From Aequorivita xiaoshiensis (GTDB taxonomy: Bacteria; Bacteroidota; Bacteroidia; Flavobacteriales; Flavobacteriaceae): DNA of 64,000 nt. Below, piece by piece: positions 1 through 64,000 of the stretch. Every line of letters begins with the position of its first letter. The stretch's first letter is position 1. The notes beneath the pieces were generated by a model. That model was not told the origin of the DNA, made no database searches, and was given only the letters and a program-made list of their open reading frames with translations. The position numbers were made by a program, and so were the translations under genes. The stretch covers positions 62,001 through 126,000 of the forward strand of contig NZ_JAIRBB010000004.1 in NCBI RefSeq assembly GCF_022008395.1, written 5' to 3'.

Positions 1-773
1 AAACTTGGATGCGGTTTTTCTTCAATAGCCACCAATAGATCGCCAGGAACTCCATTTCCCGGAGCATCGTTTCCTTTTCCGGAAACCTTTAACTGCATTC
101 CATCTACAACACCAGCTGGAATTTTAATTGAAACTGTTTCCTCAGTCGCTAACATTCCGTCAGCATCTGCATTTGCAGGCTTTGAATCTACAATTTGCCC
201 TAATCCTCCACAAGCATTACAAGGAGCTGAAGTTTGCATCCGCCCCAGAATTGTATTTTGGATACGGGTAACTTGCCCTTGTCCATTACAAGTAGGACAA
301 GTTTTATAAGTTGTTCCTTGGGCTAGTTTCTTGCGTTTTACTTTAATTTTCTTTTCTACACCGGTAGCAATCTCTTCTAAGGTAAGTTGTACACGAATAC
401 GCAAGTTACTCCCTTTTACAGTTCTACGTCCGCCGCCTCCGCCGAAGCCACCGCCTCCGAAGCCACCACCGAATGCGCCGCCAAAGATATCGCCAAACTG
501 GCTGAATATGTCATCCATATTCATACCACCGCCTCCGAAGCCACCACCGCCTTCAAAGGCTTGATGACCAAATTGGTCGTAACGTGAACGTTTGTTGGGG
601 TCGCTAAGCACTTCGTAAGCTTCTGCAGATTTTTTAAACATTACTTCCGCTTCATCATCCCCAGGATTTTTATCAGGGTGATATTGAATTGCCTTTTTAC
701 GATATGCCTTTTTTATTTCGGCAGTCGTTGCATTTTTTGAGATTCCTAATATTTCGTAATAATCTTCCTTCAT
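1..773 (-). CDS. dnaJ: Chaperone DnaJ (3' end beyond window)
   Basis: Hsp40 co-chaperone that delivers clients to DnaK and stimulates its ATPase. About 257 residues are visible and the C-terminus lies beyond base 1. The J domain (residues 1-70) starts [12 protein letters not shown] and has the HPD motif. A long Gly/Phe-rich stretch (about 74-115) follows, then a zinc region and the start of the substrate-binding beta domain ([19 protein letters not shown]). Only two CxxCxGxG motifs are visible (CPTCNGQG and CNACGGLG) instead of the usual four, so the zinc finger appears to be half size. The start codon lies one base after the grpE stop, so the two genes form an operon read from the grpE promoter. 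Confidence 0.97.
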
Positions 774-774
774 A

Positions 775-1323
775 TTATTGTCCTATAACCACTTTTGGGT
801 AGCGGATAATTTTCTCACCTAAAGTGTATCCCTTTTCTACCACATCAATTATTTTTCCTTTTAATTTTTTGTCTGGAGCTGGAATCTGAGTAACTGCTTC
901 GTGTGCTTCAGAATCAAAAGTGTCGCCCTGCTTAACCTCCATCATCTCTAATCCTTTAGAACGAAGAGTTTCACGCAGTTTATTATTGATAAGTTCTACA
1001 CCCTTAAAGTGATCGTCTCCTATTTTTTCAATTTCTTTTAGCGCTCGTTCAAAGTCGTCTAAAACTGGTAATAATGAAATTATCACCTCTTCACCTGCTG
1101 TTTTAAACATTTCTATGCGTTCGCGAGAGGTACGCTTTTTATAATTTTCAAATTCTGCGAAAAGACGCAAGTAGCGATCTTTTTCATTTTGAAGTTGATC
1201 TTGCAATTCAGCTAAAGGATCTGTTTCGTTTTCTTCAGCAATCTCCTGCTCATTATTCATTTGTTCGTCTAAACCTACTTCTTCCTGAAATTCGGTTTCT
1301 TTGTTTTTATCATTTTTGCTCAT
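775..1323 (-). CDS. grpE: Nucleotide exchange factor GrpE
   Basis: GrpE releases ADP from DnaK and works with DnaJ in cytoplasmic protein folding. The 182 residues are a normal length. A very acidic disordered N-terminus (about 1-40) leads into the long dimerising helix, where [13 protein letters not shown] is the family's conserved N-Y-x-K-R stretch. The compact beta domain that contacts DnaK ends with [16 protein letters not shown]. The gene is first in a grpE-dnaJ operon. A full Bacteroidota promoter lies 30-65 bases upstream. No CIRCE-type inverted repeat was seen between promoter and gene. Confidence 0.97.
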
Positions 1324-1355
1324 AGCGAGAATTCTTTCAGTTTTTCAAGAGGGAG

Positions 1356-1388
1356 CAAAAGTACTGCCAATTGTTGTAAAATGTCAAA
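1356..1388 (-). promoter_or_regulatory. Promoter of grpE-dnaJ
   Basis: Read on the minus strand, a TTTG -33 box (1388-1385), a 21-base spacer and the -7 box TACTTTTG (1363-1356) match the flavobacterial consensus TTG-N17-23-TAnnTTTG exactly. The grpE ATG follows 33 bases downstream. Confidence 0.7.
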
Positions 1389-1442
1389 ATGTCACAGCTT
1401 TTAATTTAATATTAATTTAAGATATAATGATTCAATTAATAT

Positions 1443-1450
1443 TACTTTTG
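1443..1450 (+). promoter_or_regulatory. -7 promoter box of the YceI-like gene
   Basis: TACTTTTG matches the Bacteroidota -7 consensus TAnnTTTG and lies 27 bases upstream of the ATG at 1478. No clear TTG -33 element is present at the expected distance. Confidence 0.5.
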
Positions 1451-1477
1451 CGCTCCATTAAACATTTAAAATAAACT

Positions 1478-2131
1478 ATGAAACCTACAACCTTAAAAAT
1501 TACATTACTAGCCTTTTTGGCAGCAGCAACATTCTCTTGTAAAAATGCTGAAAAAGAATCTGAAGTTGCAGTAGAAACTCCAGCAGAGGCAACTGAAGCA
1601 GCAGTAGAATACAACGTAGACCCAGCAGCTTCTGAGATTAAGTGGGAAGGTGAAAAGCCTACTACAAAACACTTCGGAACTATTTCACTTAATTCTGGTG
1701 TATTCCATTTAAACAATGGAGTTGTTGAAGCTGGAAAATTCGAAATAGATATGAACACAATCAACGTTCAAGACTTAGAAGGTGAATACAAAGATAATTT
1801 AGAAGCTCACTTAAAAGGAACAGTTGAAGGTAAAGAAGGAGACTTTTTCAATATTAAAAAATATCCAACTGCAAAATTTGAGTTGACTGGTATGGAAAAC
1901 AACATAGTGAAAGGTAACTTAACTATTAAAGGTAAAACTAACGCTATCGAGTTTCCTGCAACTGTTGTTACTGAAGGAGATAAAATGACATTAAAGAGTG
2001 ATGCTATTGAATTGGACAGAACAAAATGGGGTATCAACTTTGGTTCTAAGTCTATATTTGACAACCTAGGAGACAAATTTATTAGCGACATTATGAAAAT
2101 AGAAGTTTCTTTGGTAGCTAATAAAGCTTAA
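1478..2131 (+). CDS. YceI-family lipid-binding lipoprotein
   Basis: The 217-residue protein starts with a lipoprotein signal peptide (AFLAAATFSC, Cys at about 21), followed by an Ala/Glu-rich linker to about residue 45. The rest is a YceI domain, a lipocalin-like barrel that binds isoprenoid or other lipids in the periplasm. Family features are VDPAASEIKWEG at its start, the central FFNIKKYPTAKFELTG block and the terminal SIFDNLGDKFISDIMKIEVSL. It is a single gene with its own -7 box, convergent with the next gene across a shared terminator. The ligand and exact role cannot be read from the sequence. Confidence 0.88.
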   Translation: MKPTTLKITLLAFLAAATFSCKNAEKESEVAVETPAEATEAAVEYNVDPAASEIKWEGEKPTTKHFGTISLNSGVFHLNNGVVEAGKFEIDMNTINVQDLEGEYKDNLEAHLKGTVEGKEGDFFNIKKYPTAKFELTGMENNIVKGNLTIKGKTNAIEFPATVVTEGDKMTLKSDAIELDRTKWGINFGSKSIFDNLGDKFISDIMKIEVSLVANKA

Positions 2132-2152
2132 TCAGAAAAAATTTTATAAACT

Positions 2153-2180
2153 AAAAAGAGGCCATTTTGGCCTCTTTTTT
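2153..2180. terminator. Bidirectional terminator
   Basis: AAAGAGGCC, loop ATTTT, GGCCTCTTT followed by T residues. The A-run on the other side lets it also serve the convergent gene on the minus strand. Confidence 0.85.
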
Positions 2181-2188
2181 ATTTCGTA

Positions 2189-3103
2189 TTATTCCTTCAA
2201 AACATCTTCTAGCGCATTGTCTAGATTATAATATTTAAATTGATACCCTAGCTTTTCTAATTTCTTAGAACTAACAAGCTGCCCTTCTAAAACTAATACA
2301 GACATTTCCCCTAAAACTAATTTCAACACAAATGCCGGTATGTTTGGCAACCAAAGAGGACTGTCAAGTTTTGAAGCTATCATTCTTGTCATTTTTTTAT
2401 TCTGAACGGGATTTGGAGCTACAGCATTAAACTTTCCTTCTAACTGATTATTGAGTAAAAAAAGATAAATTGCTGCAATATCTTCAATATGTATCCAAGA
2501 CTGCCATTGCTCGCCACTGCCTAGTGGAGCGCCTACCCCTAATTTAATAGGCTTAATTATTTGGGGTAATGCACCTGCTCCTTTTGCCAAAACCATCCCC
2601 GTACGAACTTTGGTAACCTCCATCCCGGCATTTTTAAATTTTGCTGTAGCAGCTTCCCAAGAAGAGACCACATTTGCTAAAAATGAGTCATCGGTTACTT
2701 TATCTTCTTCAGTGTAAAGTTTTGTTTTGGAATTGGGGTAGATATTTATTCCACTAGCGGAAATAAAGTGGACTATATTGTGATCGATCTTTTGAAGCGT
2801 ATCATAAAGTAAGTTAATTGACATTACCCTACTGTCGATAATAGTTTTTTTATAACTATCTGTCCACCTTTTTGCAATAGATGCTCCTGCCAAATTTATT
2901 ATAGCAGTAACATTTTCAAAAACTTTAGTGTCTATTTCACCTTTTTTCGGGTTCCAATAAAACCCTTTATAGTTTTCGGTATTTTCAATTTTTTCTTTAC
3001 TTGTGGTAAGATAATGAACAGCGATCCCATCATTGTGACATTGTTTTACCAATTCACTTCCCACAAGTCCTGTAGCTCCAGTTATCAACACTTTCTTCTT
3101 CAT
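2189..3103 (-). CDS. TIGR01777 family NAD(P)-dependent epimerase-like protein
   Basis: An extended short-chain dehydrogenase/reductase of 304 residues, similar in length and layout to E. coli YfcH. The N-terminal Rossmann motif GATGLVG (residues 9-15) binds the nucleotide cofactor. The core continues with INLAGASIAKRW and HFISASGINIYP. The C-terminal DUF1731 segment (about 250-300, LPNIPAFVLKLVLGEMSVLVLEG) identifies the TIGR01777 family. The substrate is unknown. It is transcribed towards the YceI-like gene, with which it shares a terminator, and stands apart from mnmD by about 145 bases in which I see no gene. Confidence 0.88.
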   Translation of the reverse strand: MKKKVLITGATGLVGSELVKQCHNDGIAVHYLTTSKEKIENTENYKGFYWNPKKGEIDTKVFENVTAIINLAGASIAKRWTDSYKKTIIDSRVMSINLLYDTLQKIDHNIVHFISASGINIYPNSKTKLYTEEDKVTDDSFLANVVSSWEAATAKFKNAGMEVTKVRTGMVLAKGAGALPQIIKPIKLGVGAPLGSGEQWQSWIHIEDIAAIYLFLLNNQLEGKFNAVAPNPVQNKKMTRMIASKLDSPLWLPNIPAFVLKLVLGEMSVLVLEGQLVSSKKLEKLGYQFKYYNLDNALEDVLKE

Positions 3104-3248
3104 AATTTTAAATTTATAAATTCAAAAAGGAACTACAAAGTGTCTTAACGGAAGATTGTGAAATATGCATCGCAATCTAATTAATTGAAGTTTATCAACT
3201 ACTTTTTAATGAGGAAAACAAAAAAGCAGATTAAGGATTTTCTAACTT

Positions 3249-3923
3249 TTAAAGTTCCAATTTTGTCGCTCTCATCATTTCTTTTTTTCCTGGAGGACCA
3301 GGAATTCGTTCAACAGAAAAGCCAACAGCTTGCATTGCACGACGGGCATTTCCGTTTGCGGCATAAGTAACTAATACTCCGTTGGGTTTTAAAGCATTGT
3401 ACATTAATTGAAAAATTTCTTCAGTCCATAAATCTGCTTGCACACGGATTCCAAAAGCGTCGAAATAAATTAAGTCTATGCTACTATCAAGCGTAATTTC
3501 TGAGAAGTACATTTTATTTTTCAGAAGGTGAAAATTATCTGAAATCGATGATTTTTCTTCCCAAGGAGTATTGTGCAGTGTTAAAAACCCTTCTTCTGAA
3601 GTATTTAATAGTTCTGGGTAATTTAAGGTTTCAATTTCAGAAACTTCTAAAGGATAAGCTTCAACGCCAGTGTATGTAATATTGAAATTGTGCGTTTCTG
3701 TTTCTAATAAAGTGAGAAATGCATTTAACCCTGTGCCAAAACCAATCTCTAATATAGAAATATCTTTAGATGAATTATTGTCAGTCCAATAAAAAAGCCC
3801 TTCTTTTATAAAAACGTGAAGAGCTTCGGCTATCGCCCCGTGCTTGGAATGGTATTGTTCATTCCATTCTGCTATATGCAAAGTGTATGAGCCATCGCCT
3901 GTTTTAAGAATTGAACGTTTCAA
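3249..3923 (-). CDS. mnmD: tRNA 5-methylaminomethyl-2-thiouridine methyltransferase MnmD
   Basis: This 224-residue protein corresponds to the methyltransferase half of the bifunctional E. coli MnmC, without the FAD-dependent oxidase half. It should methylate the aminomethyl group at wobble uridine 34 using S-adenosylmethionine. The SAM-binding motif is ILEIGFGTGLNAFL (about 57-70) and the acidic motif is DLIYFDAFG. The C-terminal LVTYAANGNARRAMQAVGF and PGPPGKKEMMRA blocks are typical of the family. It starts 4 bases after the stop of the DUF4920 gene, so the two are probably co-transcribed. Confidence 0.9.
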   Translation of the reverse strand: MKRSILKTGDGSYTLHIAEWNEQYHSKHGAIAEALHVFIKEGLFYWTDNNSSKDISILEIGFGTGLNAFLTLLETETHNFNITYTGVEAYPLEVSEIETLNYPELLNTSEEGFLTLHNTPWEEKSSISDNFHLLKNKMYFSEITLDSSIDLIYFDAFGIRVQADLWTEEIFQLMYNALKPNGVLVTYAANGNARRAMQAVGFSVERIPGPPGKKEMMRATKLEL

Positions 3924-3927
3924 AATA

Positions 3928-4443
3928 CTATTCCTTTTCTACTTTTGAAATAAGCACACCATCAGCTTCAAAAGCTAGTGTTCTTTTTACTTCGGTAATC
4001 GCTGCTATTTCTTCTTTTGATTTTCCACCATCTTCTGCGTAGTGACGCTGATCTTCAATACTCATCTCCTCTATATAGGCTTTTCCGTTAACAATAATTT
4101 CTTGTCCTGCAATATCTTTCGGCATGAAAAAACCATAATCTTTAAAACGAACCATAGCTTCATCATTACCTAAATCAAGGTTCATCCAACAGCCTTTTTT
4201 CTGGCATACATCTTTTACAGTTGTAGTAAATTTCACATTTATAGTATCTCCAGGTTTTAAAGCGTTGTATTTTTCAATCATTTCAGTCTTTGTCAATACA
4301 CCTTCATCTGTAATTTCATCTCCAAAAGACTGATAATGTATCGCAACCTCTTCCACTTGCGAATTAGATGACTCCTCTTTTTGCTCATTTTTACAGCTAA
4401 AAAAGGCAAATGAAATTGCGAGTACTAATAATATTTTTTTCAT
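3928..4443 (-). CDS. DUF4920 family lipoprotein
   Basis: A 171-residue protein with lipoprotein signal peptide LVLAISFAFFSC (Cys about 17) and then a single DUF4920 domain. Recognisable features are HYQSFGDEITDEG, the VCQKKGCWMNL segment with two cysteines, and DYGFFMPKDIAGQEIIVNGKAY. The fold looks like a small beta barrel with a possible metal or redox site at the Cys pair, but no activity is established as far as I know. It lies between ilvE (divergent) and mnmD (downstream, 4-base gap). Confidence 0.85.
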   Translation of the reverse strand: MKKILLVLAISFAFFSCKNEQKEESSNSQVEEVAIHYQSFGDEITDEGVLTKTEMIEKYNALKPGDTINVKFTTTVKDVCQKKGCWMNLDLGNDEAMVRFKDYGFFMPKDIAGQEIIVNGKAYIEEMSIEDQRHYAEDGGKSKEEIAAITEVKRTLAFEADGVLISKVEKE

Positions 4444-4553
4444 TTTTAAATAATTATTATATTATTGATTGTTATTGTATTGCAATTTTAAGGATTTTTT
4501 AAATTTTTAATGGTCTAAATTTTACCTATTTTTACCGAATAAATGAAAATTAA

Positions 4554-5624
4554 ATGAATTCTTCAATTACTCCAAAATTAAATATACTTAAAACAGAAAC
4601 TTCTAGAGTTAAAGAAGTTGATTTTGACAACCTTGTTTTTGGAAGCACATTTACCGATCACATGTTCGAATGCGATTTTAAAGATGGCGAATGGCAAAAT
4701 CCAACAATTAGACCGTACGGTAATTTATCAATCTCACCTGGTGCGAAAGTCTTTCATTACGGCCAAGCCGTTTTTGAAGGAATGAAAGCCTATAAAGATG
4801 ACGATGGTAGAGTTTGGTTATTTAGACCAGAAGCAAATTTTGAACGAATTAATAAATCGGCTAAGAGGTTAGCCATACCTGAATTTCCTCGTGATATTTT
4901 CTTTGAAGCTTTGACCACACTTGTACGTATGGATAAAGAGTGGATTCAACCAGGACTTGGAAACTCTTTGTACATTCGTCCATTTGTAATGGCGACTCAA
5001 GTTGGGGTTTCTGCCTCTCCTTCAGACGAATATAAGTTTATGATTTTAGCAGCACCTGCTCAAGCATATTATACAGGTGATGTAAAAGTTGTTATTGCCG
5101 ACCATTATAGTCGTGCTGCAAACGGTGGTGTAGGTGCTGCAAAAGCGGCTGGAAACTACGGGGCACAATTTTACCCAACAAACCTTGCACGCGAAAAAGG
5201 ATTCCACCAAATAATTTGGACAGACGATAGTGAACATAAATATCTAGAAGAGGCAGGTACAATGAATGTTTTCTTTAGAGTAAATGACACTTTGATTACC
5301 GCTCCTGTCAGCGATAGAATTTTGGATGGAGTAACCCGAAAGAGTGTTATTGATATTGCAAAACACAATAACATAGATGTAGAGGTGCGTCCTGTTTTAG
5401 TATCAGAAATTGTTGAAGCGGCAAAGGATGGAAGTTTAAAAGAAATTTTTGGTGCGGGAACTGCAGCAGTTATAAGCCCTGTAAGTGCTATTGGCCATAA
5501 GGAGAATGTTTACGAACTCACTAAACCTGAAGACAGCTACTCTGCTCGATTTAAGAAAGACTTAATGAGTATCCAACACAATATTACTGAAGATCCTTTT
5601 GGTTGGAGATTTGAAGTTAAGTAA
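4554..5624 (+). CDS. ilvE: Branched-chain amino acid aminotransferase
   Basis: A fold-type IV PLP enzyme of 356 residues that transfers the amino group between glutamate and the 2-oxo acids of Leu, Ile and Val. The catalytic lysine is probably K197 in GAAKAAGNYG. Other family blocks are FHYGQAVFEGMKAY, YIRPFVMATQ, EEAGTMNVFF and DGVTRKSVIDIA. The length and the large-type N-terminus fit the bacterial group II branched-chain family. It is a single gene ended by a shared hairpin terminator. No leader peptide or attenuator was seen upstream. Confidence 0.95.
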   Translation: MNSSITPKLNILKTETSRVKEVDFDNLVFGSTFTDHMFECDFKDGEWQNPTIRPYGNLSISPGAKVFHYGQAVFEGMKAYKDDDGRVWLFRPEANFERINKSAKRLAIPEFPRDIFFEALTTLVRMDKEWIQPGLGNSLYIRPFVMATQVGVSASPSDEYKFMILAAPAQAYYTGDVKVVIADHYSRAANGGVGAAKAAGNYGAQFYPTNLAREKGFHQIIWTDDSEHKYLEEAGTMNVFFRVNDTLITAPVSDRILDGVTRKSVIDIAKHNNIDVEVRPVLVSEIVEAAKDGSLKEIFGAGTAAVISPVSAIGHKENVYELTKPEDSYSARFKKDLMSIQHNITEDPFGWRFEVK

Positions 5625-5668
5625 AAAGAAACCATAAATTAAAAGTGCCGGCTGGGCAATTAAAAATA

Positions 5669-5713
5669 AAATCCAAATTTCAAAGGTTCTAACCCTTTGA
5701 AGTTTGGATTTTT
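5669..5713. terminator. Bidirectional terminator
   Basis: The arm AAATCCAAA-t-TTCAAAGG pairs with CCTTTGAA-g-TTTGGATTT across a 7-base loop (one mismatch), followed by T residues. It lies between convergent ilvE and the pyrophosphohydrolase gene. Confidence 0.85.
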
Positions 5714-5724
5714 CTCTTTATAAT

Positions 5725-6111
5725 TTATTTTTCAAGTATCTCTTTAATTTTTGGCTCAAAATAACTCGGGCCTTTTAACACCTTTCCATCTTCTCTGTAA
5801 ATAGGTTTACCATCTGCTCCTAACTTACTCATATTACTTCGTTGAATTTCGTCAAAAACCTCTTCAATTTTATGTTGCATACCATGCTCAATTATGGTTC
5901 CACATAAAATGTAAAGCATATCACCCAAAGCATCTGCAACCTCAACTAAATCGTTATTATTTGCAGCTTCAAGGTACTCTTCATTTTCTTCTCGCATTAA
6001 TTTGTAACGCAACAGATTTTTATTAATTCCAAGATCAGCAGTTGGAGCGTCTTTCAAACCAAGACCAAATGCTTTGTGAAATTCTGTTACTGCAGCTATT
6101 TTGTTTTTCAT
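5725..6111 (-). CDS. MazG-like nucleoside triphosphate pyrophosphohydrolase
   Basis: This 128-residue protein belongs to the all-alpha NTP pyrophosphohydrolase superfamily (PRA-PH / MazG-like). The Mg2+-binding pattern is visible as REENEEYLEA (about 41-50) followed by EVADALGDMLYIL (about 57-69), the ExxE...ExxD arrangement. The C-terminal lysine-rich DGKPIYREDGKVLKGPSYFEP segment is typical of the stand-alone family found in Bacteroidota and some phages. It probably hydrolyses a non-canonical or excess NTP to NMP and PPi; the substrate cannot be told from sequence. Confidence 0.85.
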   Translation of the reverse strand: MKNKIAAVTEFHKAFGLGLKDAPTADLGINKNLLRYKLMREENEEYLEAANNNDLVEVADALGDMLYILCGTIIEHGMQHKIEEVFDEIQRSNMSKLGADGKPIYREDGKVLKGPSYFEPKIKEILEK

Positions 6112-6253
6112 TGTATTCTTTTGAGGTTAGACTTCTTCAATTATTGAAAAAAGAATTAAAATACAGGTTTTCAGAATTTACATTGATTCTTGTGAATCCT
6201 GAATCTTGTTTGCACTTTAATCCTTACTTTTACAGCCATAAAACTACAAATTT

Positions 6254-6442
6254 ATGTTCACAACTGGTCAATGGGTTTTTACTGCTTTGTTTTTTATTGT
6301 TTTCGTGATTATCATAGCTTTTAGCTATCGAAACGATAAAAAACTTCATAAAAAATACTACAAAGGAAGTATTTGGGTTTTGATTGGTTTTATAGCTTTT
6401 GTATTACTCTTAGTTATGGTTAAAACATATTTTAAACCTTAA
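6254..6442 (+). CDS. Small two-helix membrane protein
   Basis: The 62-residue protein has two hydrophobic helices (about 6-24 and 40-58) separated by a basic loop (YRNDKKLHKKYYKGS), predicting an inner-membrane hairpin. It looks like a conserved flavobacterial hypothetical protein, but I cannot assign a function. It is a single gene ended by a strong terminator. Confidence 0.75.
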   Translation: MFTTGQWVFTALFFIVFVIIIAFSYRNDKKLHKKYYKGSIWVLIGFIAFVLLLVMVKTYFKP

Positions 6443-6466
6443 ATTGAATTCAATTTATCTTAAAAC

Positions 6467-6502
6467 AAAAAGCGCTTCGGAATTTCCGAAGCGCTTTTTT
6501 TT
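6467..6502. terminator. Bidirectional terminator
   Basis: AAGCGCTTCGGAA pairs with TTCCGAAGCGCTT around a very short loop, flanked by an A-run and a T-run. It lies between the small membrane protein and the convergent peptidase gene. Confidence 0.9.
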
Positions 6503-6518
6503 ATGTTGAAAACTAAAA

Positions 6519-8558
6519 TTAGTTTACAGCAGGCAAATTACTATAGTTTTTGGCATAGTATAACATCTGCTCAGCAAATGTTTTTGGCTGCTCAATTGTA
6601 AAGCTTTCAATTTCGCCACTATCTTTCATTTTTGGAACAATTACAGGATTAACAAATCCGCTATATGGCGCAGATGTAAACTGCTTGTTACGCTCTAAAA
6701 TTTCTTTATGAAGGTCGTAATCTACTTTTACACCGTATGTTTCAACAAGTTTTTCTACAGCTGCATAATCTCCTTCACTCTTAATTCTTTGAGTCTCGCG
6801 TAATAACTGTCCGAATAAATCGTGTAATTTATCATAATTGTTAATATTGTAGTAGGTTTTGCCATCACGAGTAACTTTTTCAATTACGTTGTCCTCTTTT
6901 CCTTTTTCGTAAACCCAAGAAGACACCCACTGACGGTTACGCATATGTGCTTGTACAACATCATCACCAAGGTTAAGACGAATTAACTGCGTCATTAAAC
7001 CATTTCTGATATAACCATCATAGGCAGCCATTCCCACTTTTTTCCAGTCATCAACTAATCCTAACTCTTGCAATTTTGGAGTGTATAGGTAATATAATCC
7101 TACTAAATCTGCACGACCTTCTTCTAATGTTGAAGCGTAATTCTTAAGCGTTTCTTTTGTTTCACCTACACCAGGGTTTAATTGTCCTGAAGCGTGACCA
7201 ATTACTTCGTGAAGTGCTGTGTGAAGTTTATCGGCTACTTGTCCGTATTCTTTTTCTAATGCTAGCTCTTCGTCATCGTGAACAAATTCTTTTAATCTAC
7301 CTGAACTACCAGCGTTATTGTAAGCTTCAATAATGTTACCCAATGAAACCGACTTACTTCCTACCGCTGCCCGAATCCAGTTAGCATTTGGAAGGTTTAC
7401 ACCAATTGGTGTACTTGGAGAAGCATCACCAGCTTCGCCTGCTACGTTTACAACTTTATAAGTAACACCTACAACATTTTTCTTTTTGTGCTCTTCCATC
7501 AATGTTGAATTATCTTCAAACCATTGTGCGTTTTCAGAAAGAACAGCCATTTTTTCAGACATATCAAAGTCTTTAATCTGTACGATGCTTTCGTAAGTCC
7601 CTTTGTATCCTACTGGATCTTGATAAACTTCAATAAAACTGTTGATGTAATCAATATTTCCTTCCGTAGCAGCTGTCCAAGCAACGTTGTAATCGTCCCA
7701 AGTTTGAAGATCACCTGTTTTGTAATATTCTATTAACAAACCAATTGCATCACCTTGAGCTTTATTTTCAGCTACACCTTGAGCCTTTTCAAGCCACTCG
7801 ATTATTCTATCAATTGCTTCGCCATATAGTCCACCCGACTTATACACCAATTCTTTTACCTCACCATTCTCCTTAACTAGTTTTGAGTTTAAGCCAAAAG
7901 ACAATGGTTTATTCGGGTCTGGAGATTGCTTTTTTGAATAAAAATTTTCTACATCTTTAGTGGTAACATTAGCTCCGTAAAAGTTTACCGCGCTTTTAGC
8001 TACGTTATCAATACCTTTAGACTGATCAACTTTTGTAGCATCTTCGTCATTAAAGATTACTTCAAAAGCTTCACCTTCTAAAGTAGTGTTTGTATCATTT
8101 AATAATTGCTTTAGATAATCTGAAGAGAACTCAGGTTTTATCTTGTTGCTTGCATAATGATGGTGAATACCATTACTAAACCAAATTCTTTTTAAGTAGG
8201 TTTCAAAGTTATTCCAATTATCAGAAGACTTATCACCCTTATAATTTTGATACACATTTTCTAATGCCTTTCTGATTGTAAGGTTGTGTCTATAATTCTG
8301 ATCCCAGATTATATCTCTTCCTTCTAATCCTGCTTGAGTAAGGTAATAAACTAGTTTTTGTTCTTTCAAAGATAGTTTTTCCCATCCTGGAATTTGGTAA
8401 CGCAAAACTTTGATATCTGCAAATTGCTCTACTGAATAGTCAAAATCTTTACTCTCTTCAGTTTCGACTTGTGCAGTTGGTTTTTCATCTTTTTTCTCAT
8501 TACAAGAAAAAAACAACAAACCACTCATTGCCATTGCAATAAATAAGGTTTTCTTCAT
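6519..8558 (-). CDS. Dipeptidyl-peptidase III-like lipoprotein (family M49)
   Basis: A 679-residue zinc peptidase predicted to remove dipeptides from the N-terminus of short peptides. The M49 signature is HEVIGH (residues 450-455), with the second zinc-ligand motif EEGRAD (479-484). The order and spacing match the HELLGH/EECRAE pair of dipeptidyl-peptidase III. The N-terminus is a lipoprotein signal (MAMSGLLFFSC, Cys about 19), so this copy is exported and membrane-anchored, unlike the cytosolic eukaryotic enzyme. Single gene with a -7 box 24 bases upstream. Annotation pipelines sometimes mislabel this family, so the name rests on the two zinc motifs. Confidence 0.88.
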   Translation of the reverse strand: MKKTLFIAMAMSGLLFFSCNEKKDEKPTAQVETEESKDFDYSVEQFADIKVLRYQIPGWEKLSLKEQKLVYYLTQAGLEGRDIIWDQNYRHNLTIRKALENVYQNYKGDKSSDNWNNFETYLKRIWFSNGIHHHYASNKIKPEFSSDYLKQLLNDTNTTLEGEAFEVIFNDEDATKVDQSKGIDNVAKSAVNFYGANVTTKDVENFYSKKQSPDPNKPLSFGLNSKLVKENGEVKELVYKSGGLYGEAIDRIIEWLEKAQGVAENKAQGDAIGLLIEYYKTGDLQTWDDYNVAWTAATEGNIDYINSFIEVYQDPVGYKGTYESIVQIKDFDMSEKMAVLSENAQWFEDNSTLMEEHKKKNVVGVTYKVVNVAGEAGDASPSTPIGVNLPNANWIRAAVGSKSVSLGNIIEAYNNAGSSGRLKEFVHDDEELALEKEYGQVADKLHTALHEVIGHASGQLNPGVGETKETLKNYASTLEEGRADLVGLYYLYTPKLQELGLVDDWKKVGMAAYDGYIRNGLMTQLIRLNLGDDVVQAHMRNRQWVSSWVYEKGKEDNVIEKVTRDGKTYYNINNYDKLHDLFGQLLRETQRIKSEGDYAAVEKLVETYGVKVDYDLHKEILERNKQFTSAPYSGFVNPVIVPKMKDSGEIESFTIEQPKTFAEQMLYYAKNYSNLPAVN

Positions 8559-8581
8559 TTTATTTAAATTTTTATTAAACG

Positions 8582-8589
8582 CAAATGTA
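8582..8589 (-). promoter_or_regulatory. -7 promoter box of the M49 peptidase gene
   Basis: On the minus strand the sequence is TACATTTG, a perfect TAnnTTTG, 24 bases before the start codon. Confidence 0.5.
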
Positions 8590-8673
8590 CTAAAATAATG
8601 GACTCTATATTAATTGGTTTATCACGAATGAAATAGCAGACGTCTATATATAAAAGCTTAGATGAAATTTCCG

Positions 8674-8681
8674 TATCTTAG
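8674..8681 (+). promoter_or_regulatory. -7-like box TATCTTAG
   Basis: TATCTTAG lies 29 bases upstream of the SRPBCC/GyrI gene. It differs from TAnnTTTG at one position. The same octamer stands before both tandem T9SS cargo genes (16587 and 17686). Confidence 0.4.
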
Positions 8682-8710
8682 CACCTACAACCAACTCCAA
8701 CCTTAAAAAC

Positions 8711-9769
8711 ATGAAAATAATTAAGTATTTACTTTTTCTTATTCTCCTGATAGTAATTGGCGGTGCCATTTATTTTGGAACACAGGACGGCTCTTACGAC
8801 ATTAAAGATTCAATGGTTATTAAGGCTCCTCCAGAAGTGGTATTTAATAAAGTAAATGATTATAGAAATTGGGAAACTTGGGGACCTTGGAAAAAAGAAG
8901 ATCCTACAATTAGGTTTACTTACGCCGAAAAAACTGCAGGCGAAGGTGCTTCCTATTCTTGGGATGGTGAAATGAATGGTTCAATGACAACTACCAAGGT
9001 AATCCCTAATAAAGAGATCGAACAAGATTTAACGTTAGAAACTCCAGGAGGAACGCGTCACCCTAAAGTATTTTGGAGTTTTGAAGAAGTTCCTGAAGGA
9101 ACCAAAATAACTTGGAAAATGAAAGGAGAACACACCCTACTTGATAAGTTCTTTTTCTCGATAAGTGGAACCGATTTTAAAGCTCAAGTTCACGAAATGA
9201 ATATTACTGGTTTGGAAGGAATTGCCAAAGAAGTAGTTGAGGATATGAAGAAATATTCAATAAATGTAGATGGACTTACGCAATACGGTGGTGGATATTA
9301 TATGTACACAACTTCCGTAGCTAGAATGCAAGAATTAGGTGATAAAATGGAACCTATGATGACACAAGTATTAGACTTTGTTTCTAATAATAATTTAAAT
9401 ATGTCGGGGAAACCTTTTACCTTATACAATCAAGTTGACGAGGCAAACAATACTGTTATTTTCTCAACAGGTGTTCCAGTAAGAGAAAAAGTAATTACCC
9501 CTGAAGGTAGCCCCGTAGTTTGTGGATTTATGGAGCCTATTTCTGCAGTTAAGATTTCTCTAAAAGGAAACTATAACCACTTGCCAGAAGCATATACCGA
9601 AGGTAATGAATATATTAAAAAGAATGGTTTAGAAATAGACCCTGAGGGTAAAAAATTTGAAGTATATATTACAGATCCAAATGAAACTGCGAACCCTGCT
9701 AATTGGGTAACAGAAATTTACATACCAATCATAACGACCCCAAAACCTGATTTAGAAGAAGGTATATAA
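8711..9769 (+). CDS. Membrane-anchored SRPBCC and GyrI-like ligand-binding protein
   Basis: A 352-residue protein with one N-terminal membrane helix (about 5-23). A SRPBCC/START-like domain (about 30-178, IKAPPEVVFNKVNDYRNWETWGPW) is followed by a GyrI/AraC-effector-binding-like domain (about 188-350). Both folds bind small hydrophobic or aromatic ligands, so the protein may sense or carry a small molecule outside the inner membrane. No DNA-binding domain is present. crcB starts one base after its stop, so the two genes are in one transcript. Confidence 0.8.
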   Translation: MKIIKYLLFLILLIVIGGAIYFGTQDGSYDIKDSMVIKAPPEVVFNKVNDYRNWETWGPWKKEDPTIRFTYAEKTAGEGASYSWDGEMNGSMTTTKVIPNKEIEQDLTLETPGGTRHPKVFWSFEEVPEGTKITWKMKGEHTLLDKFFFSISGTDFKAQVHEMNITGLEGIAKEVVEDMKKYSINVDGLTQYGGGYYMYTTSVARMQELGDKMEPMMTQVLDFVSNNNLNMSGKPFTLYNQVDEANNTVIFSTGVPVREKVITPEGSPVVCGFMEPISAVKISLKGNYNHLPEAYTEGNEYIKKNGLEIDPEGKKFEVYITDPNETANPANWVTEIYIPIITTPKPDLEEGI

Positions 9770-9770
9770 A

Positions 9771-10142
9771 ATGAAGCAACTCGTTTTAGTTTTTATTGGT
9801 GGGGGTTTAGGAAGTACAATGCGCTATGGACTTTCTAAGCTTCTAAACAATACTGCAACAGGAATACCTTACGGTACGTTTGCTGCCAATATTCTTGGAA
9901 GTTTATTAATTGGAATAATACTAGGACTCGCTTTAAAAAACCAAACCCTTTCTCAGAATACAGTTTTATTTCTAGCTACTGGATTTTGTGGTGGATTTAC
10001 AACATTTTCAACCTTTGCTTATGAGAATCACTTATTCTTAAAAAGCGGGGATTTTATGTTATTCGCTTTATATACTATCGCTAGTTTTATAGTTGCACTT
10101 GCAATGGTTTTTATCGGTTTGTGGACCGTGAAGTTTTTTTAA
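9771..10142 (+). CDS. crcB: Fluoride efflux channel CrcB/Fluc
   Basis: A 123-residue, four-helix membrane protein of the Fluc family, which works as a dual-topology dimer to export fluoride. Family motifs are GGGLGSTMRYGLS, GTFAANILGSLLIG (the pore Asn region) and TGFCGGFTTFSTF (the conserved Gly-Phe-Thr-Thr-Phe-Ser-Thr stretch). It is read with the upstream SRPBCC/GyrI gene (1-base gap). I found no fluoride (crcB-motif) riboswitch ahead of the operon. Its TAA shares the bases TTAA with the stop of the convergent DUF1684 gene. Confidence 0.95.
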   Translation: MKQLVLVFIGGGLGSTMRYGLSKLLNNTATGIPYGTFAANILGSLLIGIILGLALKNQTLSQNTVLFLATGFCGGFTTFSTFAYENHLFLKSGDFMLFALYTIASFIVALAMVFIGLWTVKFF

Positions 10143-10744
10143 TATTTTTTAAAATTTTTAACCCCAGCTTCAATTCGAATTAATAAATCGTTTTCTTTAG
10201 GAGGTATAGGGCAAGAATATTTTGGGTTATATGCACAATAAGGATTATAGGCTTTATTAAAGTCGATAATAATAGTATCTCCTTCAGGAATTCGCTGATC
10301 CAAATACCTTCCCCCACCATAGGAGCCGTCTCCGCTTGTTAAATCGGTAAACGGCAAAAATAGATAATCCTCGTATCCAGGTTCATTATAGGGTTGTGTG
10401 TTTTTAAAAAGACTTAAAACAAACTCCTTTCCATCTATACTAAAATGGGCTTCTCCATATTTTACATATTCTGGAGTTCTAGCTGTAGTGGTTGGCATTA
10501 AAAATGGCTTTTCATCTGGAGTACGCACAAATCTAGCGTTCACAATATATTTCTCATCTATTGGATAAAAATCTAACGCTTTAAAAGTTCGAAAATCTTC
10601 GGGAGTGAGAATTGTTGTTTCAGGATTAGCGAATTCACTATTTAGTTTAACCTGTGCCTTTAGACTTTCTAAGCGTAAGGCTTCACTCTGAGCAAAACCT
10701 AAGGTAGTGATTAGTAAAAATGAAAAGAGAAATAAATTCTTCAT
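10139..10744 (-). CDS. DUF1684 domain protein, secreted
   Basis: A 201-residue protein with a signal peptide (about 1-18, ending LGFAQ), followed by a DUF1684 domain. Diagnostic segments are FYPIDEKYIVNARFVRTPDEKPF, cut here to its core YPIDEKYIVNARF; YGEAHFSIDGKEFVL; YLFLPFTDLTSGDGSYGGGRYLD; and IDFNKAYNPYCAYNPKYSCP near the C-terminus. The last blocks are the most conserved part of the family and hold two cysteines. No activity is known to me. It overlaps the end of crcB by 4 bases. Confidence 0.85.
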   Translation of the reverse strand: MKNLFLFSFLLITTLGFAQSEALRLESLKAQVKLNSEFANPETTILTPEDFRTFKALDFYPIDEKYIVNARFVRTPDEKPFLMPTTTARTPEYVKYGEAHFSIDGKEFVLSLFKNTQPYNEPGYEDYLFLPFTDLTSGDGSYGGGRYLDQRIPEGDTIIIDFNKAYNPYCAYNPKYSCPIPPKENDLLIRIEAGVKNFKKY

Positions 10745-10907
10745 AAAAAGTTTTTAGTAAAATTAGAAAAGAATTTTAAAATTCGTAATTTTTTATCGAT
10801 AAGACAAAAATTTATAAAACATCTAAAATTCTCATCAGTTTATTTCACTTTTACCGCAAATTTTACACAGAATTTCTTTAATTTGAACACTACTCACCTA
10901 CACAAAA

Positions 10908-11012
10908 ATGAAGAAAATCGCTATTAGCCAAATGAAAAAAAGCTATAGATTGGGAATAGGAATACAACAAAAATATAGCTCCACCTTAAGCTTAAATTAT
11001 TCATATAAATAA
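10908..11012 (+). CDS. Possible 34-residue small protein
   Basis: An ATG-started frame encodes a short basic peptide (MKKIAISQMKKSYRLGIGI..., ending SLNYSYK) inside a 290-base region with no other gene. There is no family match I know of and no good ribosome site. The frame could be chance. I list it because the start context and Lys-rich N-terminus look gene-like. The rest of 10745-11034 shows nothing else I can name. Confidence 0.2.
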   Translation: MKKIAISQMKKSYRLGIGIQQKYSSTLSLNYSYK

Positions 11013-11034
11013 AAAGGTAGACGAAATTCCGGCT

Positions 11035-11232
11035 TTAAGATTGTGATTCCTTTTTAAGCCTTTTATTTTTTCGACTAACAATTACCGCATCTAAACAAGA
11101 AATCATCAAAGCAATTCCCGCAAACAAACAAATAATTCGAACCAACTTATCACCAGGAAACTCTAATCCTGTAAAACCCAATAATGCTGTAACAATAGTT
11201 ATAATCAAAAAATGAATCGTATAGTTTTTCAT
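11035..11232 (-). CDS. Small two-helix membrane protein
   Basis: A 65-residue protein with two hydrophobic segments (about 5-22 and 31-52) and a basic C-terminus (VSRKNKRLKKESQS) that should face the cytoplasm. Hypothetical; I do not recognise the family. It lies alone between the DUF1684 gene and the Lrp regulator, both on the same strand. Confidence 0.6.
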   Translation of the reverse strand: MKNYTIHFLIITIVTALLGFTGLEFPGDKLVRIICLFAGIALMISCLDAVIVSRKNKRLKKESQS

Positions 11233-11326
11233 GGTATATGTTTTAATTAGAGAATCAAAAATACTTCATACATAGCTCCACAAGTCTTAACAAGATTCTA
11301 ATTATAACAATTTTAACATCAGCTAG

Positions 11327-11770
11327 CTACTTCACAGGTTTTAGTGCATTGTTTTTTACAACATGTGAAAGTACTATCTGAGTTTTAGTTTCACCATAAA
11401 AAATAAGTTGGTCTATAAAAGACTCTAAGTGTTTTTGATTTTTTAAAACAACTTCCATTACAATATTTTCATTTCCTGTAATCCGATAGCAGTTTATAAC
11501 CTCATCGTATGTTTTTACTATTTCAAGAAAAGGTTTCAATTTACCCATAAAAGCGCGAAGAGTGATAATGGCTTTAAATTGATACCCAGCTTCCATAGGA
11601 GAAACATCTGTAAAATAACCAGTTATAATATTAGAGTCTTCCATTTTTTTAATACGTTCAGAAACTGCAGGAGAACTAATACCTACCTCCCTCCCGATTT
11701 CGGTGTTTGGCTGACGTGCATTTCTTTGAAGACACTTCAGTATTTTCCAGTTTAATGAATCTATACTCAT
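11327..11770 (-). CDS. Lrp/AsnC family transcriptional regulator
   Basis: A 147-residue regulator with an N-terminal winged helix-turn-helix (LNWKILKCLQRNARQPNTEI, recognition helix SSPAVSERIKKME) and a C-terminal RAM ligand-binding/oligomerisation domain (about 65-140). The family responds to amino acids or similar metabolites as octameric discs. A full promoter is present 38-65 bases upstream. The divergent partner is the first of two related helical genes. Control of that neighbour is possible but not shown. Confidence 0.92.
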   Translation of the reverse strand: MSIDSLNWKILKCLQRNARQPNTEIGREVGISSPAVSERIKKMEDSNIITGYFTDVSPMEAGYQFKAIITLRAFMGKLKPFLEIVKTYDEVINCYRITGNENIVMEVVLKNQKHLESFIDQLIFYGETKTQIVLSHVVKNNALKPVK

Positions 11771-11807
11771 ATTAAAGTTTTAATCAATTTTTACTTAATA
11801 TTTAAAG

Positions 11808-11835
11808 CAAATATACATTTTTACTTTAATATCAA
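11808..11835 (-). promoter_or_regulatory. Promoter of the Lrp-family gene
   Basis: On the minus strand: TTG (11835-11833), 17-base spacer, TATATTTG (11815-11808). It matches the flavobacterial consensus at every fixed position. Confidence 0.65.
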
Positions 11836-11859
11836 TTATGAATTAAAATTTCTTGTCGC

Positions 11860-11867
11860 TAAATTTG
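11860..11867 (+). promoter_or_regulatory. -7 promoter box of the first helical-protein gene
   Basis: TAAATTTG, a perfect TAnnTTTG, 20 bases before the ATG at 11888. No TTG at the right distance. Confidence 0.45.
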
Positions 11868-11887
11868 ATACACTTTAAAATTATAAA

Positions 11888-12283
11888 ATGTCAGCTCATA
11901 CTTACGGAAATAATAAACATTCAGCGATGTACCTAAAAGCAATGGAAATTTTTTCATTAGCTCGTAACATCTCTACATACCTAAGTTATGATTTAGCAGG
12001 AATTCAGAAAAACGGAAAAGAAGATCCTAATATTTATTTCAGTGGCGATATTGTTCAACAATCAGTATCACTTGGACCTAAAATTTTAAAAGCAGAAAGT
12101 CAACCTTTATCTGAAGAAAAACACAAGCATGCAGCTTCTGTGATTCACTTATCTAATTTGTTATACAAAAACTGCGAACGCTTAGAGAATGTTAATAGCA
12201 ATGGTAAGGATTTTCTACCGTTATTAAGAAAAGAAATCAAGAAGTTTCGCAAACTTCAACATACCTGGCAATTAACTCTTTAA
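11888..12283 (+). CDS. Hypothetical helical protein, paralogue of the next gene
   Basis: A 131-residue all-helical protein with no signal peptide. It aligns along its length with the protein of 12363-12968: YLKAMEIFSLARNI with YIKAEEISNLVYHL, GPKILKAES with PTKIMGAES, and FLPLLRKEIKKFRKLQHTW with YLDLLRKEVENFRVLFAEW. The amphipathic helices recall four-helix-bundle proteins of the 23S-insertion type, but that link is inferred. Function unknown. It is in tandem with its paralogue, each with its own -7 box. Confidence 0.7.
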   Translation: MSAHTYGNNKHSAMYLKAMEIFSLARNISTYLSYDLAGIQKNGKEDPNIYFSGDIVQQSVSLGPKILKAESQPLSEEKHKHAASVIHLSNLLYKNCERLENVNSNGKDFLPLLRKEIKKFRKLQHTWQLTL

Positions 12284-12328
12284 CATTTAGAGCACCACTT
12301 TTCATTTTCTATATCAGAAACCTATCGT

Positions 12329-12336
12329 TACCTTTG
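12329..12336 (+). promoter_or_regulatory. -7 promoter box of the second helical-protein gene
   Basis: TACCTTTG, a perfect TAnnTTTG, 26 bases before the ATG at 12363. Confidence 0.45.
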
Positions 12337-12362
12337 TAAAAGGAATATACTAATGCCTTTTT

Positions 12363-12968
12363 ATGTTTGAAGACGACGATTTTGATTCTATGGAGCACCA
12401 CAACCACGTGAGGCAAATGCCTATTTATATAAAAGCCGAGGAAATTTCAAACCTTGTCTATCACCTTGTAAAATCTGTAGAAAACACCGATATAAATTAT
12501 AAACGCAAAGGCGAAAAGAAATTAATGGAGTATAATTTGAGTTATATGATGGAAAACTCACTTATTATTCCAACCAAAATTATGGGTGCAGAAAGCGTTG
12601 ATGCTTACGACCTTAAAATGGAAAATGCCACCATAATTCGTAAATCAGCTCGCGAAATTATCAACGACCTTCAAGGAATTGAAATGTTAGGCTTTGATGA
12701 AATTGAATACCTTGATTTACTTCGAAAAGAAGTTGAAAACTTCCGTGTTCTTTTTGCTGAATGGGTGAAGACCTTTGATCCTTGGGATTACACTATAGAT
12801 CGTTGGGGGCTATTTAATCCGCCAGGTATAAATTACGACGACCACAGTCCTGAAGATGACATCCCTTTTGATTCAGAAAATATTTTTGAAGATTTTTTTG
12901 ATGATTATGAAGACGAAGATTGGGAAGATCTAGAAGATGAAGATAGTGAAACTGAGGAAGAACAATAA
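12363..12968 (+). CDS. Hypothetical helical protein with acidic tail
   Basis: A 201-residue protein. Residues about 15-140 form a helical bundle related to the preceding gene's product. The last 50 residues are extremely acidic and aromatic (FEDFFDDYEDEDWEDLEDED and similar), which looks like a disordered tail. No signal peptide, so cytoplasmic. The paralogue lacks the tail, so the tail was gained or lost after duplication. Function unknown. A long palindromic terminator follows and is shared with the convergent mutase gene. Confidence 0.7.
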   Translation: MFEDDDFDSMEHHNHVRQMPIYIKAEEISNLVYHLVKSVENTDINYKRKGEKKLMEYNLSYMMENSLIIPTKIMGAESVDAYDLKMENATIIRKSAREIINDLQGIEMLGFDEIEYLDLLRKEVENFRVLFAEWVKTFDPWDYTIDRWGLFNPPGINYDDHSPEDDIPFDSENIFEDFFDDYEDEDWEDLEDEDSETEEEQ

Positions 12969-12990
12969 CAACAATTTTTAATTTTAAAAT

Positions 12991-13028
12991 ATAAACCCCG
13001 ACAATCTAATTAGAATGTCGGGGTTTAT
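12991..13028. terminator. Bidirectional terminator
   Basis: Long inverted repeat: ATAAACCCCGACA pairs with TGTCGGGGTTTAT, and the interior TCTAATTAGA is itself palindromic. It lies between convergent genes. Confidence 0.85.
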
Positions 13029-13046
13029 TATTATTAATTATTATTT

Positions 13047-16000
13047 CTACATATTACGTCTATACTGCCCACCTACTTTAAATAAGGCTTCGGTAATTTG
13101 CCCTAACGAACAAACCTTTGTTGCTTCCATAAGTTCTTCAAATATGTTTTTATTGTGAATTGCTGCAGTCTGCACTTTTTCAATTGCATCCGTTGCTTTT
13201 CCATCATACATTTTATGAAGACTTTGAAGTGTTTTAATTTGAACTTGCTTCTCTTCCTCAGTTGCGCGAATTACTTCAGCAGGAAGAACGGTTGGCGAAC
13301 CTTTACTACTTAAAAAAGTATTTACTCCAATAATCGGGAATTCACCATTGTGCTTTAAAGTTTCATAATACAAACTCTCTTCTTGAATTTTGCTGCGTTG
13401 GTACATAGTTTCCATTGCACCAAGAACTCCTCCACGCTCAGTGATACTATCAAATTCTTTTAATACTGCTTCTTCTACTAAATCGGTTAACTCTTCAATA
13501 ATGAAAGATCCTTGAATTGGGTTTTCATTTTTAGCAAGCCCTAATTCCTTATTGATAATTAACTGAATTGCCATTGCACGACGTACACTTTCTTCTGTAG
13601 GTGTTGTTATAGCCTCATCGTAAGCATTTGTATGCAGTGAATTACAATTATCGTAAATAGCGTAAAGCGCTTGTAATGTAGTACGAATATCATTAAAGTC
13701 TATTTCCTGCGCGTGTAATGAACGTCCAGAAGTTTGAATGTGATACTTCAGCATTTGAGCTCTTGGGTTTGCACCATACTTCTCTTTTAATGCTTTTGCC
13801 CAAATCTTTCTAGCTACTCGACCAATAACTGCATATTCAGGGTCGATACCATTACTAAAGAAAAATGAAAGGTTTGGACCAAACTCGTTGATGTCCATTC
13901 CACGGCTCAAGTAATATTCTACATAAGTAAAACCATTTGCTAGAGTAAATGCCAACTGAGTAATTGGGTTAGCTCCTGCTTCGGCAATGTGGTAACCACT
14001 AATAGAAACAGAATAGAAGTTTCTTACTTTCTTTTCGATAAAATACTCCTGAACATCCCCCATCAATCTAAGTGCAAATTCGGTAGAGAATATACAAGTA
14101 TTTTGCGCTTGATCTTCTTTTAAAATATCTGCTTGAACGGTACCGCGAACCTGTTGTAATGTTTCGTATTTAATTTTGTTGTAAACATCAGCATTTAATA
14201 CTTGATCTCCCGTTACACCGAGTAGCATCAATCCTAAACCGTTATTTCCTTCTGGTAACTCTCCATGGTATTTAGGACGTTCAATACCTTTATCCTTGTA
14301 AAATTTATTGATTTTCTTTTCAACATCTGCCTCGAGACCATTTTCAACAATGTACTTCTCACAATTCTGATCAATAGCTGCATTCATGAAGAACCCTAAA
14401 AGCATAGGCGCAGGACCATTAATCGTCATACTCACAGATGTCATTGCGTGACTTAAATCAAAACCAGAGTAAAGTTTCTTGGCGTCGTCTAAACAGCAAA
14501 TAGAAACTCCCGCGTTACCGATTTTTCCATAAATATCCGGTCTTAAATCAGGGTCATTACCATATAAGGTAACACTATCAAAAGCAGTAGAAAGCCTTTT
14601 TGCAGGCAATCCCATACTTACGTAGTGAAAACGTCTATTTGTACGCTCTGGTCCACCCTCACCTGCGAACATTCTTGCAGGATCCTCACCAGTTCTTTTA
14701 AAAGGATATAAACCAGAAGTATAAGGGAATTCTCCAGGAACATTTTCTTGAAGCACCCATCTTAAAATATCGCCCCAAGCTTGATATTTTGGCAAAGCAA
14801 CTTTTGGGATTTGTGAATGTGAAAGCGATTCGGTATGTGTTTCAATCTTAATTTCTTTGTCGCGAACTTTAAAACTATAGATTGGATTTTTATATTTATT
14901 TACTTTTTCATTCCAACCGGTGATTACTTCCCAGTTGTAGGGGTCTAGATTCAACTTTTCACGATCAAATTCAGCAAGTAATAATTTTAATAGATCTTTA
15001 TTGGCTTCCGAATCGTCAATAAATTCAGAAACTATCCCAGCTTTATCCAATTCTGGTGTTTTTCCAGAAATCGATTCTATAGCTTTGTAGATTCCATAAA
15101 GTTTTTGGGCAACTTCAGATTGCTCTGAAGCATTTTTGTCGTAAGCTCTGTTGTTTTCAGCAATTTCAGATAAGTATCGCGTTCTTGATGGTGGGATCAC
15201 AAAAATCTTCTCATCCATTTCTTCTGGAACTTGAAAATCACTTTTAAGATCTCCCTCAGTTTTTTCTGAAATAGTTTCCATTATTGCTTTATACAGCGTG
15301 TTCATTCCAGGATCGTTAAACTGGGACGCTATTGTTCCATAAACAGGGAGCTCGTCTTGTGGAGTTTCCCATAGGTGATGGTTACGTACATATTGTTTTT
15401 TAACATCGCGTATTGCATCTAAAGAACCGCGCTTGTCAAACTTGTTAATTGCTACTAAGTCGGCAAAATCTAACATATCAATTTTCTCAAGCTGAGTTGC
15501 CGCCCCAAATTCAGGTGTCATAACATATAATGAAACATCACTGTGTTCTAATATTTCGGTGTCGCTCTGCCCAATACCTGAAGTTTCTAGTATGATTAAA
15601 TCGAAGTTAGCAGCTTTTAAAACCTGAATAGCTTCAGCTACGTATTTAGACAAGGCAAGATTACTTTGTCTTGTAGCCAAACTACGCATATATACTTTTG
15701 GAGAGTTAATAGCGTTCATACGAATTCGGTCTCCTAATAAAGCCCCACCCGTTTTTCTCTTTGATGGATCTACAGAAACAATCCCAATAGTTTTTTCAGG
15801 GAAATCAATTAGAAATCTTCTTACTAATTCATCAACTAATGAAGATTTACCCGCTCCTCCTGTTCCGGTAATACCTAGTACAGGAGTTGTATTTTTTTCG
15901 TTTATTTCGTGAATTTTATCCAACGCATCTTTTGCGATTTCTGGGAAGTTTTCAGCAGCAGAAATTAAGCGAGCAATAGAACCGATTTCCTTATTTGGAA

Positions 16001-16472
16001 GATTCTCTAGTTCATTATTAAGTTTATCACCAATAGCAAAGTCTGATTGTTTAACTAAATCGTTAATCATTCCCTGCAACCCCATTTCTCTACCATCATC
16101 AGGCGCATAAATACGAGTGATACCGTAATCCATCAATTCTTTTATCTCTGATGGAAGAATAACACCACCACCACCACCAAATATCTTAATATGACTAGCC
16201 CCTTTTTCCTTTAGAAGGTCGTACATATATTTAAAGTATTCGTTGTGCCCTCCCTGGTAGGAAGTCATAGCTATAGCATTCGCATCTTCTTGGATTGCCG
16301 TATTTACCACTTCTTCTACACTGCGGTCGTGACCTAAGTGTATAACCTCAACACCAGTGGACTGAATAATTCGTCTCATTATATTAATAGCGGCATCATG
16401 TCCATCAAAAAGAGATGCTGCAGTTACAATACGTACTTTATGTTTAGGGGTATATGGCTTAATGTTTTGCAT
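13047..16472 (-). CDS. icmF: Fused adenosylcobalamin-dependent acyl-CoA mutase (IcmF type)
   Basis: A 1141-residue protein combining three parts. The N-terminal B12-binding domain (about 12-140) has the DGHDAA motif, with H25 as lower cobalt ligand, and a GGGGG loop. A MeaI-type GTPase chaperone (about 160-400) has Walker A GTGGAGKS at 203-210. The C-terminal part is the mutase TIM barrel ([18 protein letters not shown] onward). This order defines IcmF, which isomerises isobutyryl-CoA and n-butyryl-CoA. Methylmalonyl-CoA mutase lacks the internal GTPase. Substrate choice is inferred from domain order. A start 30 bases further upstream is open; [20 protein letters not shown] is preferred because it begins at the family's usual N-terminus. 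Confidence 0.93.
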
Positions 16473-16586
16473 AATAATTTCTACTTGTAAATTAATAGGC
16501 AAATTTAATTAAAACCATACGAACTAAACAGCTATATGTAATAATGATAATTTTAAAAAATATTATGACAATAAATCATTTTATCG

Positions 16587-16594
16587 TATCTTAG
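16587..16594 (+). promoter_or_regulatory. -7-like box of the first T9SS cargo gene
   Basis: TATCTTAG, preceded by ATCATTTTAT. The same block is repeated before the tandem paralogue at 17686. Distance to the ATG is 33 bases here and also 33 bases at the paralogue. Confidence 0.45.
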
Positions 16595-16627
16595 AGTATT
16601 AATTTTTTAATCTAAATATAAAATATT

Positions 16628-17563
16628 ATGAAAAAAATCTACTTATTAGCATTTACTTTAGGAGCATTTGCTTTTTCTACTCAAGCTCAAGTAGAATTAA
16701 CCGACGATTTCGAATCTTATACGGTGGGCGATGTGTCACCACAAGCAGATCATTGGCGTACTTGGTCTGGTAATAGTGGAGGTGCTGAAGATGCAGACGT
16801 AACAGACGATGAAGCCTTGTCTGGAATCAAATCATTACATATTGACGGATCTGGAATTACAGATATGATTCTATTAACTCCTACGGCCCCTATGTTTGGA
16901 ACATATACAATTCAATGGTACTCATATATTCCTGCTGGAGCTTCTGGTTATTTTAACATGCAGGCAGCATTGAGCGCAAGTGGTTCGGCATGGACACAAG
17001 CTCTTATGGGAGGAAACGTTTATTTTAATTGTAGTGGTTCAGAAGCTGGACAAGGAGGAGTAACTGGACAAACAGATTGCTCTACCTATGACCAAGTTTT
17101 TACTTTTCCAGAAGACCAATGGTTTAAAACAACCTGTGTTTATGATTTAGATAACCAGGTTTGGGACATGTTTATAGATGGACAACAAGTAATTTTCGCA
17201 CAAGTATTTGAATTTGGAGGTCAAGTATTTACAGAATTAGCTGGAATTGACTTCTATTCCGCCAGCCCAAACAACGATATGTATATAGATGATATAACTA
17301 TGGCTTCTGGAATTTTAAGTACAGAAAATTTTACTGAAGATAAATTCTCTGTATATCCTAACCCTGTAAAAGACATACTAAACATAGAATCTGCAGCTTC
17401 AGTAGATAAAATAACTGTTTATGATGTTTTAGGAAAAGTTGTGCTTCAAGAGAAGCCAGGAAAAATTTCTCCTACAGTTAATATGGGCAGCCTTTCTTCA
17501 GGAACATATATGGTTAAAGTAACTATCGGAAACAACTCAAAAATTGTAAAAATCGTAAAATAA
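16628..17563 (+). CDS. Secreted T9SS cargo protein, paralogue A
   Basis: A 311-residue protein with a signal peptide (about 1-20, ending STQAQ). The middle domain (about 22-225) looks like a concanavalin/laminin-G-type jelly roll (DDFESYTVGDVSPQADHWRTW, WFKTTCVYDLDNQVWDMFIDG, shortened here), which in secreted proteins often binds carbohydrate. The C-terminal T9SS type A sorting domain (about 232-311) has YPNPVKDILNIES, VYDVLGKVV and the terminal GTYMVKVTIGNNSKIVKIVK pattern. It is sent through the outer membrane by the gliding/PorSS system. The next gene is a tandem paralogue. Ligand unknown. Confidence 0.88.
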   Translation: MKKIYLLAFTLGAFAFSTQAQVELTDDFESYTVGDVSPQADHWRTWSGNSGGAEDADVTDDEALSGIKSLHIDGSGITDMILLTPTAPMFGTYTIQWYSYIPAGASGYFNMQAALSASGSAWTQALMGGNVYFNCSGSEAGQGGVTGQTDCSTYDQVFTFPEDQWFKTTCVYDLDNQVWDMFIDGQQVIFAQVFEFGGQVFTELAGIDFYSASPNNDMYIDDITMASGILSTENFTEDKFSVYPNPVKDILNIESAASVDKITVYDVLGKVVLQEKPGKISPTVNMGSLSSGTYMVKVTIGNNSKIVKIVK

Positions 17564-17590
17564 AAAAGAGTTTTAAATGTTTAATTTTAA

Positions 17591-17620
17591 AAAGGTCCTT
17601 AAGTTTTAAGGGCTTTTTTA
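17591..17620 (+). terminator. Terminator after T9SS cargo A
   Basis: Imperfect hairpin AAGgtCCTTAA / TTAAGGgCTT followed by six T residues. Confidence 0.6.
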
Positions 17621-17685
17621 TTTCATAAAACTTATTTTTTTTCAATAAAAACATCAAAACATCCTTTTTTTAAATCATTTTATTA

Positions 17686-17693
17686 TATCTTAG
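17686..17693 (+). promoter_or_regulatory. -7-like box of the second T9SS cargo gene
   Basis: TATCTTAG with the same upstream ATCATTTTAT block as at 16587, indicating that promoter and gene were duplicated together. Confidence 0.45.
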
Positions 17694-17726
17694 ACCCTCA
17701 TAAAATCAAACAAACTATAAAATATT

Positions 17727-18650
17727 ATGAAAAAAATTTACTTATTAGCATTTACCTTAGGAGCATTTAGTTTATCTACATCTTATGGTCAAATTGACCA
17801 ACAAGATGATCTTGAAAGCTATTCTCCTGGTCCTATTTCATCTCAAGCTGACTATTGGAAAACTTGGTCTGGAGAGGAAGGTGGCCCAGAAGATGGTATC
17901 GTTGCTTTAGACCAATCTAACTCAGGGTCACAGTCTTTATTAATTGATGAAGTTGGGGCTCCTGCTGGTAAAGACCAATTGTATCTTATCGATAGCCAAC
18001 CAGACACCGATATCTATACTGTAAGATTTAGCATGTACATTCCATCTGGAAAAGAAGGATATTTCAACTTACAAGGAGAAACACCTGCAGGTAGCCAAGG
18101 CGATGGTTCTTTCTTAAGCCCTGATATTTATTTTAATCCAGACAATACGACTCCAGGTCAAGGTCAAGTTGCTGATGGATCTGCTACTTGGGCTTTCCCT
18201 CATGACGCATGGTTTCCAGTAGAATTAATTCTAGATCTTGACAATAAAACACTTCAAATGAATGTAGATGGTTTACCAGCTATTTTAGAAGGAACTCCAT
18301 TTAACGATATGGCAGTACCTTATTTTGGAGCTATTGACTTTTACGCACCTAGCGAGTTTACAACTTATTACATTGATGATGTAGTTACAGCTTTTGGCTT
18401 ACTAAGCACTGAAGATTTTAAAGCTGATAAATTCTCTGTATACCCTAATCCAGTAACAGATTTCTTGAATATAGAAACTGTTAATGCTGTAGACCAAGTA
18501 GTTATTTATGATGTATTAGGAAAAGTTGTTCTTCAAGAAAACCCAAGCACTATTTCACCAAGAATCAACATGAGCAACCTTCCAACTGGTGCTTATTTAG
18601 TTAAAGTAAAAATTGGAAACAGCTCTAAAACTGTAAAAGTTCTTAAATAA
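17727..18650 (+). CDS. Secreted T9SS cargo protein, paralogue B
   Basis: A 307-residue protein with the same layout as its upstream neighbour: signal peptide (MKKIYLLAFTLGAF start, ending SYGQ), jelly-roll-like domain and a T9SS sorting domain (YPNPVTDFLNIET, IYDVLGKVVLQE, GAYLVKVKIGNSSKTVKVLK). The signal peptide and the sorting domain are nearly identical to copy A, while the middle domain has diverged (shared DDLESY/DDFESY, QADYWKTWSG/QADHWRTWSG, YYIDDV). This fits a tandem duplication followed by change in the binding domain. It has its own promoter-like box and its own terminator. Confidence 0.88.
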   Translation: MKKIYLLAFTLGAFSLSTSYGQIDQQDDLESYSPGPISSQADYWKTWSGEEGGPEDGIVALDQSNSGSQSLLIDEVGAPAGKDQLYLIDSQPDTDIYTVRFSMYIPSGKEGYFNLQGETPAGSQGDGSFLSPDIYFNPDNTTPGQGQVADGSATWAFPHDAWFPVELILDLDNKTLQMNVDGLPAILEGTPFNDMAVPYFGAIDFYAPSEFTTYYIDDVVTAFGLLSTEDFKADKFSVYPNPVTDFLNIETVNAVDQVVIYDVLGKVVLQENPSTISPRINMSNLPTGAYLVKVKIGNSSKTVKVLK

Positions 18651-18676
18651 GAATTTTAAAAATAAGTTTATAATTA

Positions 18677-18708
18677 AAAGACCCTTCGCATTGAAGGGTC
18701 TTTTTTTA
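18677..18708 (+). terminator. Terminator after T9SS cargo B
   Basis: AGACCCTTC, loop GCATT, GAAGGGTCT then a run of seven T. The T-run adjoins the -7 box of the next gene. Confidence 0.9.
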
Positions 18709-18714
18709 TCTTTG
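18707..18714 (+). promoter_or_regulatory. -7 promoter box of the DUF4197 gene
   Basis: TATCTTTG, a perfect TAnnTTTG, directly abutting the upstream terminator's T-run and 23 bases before the ATG at 18738. Confidence 0.5.
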
Positions 18715-18737
18715 AGGTTTCTATAAAAACAATCAAG

Positions 18738-19451
18738 ATGTATTTAAAAAAATTTATTCTTTTTATTAGTGTATTTACGCTAGTTTCATGCGCTGAACTA
18801 CAACAAGTAGTAAACACCCTACCAACTGACACAGGTATAGGCATGGACCCTCAACTAATAGGAAACGGTCTTAGAGAAGCTTTAGACAAAGGAATAGATA
18901 AGCAAGTAACAAAGCTAACAAACAAGGATGGGTTCTATAAAAATCATCTCGTGAAGATTATGTTGCCTTCAGAGTTGCAAAAGGTAGATCAAACCCTACG
19001 CGATATAGGCCTTGGAAGTCTTGCCGATGAAGGGATAAAAGCGTTAAACCGCGCTGCTGAAGATGCTGTAAAAGAAGCTACACCTATATTTGTGAGCGCA
19101 GTAAAGCAAATTACATTTACGGATGCAAAAAACATTCTTCTAGGTCCAGATAATGCAGCCACTAATTATTTAGAACAACGCACTAATACCGCTTTATATT
19201 CAAAATTTAATCCTGTAATAAAAAACTCTTTTGCTAAAGTTGGAGCAGATCAAATTTGGACAAATATTATTAAAAGATACAATTCAGTTCCTTTTGTTAC
19301 TAAAGTAAATCCAGATTTAACTGACTATGTAACCAACGAAGCTTTAAAAGGTGTTTATACGATGATTAGTGTAGAGGAGAAAGATATTAGAAACAATATC
19401 GGTGCAAGAACCACAAAATTACTCAGACAGGTATTTGCTATGCAGGATTAA
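18738..19451 (+). CDS. DUF4197 family lipoprotein
   Basis: A 237-residue protein with lipoprotein signal peptide ISVFTLVSC (Cys18) and one DUF4197 domain over the rest. Characteristic segments are GNGLREALDKGIDKQVTKL, GFYKNHLVKIMLP, TDAKNILLGPDNAATNYLE and ALKGVYTMISVEEKDIRNN. The domain is predicted largely helical and is widespread in Bacteroidota and some Proteobacteria, with no function known to me. The protein should sit in the periplasm, attached by lipid. Confidence 0.87.
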   Translation: MYLKKFILFISVFTLVSCAELQQVVNTLPTDTGIGMDPQLIGNGLREALDKGIDKQVTKLTNKDGFYKNHLVKIMLPSELQKVDQTLRDIGLGSLADEGIKALNRAAEDAVKEATPIFVSAVKQITFTDAKNILLGPDNAATNYLEQRTNTALYSKFNPVIKNSFAKVGADQIWTNIIKRYNSVPFVTKVNPDLTDYVTNEALKGVYTMISVEEKDIRNNIGARTTKLLRQVFAMQD

Positions 19452-19517
19452 TATCCTTAATTAATTAACAGTATAAATCACTAAGCAACTTTATTTTAGG
19501 AGACTATTAACCAAGCC

Positions 19518-19552
19518 TTTGTAACATTTTAGCTTTATACAAATTAACTTTG
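19518..19552 (+). promoter_or_regulatory. Promoter of the Lacal_2735-type gene
   Basis: TTTG (19518-19521), 23-base spacer and TAACTTTG (19545-19552) match the flavobacterial consensus. The ATG follows 20 bases later. Confidence 0.6.
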
Positions 19553-19572
19553 CATTTGTAAAAAATGCGGCA

Positions 19573-19752
19573 ATGACTAATTTGTTTAGAAAAAAATCGA
19601 AGCTTGAAAAACTAGAAGAAAAATACACTCTTTTAATGAAAAAATCTTTTGAAACTTCTCTAAAAGATGTCGATAAAAGTGAATTAATTCAAAGTCAAGC
19701 CGATAAAATTAAAAGTGAAATAAAAAGACTTTCATTGAACAGCCATTCTTAA
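19573..19752 (+). CDS. Lacal_2735 family small protein
   Basis: A 59-residue, highly charged, probably helical protein (MTNLFRKKSKLEKLEEKY..., with DKSELIQSQADKIKSEIKRL towards the end). It matches my memory of the Lacal_2735 family, a short cytoplasmic protein common in Flavobacteriaceae with unknown role. The strong -33/-7 promoter upstream supports it as a real gene. It converges with the BtuF-like gene 12 bases away, with no hairpin between them. Confidence 0.75.
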   Translation: MTNLFRKKSKLEKLEEKYTLLMKKSFETSLKDVDKSELIQSQADKIKSEIKRLSLNSHS

Positions 19753-19764
19753 TTGATTCACATA

Positions 19765-20544
19765 TTAGCTTTCGTGCAGTCTTTTAAAGTACTCAAACGC
19801 TTTTGTCATTCTACTACCATACCAACTAAAATATTCTCCATCTACTAACTTAACTTCAGCCTTAAATTCTTTTTGAAATTCTGAAACGTGTTTTTGTTTA
19901 AAAGGAAATGGTTCTGTGGAAAGCAAAATGGTTTCAGCCTGCCGTAATAATTCTTCTCGAACTTCAGGATAACGGGAATTTTTATCCGTAAAGAGGTTTT
20001 CAAACCTATTTAATTCTAGCAATTCATTGATAAACGTATCTCTACCTGCAGCCATATATGGATCTTTCCATATTAGGTAAACTACTTTTTTTATAGGAAG
20101 CTTCTCAGAAAATGCTCTGAAGGCTTTCAATTCGGATAGAATTTTTGAACTTATTTCTAATGCAGATTGCGAGACTTTAAATACCTCCCCTAACTTATTT
20201 ATCATCTCAATACATTCAGAAATATTTGAGATATCACTTACCCAGACAGGAGCTATTTTCTCTAACTCAATTACTATTTCTTCGGTATTTTCTTCTTTAT
20301 TACAAATTACAATATCTGGAGTAAGGGCTCTCACCTTCTTATAGTGCACATTTTTTGTACCTCCAACAATTGTCTTTTCCTTCCTTAGCGCATTAGGGTG
20401 CACGCAAAACTTGGTTACCCCAACTATCTTATCGCGTAAACCTAAATCTACCAATAATTCGGTTTGCGAAGGCACCAAAGAAACAATTCGGGTGGGAGTT
20501 TTGCTAAGTTGTACAACTCTATTTAACTGGTCAATGAATTCCAT
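19765..20544 (-). CDS. BtuF-like helical-backbone metal-receptor protein
   Basis: A 259-residue protein of the class III substrate-binding superfamily (BtuF/FhuD type): two alpha/beta lobes bridged by a long helix. Key segments are [46 protein letters not shown] and [16 protein letters not shown]. These proteins usually deliver cobalamin or siderophore-iron to an ABC importer, but this one has no signal peptide or lipobox and no permease gene beside it. It may therefore act inside the cell. Its start overlaps the 3' end of pyrF by 14 bases, so it is translated from the pyrF transcript. Confidence 0.82.
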
Positions 20545-21352
20545 CTAAAATGGTTTTCATTTCAATTTGCAATTTCATTGCTACTTCAGCAGCAGCATCG
20601 GCAAAATTATTTTTATTTGAAGCGTAAATTATTCCTCTTGAAGAGTTTATCAATAAACCAATGTTTTCAGACATTCCATATTTACAAACATCTTGTAGAT
20701 TTCCGCCTTGAGCTCCTACACCAGGAACCAATAAAAAGCTATTAGGCACAATTTTGCGAATGTCTGCTAAGTACTCTGCTTTAGTTGCTCCAACTACGTA
20801 CATTAAGTTTTCACTATTGCCCCAAGCTTTAGAAGTTTCCAAAACTTCTTTATAGAGTTCTTGTTGCCCAACATTTTTTGTTTGAAAATCAAAAGCACCT
20901 TCATTTGAAGTAAGTGCAAGTAAAATTGTATGGTTGTCTTTAAAGGCTAGAAAAGGTTCTACAGAGTCTTTCCCCATATAGGGAGCAATAGTAATCGAAT
21001 CGAATCCTAAGTCTTCAAAGAAAGCTTTTGCATATCTTGAAGATGTATTGCCTATATCACCGCGTTTTGCATCTGCAATGGTAAAGATTTCTGGATAATT
21101 TTTATTTAAATAAGAAATCGTCTTTTCCAAGGATTTCCATCCTTTTAAACCATAAGCCTCATAAAAAGCAGTATTTGGCTTATACGCCACTGCATATTGA
21201 TGTGTAGCATCTATAATAGCTTTATTAAATGCAAAAATCGGGTCTTCTTCCTTTAAAAGAAATTCCGGAATTTTATCAAGATCTACATCAAGTCCTACGC
21301 AAAGAAAAGATTTCTTTCTTTTTATTTCTGAAATTAGTTGTTGGGTAGTCAT
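20531..21352 (-). CDS. pyrF: Orotidine 5'-phosphate decarboxylase
   Basis: Last enzyme of UMP synthesis, converting OMP to UMP and CO2. The 273 residues match the longer type 2 subfamily. The active-site signature is [13 protein letters not shown] (Asp-Lys-x-x-D), with [17 protein letters not shown] near the N-terminus and the phosphate-binding [11 protein letters not shown] and [14 protein letters not shown] loops. It lies in a minus-strand block downstream of prfA, with the BtuF-like gene overlapping its end. Confidence 0.95.
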
Positions 21353-21478
21353 TAAGATTAATTTAAATCGGACGAATGTTTATTGTTAAGCATCGGTAAA
21401 TAATAGAAGTAAAATTAACCAACTACGATAAATAGTTGCTTAATCCCCACTTTATAAAACTTGTAACACCAAACTATT

Positions 21479-22555
21479 TTAGAATGTTTCGCCTGCTTCT
21501 TTTAGCTTTTCTGTATTACTCACCAATTGTAATTCGTCTATTATTTCTTGGATATCTCCATTCATAATATTACCCAGGTTGTAAAGAGTAAGGTTTATTC
21601 TATGGTCGGTCACACGCCCTTGCGAGTAGTTATATGTTCTAATTTTAGCACTACGATCTCCACTTGTTACCATAGAACCTCTTTTAAGAGCATCTTCAGC
21701 TTGTTTTTTAGCCAATTCCATATCATACAAACGTGAACGAAGCACTCTAAAAGCTTTTTCCTTGTTTTTGTGCTGTGATTTTTGATCTTGACACTGCGCA
21801 ACCAATCCTGTTGGAACGTGAGTTAAACGCACAGCAGAATAGGTTGTATTAACCGACTGCCCACCTGGACCAGACGAACAGAAGAAATCTACTCTTACAT
21901 CTTTTGGGTTAATTTCAATATCAAATTCTTCAGCTTCTGGAAACACCATAACCGTAGCAGCACTAGTATGTACACGTCCTTGAGTTTCGGTTTGTGGTAC
22001 TCGTTGTACACGGTGTACACCAGCTTCAAATTTTAAAGTACCATAAACATCATCACCTTCAATTTCAAACTGAATTTCTTTAAAACCTCCACTAGTACCT
22101 TCACTTAAATCTATAACGTTTGTCTTCCAACCTTTACCTTCACAATATTTTGTGTACATCCTGAAAAGGTCTCCTGCAAATATACTTGCTTCATCACCAC
22201 CTGTACCCGCGCGAATTTCCATAACGGCATTTTTAGAGTCTTCAGGATCTTTAGGCACTAAAAGGAATTTTATTTCCTCTTCTAATTGAGGCAAACGAGT
22301 TGACGCTTCGTCAAGTTGCAACTTGGCCATTTCAACCATTTCAGCATCACTTCCATCCGAAATGATTTCTTCAGCTTCATTAATATTATCAGTAAGCTCA
22401 AGATATTCTGATCTTTTATCCATCAAAACTCTTAAGTCTTTATATTCTTTATTCAATTGAATATACCTCTTTTGGTCACTGATTATATCTGGTTGAATGA
22501 TAAGGTCACTCACCTCATCGAAACGTTGTTTTATTATTTGAAGCCTGTCTAACAT
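21479..22555 (-). CDS. prfA: Peptide chain release factor 1
   Basis: Reads UAA and UAG stop codons and triggers peptide release. The 358 residues are a full-length class I factor. The catalytic GGQ motif is at 231-233 ([20 protein letters not shown]). The domain-3 region [18 protein letters not shown] precedes the codon-recognition domain, and a C-terminal [12 protein letters not shown] segment ends it. The glutamine of GGQ is normally methylated by PrmC; no prmC is in this window. It has its own -7 box upstream. The purM / DUF3078 / prfA / pyrF order recurs in flavobacteria as far as I recall. Confidence 0.97.
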
Positions 22556-22574
22556 ATATTTTTATAATGAATGG

Positions 22575-22582
22575 CAAATTTA
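22575..22582 (-). promoter_or_regulatory. -7 promoter box of prfA
   Basis: TAAATTTG on the minus strand, 20 bases upstream of the prfA ATG. Confidence 0.45.
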
Positions 22583-22680
22583 CAATTTTTTAGTCGAAAT
22601 TATTTCGATTGAAAAAATGAAATTTTTTAATGAAGACACCTAAAAGTATCAAAATCTATTTTGTGGTGTTTTAATATAAA

Positions 22681-23685
22681 TTACGAGGTTTCTTTCGATT
22701 TAGATAACTTATCAAAATCGATAACCACCCCTATACCAAGTATTTGTTTCCATTGCACACTTGGTCCTTCAAGAATGATTTCTTCGTTTGTGATTTCATT
22801 TCTTTTAGACTCTACTTTAATATCATTATCATATCTGAGGTGAGATCCTAAAGTTGCTTTTACAAACTTATTTACTTTCATATCTATATTCACCTCCCAA
22901 TCAATATCAATATTACCAAAACTATTCACGTAATCTGTATATAATCTTAAATGACTATTCAGTTTAATATTTTCGAAAATTTTCTCTTCGTATTTATTGG
23001 TTAATAGAATACCTACTTCTTGCTTTATATTATTACCTTTACTCAACATATTTCCATCCATATCGTAAATAGCTGGATTTACACCAAAAGCACCTCTATT
23101 TGCTAAATGATCATCCATTACAAAAGTGGTTTTTAAAGTAAAAGGAGAAGCATAAAATGATAAATGTTCAATTTTTTTACCGTATTCCATCCCAACGCCA
23201 AAAAACATATAACCAGGCGCTAAAAACCTAGATATAGCTTCATCTTTATTAGGGTATTTATAACCATTAGAAAACTGAGTGTTAAAGCTAAATCTTGCAG
23301 AATAAAACCAATTGCTTATAGAATCGGTTTGCAACACTACGTTGGAATTTAAATCTATAACATCTTCGGTTTTTTTTACACCATTATCTTCTTGCTTATT
23401 TAAACCGTATTTGAGGTTTAATTCAGAGTTCCAAAGCCAATTTTCTTGCTTATATCTTGCAACAGACTTCGTAGAAACGATACCCGAAATAGAGTTTGTT
23501 CCTCCAGAATTCCAATTAGTAAAAGATACTTGATTTAGTAATAAACCAACCTCATTTTTGGTTCTCCAACCTAAGTCAACGGTATCCTTTTTTTTTATTT
23601 TTACCTTTAATGAATCTGTATGCGCTTTTAAATTATAAGAGTTAAGAATCAGAAAAGGAAAAATTAACCAAAGAGTATATTTCAT
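22681..23685 (-). CDS. DUF3078 family outer-membrane protein
   Basis: A 334-residue protein with a signal peptide (about 1-22) and then a DUF3078 region. Alternating-residue strands with aromatic ends (WLWNSELNLKYGLN, WFYSARFSFNTQFSNGYKY, NIKLNSHLRLYTDYVNSFG) suggest an outer-membrane beta barrel. The conserved segment near the start is GWRTKNEVGLLLNQVSFTNW. Function unknown. It begins 10 bases after the purM stop, so it is read with purM. Confidence 0.82.
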   Translation of the reverse strand: MKYTLWLIFPFLILNSYNLKAHTDSLKVKIKKKDTVDLGWRTKNEVGLLLNQVSFTNWNSGGTNSISGIVSTKSVARYKQENWLWNSELNLKYGLNKQEDNGVKKTEDVIDLNSNVVLQTDSISNWFYSARFSFNTQFSNGYKYPNKDEAISRFLAPGYMFFGVGMEYGKKIEHLSFYASPFTLKTTFVMDDHLANRGAFGVNPAIYDMDGNMLSKGNNIKQEVGILLTNKYEEKIFENIKLNSHLRLYTDYVNSFGNIDIDWEVNIDMKVNKFVKATLGSHLRYDNDIKVESKRNEITNEEIILEGPSVQWKQILGIGVVIDFDKLSKSKETS

Positions 23686-23695
23686 TGCAACCTAT

Positions 23696-24874
23696 TTAAT
23701 ATGTAAACGTGCCGTTTTCACCAGTTATTGTAAGCTTCTTTGTTTCTGAAGCCTCAACTCTACCCACTATTTGGGCGTCTACATTAAATGACTTTGAAAT
23801 TTTTATGATTTTCGCAGCAGTTTCTTCTGGAACGTATAACTCCATTCTATGCCCCATATTAAAAACCTTATACATTTCTTTCCAATCGGTCTTACTTTCA
23901 GCCTGAATTAGCTTGAAAAGTGGTGGAACATCAAAAAGGTTATCCTTTATAATATGAAGGTTATCTACAAAGTGAAGAATTTTAGTTTGTGCCCCTCCAC
24001 TACAGTGTACCATTCCATGAATCTCTTTGTTGGAAGACTGCGATAAAATTTCTTTAATTATCGGCGCGTAGGTACGGGTTGGAGACAAAACTAATTTCCC
24101 AGCATTTAAAGGACTGTTTTCAACAGTATCTTGTAGTTTTTTAGAACCAGAATAAACTAACTCAGACGGTACTGACGAATCAAAACTTTCAGGGTATTTA
24201 TCACTTAGGTATTTTTCAAATACATCATGTCTAGCTGAAGTAAGACCATTACTTCCCATACCTCCATTGTATTCTTTCTCGTAAGTTGCTTGACCAAAAG
24301 AAGCCAAACCAACAATTACATCTCCTGGTTTTATGTTTGCATTATCAACTACATCGCTACGTTTCATTCTTGCAGTTACGGTAGAGTCTACAATAATCGT
24401 TCGTACTAAATCGCCCACATCGGCTGTTTCACCACCCGTTGAATATATGTTTACACCAAACTGTTTTAATTCGGAAATCAATTCTTCTGTACCATTAATT
24501 ATTGCCGAAATAACTTCACCTGGAACTAAGTTTTTATTTCTACCTATGGTTGAAGAAAGCATAATATTATCTACAGACCCCACGCAAAGTAGGTCGTCTA
24601 TATTCATAATAAGCGCATCTTGAGCAATCCCTTTCCAAACAGATAAATCTCCCGTTTCTTTCCAATACGCGTATGCAAGTGAAGATTTTGTCCCAGCACC
24701 ATCGGCGTGCATAATTAAACAATAGTCATTATCACCCGTAAGATAATCGGGGACTATTTTACAAAAGGCTTTAGGAAATAAACCTTTATCGACATTTTTG
24801 ATGGCGTTGTGTACATCTTCTTTACCAGCTGAAACACCTCTTTGTGCGTACCTATCTGAATTTTGTGAGCTCAT
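23696..24874 (-). CDS. purM: Phosphoribosylformylglycinamidine cyclo-ligase (AIR synthase)
   Basis: Fifth step of purine synthesis: ATP-dependent ring closure of FGAM to AIR. The 392 residues are somewhat longer than E. coli PurM (345), as in the Bacteroidota subfamily. Visible family blocks are the N-terminal DRYAQRGVSAGKEDV, the ATP/Mg region IMNIDDLLCVGSVDNIM, and TGGETADVGDLVRTI. The later MVHCSGGAQTKILHFVDN and VFNMGHRMELYVP segments belong to the C-terminal domain. A -7 box lies 18 bases upstream. It leads a minus-strand group with the DUF3078 gene. Confidence 0.94.
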   Translation of the reverse strand: MSSQNSDRYAQRGVSAGKEDVHNAIKNVDKGLFPKAFCKIVPDYLTGDNDYCLIMHADGAGTKSSLAYAYWKETGDLSVWKGIAQDALIMNIDDLLCVGSVDNIMLSSTIGRNKNLVPGEVISAIINGTEELISELKQFGVNIYSTGGETADVGDLVRTIIVDSTVTARMKRSDVVDNANIKPGDVIVGLASFGQATYEKEYNGGMGSNGLTSARHDVFEKYLSDKYPESFDSSVPSELVYSGSKKLQDTVENSPLNAGKLVLSPTRTYAPIIKEILSQSSNKEIHGMVHCSGGAQTKILHFVDNLHIIKDNLFDVPPLFKLIQAESKTDWKEMYKVFNMGHRMELYVPEETAAKIIKISKSFNVDAQIVGRVEASETKKLTITGENGTFTY

Positions 24875-24891
24875 TTAATAAAAATTTACGG

Positions 24892-24899
24892 CAAAAATA
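24892..24899 (-). promoter_or_regulatory. -7 promoter box of purM
   Basis: TATTTTTG on the minus strand, 18 bases before the purM ATG and next to the upstream terminator. Confidence 0.5.
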
Positions 24900-24905
24900 C
24901 GCATT

Positions 24906-24933
24906 AAAAAAAGCCCAGCAAAGTGGGCTTTTT
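24906..24933 (-). terminator. Terminator of the curli operon
   Basis: AAAAAGCCCA, loop GCAAAG, TGGGCTTTTT. It ends the six-gene curli operon, 19 bases after the last stop codon. Confidence 0.85.
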
Positions 24934-24951
24934 GAAATATAATTAATTAGG

Positions 24952-26466
24952 TTATTCCCAATCAGGCATAAATGCATTTTCAAATAGAAGCGTTCTACTT
25001 TCGCTATCACCTATTTCTAATTGATAAACATCTTTTTGAGAAATACCATCGTTAGAGGTATTCGTAAATATTACAAAGGCTTCATTTGGTGAGAATATGG
25101 GTTCTAAATCGTTAGTACCATTAGGTTTTTCACCAGAAATATCTGTCGTTGTATTTGTAACTATATCGTATAGGAATATTCTAGAATTCAATCTTCTATA
25201 ATCTAATGGTTCAAAGCCATCCACATCATAGGAATATACGATTTTAGAATTTGTTACAGAAATATCCAATCCTCCCGCACCGCCAGGAAGTCCCGTAATA
25301 AGAGTATCTAACACTGTCCCACTAAAATCTATAGTAAAAATTGAAATATCATATCCACTTAAATTATTTGTTTTCAACACTATCAGATCGCTATTTTCAC
25401 TAACAGCTATCTCAGAAATTAAAGAACCATCGGTTGTTTGATATACTAGTTCCAAGTCTTGTCCGCTTGAACGAATTCGATATAATTTATCCAATACTGG
25501 GAAGTATATACGATCACTCGTTGGAGGCCAAGATATATTTATTTCATTCAAATTAAAACCATTAGGCCTTACGTTTGAGGTAACTTTAACCTTATCAGTA
25601 CCATCACGGTTCATAGTATATATATCGGCTTGGGCACCAGTTGTTTGTAGGTAAGCAATTCTATTTGCAGCAACATTTCTACGTGGCCTGTAACTATTTG
25701 TGTTTTCGGAAGTTAACTGAAATTCATTACCTTCTTCGTCAGCTGAAAATATCACATTATTCCCATTGATGTTTCTGACGAAAAGAAATCTATTCTCTAT
25801 GGGTGCTGGTTTTACCTTAAAAGTTCCGACAGGGCTTAATACGGGCGGATTATACTCATCTGCGGCTGTTACTTGCCAGAAATATTGTGCTCCAAGTATT
25901 AATTCTGGATATAAATATATAGTATCATTTAAATCGTCAAATCTTTCTACCACATCATTTTGATCGTTTCGCAATTCTAATTCGAATGTTATTGGATCTC
26001 CTTCTGGATCTATTGAACTCCATTGAAATAGTGCTTCTACACCGTCAATAACCTCATTTTCTGCTGGCATAAGTAATTCAGGTGCAGAAGGTGGTCTATT
26101 GTTTGCAGTAGAAACCTCCATATCGAAGATTACATTTACTGTTTTATTTGCTATAACAGTTGCTGGCTCATAACGCGCTAAATATCCATCTAAACGAGCT
26201 AAAACCGAATATTCACCCGCGGGAACGTTTTCTAAAATAAAATATCCCGCATTATCTGTAAATATCGTGCTGGTAACTGGACTTGTAGATATTCTTACAT
26301 TTTGCAATGGTTCGTTTGTTCCTTCGATTACAGCCTTCCCGATAATTTTACCATAGGCATTTTCGTCAATTCGGTCTTCATTACAGCCAACCAAAACGAC
26401 AAATAACAAGCATAAGAACTTTATATATGTATAACCTCTTCTCATCTGTATGTTATATTTGTTCAT
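24952..26466 (-). CDS. Curli-operon lipoprotein with beta-propeller
   Basis: A 504-residue lipoprotein (signal KFLCLLFVVLVGC, Cys28 from the first Met; a Met eight codons in is an equally possible start). Domains in order: a carboxypeptidase-regulatory-like beta sandwich (about 38-112, GKAVIEGTNEPLQNVRISTS); a fibronectin-III-like domain (about 124-215, PELLMPAENEVIDG, FQWSSIDPEGDPITFELELR); and a TolB/PD40-type beta propeller (about 225-504, IYTMNRDGTDKVKVTSN, PIFSPNEAFVIFTN). It starts 30 bases after csgG stops, making it the sixth curli operon gene. It could be a surface-exposed accessory that anchors or coats fibres; that role is inferred only from position and domains. Confidence 0.82.
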   Translation of the reverse strand: MNKYNIQMRRGYTYIKFLCLLFVVLVGCNEDRIDENAYGKIIGKAVIEGTNEPLQNVRISTSPVTSTIFTDNAGYFILENVPAGEYSVLARLDGYLARYEPATVIANKTVNVIFDMEVSTANNRPPSAPELLMPAENEVIDGVEALFQWSSIDPEGDPITFELELRNDQNDVVERFDDLNDTIYLYPELILGAQYFWQVTAADEYNPPVLSPVGTFKVKPAPIENRFLFVRNINGNNVIFSADEEGNEFQLTSENTNSYRPRRNVAANRIAYLQTTGAQADIYTMNRDGTDKVKVTSNVRPNGFNLNEINISWPPTSDRIYFPVLDKLYRIRSSGQDLELVYQTTDGSLISEIAVSENSDLIVLKTNNLSGYDISIFTIDFSGTVLDTLITGLPGGAGGLDISVTNSKIVYSYDVDGFEPLDYRRLNSRIFLYDIVTNTTTDISGEKPNGTNDLEPIFSPNEAFVIFTNTSNDGISQKDVYQLEIGDSESRTLLFENAFMPDWE

Positions 26467-26496
26467 TAATGTTATTTTCTAAAAATCGCTCACCTA

Positions 26497-27942
26497 TTAA
26501 TTGTTAAGCGGTGATATTTCAAGTTGTTCTCCTTTATTATAAATTTTCTTTTTTGATCTAGAAGAACCGAAGTGATAACTCAAACCTAAACTCATTGTAT
26601 AGTAAAAGTCATCCCGCCTTCCGTGAGGTAAATTGTCTATTTTATCTGAAAATGTAACATCCCATTCTCCATTAAGCACAAATGACACTCTAGGAGATAC
26701 ACGATATTCTAAGCCCGCTCCAAATTTTAAATTAAAGAAGCTATCCCAACGTTGAAGGTGGCCTATAGGACTATCATCTGCGAAAAGCAAAATTCCTGGA
26801 CCTGCGTAAAAAATAGGGCTTAACCTATCATTTGGCAACATATTATACTCAACATTCAAGCCTTGAGTAAGCCACCAATGATTAATTTCTGGAGTAGAAT
26901 TGAGCCTAAAGAACTGAAAATCCGTCGCTACCCTTAATTCTGGAATAATAGAGTATTTATATATAAATCCAAATTTGTAATCTAATATTCCAGTTGAATA
27001 ATCGCCATCCACTAAAGCCATTCCGGCATTAAAGTTAAACTGGCTGTTATAATTATTCTCTAAATACCGTCTTTCGTATAATCCTGTTGATTCTTCAACT
27101 TCTTTCTCAAGTAAATATGCATCAACAATTTCTTTATTTTTTTCAACTCCTTCTTTAGTCGACCACAGTTTATCTTTTATTCCTTCGATAATTAACATCT
27201 CCACAGATTTTTCAATAGCTTCTTGCACTGCCATTTGCGCTGGTTCATTTTTAGTAAAACCAGTTTCAACTTCAAGTAAACGTTGAAAATTTACGTATTT
27301 AAAAAGACTAACATCCACAGCCTGCGATAGAACGGTTTTAGACACATAAACTGTTTTTAGCACTTCCCCAGTATTTGTAGATACTGCACGTAAGTAAACC
27401 GTAATTCTATCTTGTCTATATTGTGTAGAACCTCCTACCCCAAAATATTTTGCCCCAGCACCACCAGTTAGAATATTGGAATCATAAGAAACAACGCCAC
27501 CTTCTAATAAAACACCAGCAAACAATAGTGGAGGTAGTCGTGTAGGAGAATTATCGTTAACCCTTCTATGTTCCTCACGGGTGGACCGTATAATCTGACG
27601 TTCATTTAAAAGGTTACTAATATTTTCACGTTCTATAGGTCTAAACCACTTAGAATCCTCTAAAGCTTTAATCAAAATTGTAGTTGCACCTTGTGTAATT
27701 GCGGTACTAAATGTACTTCCATTTTCTATATTCTTATATTGCCCGGTTTGGTCTTTAAAATTATAAACACCAGCAATAATCGCTTCTTCTGGCTCAGGAA
27801 GAGTATAAAGGGTTTTCGTTTGTTTGGTAATTTCACCAATACGTGCTTCTTGTGGACCTAATGGTTGGTTAAAATATGCGCCACAACCCCAAAAAAAGAG
27901 TGAGAGAGCTACAATACAAAACTTTGTAAGTGTATTCTTCAT
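26497..27942 (-). CDS. csgG: Curli secretion channel CsgG with C-terminal barrel-like extension
   Basis: CsgG is the nonameric outer-membrane channel that exports curlin subunits. Here a lipoprotein signal (LSLFFWGC, Cys20) is followed by the CsgG domain (about 30-262): EEAIIAGVYNFKDQTGQYK, ALEDSKWFRPIERENISNLL, LLFAGVLLEGGVVSYDSN and GGAGAKYFGVGGSTQYRQD are strong family matches. E. coli CsgG ends at 277 residues; this protein runs to 481. Residues about 300-465 form repeated amphipathic strands (FNFNAGMALVDGDYSTGIL, LRVATDFQFFRLN, LSPIFYAGPGILLF, MSLGLSYHFG) like an OmpA/OmpW-type barrel. It lies between csgF (7-base gap) and the propeller lipoprotein. Confidence 0.93.
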   Translation of the reverse strand: MKNTLTKFCIVALSLFFWGCGAYFNQPLGPQEARIGEITKQTKTLYTLPEPEEAIIAGVYNFKDQTGQYKNIENGSTFSTAITQGATTILIKALEDSKWFRPIERENISNLLNERQIIRSTREEHRRVNDNSPTRLPPLLFAGVLLEGGVVSYDSNILTGGAGAKYFGVGGSTQYRQDRITVYLRAVSTNTGEVLKTVYVSKTVLSQAVDVSLFKYVNFQRLLEVETGFTKNEPAQMAVQEAIEKSVEMLIIEGIKDKLWSTKEGVEKNKEIVDAYLLEKEVEESTGLYERRYLENNYNSQFNFNAGMALVDGDYSTGILDYKFGFIYKYSIIPELRVATDFQFFRLNSTPEINHWWLTQGLNVEYNMLPNDRLSPIFYAGPGILLFADDSPIGHLQRWDSFFNLKFGAGLEYRVSPRVSFVLNGEWDVTFSDKIDNLPHGRRDDFYYTMSLGLSYHFGSSRSKKKIYNKGEQLEISPLNN

Positions 27943-27949
27943 ATAAACT

Positions 27950-28312
27950 TTAATTTGGTATGATTATTTGGGTTGCTTCACCGGTGACAATATTTAAAAC
28001 GTTTATCACTAATCCACCCGATGAATCAAATACTTCATACTGAAAATCCCCACTAATACTGGTCCCTTCAGGTGGAGCATTTTCTTTGGTAAACTGATTC
28101 CCACCGAATCCCCCAAAGCCTCCTAACCGATCAAAAGCATCAAACTGAGAATCGTCTTGAAATGAGTTTTGAGCATTTGCTGAATTAAGCAACCATGCTC
28201 CATTAAACGAATCTCCGCCTACAAAAGAAGGATTTATAGGCTTATATACTAACTGTTGCCCAAAGCTTACAGTAGAAAAAGTAATAAATAAGAAAAAAAT
28301 AAAGTATTTCAT
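27950..28312 (-). CDS. csgF: Curli assembly protein CsgF
   Basis: CsgF plugs into the outer face of CsgG and connects it to the nucleator. The 120-residue protein has a signal peptide (about 1-18, ending SFGQ), then the CsgF N-terminal segment LVYKPINPSFVGG with NGAWLLNSANAQNSF, which corresponds closely to the E. coli residues that bind inside CsgG. A Gly/Phe-rich stretch (RLGGFGGFGGNQF) and a C-terminal domain follow. It lies between csgE and csgG in the operon. Confidence 0.95.
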   Translation of the reverse strand: MKYFIFFLFITFSTVSFGQQLVYKPINPSFVGGDSFNGAWLLNSANAQNSFQDDSQFDAFDRLGGFGGFGGNQFTKENAPPEGTSISGDFQYEVFDSSGGLVINVLNIVTGEATQIIIPN

Positions 28313-28435
28313 CTTCAGTTGTATTAATTAATTTGTATGAGATATTGAATCACTAGCTTATTAAGGAAAAGATAAGTATTTTTTACTGAATTTTAACTAA
28401 AAATATCAAAAATTGTATTAATACATTAAAAATTT

Positions 28436-29227
28436 CTAGTAATACTTTTGAGTGTGTTTTCTCTCTTTGTATTGTTGTAAAAACCAATAAACTCTTCTTA
28501 CCGCAATGTCGGCCATCTGTTTTAAATACTCTGTTTGGGGTCTAACAAAAAATTCCAAAACTTTTTCATTGGCCACTAAAACTTCTATTTTAGTGTTATT
28601 GTTTAACGACAAAACCTCTTTAATAGTAACAATTTCTGACCCGTTTATATTATTCAATCTGTAATTTTGATCAAACATTTTATAAAAATCCCTACCTGGT
28701 TTAGTCTTGGTATCTTCGGTAACAATTCCGCCTATCATAATACCATCCACAGGCTTTGTACTAACATCAGGCGAAGGGTTTACTGCCCTTTCTCTTTCTA
28801 TACTATCATTTTTTTGCAAAGCCAAATCTTCTTCTGTCGGATTAATTACTTTTCGATCCATACCCAATGGTGTATCTTTGTCGTCATAAATTAATAACAA
28901 CACAATTACCCGTTGGTTCTCACTTACATTTATAGAGGTTGTAGAAAGATTTTTTTTCTCCCCGATTTCAAGCACAAATCTACCTTTTTGATCGTTTTTA
29001 GAAGTGTTGGAATTATCGTCTTGATTTTTAATTACAGAAAGCGTATAATGTAAACTTTGGTTTGATACAGTTTTATTTACAGCTAAGCCAGTAATATTAT
29101 ATGTATTGCCATACTGCTGTATATTAATTTCAGCTTCAATTTGAGAATTATACATTTGCGAGTAAGCAATGCTAGAGAAAAACAGCAACAAGTATATGGG
29201 TAGGCTATATTGTAAAATTTTGTACAA
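28436..29227 (-). CDS. csgE: Curli assembly protein CsgE fused to a CsgH-like domain
   Basis: CsgE caps the periplasmic side of CsgG and selects substrates. This protein has 263 residues, about twice the size of E. coli CsgE (129). The signal peptide is about 1-23. Residues about 25-125 resemble CsgH, the immunoglobulin-like curlin-aggregation inhibitor: SNTSKNDQKGRF and LSTTSINV fit the CsgH pattern. A linker (126-160) leads to the CsgE core (161-255): GIVTEDTKTKPGRDFYKMF, IVTIKEVLSLNNNTKIEVLV and FFVRPQTEYLKQMAD. The start lies 4 bases after the csgB-like stop. Confidence 0.9.
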   Translation of the reverse strand: MYKILQYSLPIYLLLFFSSIAYSQMYNSQIEAEINIQQYGNTYNITGLAVNKTVSNQSLHYTLSVIKNQDDNSNTSKNDQKGRFVLEIGEKKNLSTTSINVSENQRVIVLLLIYDDKDTPLGMDRKVINPTEEDLALQKNDSIERERAVNPSPDVSTKPVDGIMIGGIVTEDTKTKPGRDFYKMFDQNYRLNNINGSEIVTIKEVLSLNNNTKIEVLVANEKVLEFFVRPQTEYLKQMADIAVRRVYWFLQQYKERKHTQKYY

Positions 29228-29231
29228 AATT

Positions 29232-29744
29232 TTAATTTTTTAAATTCCGAATAATAACCGTCTGATTTCTACCTTTCATAGTAACCATCATTTTATCGGA
29301 CATTGAATTTTGGCTGCCAAGCCGAATTAAGTTCTGGTTTGCGCCGAATTGCACAACATTTGCGGCATGAAAACCATTTTTATTGCCACTAATATCTGTA
29401 AAGCTATGATTGTCACCTATTTGAAGAACATCTTCGGATACCTTATTTGCAGATACAAAAACACCTATATCATTTCGGTTACCAATTTGAAACAATCGCA
29501 CATCACTTTGATTTGATTTTGTAAAGGTAAATGCGGTATTCTCATTCCCAATTTGTTGAACAAAAACACTTTTACTAGTATTACTTGCAGGAAGATTTTG
29601 AGATGCTACGACATTATAAAGCGAAGGTTTAGCATGAATTTTTTCTAAAGCTTTATTGTCCTTGTCTTTATATGTTTGAGCAGAAGACACATTTACAAAA
29701 CAAAAATGAGCTAAGACTATAATTATAATATTGAAAGTTTTCAT
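29232..29744 (-). CDS. csgB: CsgB-like minor curlin / nucleator
   Basis: A 170-residue protein with a signal peptide (about 1-22), a non-repeat spacer to about residue 60, and then four to five imperfect curlin repeats of 22-24 residues: QIGNENTAFTFTKSNQSD, QIGNRNDIGVFVSANK, QIGDNHSFTDISGNK, QFGANQNLIRLGSQN and a short basic end KGRNQTVIIRNLKN. Few, divergent repeats and a basic last repeat resemble E. coli CsgB, which nucleates CsgA polymerisation at the surface. The CsgB role is inferred from this likeness and from its place between the major curlin and csgE. Confidence 0.85.
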   Translation of the reverse strand: MKTFNIIIIVLAHFCFVNVSSAQTYKDKDNKALEKIHAKPSLYNVVASQNLPASNTSKSVFVQQIGNENTAFTFTKSNQSDVRLFQIGNRNDIGVFVSANKVSEDVLQIGDNHSFTDISGNKNGFHAANVVQFGANQNLIRLGSQNSMSDKMMVTMKGRNQTVIIRNLKN

Positions 29745-29850
29745 CTTTATATTTTTTAATGGTCTTGTTGAAGATATTGATTTTTTTGAAAATTAACAAC
29801 TAGAACAAATCCTTATTAATTTTAATTTTTATAATCCCTTTATAAAATAA

Positions 29851-29881
29851 GTATAAGAGCATTGTTTAGATGCTCTTATAC
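29851..29881 (-). terminator. Intra-operon hairpin between csgA and csgB
   Basis: GTATAAGAGCAT and ATGCTCTTATAC form a perfect 12-bp stem with a 7-base loop, about 50 bases after the csgA-like stop. On the minus strand it is followed by TTATTTTATAAAG, which is only partly T-rich. It could be a leaky terminator or a stabiliser of the csgA mRNA 3' end. Confidence 0.6.
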
Positions 29882-29931
29882 CATTTTTATTATAACTGAT
29901 AATATATGAGCTTATTAACTCGATAAATTAT

Positions 29932-31209
29932 TTAGTTCTGAAAAGTAACATCAACGTTACCATTACCAATTTGATCTACATGACTCCAGTTTCCTAGACC
30001 TACTTGACCTACAAGGCTAAAGTTACTATTTCCATATTGATGGTTGTAACTTGTATGACCGAAACCAGCCTGTCCAACTAAACTTATGTTGTCATTACCA
30101 GATTGTAACACTTCAGAATAATTAGCCAAACCTACTTGAGCAACAATACTTGTATTATCATCACCAAATTGGGTCACCATAGATGTATTAAATGCGCCAG
30201 CTTGTCCTACATAGCTATAGTTGTCATTTCCAATTTGAAAAACATCAGAGTCATTAAAGAAACCTACCTGACGCGTTGTACTTTCGTTATCATCACCTAA
30301 CTGAATAGTCAAAGCATTGTTATCATTACCTAACTGATAAGTAGTAGATTCATTATCGTTTCCATATTGACCTGTACCAGCCCAGTTATCGTTACCGATT
30401 TGATCAACATCACTATCATTAAGATCTCCAATTTGCTCAACGATAGAAGTATTGTCATCACCTATTTGATCAACATCACTAGTATTGGCAATACCATCCT
30501 GATAAACCATTGAGCTATTGTCATCACCTAATTGATAAACATCACTACTATTAAGGATACCATATTGTTCAACTTGTGAATCATTATCATCACCAATTTG
30601 TTCTACTTCGCTATCGTTAAACCAACCATCCTGCATTACTGAAGAAGTGTTGTCGTTACCACCTTGAAATACATCAGAGTCGTTAGCCCATCCGTCTTGC
30701 ATTACAGAAGACGTATTGTCATCACCCCACTGCTCTACTGTCGAGCTATTGGAAAGACCAATTTGCAATACTGAACTCACGTTATCGTCACCCCACTGAT
30801 CTACATAAGAGTCGTTATCAATTCCATATTGTTCAGTTGTACTTAGGTTATCATCACCATCTTGCCAAGTATATGCATCGTTATCATTGCCAACCTGCAA
30901 GGTACCAGCGGTGTTGCGATCACCTTCTTGTAGCGTTCTAGCATCGTTATCATTTCCTAATTGAGCAGTTCCTGCAAGATTCAAATTACCTTCTTGATCA
31001 GTATCAGAATCATTTCTGTCTCCTAATTGCATTGTTCCATTTACATTTAGGATTCCCGTTTGGTCAACATCAGAATTGTTGGAGTCCCCCACTTGTATCG
31101 TTCCATTAACATTTAAAAGTCCAGTTTGAGTAACTGTACTTGTGTTGTTCTGCGCGAACATTACCGTCCCCGCCATTAGCGCCATAGCACTTAGAATTAC
31201 TTTTTTCAT
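29932..31209 (-). CDS. csgA: CsgA-like major curlin with 36 eleven-residue units
   Basis: A 425-residue secreted amyloid subunit. The signal peptide (about 1-20, ending MFAQ) and a 7-residue lead are followed by exactly 36 contiguous units of 11 residues (28-423). Each unit starts Q-x-G, and all but one have Asn at position 6, for example QIGDDNTSIVE. Two units make one strand-loop-strand layer, so the model is about 18 layers, against five in E. coli CsgA. By my count the repeats hold about 54 Asp, 4 Arg and no Lys, a very acidic fibre suited to salt water or cation binding. First gene of the operon. Confidence 0.93.
   Translation of the reverse strand: MKKVILSAMALMAGTVMFAQNNTSTVTQTGLLNVNGTIQVGDSNNSDVDQTGILNVNGTMQLGDRNDSDTDQEGNLNLAGTAQLGNDNDARTLQEGDRNTAGTLQVGNDNDAYTWQDGDDNLSTTEQYGIDNDSYVDQWGDDNVSSVLQIGLSNSSTVEQWGDDNTSSVMQDGWANDSDVFQGGNDNTSSVMQDGWFNDSEVEQIGDDNDSQVEQYGILNSSDVYQLGDDNSSMVYQDGIANTSDVDQIGDDNTSIVEQIGDLNDSDVDQIGNDNWAGTGQYGNDNESTTYQLGNDNNALTIQLGDDNESTTRQVGFFNDSDVFQIGNDNYSYVGQAGAFNTSMVTQFGDDNTSIVAQVGLANYSEVLQSGNDNISLVGQAGFGHTSYNHQYGNSNFSLVGQVGLGNWSHVDQIGNGNVDVTFQN
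29941..31128 (-). repeat. 33-bp coding tandem repeats in csgA
   Basis: 36 units of 33 bases (1188 bases) coding the curlin repeats, with no insertion or deletion between units. Some adjacent 66-bp pairs are nearly identical, for example those encoding units 13-14 and 15-16 (DNTSSVMQDGW in both). Confidence 0.95.
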
Positions 31210-31260
31210 AATTTAAAGATTTAAAGATTATTAATAATTGGTTAAAAATTCTTTTTCTTG

Positions 31261-31278
31261 CAAGGAAAAATTTCCTTG
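31261..31278. promoter_or_regulatory. Perfect inverted repeat in the csgA leader
   Basis: CAAGGAAA-AA-TTTCCTTG, an 18-base perfect dyad between the -7 box and the csgA start. It could be a protein operator or an mRNA leader hairpin. Confidence 0.55.
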
Positions 31279-31310
31279 AGGTTTTTCAGGAACACGTGAA
31301 AGCATTCCAT

Positions 31311-31318
31311 CAAAATTA
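31311..31318 (-). promoter_or_regulatory. -7 promoter box of the curli operon
   Basis: TAATTTTG on the minus strand, about 100 bases upstream of the csgA ATG. No TTG is found at the right distance, which may mean activator dependence. Confidence 0.4.
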
Positions 31319-31776
31319 AATTATGGGGATGGATGTAAAAATGAACTTAGTAAAAGAACATTTTAAAAATTAGGGATTTTTTCTAATTTACAAAACGCCG
31401 GGGACAGGTTTGTTTTTTTTGAGGAGGAATTGCAGCTCGAGAAAACTTATCTCCTTTTGAACTACACAACAAATATGCAATAAATATTATAAAAAAACAA
31501 ACAAATTTAATCTTTTTATGCAAATAGGGGGAAACAACTATTTTTAACAAATTAAGCCCTATTTCAATAATTATCTATTAATAAAACCCACAGCACTTAG
31601 CGTCCAATTAAATCTTAATTTTCTACGCTAAACAAAAGAAATTTAAAAAAGGTTTAAACTTAAAATAACCTTAGACCTAATTAAGCAATCTTTAATACGA
31701 ATATATTTCTTAGATTCATCGCTTTAAAAGTACACACAAGTAAATACCATTAACTGCGTAATAAAATACCAATTTT

Positions 31777-31813
31777 TTAAAATAAAAAACCCCTCAACAA
31801 AAGTTAAGCGGTT
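31777..31813 (-). terminator. Terminator of glutamine synthetase III gene
   Basis: On the minus strand AACCGCTTAAC, loop TTTT, GTTGAGGGGTT (one mismatch and one G-U pair), followed by TTTTATTTTA. Confidence 0.7.
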
Positions 31814-31841
31814 TAGAATGATCCTTATATAATAAGGTATG

Positions 31842-34028
31842 TTATTTTGTAAATAATAACTCTCTGTATTTAGTTAATGGCCAAAGCTCATCGTCTACTA
31901 AAAGCTCTAGTTTATCACAGTGATACCTTATAATTTGGAAATAAGGTTTTACTTCGTGACAATATGAAAGGGCACGTTTTTCGGCGTTTTCAATTTTATT
32001 AGCTTTTTTACGCTCTTCAATCATATCGGTAATACCTTTATTAATTTTAGCAAGGTGCTCACTTATTTGTTCAATAAGGTGCATTTGTTCTGTAGCAAAC
32101 TTTTTGAAATCGGTGCCGTATATATTCTTTAACCCTTGAACATTTTCTATCAATATGTTTTGATATTGAATAGCTGTAGGAATAATATGGTTTCTAGCAA
32201 TATCACCAAGTACACGTCCTTCAATTTGAATACGCATAGTGTATTCTTCCATTTCAATTTCATAACGAGCCTCCATTTCCACTTTGCTCATAATTCCTAA
32301 AGTTTCAAAAAGATCAATGCTTTTCTTAGAGATTTTCGCCTTTAATGCTTCCGGAGTTGTTTTGTGATTGCTAAGTCCACGTTTTTTTGCTTCCTTCTCC
32401 CAGGCTTCACCATAACCATCACCTTCAAAACGAATTCTTTTTGAGTCTTTAATATACTCTCTAAGCACATTGAAGATGGCGTCGTCCTTCTTCATCTTTT
32501 TGCTCTTTATCAATCCGTCAACTTTTGCTTTGAAGTCGATAAGTTGTTTAGCAACAATCGCATTCAACACAGTCATAGGGTTTGCACAGTTAGCTGTTGA
32601 ACCTACTGCACGAAATTCAAACTTATTACCTGTAAACGCAAAGGCTGAAGTACGGTTACGGTCGGTATTATCTAGTAAAATTTCTGGAATTTTACCTACA
32701 ACATTTAACTTAAGCTCTGTTTTTTCTTGTGGCGAAAGTTTCCCGTTAGTTACTTTTTCAAGCTCATCAAGAACCTCAGTTAGTTGCGAACCAATAAAGG
32801 CCGAAATAATTGCTGGAGGCGCTTCGTTAGCCCCTAATCTATGATCGTTACTTGCACTTGCAATAGAGGCTCTAAGCAATTCTTCGTGATCGTTTACGGC
32901 TTTAAGCGTATTGATAAAAAAAGTTAAGAACTGAAGGTTCTTCATTGGAGTACTTCCAGGTCCTAAAAGGTTTATTCCTGTATCTGTAGCTAACGACCAG
33001 TTGTTGTGTTTTCCACTTCCATTTACATTTGCAAAAGGCTTCTCGTGAAACAACACCTTAAAATTATGCTTTTCGGCAATTTTATGCATCAAATCCATCA
33101 ATAAGGAGTTGTGATCTACCGCAAGGTTTGTTTCTTCAAATATAGGAGCCAGCTCAAATTGATTTGGGGCAACTTCATTATGACGTGTTTTTACTGGAAT
33201 ACCCAATAACATACATTCAGTTTCCAAGTGTCTAATAAAGTTTAAAACACGTGCAGGAATTGAACCAAAGTAATGATCGTCTAATTGCTGTCCTTTGGCA
33301 GAAGAATGCCCAAGTAGCGTTCTTCCCGCCAATGAAATATCAGGACGAGAAGCTGCTAAAGCGCTATCTACTAAAAAGTATTCTTGCTCCCAACCTAGAG
33401 TTGCATTTACTTTAGTTACATTTTTATCAAAATATTTTGCCACTGCAGTAGCAGCATTATCAATAGAAAGTAATGCTTTAAGCAAAGGAGTTTTATAATC
33501 TAATGCTTCACCCGTATACGACACAAAAACTGTTGGTATACACAATGTCGTTCCGTAAATAAATGCAGGAGATGTTGGATCCCACGCGGTGTATCCACGA
33601 GCTTCAAATGTATTTCTAATCCCACCATTAGGGAAACTTGAAGCATCTGGTTCCTGCTGTACTAATTGACCGCCACCAAATTTTTCGATAGCGTGACCAT
33701 CTTCCATTGTTTCAAAAAACGCATCGTGCTTTTCAGCAGTTGCGCCAGTTAAAGGTTGAAACCAATGAGTATAATGTGTAGCACCTTTAGCAATTGCCCA
33801 TTCTTTCATACCTGTAGAGATATGATCGGCAATGTTTCTTTCTATTTTAGCGCCAGCATTAATAGCTGCCATAACACTATTAAATGAATCTTTGGTAAGA
33901 TATTGACGCATAGCATCTCTATTGAAAACATTTTTCCCAAAGATTTCGGAACGCCTTGCTGGTTCTATTACAGGAACTGGAACTCTATCGAAGGTCTTTT
34001 TTAGTGCGTGAAATCGCAATGTTGGCAT
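31842..34028 (-). CDS. glnN: Glutamine synthetase type III
   Basis: ATP-dependent synthesis of glutamine from glutamate and ammonia. The 728-residue length is typical of GSIII and much longer than the GSI of E. coli (about 470). Visible blocks are ATHYTHWFQPLTG, FDAFFETMEDG-type sequence near the N-terminus, the catalytic ETCMLLGIPVKTRHNEVAPNQFE region, NVNGSGKHNNWSLAT (substrate loop) and FRAVGSTANCANPM. GSIII is the main form in many Bacteroidota. A -7 box is present upstream. The gene is single; no P-II or ammonium transporter gene is nearby. Confidence 0.95.
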   Translation of the reverse strand: MPTLRFHALKKTFDRVPVPVIEPARRSEIFGKNVFNRDAMRQYLTKDSFNSVMAAINAGAKIERNIADHISTGMKEWAIAKGATHYTHWFQPLTGATAEKHDAFFETMEDGHAIEKFGGGQLVQQEPDASSFPNGGIRNTFEARGYTAWDPTSPAFIYGTTLCIPTVFVSYTGEALDYKTPLLKALLSIDNAATAVAKYFDKNVTKVNATLGWEQEYFLVDSALAASRPDISLAGRTLLGHSSAKGQQLDDHYFGSIPARVLNFIRHLETECMLLGIPVKTRHNEVAPNQFELAPIFEETNLAVDHNSLLMDLMHKIAEKHNFKVLFHEKPFANVNGSGKHNNWSLATDTGINLLGPGSTPMKNLQFLTFFINTLKAVNDHEELLRASIASASNDHRLGANEAPPAIISAFIGSQLTEVLDELEKVTNGKLSPQEKTELKLNVVGKIPEILLDNTDRNRTSAFAFTGNKFEFRAVGSTANCANPMTVLNAIVAKQLIDFKAKVDGLIKSKKMKKDDAIFNVLREYIKDSKRIRFEGDGYGEAWEKEAKKRGLSNHKTTPEALKAKISKKSIDLFETLGIMSKVEMEARYEIEMEEYTMRIQIEGRVLGDIARNHIIPTAIQYQNILIENVQGLKNIYGTDFKKFATEQMHLIEQISEHLAKINKGITDMIEERKKANKIENAEKRALSYCHEVKPYFQIIRYHCDKLELLVDDELWPLTKYRELLFTK

Positions 34029-34054
34029 CTTGTAGTTTTTTTAGTTTGACATTG

Positions 34055-34062
34055 CAAAAATA
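34055..34062 (-). promoter_or_regulatory. -7 promoter box of glutamine synthetase III gene
   Basis: TATTTTTG on the minus strand, 27 bases before the start codon. Confidence 0.45.
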
Positions 34063-34164
34063 AAAAAAACCAACATACACCCCTTCATTTTTAAATTTTT
34101 TTTGAAAAAAAACATATTTTCCTGTGAAGACCCCCTAAAAAATAGGGGTTAAACCAAGAAAAGA

Positions 34165-35118
34165 CTACTTTAAAATTGTTAAAGCAATAAAAACAGCATA
34201 AGCCGATAAAAGTAAAATCCCCCTTTTACGGCCAAGTTCGTAAGCTTTTGGAAGAAATGCTAAAGGCAAAAGTATCCCCGCAAAACCGATCATCCAGAAT
34301 ATGTCGTTTGTGAGCACCTCTTCGCTCATAACTGCTATAGGTTGAATAATAGCAGTAATTCCTAAAACTGAAGCAATATTAAATATGTTAGAACCTATAA
34401 GATTCCCAAGCGATAAAGCCTTTTCTTTTTTAAGTGCTGCAATTACAGAAGCAGCCAGCTCTGGGATACTTGTACCTACAGCTATCATCGTAACCGCGAT
34501 TACTCGTTCTGTAACTCCAAAACTTTGTGCTAAAGAAACCGCTCCGTTTACCAACAATTCACTTCCGCAATATAATGCTACACCACCAATAACAAGCCAA
34601 AGAATAATCTTAAAATTAGATGTGGTTGCAAGACTTTCATCAACTTCTTCATCAACTTGCACTACCCCTCTATCCTTTCGAGCTTTTCGTATTAAAATCC
34701 ACAGATAAACTACTAACATTAGTAGTAATGCAACCCCCTCGGAACGGGAGATTATATCTCCACTCTTTAGTATAAAATACAGCCCAATTGAAAGTATCAT
34801 CATTACAGGCCAATTAAGCTTATAGAAATCTTTATCTATGGCCAAAGGTGAAATTATTGCCGTTATACCTAAAACAAGTCCAATATTTGCAATATTTGAA
34901 CCGATTACATTTCCTAAAGAGATATCAGAAAACCCATTTAAAGCGGCTTGTAAACTCACTAACAATTCTGGAGCTGAGGTAGCAAATGAAACTACCGTCA
35001 GCCCTATAACCATTTTTGACAAATTCAATTTAAAGGAAAGCGCCACGGAAGACCGCACCAAAAATTCTCCTCCAATTACTAATAGTGTTAAGCCGATAAA
35101 TACAAATAAATAATCCAT
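34165..35118 (-). CDS. Calcium/sodium antiporter, YrbG family
   Basis: A 317-residue inner-membrane exchanger with about ten helices and the two inverted ion-binding repeats of the CaCA superfamily: SFATSAPELLVSL with GNVIGSNIANIGLVLG, and VGTSIPELAASV with GNLIGSNIFNIASVLG. It exports Ca2+ in exchange for Na+ or H+. The reading frame is open 28 codons further upstream, but MDYLFVFIGLTLLVIGGEFLV is the normal family N-terminus and has an AAGG a few bases before its ATG, so that start is used. Confidence 0.92.
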   Translation of the reverse strand: MDYLFVFIGLTLLVIGGEFLVRSSVALSFKLNLSKMVIGLTVVSFATSAPELLVSLQAALNGFSDISLGNVIGSNIANIGLVLGITAIISPLAIDKDFYKLNWPVMMILSIGLYFILKSGDIISRSEGVALLLMLVVYLWILIRKARKDRGVVQVDEEVDESLATTSNFKIILWLVIGGVALYCGSELLVNGAVSLAQSFGVTERVIAVTMIAVGTSIPELAASVIAALKKEKALSLGNLIGSNIFNIASVLGITAIIQPIAVMSEEVLTNDIFWMIGFAGILLPLAFLPKAYELGRKRGILLLSAYAVFIALTILK

Positions 35119-35212
35119 AAACCTTATTGAGTTCGCGAAGATACTAATTATGAAAAAAGCACAAGTTTTGATAGTATTTTTTTTAACGAATACAATAAAC
35201 AACTAAAAAAGA

Positions 35213-35256
35213 AGTTATATAACTATAAAACTAGTTGTCTAACTATAAAACTAGTT
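35213..35256 (+). promoter_or_regulatory. Tandem operator-like repeats before blaI-type gene
   Basis: Two identical 16-base copies of AACTATAAAACTAGTT (35221-35236 and 35241-35256) with a 20-base period. Each contains the dyad AACTA-N6-TAGTT. They are preceded by a 12-base palindrome AGTTATATAACT at 35213-35224. They lie 14 bases upstream of the regulator's ATG, as expected for BlaI/MecI-type autoregulation. Confidence 0.65.
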
Positions 35257-35269
35257 CTTATTTTTATCT

Positions 35270-35626
35270 ATGGAAAACCTCACAAATAAAGAAGAAGAAG
35301 TAATGCAAGCCCTTTGGAAGCTTGAAAAGGCTTTTGTTAAAGAAATTTTACAGATTTTACCGAGCACTAATCATTACAACACAATATCTACTATAGTTAG
35401 AAATCTTGAAGATAAAGGCTATGTAGCTTTTAATGTTTATGGCAAAACGCATCAGTACTATCCTATTATTTCTAAGGAAGAATACAGCAAGGGATTTATG
35501 AATCTCGCCTCTAAACGCTACTTTAATAATAGTTATAAAAACATGGTTTCATTTTTTGCTAAACAAGAAAAAATAAGCGCTCAGGATCTTCGAGAGATAT
35601 TGGAGTTAATTGAAAACAAAAAATAA
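35270..35626 (+). CDS. BlaI/MecI-family transcriptional repressor
   Basis: A 118-residue repressor with an N-terminal winged helix (MENLTNKEEEVMQALWKLEKAF, shortened: KEEEVMQALW) and the recognition region NTISTIVRNLEDKGYV. A C-terminal dimerisation segment carries the site usually cut when the partner sensor is activated. It is followed after one base by the M56 sensor-peptidase gene, the classical BlaI-BlaR1 pairing. In Bacteroidota such pairs are common and need not concern beta-lactams; no beta-lactamase gene is near. Confidence 0.92.
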   Translation: MENLTNKEEEVMQALWKLEKAFVKEILQILPSTNHYNTISTIVRNLEDKGYVAFNVYGKTHQYYPIISKEEYSKGFMNLASKRYFNNSYKNMVSFFAKQEKISAQDLREILELIENKK

Positions 35627-35627
35627 A

Positions 35628-37337
35628 ATGGAAACAATTCAATACATTTTAAAATCTGCTGGAATTCTTTCCTTATTTTATTTGGTTTATATTTTTCTAT
35701 TAAAAAAAGAAACGCACTTTACGTTCAATAGGCTCTTTCTTCTTATCGGAGTCCTTGCTGCTGCAATATTTCCTATTATACAGTTTACCAAAACCATAAT
35801 AATAGAAGCTCCCGCTTTAGCATCATTTCCTTCCACTGAAACGGCTTCAGAAACTTTATCTTCCTCAGCATTTAACTCAAACTATTCAATTGAAAATATA
35901 CTATTGTACATATATGTATTAGGAGTAATAGTATTTTCATTAAGATTCATTTATCAGCTTATTTCTCTTTTTATTATATTAGAAAATCATCCTTACAAGT
36001 TAAGTAACAATTGTAAGATAATTGAAGTATCTGAATCAATTTCACCCTTTTCATTTTTCAATTATATCGTTTTCAATCCCACTCTTCATACTAACAATGA
36101 ACTTGCTATGATATTAGCACACGAAATAGCACACATAGAACAACTACACACAATTGATGTATTGGCAAGTAATCTACTTCTTATTATACAATGGTTTAAT
36201 CCATTAGCATGGGGCTATAAAAGTAGCATTGTAGAAAACTTAGAGTATTTAGCAGACCGAACAACCATTACTCGTATTAATTCAAAAAAGGAATACCAAT
36301 TAGCATTGCTAAACACCTCATTAGCATCGCCTTTATCTGCCCCAACAAATAAATTTTATAATTCATTCATCAAAAAACGAATCATTATGTTAAACAAAGC
36401 AAATTCAAATAGACAAAACGCCTTTAAGGCTATGGTAGTAGTTCCCTTATTAACGATATTTTTATGGGGTTTTAATGTAAACGAAGTAAAAAAATACGTG
36501 GAAATTCCTTCAGAAAATAATAAAGTAAAAACAGATAAAGTTAAAGAAAAAGCTTTCCAACCTGTTTTAGACAAGAAGGATATAGCTGTTATTACAACTA
36601 TTGAGCCTGTAACAGAATCAATAGCTCAGAAAACACCAAAAGCTATAATCAAAAAACAATCACCATTACAGGAGACCTACCGTGTGAAAATTGACAAGAA
36701 CACAACCGATGCTTCACTTCAAGAAATTAAAGAAGAGGTTAAAAGTAAATATGGTTTAGAATTAAGATATGCTGCCATTCGCAATAATCTCAACGAAATT
36801 ACTTCACTTACTCTTACTTATACCGGAAACGGAAACAACGGAAATTACCAAGTAAGCCAGGATAAGGGCATTGATGAGTTTTTCTTTTTTATAGATAAAG
36901 ATGGGAAAACAGGGTTTTGGTCTGAAGCAGTCGAAAAGCGCCGTAAGGAACGTATGCAAAGAAGAAGTTTAAAGAGGCGAGAACGTTCCCAGGATATGAA
37001 CGAACGCAAAATGGAAATGCAAGAACGCATACAAAAGAGAAAAATGGAAATTGAGAAACGCAGATCTAAAATGAAAATTAACCATCCTACTCCTTCAGCC
37101 TCACCAAATAATGAAGCACAAGAAGTGCAGGGCCAAGCGAAAGCAAAAAGACAGATAAATAAAAAAGCAAGTAATACACTTTATTTCATCGATGGTATAG
37201 CCTCTACTAAAAAGCAAGTAGAATTATTATTGCCAGAAAACATTGATAAAGTAAATGTTTTAAAAAGTGAAAAAGCGCTTAAGAAATATGGCGGCAAAGG
37301 AGTCAATGGCGTTATTGAAATTACCACAAAAAAATAG
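35628..37337 (+). CDS. BlaR1-like M56 metallopeptidase with TonB-plug-like tail
   Basis: A 569-residue membrane protein. Four N-terminal helices enclose the zinc-peptidase motif HEIAHIEQLH (HEIAH at 165-169), and a further helix lies near 270 (VVVPLLTIFLWGF). A periplasmic region follows: a linker, a possible M56-associated domain (about 340-430), then a very Arg/Lys/Glu/Met-rich helix (about 435-490, RRKERMQRRSLKRRERSQ). The last 45 residues (LYFIDGIASTKKQ to KKYGGKGVNGVIEITTKK) resemble the plug end of TonB-dependent receptors. No penicillin-binding sensor domain is present. Start chosen at the ATG 1 base after blaI; an upstream start would overlap it. Confidence 0.88.
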   Translation: METIQYILKSAGILSLFYLVYIFLLKKETHFTFNRLFLLIGVLAAAIFPIIQFTKTIIIEAPALASFPSTETASETLSSSAFNSNYSIENILLYIYVLGVIVFSLRFIYQLISLFIILENHPYKLSNNCKIIEVSESISPFSFFNYIVFNPTLHTNNELAMILAHEIAHIEQLHTIDVLASNLLLIIQWFNPLAWGYKSSIVENLEYLADRTTITRINSKKEYQLALLNTSLASPLSAPTNKFYNSFIKKRIIMLNKANSNRQNAFKAMVVVPLLTIFLWGFNVNEVKKYVEIPSENNKVKTDKVKEKAFQPVLDKKDIAVITTIEPVTESIAQKTPKAIIKKQSPLQETYRVKIDKNTTDASLQEIKEEVKSKYGLELRYAAIRNNLNEITSLTLTYTGNGNNGNYQVSQDKGIDEFFFFIDKDGKTGFWSEAVEKRRKERMQRRSLKRRERSQDMNERKMEMQERIQKRKMEIEKRRSKMKINHPTPSASPNNEAQEVQGQAKAKRQINKKASNTLYFIDGIASTKKQVELLLPENIDKVNVLKSEKALKKYGGKGVNGVIEITTKK

Positions 37338-37355
37338 AAATCTATTAAATTTCAT

Positions 37356-37390
37356 AAACCTTCTTAATAACTAGAAGGTTTTCTTATTTT
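37356..37390 (+). terminator. Terminator after the M56 gene
   Basis: AACCTTCT, 7-base loop, AGAAGGTT, then TTCTTATTTTT. Confidence 0.65.
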
Positions 37391-37398
37391 TATACAAT

Positions 37399-37551
37399 AT
37401 GAAAAAGAGATTTTTTAAATTTTTAGCAAAGGTAAATAAGAAGATACTTCCTAGTTTCACCAAAAAAGGAGTGGATCTAGCTAAAGCGTCGAAACTACAA
37501 ATGGCGATTTTTGGTTACAAACTATGGGTTACCAAAAATTTGTTAGACTAA
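37399..37551 (+). CDS. Small basic protein (often mislabelled SsrA-binding)
   Basis: A 50-residue basic protein: MKKRFFKFLAKVNKKILPS at the start, KLQMAIFGYKLWVTKNLLD at the end. I recall very similar short flavobacterial sequences carrying the database name SsrA-binding protein. They lack the beta barrel of SmpB (about 150 residues) and cannot do its job alone. The conserved ends suggest a real gene; one amphipathic/hydrophobic helix may touch a membrane or RNA. Its stop codon overlaps the apt stop by four bases. Confidence 0.65.
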   Translation: MKKRFFKFLAKVNKKILPSFTKKGVDLAKASKLQMAIFGYKLWVTKNLLD

Positions 37552-38060
37552 TACTTTAGTAAGGATTTTACATTTTGATTTTTTAATTTCTGCACACCTT
37601 TTAAAAACGCTATTTCAAGCAAAAAATTACACTGCACAATTTCACCTCCAAGATTTTCGATAAGCTTACAAGCTGCTCTTGCTGTTCCACCCGTAGCTAG
37701 TACATCGTCGTGCAAGAGAACACGTTCACCCTTTTTAATTGCGTCCTCGTGTATTTCGAGGGCATCCATTCCATATTCCAACTCATAAGGCTCTTTAAGA
37801 GTATTAAACGGGAGCTTCCCCGGCTTTCTAATAGGAACAAAACCTGCTTTAAGTTCTTTTGCTAATAATGTTGCAAAGAAAAAACCACGGGACTCAATAC
37901 CTACTACTTTATCTATCTTTTCATCTTCCAACAATGCTACTAACTGCTGTAAACAATAGACGGTTGCATCAGGGTTTGCTAGCAGTGGGGTTATATCTTT
38001 AAAACGCACTCCAGCTTTGGGGAAATCCTCAATATTTCGAATATATTTACTTAAATTCAT
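37548..38060 (-). CDS. apt: Adenine phosphoribosyltransferase
   Basis: Purine salvage enzyme joining adenine and PRPP to give AMP. The 170 residues are full length. The PRPP-binding loop is VLLHDDVLATGGTARAACKL. The N-terminal FPKAGVRFKDITPLL and the VGIESRGFFFATLLA segment fix the family. The gene converges with the 50-residue basic protein (4-base stop overlap) and diverges from the tRNA-Arg gene. Confidence 0.96.
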   Translation of the reverse strand: MNLSKYIRNIEDFPKAGVRFKDITPLLANPDATVYCLQQLVALLEDEKIDKVVGIESRGFFFATLLAKELKAGFVPIRKPGKLPFNTLKEPYELEYGMDALEIHEDAIKKGERVLLHDDVLATGGTARAACKLIENLGGEIVQCNFLLEIAFLKGVQKLKNQNVKSLLKY

Positions 38061-38076
38061 TTTTTTATTGATTTTA

Positions 38077-38108
38077 TTTGTCTTGCAATTTAAAAATAAA
38101 TATATTTG
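38077..38108 (+). promoter_or_regulatory. Promoter of tRNA-Arg
   Basis: TTTG (38077-38080), 20-base spacer, TATATTTG (38101-38108): a perfect match to the Bacteroidota vegetative promoter, 25 bases before the tRNA 5' end. Confidence 0.75.
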
Positions 38109-38133
38109 CAGCCGCCAAAAGCAACAACAAAAT

Positions 38134-38207
38134 GGCCTTGTGGCGCAACTGAATAGCGCACCTGATTACGGCTCAGGAGGTTCCAGGTTTGAATCCTGGC
38201 AAGGTCA
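38134..38207 (+). tRNA. tRNA-Arg (anticodon ACG)
   Basis: A complete 74-base cloverleaf. The acceptor stem is GGCCTTG/CAAGGTC with one G-U pair. The D arm is GCGC/GCGC. The anticodon arm CCTGA-TTACGGC-TCAGG gives anticodon ACG, which decodes CGU and, after A34 to inosine conversion by TadA, CGC and CGA. The T arm is CCAGG-TTTGAAT-CCTGG with discriminator A. CCA is not encoded. A terminator follows at once. Confidence 0.97.
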
Positions 38208-38208
38208 C

Positions 38209-38240
38209 AAAAAAACCACACTCAATTGAGTGTGGTTTTT
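38209..38240 (+). terminator. Terminator of tRNA-Arg
   Basis: AAAACCACACTCAA pairs with TTGAGTGTGGTTTT with essentially no loop, then T residues. Perfect palindrome right after the tRNA. Confidence 0.9.
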
Positions 38241-38394
38241 TCGTTTTAGGAGAAAATTTTGATATTTCACTTCTATAAATTCCTTCTGTCATTAACAAAG
38301 CCCCCAATCAATTAGCCGCAATATGTAACTTTTATGATTTCTTTTTAATTTATGTAATTCATTATCCGTAATTTAATACTCTAACATAAACCTT

Positions 38395-38553
38395 ATGACG
38401 AAAATTGTAAAAGATTCAGACGACAAAAAAGAAAGAGATTATATATTACAAGACAATAAAAAAACCCGCTATGGCGCAGGTTTTATTTTGATAGTGCTAT
38501 TTTTATTAATTATTGGAGTAATTATTTCAGGAATTTACTTTGAGTGGTTTTAA
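38395..38553 (+). CDS. Small single-helix membrane protein
   Basis: A 52-residue protein: a charged N-terminus (TKIVKDSDDKKERDYIL), then one strong membrane helix (about 30-48, FILIVLFLLIIGVIISGIYF). It is a hypothetical protein supported by gene-like composition and by the tight 4-base stop overlap with clpS. No function can be assigned. Confidence 0.55.
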   Translation: MTKIVKDSDDKKERDYILQDNKKTRYGAGFILIVLFLLIIGVIISGIYFEWF

Positions 38554-38825
38554 ATAATTTCAGCACTCAAGCCAGCTTCCAACAACATTGTACAACGAGG
38601 TTTTAATTCCTCATATTCTCCAGTTTTCACTGTACACTTACCTTTATAATGAACAATTATGGAGCATTGTTCTGCTTGCTCAGGTGTATGCTCGCAAGCA
38701 AATATTAAACAATTTATTACATGGTCGAATGTATTTACATCATCATTGTAAAGTACTATTTCATTTTGGTTGCTCTCCATCTCAGCAACATCTACATCTT
38801 CTTGTATTTTTTCTCTTGTACTCAA
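38550..38825 (-). CDS. clpS: ATP-dependent Clp protease adaptor ClpS
   Basis: Adaptor that delivers N-degron substrates to ClpAP/ClpCP. The 91-residue protein has the binding-pocket segment VLYNDDVNTFDHVI (here IVLYNDDVNTFDHVINCL, with the Asn-Asp pair and following hydrophobics), CEHTPEQAEQCSIIVHYKGKC for the central helix, and the C-terminal KPRCTMLLEAGLSAEI. It stands about 110 bases downstream of prmA on the same strand. Confidence 0.94.
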   Translation of the reverse strand: MSTREKIQEDVDVAEMESNQNEIVLYNDDVNTFDHVINCLIFACEHTPEQAEQCSIIVHYKGKCTVKTGEYEELKPRCTMLLEAGLSAEII

Positions 38826-38938
38826 ATCGTGAAATAATTTAACGTTAATAGTTATTCATTAGTAAAACCTTTGTCAAAAAACTCTGTTTAACCTTACAAC
38901 AGATGTTTCAACTACTAAACTAATTAATAATAAGCTAA

Positions 38939-39769
38939 TTACGAAATTAAAAATTTCGCAGCAACCCATCTATTTTTCTCTTTATTCTCAACGTAGGTCA
39001 GCCCCAAATTATTGCAAGTTTCTGTAATAATTGGTAAATCCTCTATGTAAAAGCCACTTAAATATAGTTCGCCTTTAGCGTTTAAACACTTGACATAACT
39101 AGCCATATCATTTAATAAAATGTTTCTATTAATGTTAGCAATTATAATATCATATTTTTGGTCTTTCAATAAATCTGCATCGCCTTGATATACCGAAATA
39201 TTAGCACAATTATTTCGTTCTACATTTTCCATAGAATTTTCATAACACCATTCATCAATATCGAAAGCATCAAGTTGTGTAGCACCACGCATTTCGGCTA
39301 AAATTGCCAAAACAGCAGTACCACATCCCATGTCGAGAACAGTTTTATTTTTAAAATTATTTTCTAATATAAACTGAAGCATCATATAAGTAGTTTCGTG
39401 ATGCCCCGTCCCAAATGACATTTTAGGCTCGATAATAATTTCGTATTCAAACGATTTTGCAGGATGAAAAGGTGCACGTACCGTACATTTTCCATCAACT
39501 TCAATAGGATCGAAGTTCTTTTCCCACTCTGCATTCCAATTTACCTGAGCTATTTCTGAAAAGGTATATTCTACTTTAAATTCATCAGAATCTAAAATAT
39601 TTATATCACTCAAAACATCTTCATTCCACTCATCTTTCTGAATATACGCTGTAACACCTTCTTCCGTTTCAACGAAACTTTCAAAACCTGCATAACCTAA
39701 TTCGGCAGTTAGAATCTCAGCTCCTGGCTGTAAAGGAGACACTTTAAAAATATATTCTATGTATATCAT
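38939..39769 (-). CDS. prmA: Ribosomal protein L11 methyltransferase
   Basis: SAM-dependent enzyme that trimethylates ribosomal protein L11. The 276 residues are close to E. coli PrmA (293). The N-terminal substrate domain (about 1-100, WNAEWEKNFDPIEV) precedes the methyltransferase domain with FGTGHHETTYMMLQ, the SAM motif VLDMGCGTAVLAILAEMRGA and the catalytic loop DIIIANINRNIL (Asn-Ile-Asn for the usual N-I-L/N-P type). It lies between truA and clpS on the same strand. Confidence 0.94.
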   Translation of the reverse strand: MIYIEYIFKVSPLQPGAEILTAELGYAGFESFVETEEGVTAYIQKDEWNEDVLSDINILDSDEFKVEYTFSEIAQVNWNAEWEKNFDPIEVDGKCTVRAPFHPAKSFEYEIIIEPKMSFGTGHHETTYMMLQFILENNFKNKTVLDMGCGTAVLAILAEMRGATQLDAFDIDEWCYENSMENVERNNCANISVYQGDADLLKDQKYDIIIANINRNILLNDMASYVKCLNAKGELYLSGFYIEDLPIITETCNNLGLTYVENKEKNRWVAAKFLIS

Positions 39770-39826
39770 TGGTAAGTTTATTTGTCAATTAATCAATACT
39801 AATTGACGGTCAAAATTAATTTTATT

Positions 39827-40579
39827 TTATTCTATCGGAAGAAATATTTCTTCTGGATACTTCACTTTTGTAAGATACAATCCGTGAGCTGGTGCCGAAG
39901 CCCCTGCCTTAGATCTATTTTTACTATTTAAAATTGCTTGAAAATCTTTTGCACTCGTTTTCCCAAATCCAACATCCAATAAAGTTCCTACTATAGCTCG
40001 AACCATATTGCGTAGAAATCGATCTGCGGAAATTGTGAAGGTTAATTTATTATCAATCAATTCCCACCTTGCTTTACTGACAACGCAATTATATGTTTTC
40101 ACATCAGTTTTAGACCGCGAAAAACATTGAAAATCTATATGATTAAATAATAATTCAGAAGTTTTATTCATTAAATCTACATCAGGAATTTTATTTAATT
40201 GATAAGCAAAATCCTGAGAAAAAGGATCTTTCCTCAATGATATCACGTACTCATATTCTCTTGCAACAGCATCAAAACGGGCGTGTGCGTTGTCTTTTAC
40301 TTGAAAAATATTTACCACAGAGATATCCTTAGGAAGAAAGGAATTTATTCTAAAAACTAAAGCTTTCGTATCATTTATAGCTTCAAAATCAAAATGAGCA
40401 AATAGTTGTTTTGCGTGAACACCAGCATCTGTCCTACCCGCTCCCGTAATTTTTATATCCTCACGAAGTAAAGTAGATAGCGACTCTTCAATAACTTGCT
40501 GAACACTCATCTGCTTTGGTTGGCGCTGCCACCCAAAATAATTTTTCCCATTATATGCTATCTCAATAAAATATCGCAA
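39827..40579 (-). CDS. truA: tRNA pseudouridine synthase A
   Basis: Forms pseudouridine at positions 38-40 of the tRNA anticodon arm. The 250-residue protein has the catalytic GAGRTDAGVHA motif with nucleophile D51, an N-terminal IEIAYNGKNYFGWQRQ block, and RFLRNMVRAIVGTLLDVG near the C-terminus. Full length. A -7 box is present upstream. It is the first gene of a truA-prmA-clpS run. Confidence 0.96.
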   Translation of the reverse strand: MRYFIEIAYNGKNYFGWQRQPKQMSVQQVIEESLSTLLREDIKITGAGRTDAGVHAKQLFAHFDFEAINDTKALVFRINSFLPKDISVVNIFQVKDNAHARFDAVAREYEYVISLRKDPFSQDFAYQLNKIPDVDLMNKTSELLFNHIDFQCFSRSKTDVKTYNCVVSKARWELIDNKLTFTISADRFLRNMVRAIVGTLLDVGFGKTSAKDFQAILNSKNRSKAGASAPAHGLYLTKVKYPEEIFLPIE

Positions 40580-40601
40580 ACTTAATTGTTTTTACAATTT
40601 G

Positions 40602-40609
40602 CAAAATTA
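40602..40609 (-). promoter_or_regulatory. -7 promoter box of truA
   Basis: TAATTTTG on the minus strand, 23 bases before the truA start. Confidence 0.45.
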
Positions 40610-40689
40610 CAACATACTACGGAGCTTCTTACTTTCAAAATTGAAAATATTAATTTCAATGCTATCAAGGCTTAGAGCTTGATTTTATA

Positions 40690-40697
40690 TAAATTTG
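40690..40697 (+). promoter_or_regulatory. -7 promoter box of the phosphodiesterase gene
   Basis: TAAATTTG, 32 bases before the TTG start at 40729. Confidence 0.45.
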
Positions 40698-40728
40698 AAA
40701 ACTATTACAATCAAGCAAATCCCACACT

Positions 40729-41223
40729 TTGAAAAAAATTCTCCTTCTTAGCGACACACATAGTTATATTGATGAAAAAATCTTGAAATACGTGAAACAA
40801 GCCGATGAAGTATGGCATGCTGGCGATATAGGAGATCTAGCTGTTACCGATGCTATAAAAGCATTTAAGCCACTTCGTGCTGTTTATGGCAATATAGATG
40901 ATCATGAAGCGCGCAGAGAATTTCCCTTACACAATCGCTTTATGTGCGAAAATGTTGATGTTTGGATTACTCATATTGGGGGATATCCAGGTAAATACAA
41001 TCCATCGGTTAGACAAGAGTTATATGCCAATCCTCCAAAAATATTTATTTGCGGACATTCTCATATATTAAAAGTTATGCCTGATAAAACTACAGGTCTG
41101 CTCCATATGAATCCAGGTGCAGTGGGTAAACACGGATTTCACAAGGTAAGAACGATGTTAAGGTTTGAAATAGATGGCGAGAAAATTGAGAATTTGGAAG
41201 TTATTGAATTCGAAAAGCGTTAG
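40729..41223 (+). CDS. YfcE/MJ0936-family metallophosphoesterase
   Basis: A 164-residue phosphodiesterase with the full two-metal signature: LLSDTHSY (Asp8, His10), AGDIGD, YGNIDDHE, THIGGYPGKYNP and CGHSHI. This family hydrolyses phosphodiesters such as bis-pNPP and is probably cytoplasmic; the natural substrate is unknown. The start codon is TTG: MKKILLLSDTH is the expected family N-terminus and no ATG or GTG fits. A -7 box upstream supports this. Confidence 0.9.
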   Translation: MKKILLLSDTHSYIDEKILKYVKQADEVWHAGDIGDLAVTDAIKAFKPLRAVYGNIDDHEARREFPLHNRFMCENVDVWITHIGGYPGKYNPSVRQELYANPPKIFICGHSHILKVMPDKTTGLLHMNPGAVGKHGFHKVRTMLRFEIDGEKIENLEVIEFEKR

Positions 41224-41286
41224 AAATTACTTATTGCACGGCTATTAAGCAGTTTTTACTTTGTATTGACTTTGTCCTAAAAAGCA

Positions 41287-41321
41287 AAAAACCCCCTAAG
41301 GTGGCATCCTGAGGGGGTTTT
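41287..41321. terminator. Bidirectional terminator
   Basis: AAAACCCCCT and AGGGGGTTTT enclose a 14-base loop that can itself pair in part. It lies between the convergent phosphodiesterase and DUF4293 genes. Confidence 0.8.
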
Positions 41322-41343
41322 GCACTAATATACCAAGATTGGT

Positions 41344-41754
41344 TTACCGTAAACGATCAACAGATTTTACGAGGTCCTCGTCCTTTTTAATGGCCTTATT
41401 GGCCAGCACTAAAAATACGATAGAAATGATAGGAAAAAGAACCCCAATACCCTTCTCTGAAACAATAGTTTCTCCGGATAAAGTTAGTAATCGATAAACG
41501 AAAACTCCTAGTAATACAAAATTTGATACTATATTTAAACGGTTTAACACAAATTGCTGTTGCCGTTTTTTAAATGATATAATCGAAATAATCGCCAATG
41601 CTATAGACAAAAATATAAGTCCAAAAATCACAGGCTCACTGCGTTCCATAATAATTTGCCCATCCGTTCCTACTACTTCAGGAAACCATAAATATAACCC
41701 GCCCATTACCAGGGCTGAAACGATTAAAAAAACAGTTTGTATACGTTGTATCAT
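41344..41754 (-). CDS. DUF4293 family membrane protein
   Basis: A 136-residue protein with four membrane helices (about 6-24, 45-65, 75-95, 100-120) and the DUF4293 start MIQRIQTVFLIVSALVMGG. Hypothetical; widespread in Bacteroidota, often beside rho as far as I recall. The frame is open 11 codons further upstream, but the Met at MIQRIQ is the family's N-terminus and lies behind a perfect -7 box. Confidence 0.87.
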   Translation of the reverse strand: MIQRIQTVFLIVSALVMGGLYLWFPEVVGTDGQIIMERSEPVIFGLIFLSIALAIISIISFKKRQQQFVLNRLNIVSNFVLLGVFVYRLLTLSGETIVSEKGIGVLFPIISIVFLVLANKAIKKDEDLVKSVDRLR

Positions 41755-41776
41755 TACTATTAACCCAATTAAGCAG

Positions 41777-41784
41777 CAAAAATA
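41777..41784 (-). promoter_or_regulatory. -7 promoter box of DUF4293 gene
   Basis: TATTTTTG on the minus strand, 23 bases before the chosen start. It lies within the longer reading frame and so argues against the upstream start. Confidence 0.5.
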
Positions 41785-41850
41785 CATTATCTTTTTAAAA
41801 AAAATAACACTAGTTTTTAAAATATTATTGTATTATTGCATTATCTATTC

Positions 41851-41873
41851 GTAACCACCTCAATAAAGGTTAC
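41851..41873 (+). promoter_or_regulatory. Inverted repeat in the rho leader
   Basis: GTAACC-N11-GGTTAC, about 85 bases before the rho ATG. A possible leader hairpin. No transcription start is visible with certainty (TATTATTG at 41831 is a one-mismatch -7 box). Confidence 0.35.
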
Positions 41874-41956
41874 TTAGTCTTCAAAAAACATTTTCAACGT
41901 ACCTACCTTCTCAAAAGGAATTAAATAGTATAAATTTTAACTACAGCATTCATTAC

Positions 41957-43669
41957 ATGTTTGAAATTTCAGAATTAAAAAGTAAAAAGCTTCCTGAATT
42001 ACAGGAAATAGCCAAAGAACTTAAAGTGCCAAAATTCCGCACACAAAAAAAATTAGATTTAGTTTATCAAATACTCGATTATCAAGCTGCTAACCCTAAG
42101 GCTGTTAAAGCTGTACTTGGGTCAGATGATTTTTCTTCATCTCCTAAAAAGGAAGAGAAAAAAACTGAGTCTTCAAAAAATAGTGGCAACAAAGAAAAGC
42201 AGGCAAATCCTAAAAAGGATGAAAGCAGAGGTAATAAACCTCAAACTAATAAGCCACAATCGCAAAAGAAACATCACGATAAGAAGAGTGACGACGATAA
42301 AAAGGATGATGTGAAGAAACCTTCTAAATCTGATAATAAAGATAGCGATAGAAAACCACAACATCAGAAATCTTCTCCTTCAAATCGTGCAAATAAATCA
42401 GACGACAGAGATAAAAATCAACGTTCTGATAAAAACAACACAGACAACAGACAAAAACATCAAAGCCACAAACAAAAAGATGGCAATACACACGATAATC
42501 GCAACAACGGGAATAAAGATTCACGTAATCGTTACCGTGAGCCAGATTACGAGTTTGCAGGGATAATAGAAAGCGAAGGAGTTCTAGATATAATGCAAGA
42601 CGGATACGGATTTTTACGTTCTAGCGACTATAATTACTTATCTTCTCCTGATGATATTTATGTTTCACAATCACAAATTAGACTTTTTGGCTTAAAAACC
42701 GGAGATACAGTTTTAGGTGAAGTACGTCCTCCAAAAGAAGGTGAAAAGTATTTCCCTTTAATTAAAGTAAATAAAATTAATGGATTAAACCCAAATGTAG
42801 TTCGCGATCGCGTATCATTTGAACATTTAACGCCACTTTTTCCACAGGAAAAATTTAAACTAGCTGAAAAGCAAAGTACAATTTCTACAAGAATAATTGA
42901 TCTTTTTGCTCCTATTGGAAAAGGACAACGTGGTATGATTGTTTCTCAACCAAAGACTGGGAAAACAATGTTGCTAAAAGATATTGCAAATGCAATTGCG
43001 GCTAATCACCCAGAAGTTTATCAAATTATTTTATTAATTGATGAACGTCCTGAAGAAGTTACCGACATGCAACGTAACGTTCGAGGTGAGGTTGTAGCTT
43101 CTACTTTTGACAAAGAAGCAACAGAACACGTTCGTGTAGCAAACCTTGTAATAGATAAAGCTAAAAGATTAGTAGAATGTGGTCACGATGTTGTGATTTT
43201 ATTAGATTCTATAACTCGTTTAGCTCGTGCCTATAACACAGTTCAACCTGCAAGTGGTAAAATATTAAGTGGAGGTGTTGATGCAAATGCACTACATAAA
43301 CCAAAACGTTTCTTTGGTGCTGCCCGTAATATTGAAAACGGTGGTTCATTAAGTATTATAGCAACAGCCTTAACCGAAACCGGCTCTAAAATGGACGAGG
43401 TTATTTTTGAAGAATTTAAAGGTACAGGTAACATGGAGCTTCAATTGGATAGAAAGATTTCAAATAGAAGAATTTTCCCTGCTATAGATCTTACCTCTTC
43501 AAGTACTCGTAGAGATGATATTCTGCTTGATGAAAATACCATACAGCGTATGTGGGTTCTTAGAAAATACCTAGCCGATATGAATCCTATAGAAGCTATG
43601 GAGTTTATTAACGATCGAATTAAGCAAACCAAGAACAATGAAGAGTTCCTAATTTCTATGAACGGATAG
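41957..43669 (+). CDS. rho: Transcription termination factor Rho
   Basis: Hexameric RNA-dependent ATPase that ends transcription of unprotected RNA. It has 570 residues against 419 in E. coli. The N-terminal Rho_N/SAP-like helix bundle (about 1-45, [16 protein letters not shown]) is followed by a 145-residue Lys/Asp/Asn/Gln-rich low-complexity insert (about 58-200). Then come the cold-shock RNA-binding domain (about 205-275, [15 protein letters not shown]) and the ATPase with Walker A PKTGKT at 332-337, Walker [17 protein letters not shown] and the Q-loop/R-loop region. It is ended by a strong terminator. Confidence 0.97.
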
Positions 43670-43690
43670 AACTCTTTTCAATATAAATTT

Positions 43691-43730
43691 AAAATCGCCA
43701 TTGAAAAAAATTTCAATGGCGATTTTTTTT
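43691..43730 (+). terminator. Terminator of rho
   Basis: AAAATCGCCATTGAAA and TTTCAATGGCGATTTT form a perfect 16-bp stem with a short A-loop, followed by more T residues. Confidence 0.92.
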
Positions 43731-43972
43731 GTTCGGAAGTCAATAATAACCTTAGCCCCCACGATTTATATTTATAATCAACACTATACCTATAATTATA
43801 TCCCCAGCAAATCAATAAGCATTAACGTTACATTCTTTTAACATCAACTCTACCAATTACCATTCAACCCTTATAAGCTTAAATAGAAGCGGTTTTAGGC
43901 ACAATTTACTCAAGATTAACATAGCTAGCCAATCCCATTAAATACAACTTTAGAAACGCTAATCTATAAACA

Positions 43973-44003
43973 AAAAAATCCCGACCATAAGGCCGGGATT
44001 TTA
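43973..44003 (-). terminator. Terminator of the T9SS cargo gene
   Basis: On the minus strand AAATCCCGgcc, loop TTAT, ggtCGGGATTT followed by further T residues. It lies 22 bases after the stop. Confidence 0.85.
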
Positions 44004-44024
44004 ATATTTAGAATTTTATAATTC

Positions 44025-44930
44025 TTATTGCTTTACTACTTTTTGAGTAAGAGTACCTGAAGTAGTTTCAACTTTTAAAGTGTAAACACCTTGTGCAAAA
44101 GAAGAAGTATTGATAGTTCCGTTGCTGTATACAGCACCTACGTTTTTACCTAATACATCATACATAGCTACGTTAGTAACTTCGATGTTTGAAGGAATGT
44201 TCAAGTTAAGAACATCAGTAGTAGGGTTAGGGTAAACAGCGATCATTTCAGCAAGGTTGTCACCGATAGATGCAATTGGCTCATCAGTTAAGTTCCAAGC
44301 AAAACTTGGGAAAGGCTCACCAATTAATCCAGCGATGTTAGTCCAATCAGTCGCACCAGCACCAAAAATATCAGATGGGTCAATTAACACAGGCTCTTCA
44401 TTAGGAAAAGAAGATAAAGAACCAAACCAGTTCCAACGTCCATCACCATCCGGTCCACCTTCTACACTTGGAAACACTGATAACCAGTAAATATTACCTG
44501 CTTCTAGTACAACTTGATTACCACCATTAGCATCAGTAATATTAACAGTAAAATCTGTGTTTTGTCCATCCTCAGTAATTGTATATAATGAAGGATCGAT
44601 ATCACCTAACTCTAAAATACCCGATCCAGCCACTTCTGGATTTCCAGCAGGTACCGCCCCAGAGATTTCATATAGGTAAACATTGAATCCAGTTACAAAA
44701 GGTTCAATTGGTGTAGCTGATGCGTTATTAAGACCATAAAGCGTAAGTTCTCCAAGAGCAACATCGCTAGTAACAGAAAAGTAATCAGCACAGTAAACAC
44801 CAGTACCGTCATCACCTTTTGTAGAAATTAATCCTGTATTATTATCCTGAATACGTTCAATAATAAGGTTTTGACCAAAAGTCGCTGCGGTCATTAAAAG
44901 AGCCGAAGCTAAAAGAGTAATTTTTTTCAT
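44025..44930 (-). CDS. Secreted T9SS cargo protein
   Basis: A 301-residue protein: signal peptide (about 1-19, ending ATFGQ), a beta-rich middle region (about 20-215, with WLSVFPSVEGGPDGDGRWNW) of no family I can name, and a C-terminal T9SS type A sorting domain (about 225-301: VYPNPTTDVLNLNIPSN, MYDVLGKNVG, GVYTLKVETTSG and LTQKVVKQ end). It should be exported and anchored or released by the PorSS system. It is not closely related to the tandem pair at 16.6-18.7 kb outside the sorting domain. Its promoter is a full -33/-7 match. Confidence 0.87.
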   Translation of the reverse strand: MKKITLLASALLMTAATFGQNLIIERIQDNNTGLISTKGDDGTGVYCADYFSVTSDVALGELTLYGLNNASATPIEPFVTGFNVYLYEISGAVPAGNPEVAGSGILELGDIDPSLYTITEDGQNTDFTVNITDANGGNQVVLEAGNIYWLSVFPSVEGGPDGDGRWNWFGSLSSFPNEEPVLIDPSDIFGAGATDWTNIAGLIGEPFPSFAWNLTDEPIASIGDNLAEMIAVYPNPTTDVLNLNIPSNIEVTNVAMYDVLGKNVGAVYSNGTINTSSFAQGVYTLKVETTSGTLTQKVVKQ

Positions 44931-44961
44931 AATAAAAAGTTTTAAGTTTAATTAATAGTAG

Positions 44962-44992
44962 CAAATATAACCAACCAAATAAGATTTACAAA
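44962..44992 (-). promoter_or_regulatory. Promoter of the T9SS cargo gene
   Basis: On the minus strand TTTG (44992-44989), 19-base spacer, TATATTTG (44969-44962). Perfect consensus, 31 bases before the ATG. Confidence 0.7.
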
Positions 44993-45089
44993 TAATTTTG
45001 TGCTAATTTTTCTATTTTTACCTTGTTAAATTTAAAGCAATCATAGGTTGAACACCGAATTTAACAAATTTCCTCATAATTATTAGCAG

Positions 45090-46847
45090 ATGAAAAATTA
45101 CCTCTTAGCATTTAGTGTTATACTTTTTGGTTATTCTTTAAATCTAAACGGACAAACGCAACAGAACCAACTTAAGACAATTATTGATTACCCAGATTTA
45201 AATAAAACTTCAACATACAACGAAAGCATTGCGTTTTATAAAAATTTAGCTGTCAGAGATAAGAGAGTACATATTTTTGAAATGGGAGAAACCGATAGCG
45301 GACAACCTTTACATGTAGTAATATATAATTCAGAGATTATCCAAAACAATCTAAACCACAGCTCCTTTGCAAAAAATGATAAAAACCTTTTATTAATAAA
45401 TAATGGAATACATGCTGGAGAGCCTGATGGTATAGACGCCACTATGCGGCTTTTTGGAGAATTATCCAAAAACAGTATTCCTAGTCCGAAAAACACTATT
45501 ATAGCTACAATACCTATTTATAATATAGGAGGGGCACTAAATAGAAATAGCACAAGCCGAACAAATCAAAACGGCCCTAAGGAATATGGGTTTCGTGGGA
45601 ATGCTAGAAACTACGACCTAAATAGAGATTTTATAAAATGTGATACTAAAAACGCAAAATCATTTGCTGAAATTTTTCACTGGCTCAATCCAGATCTATT
45701 TATCGACAATCACGTTAGCAATGGCGCAGATTACCAATACACACTCACCCACCTATTTACGCAACACAACAAACTAGGTGGTGAATTAGGTAGCTATCTT
45801 GAAACTTCATTTATTCCTGAATTTGAGAAATCTTTAAAGCAAAAACAATGGGACATCACACCTTATGTTAATGTATTCAACAATAAACCAGAAATCGGAT
45901 TTTCACAATTTATGGACTCTCCTAGATATTCAACAGGTTATAGCGCGTTATTCAACACTATGGGAATGATGGTAGAAACTCATATGCTAAAACCCTATAA
46001 AGATAGAGTTGAAGGAACTTATGAATTAATGAAAAGTTTTATAGCCATTGCAGATTCAAATGCCACAAAAATTAAATTATTAAGACAAGATGCTATTAAA
46101 AAGTACAAAATTGGAAGCTACTACCCTATTTCTTGGAAGGTTGATTCAACCAAAACAACTTCACTGAACTTCAAAGGCTATGAAAGTGATTTTATACCAA
46201 GCAAAATTACAGGACAAAAACGATTAAAGTACAATAGAAATAAGCCTTTCGATAAAACTGTTACCTACTACAATAACTTTAAAGCAAACGATTCTATCAA
46301 AATTCCTTCGGCATATATAATTCCGAAGGGGTACTGGAATATTATCGAACTTTTAAAATTAAACAACATAACCTATTCAAAAATTGAATATGACACAATT
46401 ATCACTTCCGAAATCTATAGAATTGCCGAATACCAAACAGTAGAAAGTCCATACGAAGGTCATTATTTACATTATAACACCAAGGTGGATAAGACTACAG
46501 AAAACGTTACAGTAAATAAAGGAGACATTTTAGTTAAAACCCAGCAACCGGGGTTAAGATATATAATTGAAGTTTTAGAGCCTTCAGCACAAGATTCATT
46601 TTTCAATTGGAATTTCTTTGACGCTATTTTACAACAAAAAGAAGGATTTTCTCCTTATGTATGGGAGGATTTGGCCGAGGCGTTTTTAAATAAGAATCCG
46701 AAAATCAAAGAAAAGTTTGAGACGAAAAAACAAAACCAACCTGAATTTGCACAAAATTGGTATTTGCAATTAGATTGGATTCACAAACAATCCCCTTATT
46801 ACGAAAAATCACATCTTCGTTATCCTATCATTAGGGTGGGTAGTTAA
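45090..46847 (+). CDS. Secreted M14 zinc carboxypeptidase
   Basis: A 585-residue peptidase with a signal peptide (about 1-21, ending LNLNG). The M14 zinc ligands are H108 and E111 in GIHAGEPDGID and H208 in DLFIDNHVSNG. RNYDLNRDF is the substrate-binding segment, and E296 in GMMVETHML is the likely catalytic glutamate. The 270-residue C-terminal half (about 315-585) is beta-rich and of unknown role. It should cut residues from peptide C-termini outside the cytoplasm. Its last 39 bases overlap the end of the convergent NUDIX gene. Confidence 0.88.
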   Translation: MKNYLLAFSVILFGYSLNLNGQTQQNQLKTIIDYPDLNKTSTYNESIAFYKNLAVRDKRVHIFEMGETDSGQPLHVVIYNSEIIQNNLNHSSFAKNDKNLLLINNGIHAGEPDGIDATMRLFGELSKNSIPSPKNTIIATIPIYNIGGALNRNSTSRTNQNGPKEYGFRGNARNYDLNRDFIKCDTKNAKSFAEIFHWLNPDLFIDNHVSNGADYQYTLTHLFTQHNKLGGELGSYLETSFIPEFEKSLKQKQWDITPYVNVFNNKPEIGFSQFMDSPRYSTGYSALFNTMGMMVETHMLKPYKDRVEGTYELMKSFIAIADSNATKIKLLRQDAIKKYKIGSYYPISWKVDSTKTTSLNFKGYESDFIPSKITGQKRLKYNRNKPFDKTVTYYNNFKANDSIKIPSAYIIPKGYWNIIELLKLNNITYSKIEYDTIITSEIYRIAEYQTVESPYEGHYLHYNTKVDKTTENVTVNKGDILVKTQQPGLRYIIEVLEPSAQDSFFNWNFFDAILQQKEGFSPYVWEDLAEAFLNKNPKIKEKFETKKQNQPEFAQNWYLQLDWIHKQSPYYEKSHLRYPIIRVGS

Positions 46848-47438
46848 ATATTCCTTGGGAAAGAGGAGTTTAATGTTTTCATAAGAATTTTTTAAGGCAT
46901 CCTGAGATTTTTCAAAATTCTTCCATTTTGCTTTTTTAATACCCTCTTCAGGCTGAGGAGTTAAAGGGCCGTCGTAATCGGTATACATTTCATACCAGTG
47001 GGTAATTTTAAGTCGGTATTTATTATTTCTAGTAAAAACGTGATAAGTTTTCATTATAAAGTTACGAATCTCAAGATCTTCTACCCCTGTTTCTTCTTCT
47101 ACCTCACGAATTGCAGCTTCCCTATAACTTTCTCCCTTTTCAATTTTTCCTTTAGGCAGATCCCATTTCCCATTCCGTTTAATAAAAAGAATTTCTTTTT
47201 TACTATTATAAACTAATCCCCCAGCTGCTTCTACAACTTTTATTTTTTTTCGAAGAAAACGTTCTAATTTTTCGGCATTCTTGTGATAAAGATTAACATA
47301 GAGAAGTTCGCCGTTGTTAATCTTTTTAACCAATTTTTTAAAACGCGCTTGCTTTAAAGGTATGGTTGTATAGTGTTCGCCAATATTTTTTTCAGTAGAA
47401 AGAATAATGGGAATTTCTTTTACAAAAACTTTATACAT
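46809..47438 (-). CDS. NUDIX hydrolase
   Basis: A 209-residue protein with a complete Nudix box, GKIEKGESYREAAIREVEEE then TGV, matching GX5EX7REUXEEXGU at about 110-132. An N-terminal domain of about 75 residues precedes it. The substrate (a nucleoside diphosphate linked to another group) is unknown. The frame is open 41 codons upstream through pyrE sequence; MYKVFVKEIPIIL is chosen because the extra residues look non-coding and would overlap the divergent pyrE. The chosen start is only 7 bases from the pyrE start. Confidence 0.85.
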   Translation of the reverse strand: MYKVFVKEIPIILSTEKNIGEHYTTIPLKQARFKKLVKKINNGELLYVNLYHKNAEKLERFLRKKIKVVEAAGGLVYNSKKEILFIKRNGKWDLPKGKIEKGESYREAAIREVEEETGVEDLEIRNFIMKTYHVFTRNNKYRLKITHWYEMYTDYDGPLTPQPEEGIKKAKWKNFEKSQDALKNSYENIKLLFPKEYLTTHPNDRITKM

Positions 47439-47441
47439 TTG
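47434..47441 (+). promoter_or_regulatory. -7-like box at the pyrE start
   Basis: TACATTTG, a perfect TAnnTTTG, overlaps the NUDIX start codon and ends 4 bases before the pyrE ATG. If used, the pyrE transcript would be nearly leaderless. No -33 box is seen. Confidence 0.35.
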
Positions 47442-47445
47442 TAGT

Positions 47446-48087
47446 ATGATATTAAATAAGGAAACGGCACAAAAAACCGCAGCATTATTATTGCAAATTA
47501 ATGCAATAAAATTACAACCACAAAACCCTTTTACCTGGGCTTCGGGATGGAAATCCCCCATTTATTGTGATAACAGGATAACACTCTCGTATCCAACAAT
47601 TCGAAATTACATTCGTGAAAACCTCGCTAAACAAATTGAAGAAACCTACGGAAAGCCAGAAATGATAGCTGGTGTAGCCACTGGAGCAATTGGTATTGGC
47701 GCTTTAGTAGCAGACTACCTTAACGTTCCTTTTTGTTACGTAAGACCTGAAGCTAAAGGTCATGGAAGAAAAAATAAAATTGAAGGTCACCTTGACCCCA
47801 ATACCAATGTTATTGTAGTTGAAGATTTAATTAGCACGGGAAAAAGTAGTCTTATGGCTGTAGAAGCTCTAAAAGAAGCAAATGCTAATGTAAAGGGAAT
47901 GTTCGCTATTTTCAGTTATGGCTTTAATATTGCAGAGGAAAACTTTAAGAATGCCAATGTAGAGTTAAACACTCTTAGCAATTATGAGATGTTACTTCAA
48001 GAAGCTGAAAAGTCGAAATATATAAGCACTGATGAAGCAAAGTTACTTGACAAATGGAGAACCAATCCTGAATCTTGGGGGCAGTAG
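47446..48087 (+). CDS. pyrE: Orotate phosphoribosyltransferase
   Basis: Joins orotate and PRPP to give OMP, the step before PyrF. The 213 residues are a normal length. Motifs are NPFTWASGWKSPIYCDNR, the GVATGAIGIGALVADYL loop, FCYVRPEAKGHGRKNKIEG and the PRPP loop VIVVEDLISTGKSS. The chosen start is the ATG of MILNKETAQKTA; an ATG 13 codons upstream would read back into the NUDIX gene. The SRPBCC gene follows 45 bases later. Confidence 0.95.
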   Translation: MILNKETAQKTAALLLQINAIKLQPQNPFTWASGWKSPIYCDNRITLSYPTIRNYIRENLAKQIEETYGKPEMIAGVATGAIGIGALVADYLNVPFCYVRPEAKGHGRKNKIEGHLDPNTNVIVVEDLISTGKSSLMAVEALKEANANVKGMFAIFSYGFNIAEENFKNANVELNTLSNYEMLLQEAEKSKYISTDEAKLLDKWRTNPESWGQ

Positions 48088-48132
48088 TTGGCAGTATAAA
48101 AACAAAAAATAACAGACTTAATAATTTTAATA

Positions 48133-48525
48133 ATGAAATTAAACAGTAAAAAAGTAACGGTTCAAAAATCAGCTTCAGAGTTGTGCGAATTTTTGGCAGA
48201 TGTAAAAAACTATGAAGGCTTGATGCCAGACACCATTAGTAAATTTGAAGTAATAAGAGACAATGCTTTCGTATTTGCGTTAAAGGGAATGCCAGAAATA
48301 GCTTTAGAAATTAAAGAAGTAGACAGCCCGAATAAAGTGGTTTTAGGAGCAATTAGCGACAAACTTCCGTTTACTTTAAAAAGCGATATTGATAGGGTAT
48401 CCGATACATCCTCTACTGCTGAATTACTTTTTGAAGGAGAATTTAACAGTATGATGGCTATGATGATAAAAAGTCCTATTTCAAAATTTATTGAAACGTT
48501 AGCCTCAAACTTAGAAAAGCTGTAG
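48133..48525 (+). CDS. SRPBCC family protein
   Basis: A 130-residue cytoplasmic protein with a START/SRPBCC-like fold: KVTVQKSASELCEFLADVKNYEGLMPD is cut here to SASELCEFLADVKNYEGLMP at the N-terminus, and a long C-terminal helix follows (MMAMMIKSPISKFIETLASNL). It is the small form that binds a hydrophobic ligand in a central cavity; the ligand is unknown. It is read in the direction of pyrE and may share its transcript. Confidence 0.82.
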   Translation: MKLNSKKVTVQKSASELCEFLADVKNYEGLMPDTISKFEVIRDNAFVFALKGMPEIALEIKEVDSPNKVVLGAISDKLPFTLKSDIDRVSDTSSTAELLFEGEFNSMMAMMIKSPISKFIETLASNLEKL

Positions 48526-48549
48526 ACTTTTTTATTGTAATATATATTG

Positions 48550-48586
48550 AAAACGGAGCTAAATCTGAAATTTAGGTCCGTTTTTA
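48550..48586. terminator. Bidirectional terminator
   Basis: AAACGGAgcTAAAT and ATTTAggTCCGTTT pair around a short loop with an internal mismatch, followed by T residues. It lies between the convergent SRPBCC and birA genes. Confidence 0.75.
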
Positions 48587-48589
48587 TTT

Positions 48590-49321
48590 TCAGAAGATTA
48601 GCTTAACTTCCTTTAATTGATATTTTTTAATTTTTTCATTTTCAGTTTCTACTATAAGCTCTCCCAAGTTGCTAACTCCTTTTATAATTCCATTAAAACG
48701 AAACCCTTTTTGATCTTCAAATACCGATATAGCATTTTTCCTAAATAATCGATCTTCAAATAGCTTTTTCTTTTCTGCAAAATCTGCAACTGAAAGATTT
48801 TCCAAACTTTTGGTCAACGAATTTAAAACTTTATGTAAAACTTCATCTAAAATAAATTCCCTTTCAGACTCGAGCTTCATAGAACTCGCTTGAGGCAAAT
48901 CCACAAAGGATATTATATTAACATTTAACCCAATTCCTATAACCGAATGCTGTACATTACTACCTTTAAGTACATTTTCAATTAAAATACCGCCAATTTT
49001 CTTTTTGGCTGACATTATGTCGTTAGGCCATTTTACGGAAAGATTAGGGATATTTAGGTCCTTTAAAGCATCATAAATAGCTGTTGAAACTGCCATGGAA
49101 ATAACAAAATGATATTCTGCCGCCAGCCCTTTAAAATCCTTAAACACACTAAACGTAAGGCTTTGTCCTGGTTTTGAAAACCAAGAAGCTCCCATTTGTC
49201 CACGACCGGAAGTTTGTTGTTCAGCTAGTACAACCGTAAAATCTGAAAGCAGGTTTTCACGCAGCAATTCCTTCATATACGAGTTGGTTGAATGGGTGGC
49301 ATTAAGTTTGATTATCTTCAA
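48590..49321 (-). CDS. birA: Biotin--[acetyl-CoA-carboxylase] ligase
   Basis: Makes biotinyl-AMP and transfers biotin to carboxylase carrier domains. The 243 residues contain the catalytic domain with QQTSGRGQMGASWFS (biotinyl-AMP loop), LSVKWPNDIMSAKKKIGGIL, and a short C-terminal SH3-like domain. The DNA-binding domain of bifunctional E. coli BirA (321 residues) is absent, so this enzyme should not repress biotin genes. It diverges from rsfS. Confidence 0.93.
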   Translation of the reverse strand: MKIIKLNATHSTNSYMKELLRENLLSDFTVVLAEQQTSGRGQMGASWFSKPGQSLTFSVFKDFKGLAAEYHFVISMAVSTAIYDALKDLNIPNLSVKWPNDIMSAKKKIGGILIENVLKGSNVQHSVIGIGLNVNIISFVDLPQASSMKLESEREFILDEVLHKVLNSLTKSLENLSVADFAEKKKLFEDRLFRKNAISVFEDQKGFRFNGIIKGVSNLGELIVETENEKIKKYQLKEVKLIF

Positions 49322-49378
49322 AACAATAATTTAGTTTAGTATTACTTAATTTAAGCGGTTCAAGAAACAAAAAAGTAA

Positions 49379-49386
49379 TAACTTTG
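49379..49386 (+). promoter_or_regulatory. -7 promoter box of rsfS-ftsH
   Basis: TAACTTTG, 24 bases before the ATG at 49411. It overlaps a potential upstream TTG start, which argues against that start. Confidence 0.55.
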
Positions 49387-49410
49387 CGAAATAGAAAAGA
49401 AAGATATTTA

Positions 49411-49782
49411 ATGCAAAAAAAACAAGCAGGAACAGATCAACTTATTGCTCAAATAATACGAGGGATTGAAGATGTTAAGGGACAGGATATAGAAATCTTA
49501 GACCTAAGAGAGATAGAAAACACAGTATGTGACTATTTTATAATTTGTAATGGTACCTCTAACACCCAAGTTAATGCCATTGTAAACTCAGTTCAAAAAT
49601 CAGTAAGCAAAGAATTAAAGGAAAAGCCTTGGCACGTTGAAGGTAGCGACAACGCCGAGTGGATACTTATGGACTATGTTCACGTAGTTGTACACGTTTT
49701 CCAAAAGCATATCCGTGAATTTTATGATATTGAAGGGCTTTGGGGCGATGCAAAATCGGTTAAAATAGAATCAACTCATTAA
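49411..49782 (+). CDS. rsfS: Ribosome silencing factor RsfS
   Basis: Binds ribosomal protein L14 and blocks subunit joining when nutrients are short. The 123-residue DUF143 protein has IEILDLREIENTVCDYFIIC, WHVEGSDNAEWILMDYVHVV and FQKHIREFYDIEGLWGDA, all typical. A TTG nine codons upstream is open in frame but lies inside the -7 box, so ATG is chosen. ftsH follows 15 bases later. Confidence 0.95.
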   Translation: MQKKQAGTDQLIAQIIRGIEDVKGQDIEILDLREIENTVCDYFIICNGTSNTQVNAIVNSVQKSVSKELKEKPWHVEGSDNAEWILMDYVHVVVHVFQKHIREFYDIEGLWGDAKSVKIESTH

Positions 49783-49797
49783 AAAGAAAACTGCCTT

Positions 49798-51753
<1,956 letters not shown>

Positions 51754-51797
51754 TTATGTTGTCACTTTAGCGTTGTTATGAATAATTACCGAACTAG

Positions 51798-51830
51798 TTG
51801 CTATACTTCAAAATGTATTTTATATCTTTG
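51798..51830 (+). promoter_or_regulatory. Promoter of the LUD-cdsA-psd-ACBP operon
   Basis: TTG (51798-51800), 22-base spacer, TATCTTTG (51823-51830), 38 bases before the first ATG. Consensus match. Confidence 0.6.
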
Positions 51831-51868
51831 AAGTAAACGCATTTATAAACTCCTCAATTACTTGATTA

Positions 51869-52489
51869 ATGAGTCTATTAAAAAGGCTTTTAAATCCAAT
51901 ATATAAAAAAACAGAAGCTAAGACTAAATCGTCTGAGTTGCCTGAGCACAGCACCTATTATCCTGAGCAAAAACTTCCTGTAGACGAGAAATTTACTTTT
52001 AATTTCAAAAGCAACGGAGGTAAATTTTTATATTGTGAAAACTGGGAGGAAATAAAAGAGGCTTTTGATAATATTCTTTTAGAAAATGATTGGTACGAGC
52101 AAGATGTTTTCTGCTTTAATGAAATGCTTTCTGAAAAATTTGATGGCTTCAACCTCAACTTTGTAAAAAATACTAATTCAACATTTTTTCTTACTACTTG
52201 TGAATCGCTTGTAGCTAAAAACGGTTCTATTCTACTTTCGTCTAACCAAATAAAAGAAAAAAAATTAAGTGAGTTTCCTTTTAGTATCGTAGTTTTTGCA
52301 ACTACAAGTCAGATTGTTGAAACCATAAGTGAAGGTTTGCGAATTATTAAAAACCAAAGCTTAAAACACATCCCTAGCAACATTACCACGATTCAGGACT
52401 TTGACACTGAAAAAGAAAAAGAAAAGGATTTTATGAGTTATGGAAGTAGCACAAAAAACCTATATTTGCTGCTATTGGAAGACTTATAA
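51869..52489 (+). CDS. LUD (LutB/LutC-like) domain protein
   Basis: A 206-residue cytoplasmic protein with a LUD fold (NagB/RpiA/CoA-transferase-like), the family of LutC/YkgG lactate-utilisation proteins. Matching segments are FNFKSNGGKFLYCENWEEIK, FFLTTCESLVAKNGSILLSS and the C-terminal NLYLLLLEDL. No lutA, lutB or lactate permease gene is present. It leads the phospholipid operon with cdsA starting 1 base after its stop. That link is by position only. Confidence 0.82.
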   Translation: MSLLKRLLNPIYKKTEAKTKSSELPEHSTYYPEQKLPVDEKFTFNFKSNGGKFLYCENWEEIKEAFDNILLENDWYEQDVFCFNEMLSEKFDGFNLNFVKNTNSTFFLTTCESLVAKNGSILLSSNQIKEKKLSEFPFSIVVFATTSQIVETISEGLRIIKNQSLKHIPSNITTIQDFDTEKEKEKDFMSYGSSTKNLYLLLLEDL

Positions 52490-52490
52490 T

Positions 52491-53324
52491 ATGAAAGAAA
52501 CACTCGTAAGGACCCTTTCGGGCGTATTATACATTTCGATTATTATCATAGCAATGTTTACCTCGCGCGAATGGTTTATGGGGTTATTTTTCATACTTGC
52601 AGTGATTACCTTAAGCGAATACTTAAAACTTGTGCACTTAACTAGCTACCTAGCTTATTTTTTACTAGCAGCTGGTTTTTATTTTTTGAGCTATAACGTC
52701 TTCGACGATAACGCTATTTACCTTTTACTCATTCTAAGTGGTTTTGTAAATTTATTTCTTCTTAAAGACGTACTATGGACAAGCAAAATCCCGATGTTTG
52801 AAAAGAAAAAATACATTACAGTGGTATTTTATATTATTAGTGGTTTTGTATTTTTAACACTAATTCCCGTAATGAATATCGACGGTAGGTTTATGCCAGA
52901 ACTTATAGTGGCTGTTTTTATATTAGTTTGGAGCAATGATACCTTTGCCTATCTAATTGGAAAGAATTTCGGCAAACACAAACTCTTAGAGCGTATCTCA
53001 CCTAAGAAAACTATTGAAGGTTTTATAGGAGGTATGGCTGGAGCCTTGTTAGCAGGATATATTATATTTAAAGTCCTAGAACATTATAGCCAATTATACG
53101 CCTTAGAATATCCGCTATGGATGTGGATTGTAATGGCATTAATTGTAGCTATATTTGGAACGATTGGCGATTTAATTCAATCGAAATTTAAAAGGCAAGC
53201 CGGGGTTAAAGATAGTGGAATTATAATGCCAGGTCACGGCGGATTATATGATAGATTAGACAGTATAATTTATGCCAGCCCATTTGTATATGCGTTTTTA
53301 TTAATAGTTGACAATGTTTCATAA
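52491..53324 (+). CDS. cdsA: Phosphatidate cytidylyltransferase
   Basis: Makes CDP-diacylglycerol from phosphatidate and CTP, the branch point of phospholipid synthesis. The 277-residue protein has about seven to eight membrane helices and the CdsA signature at its end: SKFKRQAGVKDSGIIMPGHG then GLYDRLDS, with the metal-binding Asp residues. WSNDTFAYLIGKNFGKHKL and RISPKKTIEGFIGG are further family blocks. The frame is open 17 codons upstream inside the LUD gene; the ATG one base after the LUD stop is chosen. Confidence 0.94.
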   Translation: MKETLVRTLSGVLYISIIIIAMFTSREWFMGLFFILAVITLSEYLKLVHLTSYLAYFLLAAGFYFLSYNVFDDNAIYLLLILSGFVNLFLLKDVLWTSKIPMFEKKKYITVVFYIISGFVFLTLIPVMNIDGRFMPELIVAVFILVWSNDTFAYLIGKNFGKHKLLERISPKKTIEGFIGGMAGALLAGYIIFKVLEHYSQLYALEYPLWMWIVMALIVAIFGTIGDLIQSKFKRQAGVKDSGIIMPGHGGLYDRLDSIIYASPFVYAFLLIVDNVS

Positions 53325-53964
53325 AGAAGGTTTTAAAATTATAATTATAGCTCTGGTAATTGTTATCGGACTAAGCTTATTGGCCAATGTTTTTATTGAA
53401 CATCCAACTATTCGTGGAGGAGTAATTATTTCATTAATTATTTTATTGCTTCTCATCCTGCAATTCTTCAGAAATCCTAAGAGAAACTTCGCTCTAAACG
53501 CTAACCAAGTTTTATCCTCAGTAGATGGAAAAGTTGTGGTTATTGAAGAAGTATTCGAAAAAGAATACTTTAAGGACAAACGTATACAGGTTTCGGTATT
53601 TATGAGCCCAATAAATGTTCACGTAACGCGCTATCCTGTGGGAGGAACAGTTACATATAGCAAATATCATCCAGGAAAATATTTGGTTGCTTGGCACCCT
53701 AAAGCTTCTGAAGAAAATGAACGTACAACTGTTGTTGTAAAAAATGATGTAATCGGTGAAGTTCTATTCCGACAAATTGCAGGAGCATTAGCTAAAAGAA
53801 TAGTAAATTACGCCGAAGAAGGAAAAGAAGTAGAACAAGCAACAGATAGCGGTTTTATTAAATTTGGTTCAAGAGTAGATATTTTTCTTCCGCTTGATGC
53901 CAAAATAAAAGTAGAATTAAACCAAAAAGTAAAAGGTGGAATTTCAATAATTGCTGAAAAATAA
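53314..53964 (+). CDS. psd: Phosphatidylserine decarboxylase proenzyme
   Basis: Converts phosphatidylserine to phosphatidylethanolamine using a pyruvoyl group made by self-cleavage. The 216-residue protein is the short archaeal/Bacteroidota type. Two N-terminal membrane helices (about 8-26, 31-50) precede SVFMSPINVHVTRYPVGG. The self-cleavage site is the Gly-Ser of FIKFGSRVDIFLP near the C-terminus. It overlaps the end of cdsA by 11 bases, consistent with translational coupling. A TTG two codons upstream is also open. Confidence 0.95.
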   Translation: MFHKEGFKIIIIALVIVIGLSLLANVFIEHPTIRGGVIISLIILLLLILQFFRNPKRNFALNANQVLSSVDGKVVVIEEVFEKEYFKDKRIQVSVFMSPINVHVTRYPVGGTVTYSKYHPGKYLVAWHPKASEENERTTVVVKNDVIGEVLFRQIAGALAKRIVNYAEEGKEVEQATDSGFIKFGSRVDIFLPLDAKIKVELNQKVKGGISIIAEK

Positions 53965-54230
53965 TGACATCCGAAGAGTTAGATATCGCCTTTACAAATG
54001 CAGTAAAAAGCATTAATGAACATAAAGACCCATTTCCTGCCGATGTTTTATTACGATTATACGCATACTACAAACGCGCTACAAATGACGACCACCCACC
54101 AAGTGGACGAAAGGCACATATTTCGGCTTTTAAAACAAATGCGCTATTCCAAACTCGTGGCTTAACACCTGATGAAGCTAAAGAGCTATACATTAAAGCT
54201 GTAAAGCAGTACTTTCTGTATAGGAAGTAA
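53964..54230 (+). CDS. Acyl-CoA-binding protein (ACBP)
   Basis: An 88-residue four-helix protein that binds long-chain acyl-CoA in the cytoplasm. Family features are FTNAVKSINEHKDPFPADVL, LRLYAYYKRATNDDHPPS (the YxxYKQAT-like core, with Tyr and Lys that contact CoA) and EAKELYIKAVKQYF. ACBP is common in eukaryotes and patchy in bacteria. The ATG overlaps the psd stop (TAATG), so the four genes LUD, cdsA, psd and ACBP form a tightly coupled operon, which suggests a role in feeding acyl chains to phospholipid synthesis. Confidence 0.92.
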   Translation: MTSEELDIAFTNAVKSINEHKDPFPADVLLRLYAYYKRATNDDHPPSGRKAHISAFKTNALFQTRGLTPDEAKELYIKAVKQYFLYRK

Positions 54231-54231
54231 A

Positions 54232-54474
54232 CTATGACTGCTGAGCTTTATTGAATTTTATTTCATAGGTCTCAATTGCTGAGCGAATTTTATCTACATT
54301 ATCCGATGCCATTTGATGTGCTAACTCCATAGCCTTTTCTAATTCGTTATCTGGGTGTTGAAACAAATCGGTAATAACATGATTTATTTTATCGAGAATA
54401 CTTTCTTGACTGTTCTTAATGTCCTCTAATTTTTGAAGCATTGCTTTCATTTCTTCATACTTAGCCTGATCCAT
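54232..54474 (-). CDS. Small coiled-coil protein, hypothetical
   Basis: An 80-residue, wholly helical protein with heptad-like spacing (MKAMLQKLEDIKNSQESILDK cut to MLQKLEDIKNSQESILDKIN, then MELAHQMASDNVDKIRSAIE). No signal peptide. I do not recognise it. It converges with the ACBP gene with one base between the two stops. About 220 bases separate it from valS upstream; they hold the valS terminator and otherwise nothing I can name. Confidence 0.6.
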   Translation of the reverse strand: MDQAKYEEMKAMLQKLEDIKNSQESILDKINHVITDLFQHPDNELEKAMELAHQMASDNVDKIRSAIETYEIKFNKAQQS

Positions 54475-54609
54475 AATTACTTATTTTACAACAAGATACA
54501 AATTAATTCCGGTCAAATTCAAGAAATTAACCGCGATTTAAAACTAAATATGACAATGCTATAAAACATTAATTCTAAAAGACTCACATATTTTAAGGTA
54601 TAAATTCTA

Positions 54610-54636
54610 TAAAAAAACGACCCCAAATGGGGTCGC
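54610..54636 (-). terminator. Terminator of valS
   Basis: On the minus strand CGACCCC, loop ATTT, GGGGTCG followed by seven T. Confidence 0.9.
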
Positions 54637-54692
54637 GTAATTTACATATTTATGGTTTTCAGGAATTTAAACCTATAAGTTTCGTGTCTAAT

Positions 54693-57323
54693 TTATTTTA
54701 AACCAGCTAGACTGGCTTTCAAGGTTTCAATCTTTGCAAGAGCATCAGCTTCTTTTTGCTTTTCTAAGGCAACTACCTTTTCAGGAGCGCCATTTACAAA
54801 GCGTTCATTCTTCAGTTTCCCTTGAACACTTTTTAAGAAACCCTCGGTATATTTTAATTCCTCAGATAGTTTTGCTATCTCTTCTTCAACATTAATAGCG
54901 CCTGCTATCGGAATGAAGTACTCATTACTCTTTGCACGGAAAGTTAGTGCTCCGTCAAGCTTTTCTGTAATGTAATTAAGTTCGGAAATATTTCCTAGTT
55001 TAGAAATTACAGCGTCAAAATCTTTTGAAGCGTTATCGTTATTTAAAACTGACAGCTCAATTGTATCTTTAAAAGAAATATTCTTTTCTTTACGAATTGT
55101 TCTTATACCTGAAATTACCTCCGAAGCAAAATCGAAATCTTTAATAGTCTTTTCGTCAAAAGGCTGAGCTTTTGGCCATTCTGAAACTATCAAAGCTTCA
55201 GAAGTATCACGCTTCGTTATATGTTGCCAAATTTCCTCTGAAATAAAAGGAACAAATGGGTGTAGAATTTTTAAATTATCTTCTAGTACTGAAATTACTT
55301 CCTCATAAGTTTTCTTAGCAATTTTCTCACCGTAAGGTGGTTTTACCATTTCTAAGAACCAAGAACAGAAATCATCCCAAACCAACTTATATGTAGCCAT
55401 TAAAGCATCACTTATACGATATTTCCCGTAGTGATCCTCAATCTCCGCAAGTGTTTTTTGAAATTTACTCTTATACCAGTTTAATGCTATAGCATCACTT
55501 TGCGACTGTTCCTTTTCTGGGCAAACCTCCCAACCGTCGATTAATCTATAGGCATTCCATATTTTATTAACGAAACCACTCCCCTGTTTACACAAGTCTT
55601 CATCAAACATCAAGTCATTTCCTGCAGGAGAACTTAAGAGCATTCCCACACGTACGCCATCTGCACCATAAGTCTCCATTAAAGCTATAGGGTCTGGGGA
55701 ATTACCTAAAGATTTACTCATCTTTCTACGCTGTTTATCCCGAACGATTCCAGTTAGGTATACGTTTGTAAAAGGCTTTTCATTTCTATATTCGTAACCA
55801 GCAATAATCATTCTTGCCACCCAGAAAAATAAAATTTCAGGAGCAGTTACTAAATCGTTTGTTGGATAATAATAGTTGATTTCTTTATTGTCCGGCTCTA
55901 AAATTCCGTTAAAAACACTTATTGGCCACAACCAAGAAGAGAACCAAGTATCTAATGCATCTGGATCTTGAGTTAAATCGGAAATCTTTAATGCGCTATT
56001 ATTTGTTTTGTCTTGAGCAAGTTTTAAAGCTTCCTCAATATTTTCAGCAACTACAAAGTCTTCTTTTCCATCGCCGTAGAAATACGCTGGAATTTGTTGT
56101 CCCCACCACAATTGTCTTGAGATATTCCAATCGCGTACGTTTTCCATCCAATGACGGTAGGTATTTATAAACTTCTCAGGAACTAGGTTTACATCTTTTT
56201 CAAGAACTGCATCTAAAGCAGGTTGAGCAAGCTCCTTCATTTTTAAAAACCATTGATCACTCAATTTTGGTTCTATAACTGCACCGGTGCGTTCGCTTGT
56301 ACCAACTTTATGCATATGGGATTCAATTTTTGAAACCACTCCCATCTCTTCAAGCTCTTTTACAATTTCTTTGCGAACTACAAAACGATCTTTGCCTTCA
56401 TAATGCAATCCAAAACTATTTAGAGTTCCATCGTCATTAAGAATATCTACAATCTCAAGATTGTGTTTATCGCCAAGGGCTTTATCGTTTTCATCGTGAG
56501 CAGGTGTTACTTTTAAACATCCAGTACCAAACTCTACATCTACATATTCATCTTCAATAATAGGAATTACACGGTTGCAAACGGGAACAATAGCTTTTTT
56601 ACCTCGTAAGTGGGCAAAGCGTTCATCGTTTGGGTTAATACAAATAGCGGTATCTCCTAAAATTGTTTCAGGACGCGTGGTGGCAATAGTTAAAGTATCA
56701 TCACTGCCTTCAACCTTATAGTTTAAGTAATAGAGATTCCCTTGTTTTTCCTCATAAATAACCTCTTCATCAGAAAGTGTAGTTTTGGCTTCTGGATCCC
56801 AATTTACCATTCGATAACCGCGATAGATATTTCCTTTTCTATACAAGTCTACAAATACTTTTATAACAGAAGCAGACATTTCTGGATCCATCGTGAATTT
56901 GGTACGTTCCCAATCGCAAGATGCACCAAGTTTTTTAAGTTGTTCAAGGATAATACCTCCGTGTTTGTGAGTCCACTCCCAAGCGTGCTCTAAAAACTCT
57001 TCTCTCGAAAGGTTTGCTTTATCTATTCCTTCTGCTTTAAGTTTAGCCACCACCTTTGCTTCAGTTGCAATGGAAGCGTGGTCTGTTCCTGGCACCCAAC
57101 ATGCGTTAAAACCTTGTAATCTTGCACGACGAATTAATACATCTTGCAAGGTATTATTAAGCATATGCCCCATATGTAGAACTCCAGTAACGTTTGGAGG
57201 TGGAATAACAATAGTATATGGCGTTCTTTCATCTACCTCAGAATGGAAGTAATTATTCTCCATCCAGTAGTTATACCACTTATTTTCAATCTGTTTCGCG
57301 TTATATTTTGCTTCTAATGCCAT
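54693..57323 (-). CDS. valS: Valine--tRNA ligase
   Basis: Class Ia aminoacyl-tRNA synthetase of 876 residues. The HIGH-type motif reads HMGHM in [16 protein letters not shown]. The KMSKS motif is [10 protein letters not shown]. The editing (CP1) domain has [19 protein letters not shown]-terminal coiled coil (about 810-876, [18 protein letters not shown]) is typical of ValRS. The frame is open 11 codons upstream; [20 protein letters not shown] is chosen because a perfect -7 box lies 31 bases before it, which would leave the longer form without a leader. Confidence 0.97.
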
Positions 57324-57353
57324 ACTTTGGTCTAGTATTTGTACTATGAATTG

Positions 57354-57361
57354 CAAAAGTA
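57354..57361 (-). promoter_or_regulatory. -7 promoter box of valS
   Basis: TACTTTTG on the minus strand, 31 bases before the chosen valS start. Confidence 0.5.
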
Positions 57362-57396
57362 AATATATCTGTAGGATAATAAAAGGATTAAGTTAT

Positions 57397-57428
57397 TTTG
57401 CAGAATCTTTAAAAGTTCGATACTTTTA
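57397..57428 (+). promoter_or_regulatory. Promoter of the DUF1573 gene
   Basis: TTTG (57397-57400), 20-base spacer, TACTTTTA (57421-57428), which differs from TAnnTTTG only at the last base. Confidence 0.5.
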
Positions 57429-57450
57429 CCAATATTAAAAACCAAAAATC

Positions 57451-57846
57451 ATGAAAAAATTAGCTCTAATGGCACTTGTTGCCTTTATCGGTTTTACCGC
57501 GCAAGCACAACAAGCAAAAATTACTTTCAATGAAGACACTGTAGATTACGGAACTATTGAAAAAGGTAGTGACGGTTTACGTGTATTTGAATTCACGAAC
57601 ACTGGTGATGCCCCACTTATTATTAGTGATGTAAAATCTAGTTGTGGTTGTACTGTACCAAAAAAACCTGAAGGACCAATTGCTCCAGGTGCAAGCAGCA
57701 GTATTCAAGTGAAGTACGACACTAATCGTGTTGGACCTATTAGAAAAACTATTACTGTATATTCTAACGCAAGCGAGCCTATGGTAGCCTTAAAAATAAA
57801 AGGTACTGTAAAACCAGAAGCGGCAAGTGTACTTGAAAAAAGTTAA
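57451..57846 (+). CDS. DUF1573 domain secreted protein
   Basis: A 131-residue protein with a signal peptide (about 1-20, ending TAQAQ), followed by one immunoglobulin-like DUF1573 domain: FNEDTVDYGTIEKGSDGLRV is the N-terminal pattern, and SDVKSSCGCTVPKKPEGPI is the hallmark Ser-Cys-Gly-Cys-Thr segment. These domains resemble ASH/MSP-type beta sandwiches and are abundant in Bacteroidota periplasm or surface. Function unknown. A strong shared terminator follows. Confidence 0.9.
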   Translation: MKKLALMALVAFIGFTAQAQQAKITFNEDTVDYGTIEKGSDGLRVFEFTNTGDAPLIISDVKSSCGCTVPKKPEGPIAPGASSSIQVKYDTNRVGPIRKTITVYSNASEPMVALKIKGTVKPEAASVLEKS

Positions 57847-57870
57847 ATAAAATAGACTTGAAAAAAACAT

Positions 57871-57909
57871 TATCCGGCTGAAGACAACTTCTTCAGCCGG
57901 ATTTTTTTT
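57871..57909. terminator. Bidirectional terminator
   Basis: ATCCGGCTGAAGA and TCTTCAGCCGGAT form a 13-bp stem with a short loop, then eight T. It lies between the convergent DUF1573 and protease genes and overlaps the protease stop. Confidence 0.92.
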
Positions 57910-59233
57910 AGAACAAACTTTTGAGTTTAAAAGCTACTTTTTGAATTTCACCATCTCTTTTTATTTGCAAAGAAATTCGCTTGTCTTCTTCACTAGAAAA
58001 CAAAGAAATTAATTGGTATAGTTTATATCTATACGCTGGCTTGCCGTTAACGTTAACTATCTCATCATTTTCGACTATTCCGGCTAAGGCTGCAGGCGAA
58101 CCTTCTCTTACATTTACAACCATATAAATTGGTACAAGTGTAAAATCAAACTCTGTGGTTATAGAAATACTATTTCTAGTTAAGGCCTCACTCCTACTAT
58201 CACTATTTGTGTTTATAGCAGCTTGGCGTTCCTCTTTCACTAACTCCATTCCTCCGTGCTCTAAAGTCAATCCACTCATATTATAATGAAAAGGTTTATT
58301 GAAGTTTCGGTTTTTCTTAAAACGAACAATGCTACCTCCATAATCGAAAGTTATCGTAAATCTACTTAAAAATCCACCTCCTATAGTTCCGTCTCGATCT
58401 TCGTAGAAACGAGCTTTTAAAACAGCAACTTCTTCAGGAAACGAGGTATTTACATCATTTAATAAGTAATCACCCAATATTAATTCTGGTACTCGCGCAC
58501 GCTTACCAAAAATATTTCCACTTAGGCCCAGCCCTAAAAAATCATTGAAATAGTTTTTAGGATTTTCATTTATAAATCCCAACTCATCAAACAACCACAA
58601 AACATCGCTAGAACCAGAGTCTATCAATAAGGTTACTTCTTCTTGTACAGTTTCTGAGGCTACTTGTAGGTTGATATATGGCTTGCCATTTACAAAATTG
58701 AGGGCAAGATCTTCACACTTTTTGCACTTTTTTAAAGTATGTTTTTGAGGATCGTAGATGGTTATTACCTCGGATGCATAATTAATTTTTACTACGAAAT
58801 TTTTAAAAAATTCATTTCCCAATATACCGTGAATTGGCACTCCCATTCTGGGAGAGAAATTTAGAGAACTATCGAATATCACGTAAAGCGCGTGACTTTT
58901 ATCAACAGCTTCCCCTACTTTTATATTATTGTTTAAGCTCTTTAATGCTTCAACCATTCCCCCTGCTCCTAGACCTTGTAATTGAACTGGCGATGTATTT
59001 TTTAACTGAACACTATCTGCAGCTTCTAAACTAAAAAGTATGGTTGACTTTACCCCAGTATCGAGAATGAAAGACAATGGCGTACCATTAATTTCGATTT
59101 CGATTACCGCTAGGTTATTTACTATTTTAAATGGAATTCGGTCTTTTTTAGCCTTGTTTTCCAAAATAAATCCCGCCTGCGCCATCATTGAAGAAAAGCA
59201 TAGCAACAAGATTATAAACAATGGCTTATACAA
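57908..59233 (-). CDS. Exported two-domain aspartic protease with PDZ
   Basis: A 441-residue protein with a signal peptide (MYKPLFIILLLCFSSMMAQA). Two retropepsin-like halves follow, each with its own catalytic motif: FILDTGVKSTILF (Asp58) and LLIDSGSSDVLWLF (Asp205). A PDZ domain lies at about 365-437 (VREGSPAALAGIVENDEIVN). Two Asp-(Thr/Ser)-Gly sites in one chain recall the pepsin arrangement in miniature. Predicted periplasmic peptidase; target unknown. The start codon is TTG; no in-frame ATG lies upstream and the signal peptide fits this start. Confidence 0.85.
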   Translation of the reverse strand: MYKPLFIILLLCFSSMMAQAGFILENKAKKDRIPFKIVNNLAVIEIEINGTPLSFILDTGVKSTILFSLEAADSVQLKNTSPVQLQGLGAGGMVEALKSLNNNIKVGEAVDKSHALYVIFDSSLNFSPRMGVPIHGILGNEFFKNFVVKINYASEVITIYDPQKHTLKKCKKCEDLALNFVNGKPYINLQVASETVQEEVTLLIDSGSSDVLWLFDELGFINENPKNYFNDFLGLGLSGNIFGKRARVPELILGDYLLNDVNTSFPEEVAVLKARFYEDRDGTIGGGFLSRFTITFDYGGSIVRFKKNRNFNKPFHYNMSGLTLEHGGMELVKEERQAAINTNSDSRSEALTRNSISITTEFDFTLVPIYMVVNVREGSPAALAGIVENDEIVNVNGKPAYRYKLYQLISLFSSEEDKRISLQIKRDGEIQKVAFKLKSLF

Positions 59234-59349
59234 ATTGATAAGGGTATTAATGAATATCTCTTGAAGATATAAAAAAAAAGGCGAATGTTAATCGTCTCAG
59301 ATTAGTTTTATAAAATATATTTTGCAACTTTGCTACTAAAATTTTTATT

Positions 59350-60540
59350 ATGCCATCAGTATCAACAAAAGGGAAAAACATGCCGGAATCTCCAATCCGC
59401 AAACTAGTTCCTTTCGCCGAAAAAGCTTATAAAGCTAATAAAACGGTTTACCACTTAAACATTGGTCAACCTGACATTAAGTCGCCGGAAATAGCAATGA
59501 AAGCAGTTTCCGAACACAATCTAGAAATTCTTGCTTACACTCGTTCTGAAGGATCGGAAGAGTATCGCAAAAAGATTTCTGCATACTATCACAGAAACAA
59601 TATTCCAGCTGAAGCTAATGATATAATTGTAACTACGGGAGGTAGTGAAGCTTTGCTTTTCGCTATGGGTAGCATTGCAGACGTTGGAGACGAAATAATT
59701 ATTCCTGAACCATTTTATGCAAATTACAATGGTTTTGCTACGGCATCTGGTATTTCAATTGTTCCTGTAATTTCAAAAATTGAGGACAACTTTGCTTTGC
59801 CTCCAATTTCAGAATTTGAGAAGCTTATAACTCCAAAAACTAAAGCTATTCTTATCTGTAACCCAGGAAATCCAACAGGTTATCTTTATTCTAAAGAAGA
59901 AATCCAAACGTTAGCAGAAATCGTAAAAAAACACGATTTATTTTTAGTCGCAGATGAAGTTTATAGGGAATTTACATACGATGGATCTAAGCACTATTCA
60001 ATACTAGAGGAAGAAAGCTTAGCACAAAACGGAATTATTATTGATTCGGTTTCAAAAAGATACAGCATGTGCGGTGCTCGTATTGGCTGTATGGTTTCAA
60101 GAAACAAAGAAGTTATTACTACAGCATTAAAGTTTGCTCAAGCTAGATTGAGTCCTCCTACCTTTGCTCAAATTGCTAGTGAAGCTGCCTTAGAAACTCC
60201 ACAGCGCTATTTTGACAATGTTATTACGGAATATCAAGATAGACGTAATACTCTTGTTAATGCTTTAAAAGCTATTCCTGGGGTGACTGTAGGTGAACCA
60301 AAAGGTGCTTTTTATTGCATCGCGCAATTACCTGTAAAAAACAGTGATGCTTTTGCACAATGGTTGCTCGAAGAATTTGACGATAATGGTGAAACCATCA
60401 TGGTTGCTCCTGCCGCTGGTTTTTACTCTACTCAGGGCGTAGGATTAAATCAAGTGCGTATCGCATATGTGCTAAATAAAGAAAGCTTAATTAGAGCAGT
60501 TGAAATTCTGAAAATTGCTTTAGAGAAATACAAGGATTAA
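59350..60540 (+). CDS. Pyridoxal-phosphate aminotransferase, class I/II
   Basis: A 396-residue fold-type I enzyme of the aspartate/aromatic aminotransferase group. Motifs: YHLNIGQPDIKSPE, LAYTRSEGSEEYRKKI, TTGGSEALLFA, ICNPGNPTGYLYS (PLP ring and substrate region), VADEVYREFTYDG (Asp and Tyr contacts) and SVSKRYSMCGARIGCM with the PLP lysine. C-terminal RIAYVLNKESLIRA carries the carboxylate-binding Arg. The amino donor and acceptor cannot be fixed from sequence; aspartate is likely. murB overlaps its stop (TAATG). Confidence 0.92.
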   Translation: MPSVSTKGKNMPESPIRKLVPFAEKAYKANKTVYHLNIGQPDIKSPEIAMKAVSEHNLEILAYTRSEGSEEYRKKISAYYHRNNIPAEANDIIVTTGGSEALLFAMGSIADVGDEIIIPEPFYANYNGFATASGISIVPVISKIEDNFALPPISEFEKLITPKTKAILICNPGNPTGYLYSKEEIQTLAEIVKKHDLFLVADEVYREFTYDGSKHYSILEEESLAQNGIIIDSVSKRYSMCGARIGCMVSRNKEVITTALKFAQARLSPPTFAQIASEAALETPQRYFDNVITEYQDRRNTLVNALKAIPGVTVGEPKGAFYCIAQLPVKNSDAFAQWLLEEFDDNGETIMVAPAAGFYSTQGVGLNQVRIAYVLNKESLIRAVEILKIALEKYKD

Positions 60541-61553
60541 TGCGAATTGAAGAGAACAAATCGCTTAAACATTACAACACCTTTGGTATCGATTGTACGG
60601 CTCGCTACTTTGTTTCGGTTGAAACAGTAAAAGAGTTAAAAGAAGTACTATCCCAAAAAATATCAGACGAAATATTCATTCTTGGTGGGGGTAGCAATAT
60701 GCTACTTCCCGCCAAATTGAATTCGTTTGTTATACATTTAAACTTAAAAGGAATTGAGGTTTTAGATCAAACCCAAAGTGAAGTAAGAATAAAAGTAATG
60801 GCCGGTGAAAACTGGCATGAATTCGTTCAATACTGCATAGCTAACGATTTTGGCGGGTTAGAGAACTTGTCATTAATTCCCGGAAATGTAGGTACAGCAC
60901 CTATTCAAAATATTGGCGCTTATGGCGTAGAATTGAAAGATACTTTCGAAAGTTGTACCGTCCTTGATATTGAAAATTTAAATGAAAAAGAGTTCTCAAA
61001 TGAAGAGTGTAAATTCGGCTATAGAAATTCAATTTTCAAAAATGAGGTTAAAGGAAAATATATTATTACATCTGTAACTTTTAAGCTCACAAAAAAGGAC
61101 CATAAACTAAGCATTTCATACGGAGATATTCAGAAAGTATTAGCGGAAAAAAATATTCTGAACCCTAGTATTAAAGATGTTTCTGATGCAGTTATTGCTA
61201 TTCGACAATCAAAACTTCCCGACCCTAAAGTATTAGGTAATAGCGGTTCTTTTTTCAAAAACCCAATAGTAGACAAAGATACTTTTGAAGAATTTCGAAA
61301 AAAATATCCTGAAGCACCATTTTATGAAATTTCACCTAAAGAATATAAAATACCTGCAGGCTGGCTAATAGAAAAATCCGGTTTCAAGGGAAAACGTTTT
61401 GGGGATGCTGGGGTTCACAAAAAGCAAGCGTTAGTATTGGTTAATTATGGCGAAGCAACAGGAAAAGAAATCTGGCAACTTGCAATGGACATTCAGAAAA
61501 AAGTAAAAGACTTATCTGGTATTACAATAGAACCCGAAGTAAATATCTTTTAA
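60540..61553 (+). CDS. murB: UDP-N-acetylenolpyruvoylglucosamine reductase
   Basis: FAD enzyme that makes UDP-N-acetylmuramate for peptidoglycan. The 337 residues are the type I, E. coli-like form. The FAD-binding domain has FILGGGSNMLLPAK and LSLIPGNVGTAPIQNIGAYG. The catalytic segment is VLGNSGSFFKNPIV with the proton-donating Ser, and the C-terminal ITIEPEVNIF holds the conserved Glu. The ATG overlaps the aminotransferase stop, so the pair is coupled. Its own stop shares TTAA with the fasciclin gene. Confidence 0.96.
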   Translation: MRIEENKSLKHYNTFGIDCTARYFVSVETVKELKEVLSQKISDEIFILGGGSNMLLPAKLNSFVIHLNLKGIEVLDQTQSEVRIKVMAGENWHEFVQYCIANDFGGLENLSLIPGNVGTAPIQNIGAYGVELKDTFESCTVLDIENLNEKEFSNEECKFGYRNSIFKNEVKGKYIITSVTFKLTKKDHKLSISYGDIQKVLAEKNILNPSIKDVSDAVIAIRQSKLPDPKVLGNSGSFFKNPIVDKDTFEEFRKKYPEAPFYEISPKEYKIPAGWLIEKSGFKGKRFGDAGVHKKQALVLVNYGEATGKEIWQLAMDIQKKVKDLSGITIEPEVNIF

Positions 61554-62176
61554 TCGGCTGTAAGCACTCCATTAATAACGTAGCTTGTACCGTTTGAGCC
61601 TTTTTCCCCTCCTTTTAAAACTTTAATGTTCATTCCTTTAGTATCGGAGATAATAATCTTATCATCTACTTTGGTTAATATTAAACTTGTTCCTGCTATA
61701 GTTTTTAAATTGAGTTTACCTGATTTACTAATACTTTCTGATAAAGACGCTTTAGAATATTCCCCTTCTACGATGTGGGACCTTAAATGGTCTTTTAACT
61801 TATGGTGATTTTCTTGTTTTGAATAAAACTTATTGTTTTTATTGGCCAAGGAATCTATAGCTGTATTGGAAGGCCCAAATACCGTATAAGTCCCACCATC
61901 TTTAGTAAGTTGAGTAGCCATTTCTGCGGTAACAATTAAACTAGCAAATCTTTTTAAATCTCTTTCATTCATAATTTGAGACATTACACTTTTTGATATC
62001 GCTATATCCTCTGGAGTTAAGGCTTTCTTAGAAGCTCTATTTACTTCAGGCTTCCGAACAACTTCGTTCGTCGTATTAACAGATTCCAAACTATTAATTT
62101 CTTGGACCTCATTTTTGCAAGACGTTGCAAGAAAAATGAATAGAAAAACAAATATTAATAAGAGTAATTTTTGCAT
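61550..62176 (-). CDS. Fasciclin (FAS1) domain lipoprotein
   Basis: A 208-residue protein with a lipoprotein signal (FVFLFIFLATSC, Cys20), a short spacer and one FAS1 domain (about 65-208). The FAS1 pattern is visible as FASLIVTAEMATQLTKDGGTY cut to TAEMATQLTKDGGTYTVFGP, then LRSHIVEGEYSK, LKTIAGTSL and the terminal SYVINGVLTAD. Such domains mediate adhesion to surfaces or other proteins. The stop overlaps murB by four bases. Confidence 0.9.
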   Translation of the reverse strand: MQKLLLLIFVFLFIFLATSCKNEVQEINSLESVNTTNEVVRKPEVNRASKKALTPEDIAISKSVMSQIMNERDLKRFASLIVTAEMATQLTKDGGTYTVFGPSNTAIDSLANKNNKFYSKQENHHKLKDHLRSHIVEGEYSKASLSESISKSGKLNLKTIAGTSLILTKVDDKIIISDTKGMNIKVLKGGEKGSNGTSYVINGVLTAD

Positions 62177-62239
62177 TGTGAAATGTTTATATGAAACTTA
62201 AAAATACTTAAAATCTGAGTGAAACTATTAGAAAGGTTG

Positions 62240-62247
62240 TATTTTTG
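62240..62247 (+). promoter_or_regulatory. -7 promoter box of the small Cys-rich protein gene
   Basis: TATTTTTG, a perfect TAnnTTTG, 17 bases before the ATG at 62265. Confidence 0.5.
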
Positions 62248-62264
62248 CAGTCAAATATATTGTC

Positions 62265-62486
62265 ATGAAACTATTACTTATAACATTAGTATTATTACTA
62301 TTAGGTGTTGCAGGAATTGCAATAAAAATCTGGGCTAAAAAAGACGGAAAATTTGCAGGAACATGTGCTAGTCAGAATCCGTTTTTGAATAAAGAAGGAG
62401 AGTCTTGTGGGTTTTGTGGTAAAACTCCAGATCAATTTGCAAACTGCTCCGAGGACACACACAAATTGGAAGCTTCTAATAAATAA
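62265..62486 (+). CDS. Small membrane-anchored four-cysteine protein
   Basis: A 73-residue protein with an N-terminal membrane helix (about 3-22), probably an uncleaved anchor, and a 50-residue outside part with four cysteines: C34, C48, C51 and C61 (C-x13-C-x2-C-x9-C). The core reads GESCGFCGKTPDQFANC. I recall similar short flavobacterial entries called membrane or secreted protein, with no function. The CxxC and spacing suggest a metal site or disulphides. The strong -7 box supports expression. Confidence 0.72.
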   Translation: MKLLLITLVLLLLGVAGIAIKIWAKKDGKFAGTCASQNPFLNKEGESCGFCGKTPDQFANCSEDTHKLEASNK

Positions 62487-62563
62487 GCAATTTAGAAACA
62501 AAACTCTTTAACCAACATTCTTAATCGCTGCAACAGCTTTAGGGGTTTCAATCGGATAAATTT

Positions 62564-63658
62564 ATGGTGCTACTTTACGTTTTCGGCGCTGTTGCGTTGA
62601 TTAACTGTGCTTATTATCTTCTTTTTTCAAAATTTTCATTCTTAAAACCTACCGAAAAGGTTGTTTCGGTTAAAGATCCCGTCTCTCTTATAGTTTGCGC
62701 AAAAAACGAAGCTGAAAATCTTAAAAAGCATATTCCGCTATGGCAACAACAAGATTATCCTGAATATCAAATCATACTTATTAATGATGCTTCTATAGAT
62801 GATACTTTAGAAGTAATGGAATCGTTTGCTGAAAATGACCCTCGAATTCAAATTGTAAACGTAAGAAACAACGAAGCTTTTTGGGGCAATAAAAAATACG
62901 CACTTACCTTAGGGTTAAAGCGCTCTGTAAATACTCGCTTAATCTTTACTGATGCAGATTGCTACCCTGCTTCAAATAAATGGCTAGAGAAAATGGCGAC
63001 GAAATTTACTGACCAAAAGCAGCTGCTTCTTGGATACGGAGCCTATGAAAAACAACCCGGTTTATTAAATAAATTAATACGGTTTGAAACATTGATGACC
63101 GCTGTTCAGTATTTTTCTTATGCCGAAGCCGGAATACCGTATATGGGGGTAGGCCGCAATCTAGCCTACACTAGTACGCTTTATTACGAAAATAATGGGT
63201 TTATGAGTCATATTAAAGTTCCTTCAGGAGATGACGACCTTTTTGTTAATGAAGCAGCTACAAAAGACAATGTAGAGTTATGTGTAGAACCAGAAGCGTT
63301 TACATATTCTATTCCGAAGAAAAAATTTAGCAGTTGGATAAAACAAAAAAAGAGACACTACTCCACAGCCAAGCTCTATAAGATTAAACATCGATTTCTA
63401 CTAGGAGCTTATTACATTTTTAATCTCCTTTTCTGGTTATTAGGTGCTGCAACTTTGTTTACTGAGTTTTGGATTCTTGGATTGGTAATTATGTTTATCA
63501 GAGTTGCATTTCAATATCTTATTATCGGCTATGCAGCTAAGAAACTTAAGGCAAAGGATTTAATACCGTTCATCCTGTTTTTTGAATTGTTTTTAATCTT
63601 CACTCAATTAAGTATCTTTATTTCCAACAGAGGAGAAAAAACCCCCAGATGGAAATAA
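62564..63658 (+). CDS. Family 2 glycosyltransferase, membrane-bound
   Basis: A 364-residue inner-membrane protein. One N-terminal helix (about 3-21) is followed by a GT-A domain (about 40-230) with VSLIVCAKNEAENL (start of the fold), ILINDASIDDTLEVM, and the metal-binding DAD at 130-132 in LIFTDADCYP. The usual QxxRW-like position reads KQKKRHYSTAKLY. Three or four C-terminal helices (about 275-355) end the chain. It adds a sugar to a lipid or polymer acceptor; identity unknown. The ECF sigma gene overlaps its last 10 bases. Confidence 0.9.
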   Translation: MVLLYVFGAVALINCAYYLLFSKFSFLKPTEKVVSVKDPVSLIVCAKNEAENLKKHIPLWQQQDYPEYQIILINDASIDDTLEVMESFAENDPRIQIVNVRNNEAFWGNKKYALTLGLKRSVNTRLIFTDADCYPASNKWLEKMATKFTDQKQLLLGYGAYEKQPGLLNKLIRFETLMTAVQYFSYAEAGIPYMGVGRNLAYTSTLYYENNGFMSHIKVPSGDDDLFVNEAATKDNVELCVEPEAFTYSIPKKKFSSWIKQKKRHYSTAKLYKIKHRFLLGAYYIFNLLFWLLGAATLFTEFWILGLVIMFIRVAFQYLIIGYAAKKLKAKDLIPFILFFELFLIFTQLSIFISNRGEKTPRWK

Positions 63659-64000
63659 CTTCAGCAGAAATAACACAACAAATACAAAGTGCGAAAAATG
63701 GAAAGCAAGGAGCTTTTAAATTCTTGCTAGATTTTTATTGGAATGACGTTTATGGATTTCAACTTAAAAGAGTACGTAATGAATATGAAGCTGAAGACAT
63801 CACCATCGAAACTTTTGCTAAGGCATTTGATAAAATTGATAGCTTTAATGAGAATTACACTTTTTCAACTTGGTTGATTACTATTTCAAAAAACATTCAA
63901 ATAGACAAATCAAGAAAAAAGAACGCTTCTATAAGTTCACAAACTACCGATACATTTAACGATCACGCCCATAAAATTGTTGACCACTCTCCTACTCCGG
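63649..64000 (+). CDS. ECF-type RNA polymerase sigma factor (3' end beyond window)
   Basis: 117 residues are visible. Sigma region 2 is complete: GAFKFLLDFYWNDVYGFQLK with EAEDITIETFAKAFDKIDSF (core binding and -10 recognition) and STWLITISKNIQIDKSRKK. A variable linker follows, and region 4 would be past the window end. The start overlaps the glycosyltransferase stop by 10 bases and has an AGGAG 13 bases upstream, an unusually good Shine-Dalgarno for this phylum. The target genes and any anti-sigma partner are not in view. Confidence 0.93.
   Translation, partial: MEITSAEITQQIQSAKNGKQGAFKFLLDFYWNDVYGFQLKRVRNEYEAEDITIETFAKAFDKIDSFNENYTFSTWLITISKNIQIDKSRKKNASISSQTTDTFNDHAHKIVDHSPTP

Follow-up and report, generated by a model that had tools for sequence, protein, structure and literature searches.

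The locus of Aequorivita xiaoshiensis considered here raises the question of what kind of protein is encoded by a gene whose product divides almost entirely into 11-residue repeats, and of what use such a long and acidic chain would be to the cell. The gene lies within the window, the 64,000-nucleotide stretch of DNA that was analysed (Table 1), and it very probably belongs to a curli (type VIII secretion) operon and encodes the long, CsgA-type subunit, which would be exported unfolded, seeded by a CsgB-like protein and assembled into a 37-strand solenoid fibre. The assignment is slightly weakened by the fact that the product passes the NCBIfam model for CsgB (221.9 bits, cut-off 165) and misses that for CsgA (123.3 bits, cut-off 160), both of which are enterobacterial models that give scores inflated by repeats. 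Since CsgA and CsgB are distinguishable in the Gammaproteobacteria only, according to a published survey (PMC3521004), the CsgB call is read as an effect of the repeats. The product is therefore described as a curlin and, by length and gene order only, as a putative CsgA-type ('major') one.

Table 1. Features of the curli locus and its surroundings, in positions of the window
Feature	Position	Strand	Basis
csgA-like gene, 425-aa curlin	29932..31209	-	ORF; PF07012 E=6.4e-51; PDB 8c50 E=1.2e-32
Putative signal peptide, residues 1-19	31153..31209	-	cleavage site judged by eye from sequence
Extra N-terminal strand, residues 22-28	31126..31146	-	strand motif N-x-x-x-x-x-Q; absent from the count in the preliminary description
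36 gapless 11-residue units, residues 28-423	29941..31128	-	sequence division
csgB-like gene, 170 aa, basic	29232..29744	-	profile of 18 relatives vs PDB 8enq E=4.9e-6; alignment; charge
csgE gene, N-terminal CsgH/CsgC-like stretch and C-terminal CsgE domain	28436..29227	-	profile matches
csgF, 120 aa	27950..28312	-	PF10614 E=4.8e-18
csgG, 481 aa, C-terminal extension weakly OMP beta-barrel-like	26497..27942	-	PF03783 E=3.8e-64
Sixth gene adjoining operon, CarboxypepD_reg-like, weakly TolB-like, acidic	24952..26466	-	profile matches
Inverted repeat in the gap separating csgA from the csgB-like gene	29842..29890		two 21-nt arms with 86% complementarity and a 7-nt spacer
Palindrome AAGGAA-N4-TTCCTT upstream of csgA	31261..31278		sequence

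The regularity of the array is evident at several levels. The preliminary description of this DNA had divided the product into 36 gapless 11-residue units, a division that proved exact, and it had correctly given the unit residues as Gln at position 1 and Gly at position 3 in all 36 units and Asn at position 6 in 35, with His in unit 33. Its figure of about 18 stacked layers was of the right size, the exact value being 18.5, since the additional N-terminal strand brings the total to 37. Self-matching at a lag of 22 residues reached 209, compared to 32.8 ± 5.4 (maximum 52) in 2000 shuffles, and the Pfam Curlin_rpt model matched 16 stretches of the product with 170.4 bits against a cut-off of 20.7. 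The strands, which start two residues past the presumed cleavage site and end one residue short of the C-terminus, follow the pattern N-$-Psi-$-Psi-$-Q, in which Gln is present in 37 of 37 and Asn in 36 (the other being His), and the core-facing residues are drawn from a small set (28 Ser, 6 Ala, 2 Asn and 1 Asp at Psi1; 23 Val, 13 Thr and 1 Asn at Psi2), while both arcs contain four residues throughout. An assembly artefact is ruled out as the source of this array, because the genome of Aequorivita sinensis (L051, on the same contig as L052) carries a matching protein of 425 aa and 36 units that is identical at 398 of 425 residues (94%).

The N-$-Psi-$-Psi-$-Q pattern has been published as the motif of centrosymmetric curlins (PMC10192328), and N, Psi1, Psi2 and Q are nearly alike in motifs a and b of the Aequorivita product, a feature that places it in the centrosymmetric (CS) class. 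The nearest sequence in the PDB is 8c50, by its title the curli subunit CsgA of Pontibacter korlensis, which presumably corresponds to R15.5 (A0A0E3UX01), a protein that Sleutel et al. (2023) placed in the centrosymmetric class. Both proteins have the motif in both half repeats, an odd number of strands and acidic residues concentrated on one face (PMC10192328). They differ in that the Pontibacter subunit has 31 strands rather than 37 and, judged by eye, one arc that is a residue longer in several repeats, whereas the Aequorivita arcs are all of the same length. A phmmer comparison with enterobacterial CsgA (8enq/8enr, 'Major curlin subunit', which we take to be of E. coli origin) gave E=1.2e-4 only, and the two share curlin repeats, a csg operon and, as far as the gene content predicts, CsgG-type export. 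In contrast to the 18.5 repeats and centrosymmetric core of the Aequorivita product, E. coli CsgA has five repeats and a non-centrosymmetric core (PMC10192328). Closest in neighbourhood and array are A. sinensis and two Aequorivita metagenome-assembled genomes (MAGs; L048 and L049), of which the latter two differ in having 38 units and arcs that are mostly NR where the A. xiaoshiensis product has DD or ND.

Structure prediction of the monomer had been suggested as a check on the stacked-layer fold. AlphaFold2 run on the single sequence gave a model too poor for use (pLDDT 53.8), and a run with a 33-row alignment drawn from the more regular curlins of our survey gave an all-beta repeat model of strands and loops only (pLDDT 83.7, pTM 0.80), without a significant fold match. 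Because pLDDT in the aligned model drops over mature residues 253-278, where most values lie under 50, and its first Foldseek match in the PDB, again 8c50, was not significant (E=0.093, TM 0.22-0.24), it does not confirm the global geometry. The proposed two-strand solenoid rests on the sequence motif and the homology to 8c50 more than on this model.

By analogy with the homologues named here, we infer a route for export, nucleation, screw symmetry, fibre formation and use of charge. The csgA-like chain, with its putative signal peptide, would stay unfolded in the periplasm with the help of a CsgH-CsgE-like protein and of the acidic residues in the chain itself, would exit through CsgG/CsgF and would be nucleated on the basic CsgB-like subunit. 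It would then fold into a 37-strand beta-solenoid whose 18.5 layers of ~0.48 nm would amount to ~8.9 nm per subunit, and successive subunits would stack head to tail, related by a twofold screw, the acidic face alternating sides along the fibre. A twofold screw is expected because the strand number is odd, as it is in the 15.5-repeat homologue, for which AFM, cysteine cross-linking and models favour a head-to-tail twofold screw (PMC10192328). The likeliest use of length and charge would be a stiff, highly charged matrix fibre, in which the acidic residues would limit premature aggregation and bind cations outside the cell.

The subunit had been described beforehand as strongly anionic, which it is, with a net charge of -63 and a computed pI of 4.05 for the mature chain. 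The earlier composition of 4 Arg and no Lys holds for both the array and the mature chain (the signal peptide contains 2 Lys), whereas the count of about 54 Asp becomes 56, with 11 Glu besides. The charge is distributed unevenly, since face A is more acidic than face B (23/57 vs 8/54 positions; Fisher p=0.003, unadjusted) and the outside of the last seven strands bears almost no charge (2 of 21 exposed positions acidic vs 29 of 90 before them). Strong negative charge is not a fixed property of the group, because among related flavobacteria the full-length regular curlins span net charges from -110 (L109) to -1 (L066) and 0 (L067).

It may be that the acidic charge is mainly a gatekeeper, one that slows the folding of a very long amyloid chain in the cell and has no special cation role outside. 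Charge acts in this way in the CsgA of Citrobacter and E. coli, for which Asp gatekeepers and salt effects are described (PMC9900396), and the outward strand positions of 33 regular curlins (a gapless run of 16 or more units, flavobacterial group only) also speak for such a role, being acidic (mean 0.342 Asp/Glu), rarely basic (0.013 Lys/Arg) and no more variable between proteins than shuffled units. On the other hand, the faces do vary beyond shuffles in a wider set of 112 curlins (sd 0.108 vs 0.057 for Asp/Glu, 0.058 vs 0.028 for Lys/Arg), sister species differ in whether their arcs are acidic, neutral or basic, so that total charge is not constant, and D paired with R/K gated more strongly than D alone in the published work (PMC9900396).

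We also entertain, with slightly less confidence, the possibility that the fibres are cross-linked or mineralised in seawater through Ca2+ or Mg2+ bound to their acidic faces and arcs, the preliminary description having suggested that the charge may suit seawater or divalent cations. The 15.5-repeat curlin displays an Asp/Glu grid on one face (Sleutel 2023, PMC10192328), to which the one-sided acid bias of the Aequorivita product is similar, and addition of 30 mM CaCl2 and phosphate gave encrusted single fibrils of that homologue (PMC10192328). The same treatment ended sheet formation rather than promoting it (PMC10192328), and both this result and the near-zero net charge of the regular curlins of L066 and L067 speak against the possibility.

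Returning to the stiff, charged matrix fibre as the preferred use of this protein, a comparison of the gene with that of A. sinensis indicates which of its parts are constrained. Across 180 core codons (positions 1, 3, 6, 8 and 10) there are 11 synonymous and 0 amino-acid differences, while 4 synonymous and 11 amino-acid differences were counted in the 108 arc codons and again in the 108 face codons (8 and 22 for the pooled 216). The core is under purifying selection, and the surface changes freely.

In the 33 regular curlins, arc positions 4-5 differ between proteins far beyond shuffles in both Lys/Arg (sd 0.157 vs 0.049, maximum 0.076) and Asp/Glu (sd 0.171 vs 0.062, maximum 0.085), in statistics that ignore the kinship of the curlins compared. 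With a limit of 0.15, chosen after inspection of the data, 17 proteins have acidic arcs, 12 basic and 4 neutral. None of the 33 falls into the acidic and the basic class at once; among all 112 curlins, one protein does. For example, between the csgA-like product and that of L048, 160 of 170 core positions are identical and none changes charge, compared to 51 of 102 face positions (21 charge-class changes) and 24 of 68 at arc positions 4-5, where there are 30 charge-class changes, 10 of them from Asp to Arg.

When placed on a CsgG tree (31 rows, one curlin per locus, built by a quick method, with 14 of 28 inner branches starred and 7 weak), arc class requires 6 changes by parsimony, compared to a shuffled mean of 12.8, and the starred branches alone force 3 changes for acidic, 2 for basic and 3 for neutral arcs, each class taken singly. 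Arc class thus appears to be inherited yet re-set, also within five Aequorivita. Part of the contrast between constant faces and varying arcs may stem from the choice of regular arrays. In addition, local charge pairing could explain part of the arc theme, since among the basic-arc proteins an acidic residue at position 7 or 9 more often accompanies a basic arc (90/133 vs 72/149, p=0.001). This theme, in which each protein would have one charge identity in its arcs, is possibly new; it was not found in a limited search of the open-licence literature that included the consulted sections of PMC10192328. A bolder proposal, which we consider rather unlikely as it stands, is that regular flavobacterial curlins keep their faces acidic while the arcs provide an array-wide, per-species charge identity that is re-set as a block, the resulting edge ladder serving as a species tag. 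If so, arc edge ladders would govern which fibres bundle or seed together, or what the fibre edge binds.

To place the protein among its relatives, Flavobacteriaceae and near kin were fetched by csgF/csgG similarity (the best 80 of 257 matches in one fetch). In the window and 98 loci (L031-L128), 146 ORFs from 95 sources contained at least 5 QxGxx[NHDS] motifs, and 138 of these ORFs lay clear of the locus edges. The idea that the Aequorivita product is unusually long was rejected, since 132 distinct curlin-like proteins reach 150 aa away from a locus edge (the A. xiaoshiensis product included), of which 53 are longer than 425 aa and 11 exceed it in motif number, with up to 65 motifs against its 36; 10 of the 132 are also more negative per residue. 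The repeat-length survey that had been proposed therefore did not single out its overall length, and what stood out was the gapless run of 36 units, surpassed among the loci fetched only by two 38-unit sisters (G003 and G005, 447 aa). Luteirhabdus pelagi and Thermobacterium salinum (L071 838-3963 and L072 822-3947) each encode a curlin of 1041 aa, with 65 QxGxx[NHDS] motifs and a net charge of -139, and have another curlin gene next to it. Curlins with 4 to 62 repeats have been reported in a study that comprises 8079 unique CsgA sequences (Sleutel 2023, PMC10192328), and in an earlier survey that included Bacteroidetes the highest number of repeat motifs was 22 (Dueholm et al., 2012, PMC3521004). 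Length and acidity are therefore already in print, and this is one more curlin of a described and structurally solved type.

Two generalisations within the genus were also rejected. A conserved odd strand number is contradicted by Aequorivita soesokkakensis (G024, L050), whose curlin of 262 aa and 21 units has, by eye, 22 strands, and a genus-wide regular curlin by the observation that, of 28 Aequorivita members searched (the host genome of the csgA-like gene included), 22 have csgF, 5 of these with a regular curlin and 17 with a less regular one. A csgF match was found in 0 of 31 genomes of other genera in the same sample; csgF/csgG searches elsewhere found csgF in many other Flavobacteriaceae. 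The Aequorivita set extends the known series with one curlin of 18.5 layers, two sisters of 19.5 and one of 11, and it constitutes a natural test set in which genus, neighbourhood and core are shared while length, parity and arc charge differ (37 strands acidic, 39 basic, 22 neutral), so that length, screw symmetry and edge charge could be separated.

The genes around the array are those of a curli operon, with CsgE, CsgF and CsgG all over their Pfam cut-offs and encoded on the same strand downstream of the csgA-like gene. It is very improbable that the gene encodes a non-amyloid beta-solenoid merely resembling a curlin, as might be argued because regular short repeats with outward Thr, Ser or Asp are found in adhesins and ice-binding proteins too, given that it precedes csgE, csgF and csgG and matches both the curlin model and the solved curlin 8c50 by sequence. 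Within the 98 loci, best matches were present for csgF in 98, csgE, csgG and the sixth gene in 97 each, the csgB-like gene in 96, purM in 89 and glnN in 68; as csgG served to retrieve 77 of the loci and csgF the other 21, the counts for these two genes partly reflect selection, five genomes are counted twice, some loci are cut by contig ends, and presence was counted while order was only looked at. The nearest CsgG among named records is that of A. sinensis (98%).

The csgB-like product has a computed pI of 9.74 without residues 1-22. It is named CsgB-like only, as it falls below the Pfam curlin cut-off (13.4 bits vs 20.7), and 11 of 18 family members match that model at E<=0.1. The sixth gene is not among the usual Csg proteins, yet it has the homologues counted above; in L066 and L067 the best match is not directly behind csgG.

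Other proteins of the operon have additional regions. The N-terminal stretch of the csgE product matches the CsgH model at 1.3e-7 (31.5 bits, cut-off 35), and among 20 family members scanned at E<=0.1 the CsgH model matched 18, the CsgE model 20 and Pfam CsgC 8; a PDB profile search with the csgE product returned CsgE matches only. Bacteroidetes appear without csgC in the 2012 survey (PMC3521004), CsgH subfamilies have been placed in Bacteroidetes (PMC4838910), and a CsgH-CsgE fusion was not found in a limited search of the open-licence literature that included sections of these two papers and of PMC10192328. The C-terminal extension of CsgG comprises ~200 aa and matches PF13505 under its cut-off (E=8.3e-6); solved CsgG chains have up to 285 aa and cover profile positions 8-278 of 469, and across 97 loci CsgG has a median length of 470 aa.

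Two non-coding elements flank the csgA-like gene. Our guess is that the inverted repeat might act as a 3' stabiliser of the csgA mRNA or as an attenuator, in which case the long curlin could be made in greater amount than the CsgB-like protein. The Bacteroidetes -7 promoter pattern did not occur above chance in the 3.1 kb surrounding csgA (7 found vs 5.3 expected). The upstream palindrome, a possible operator or leader hairpin, is present ~50-70 bases before the csgA start in 5 of 5 regular-type Aequorivita loci (L048 and L049 by eye), with middle letters that vary among them.
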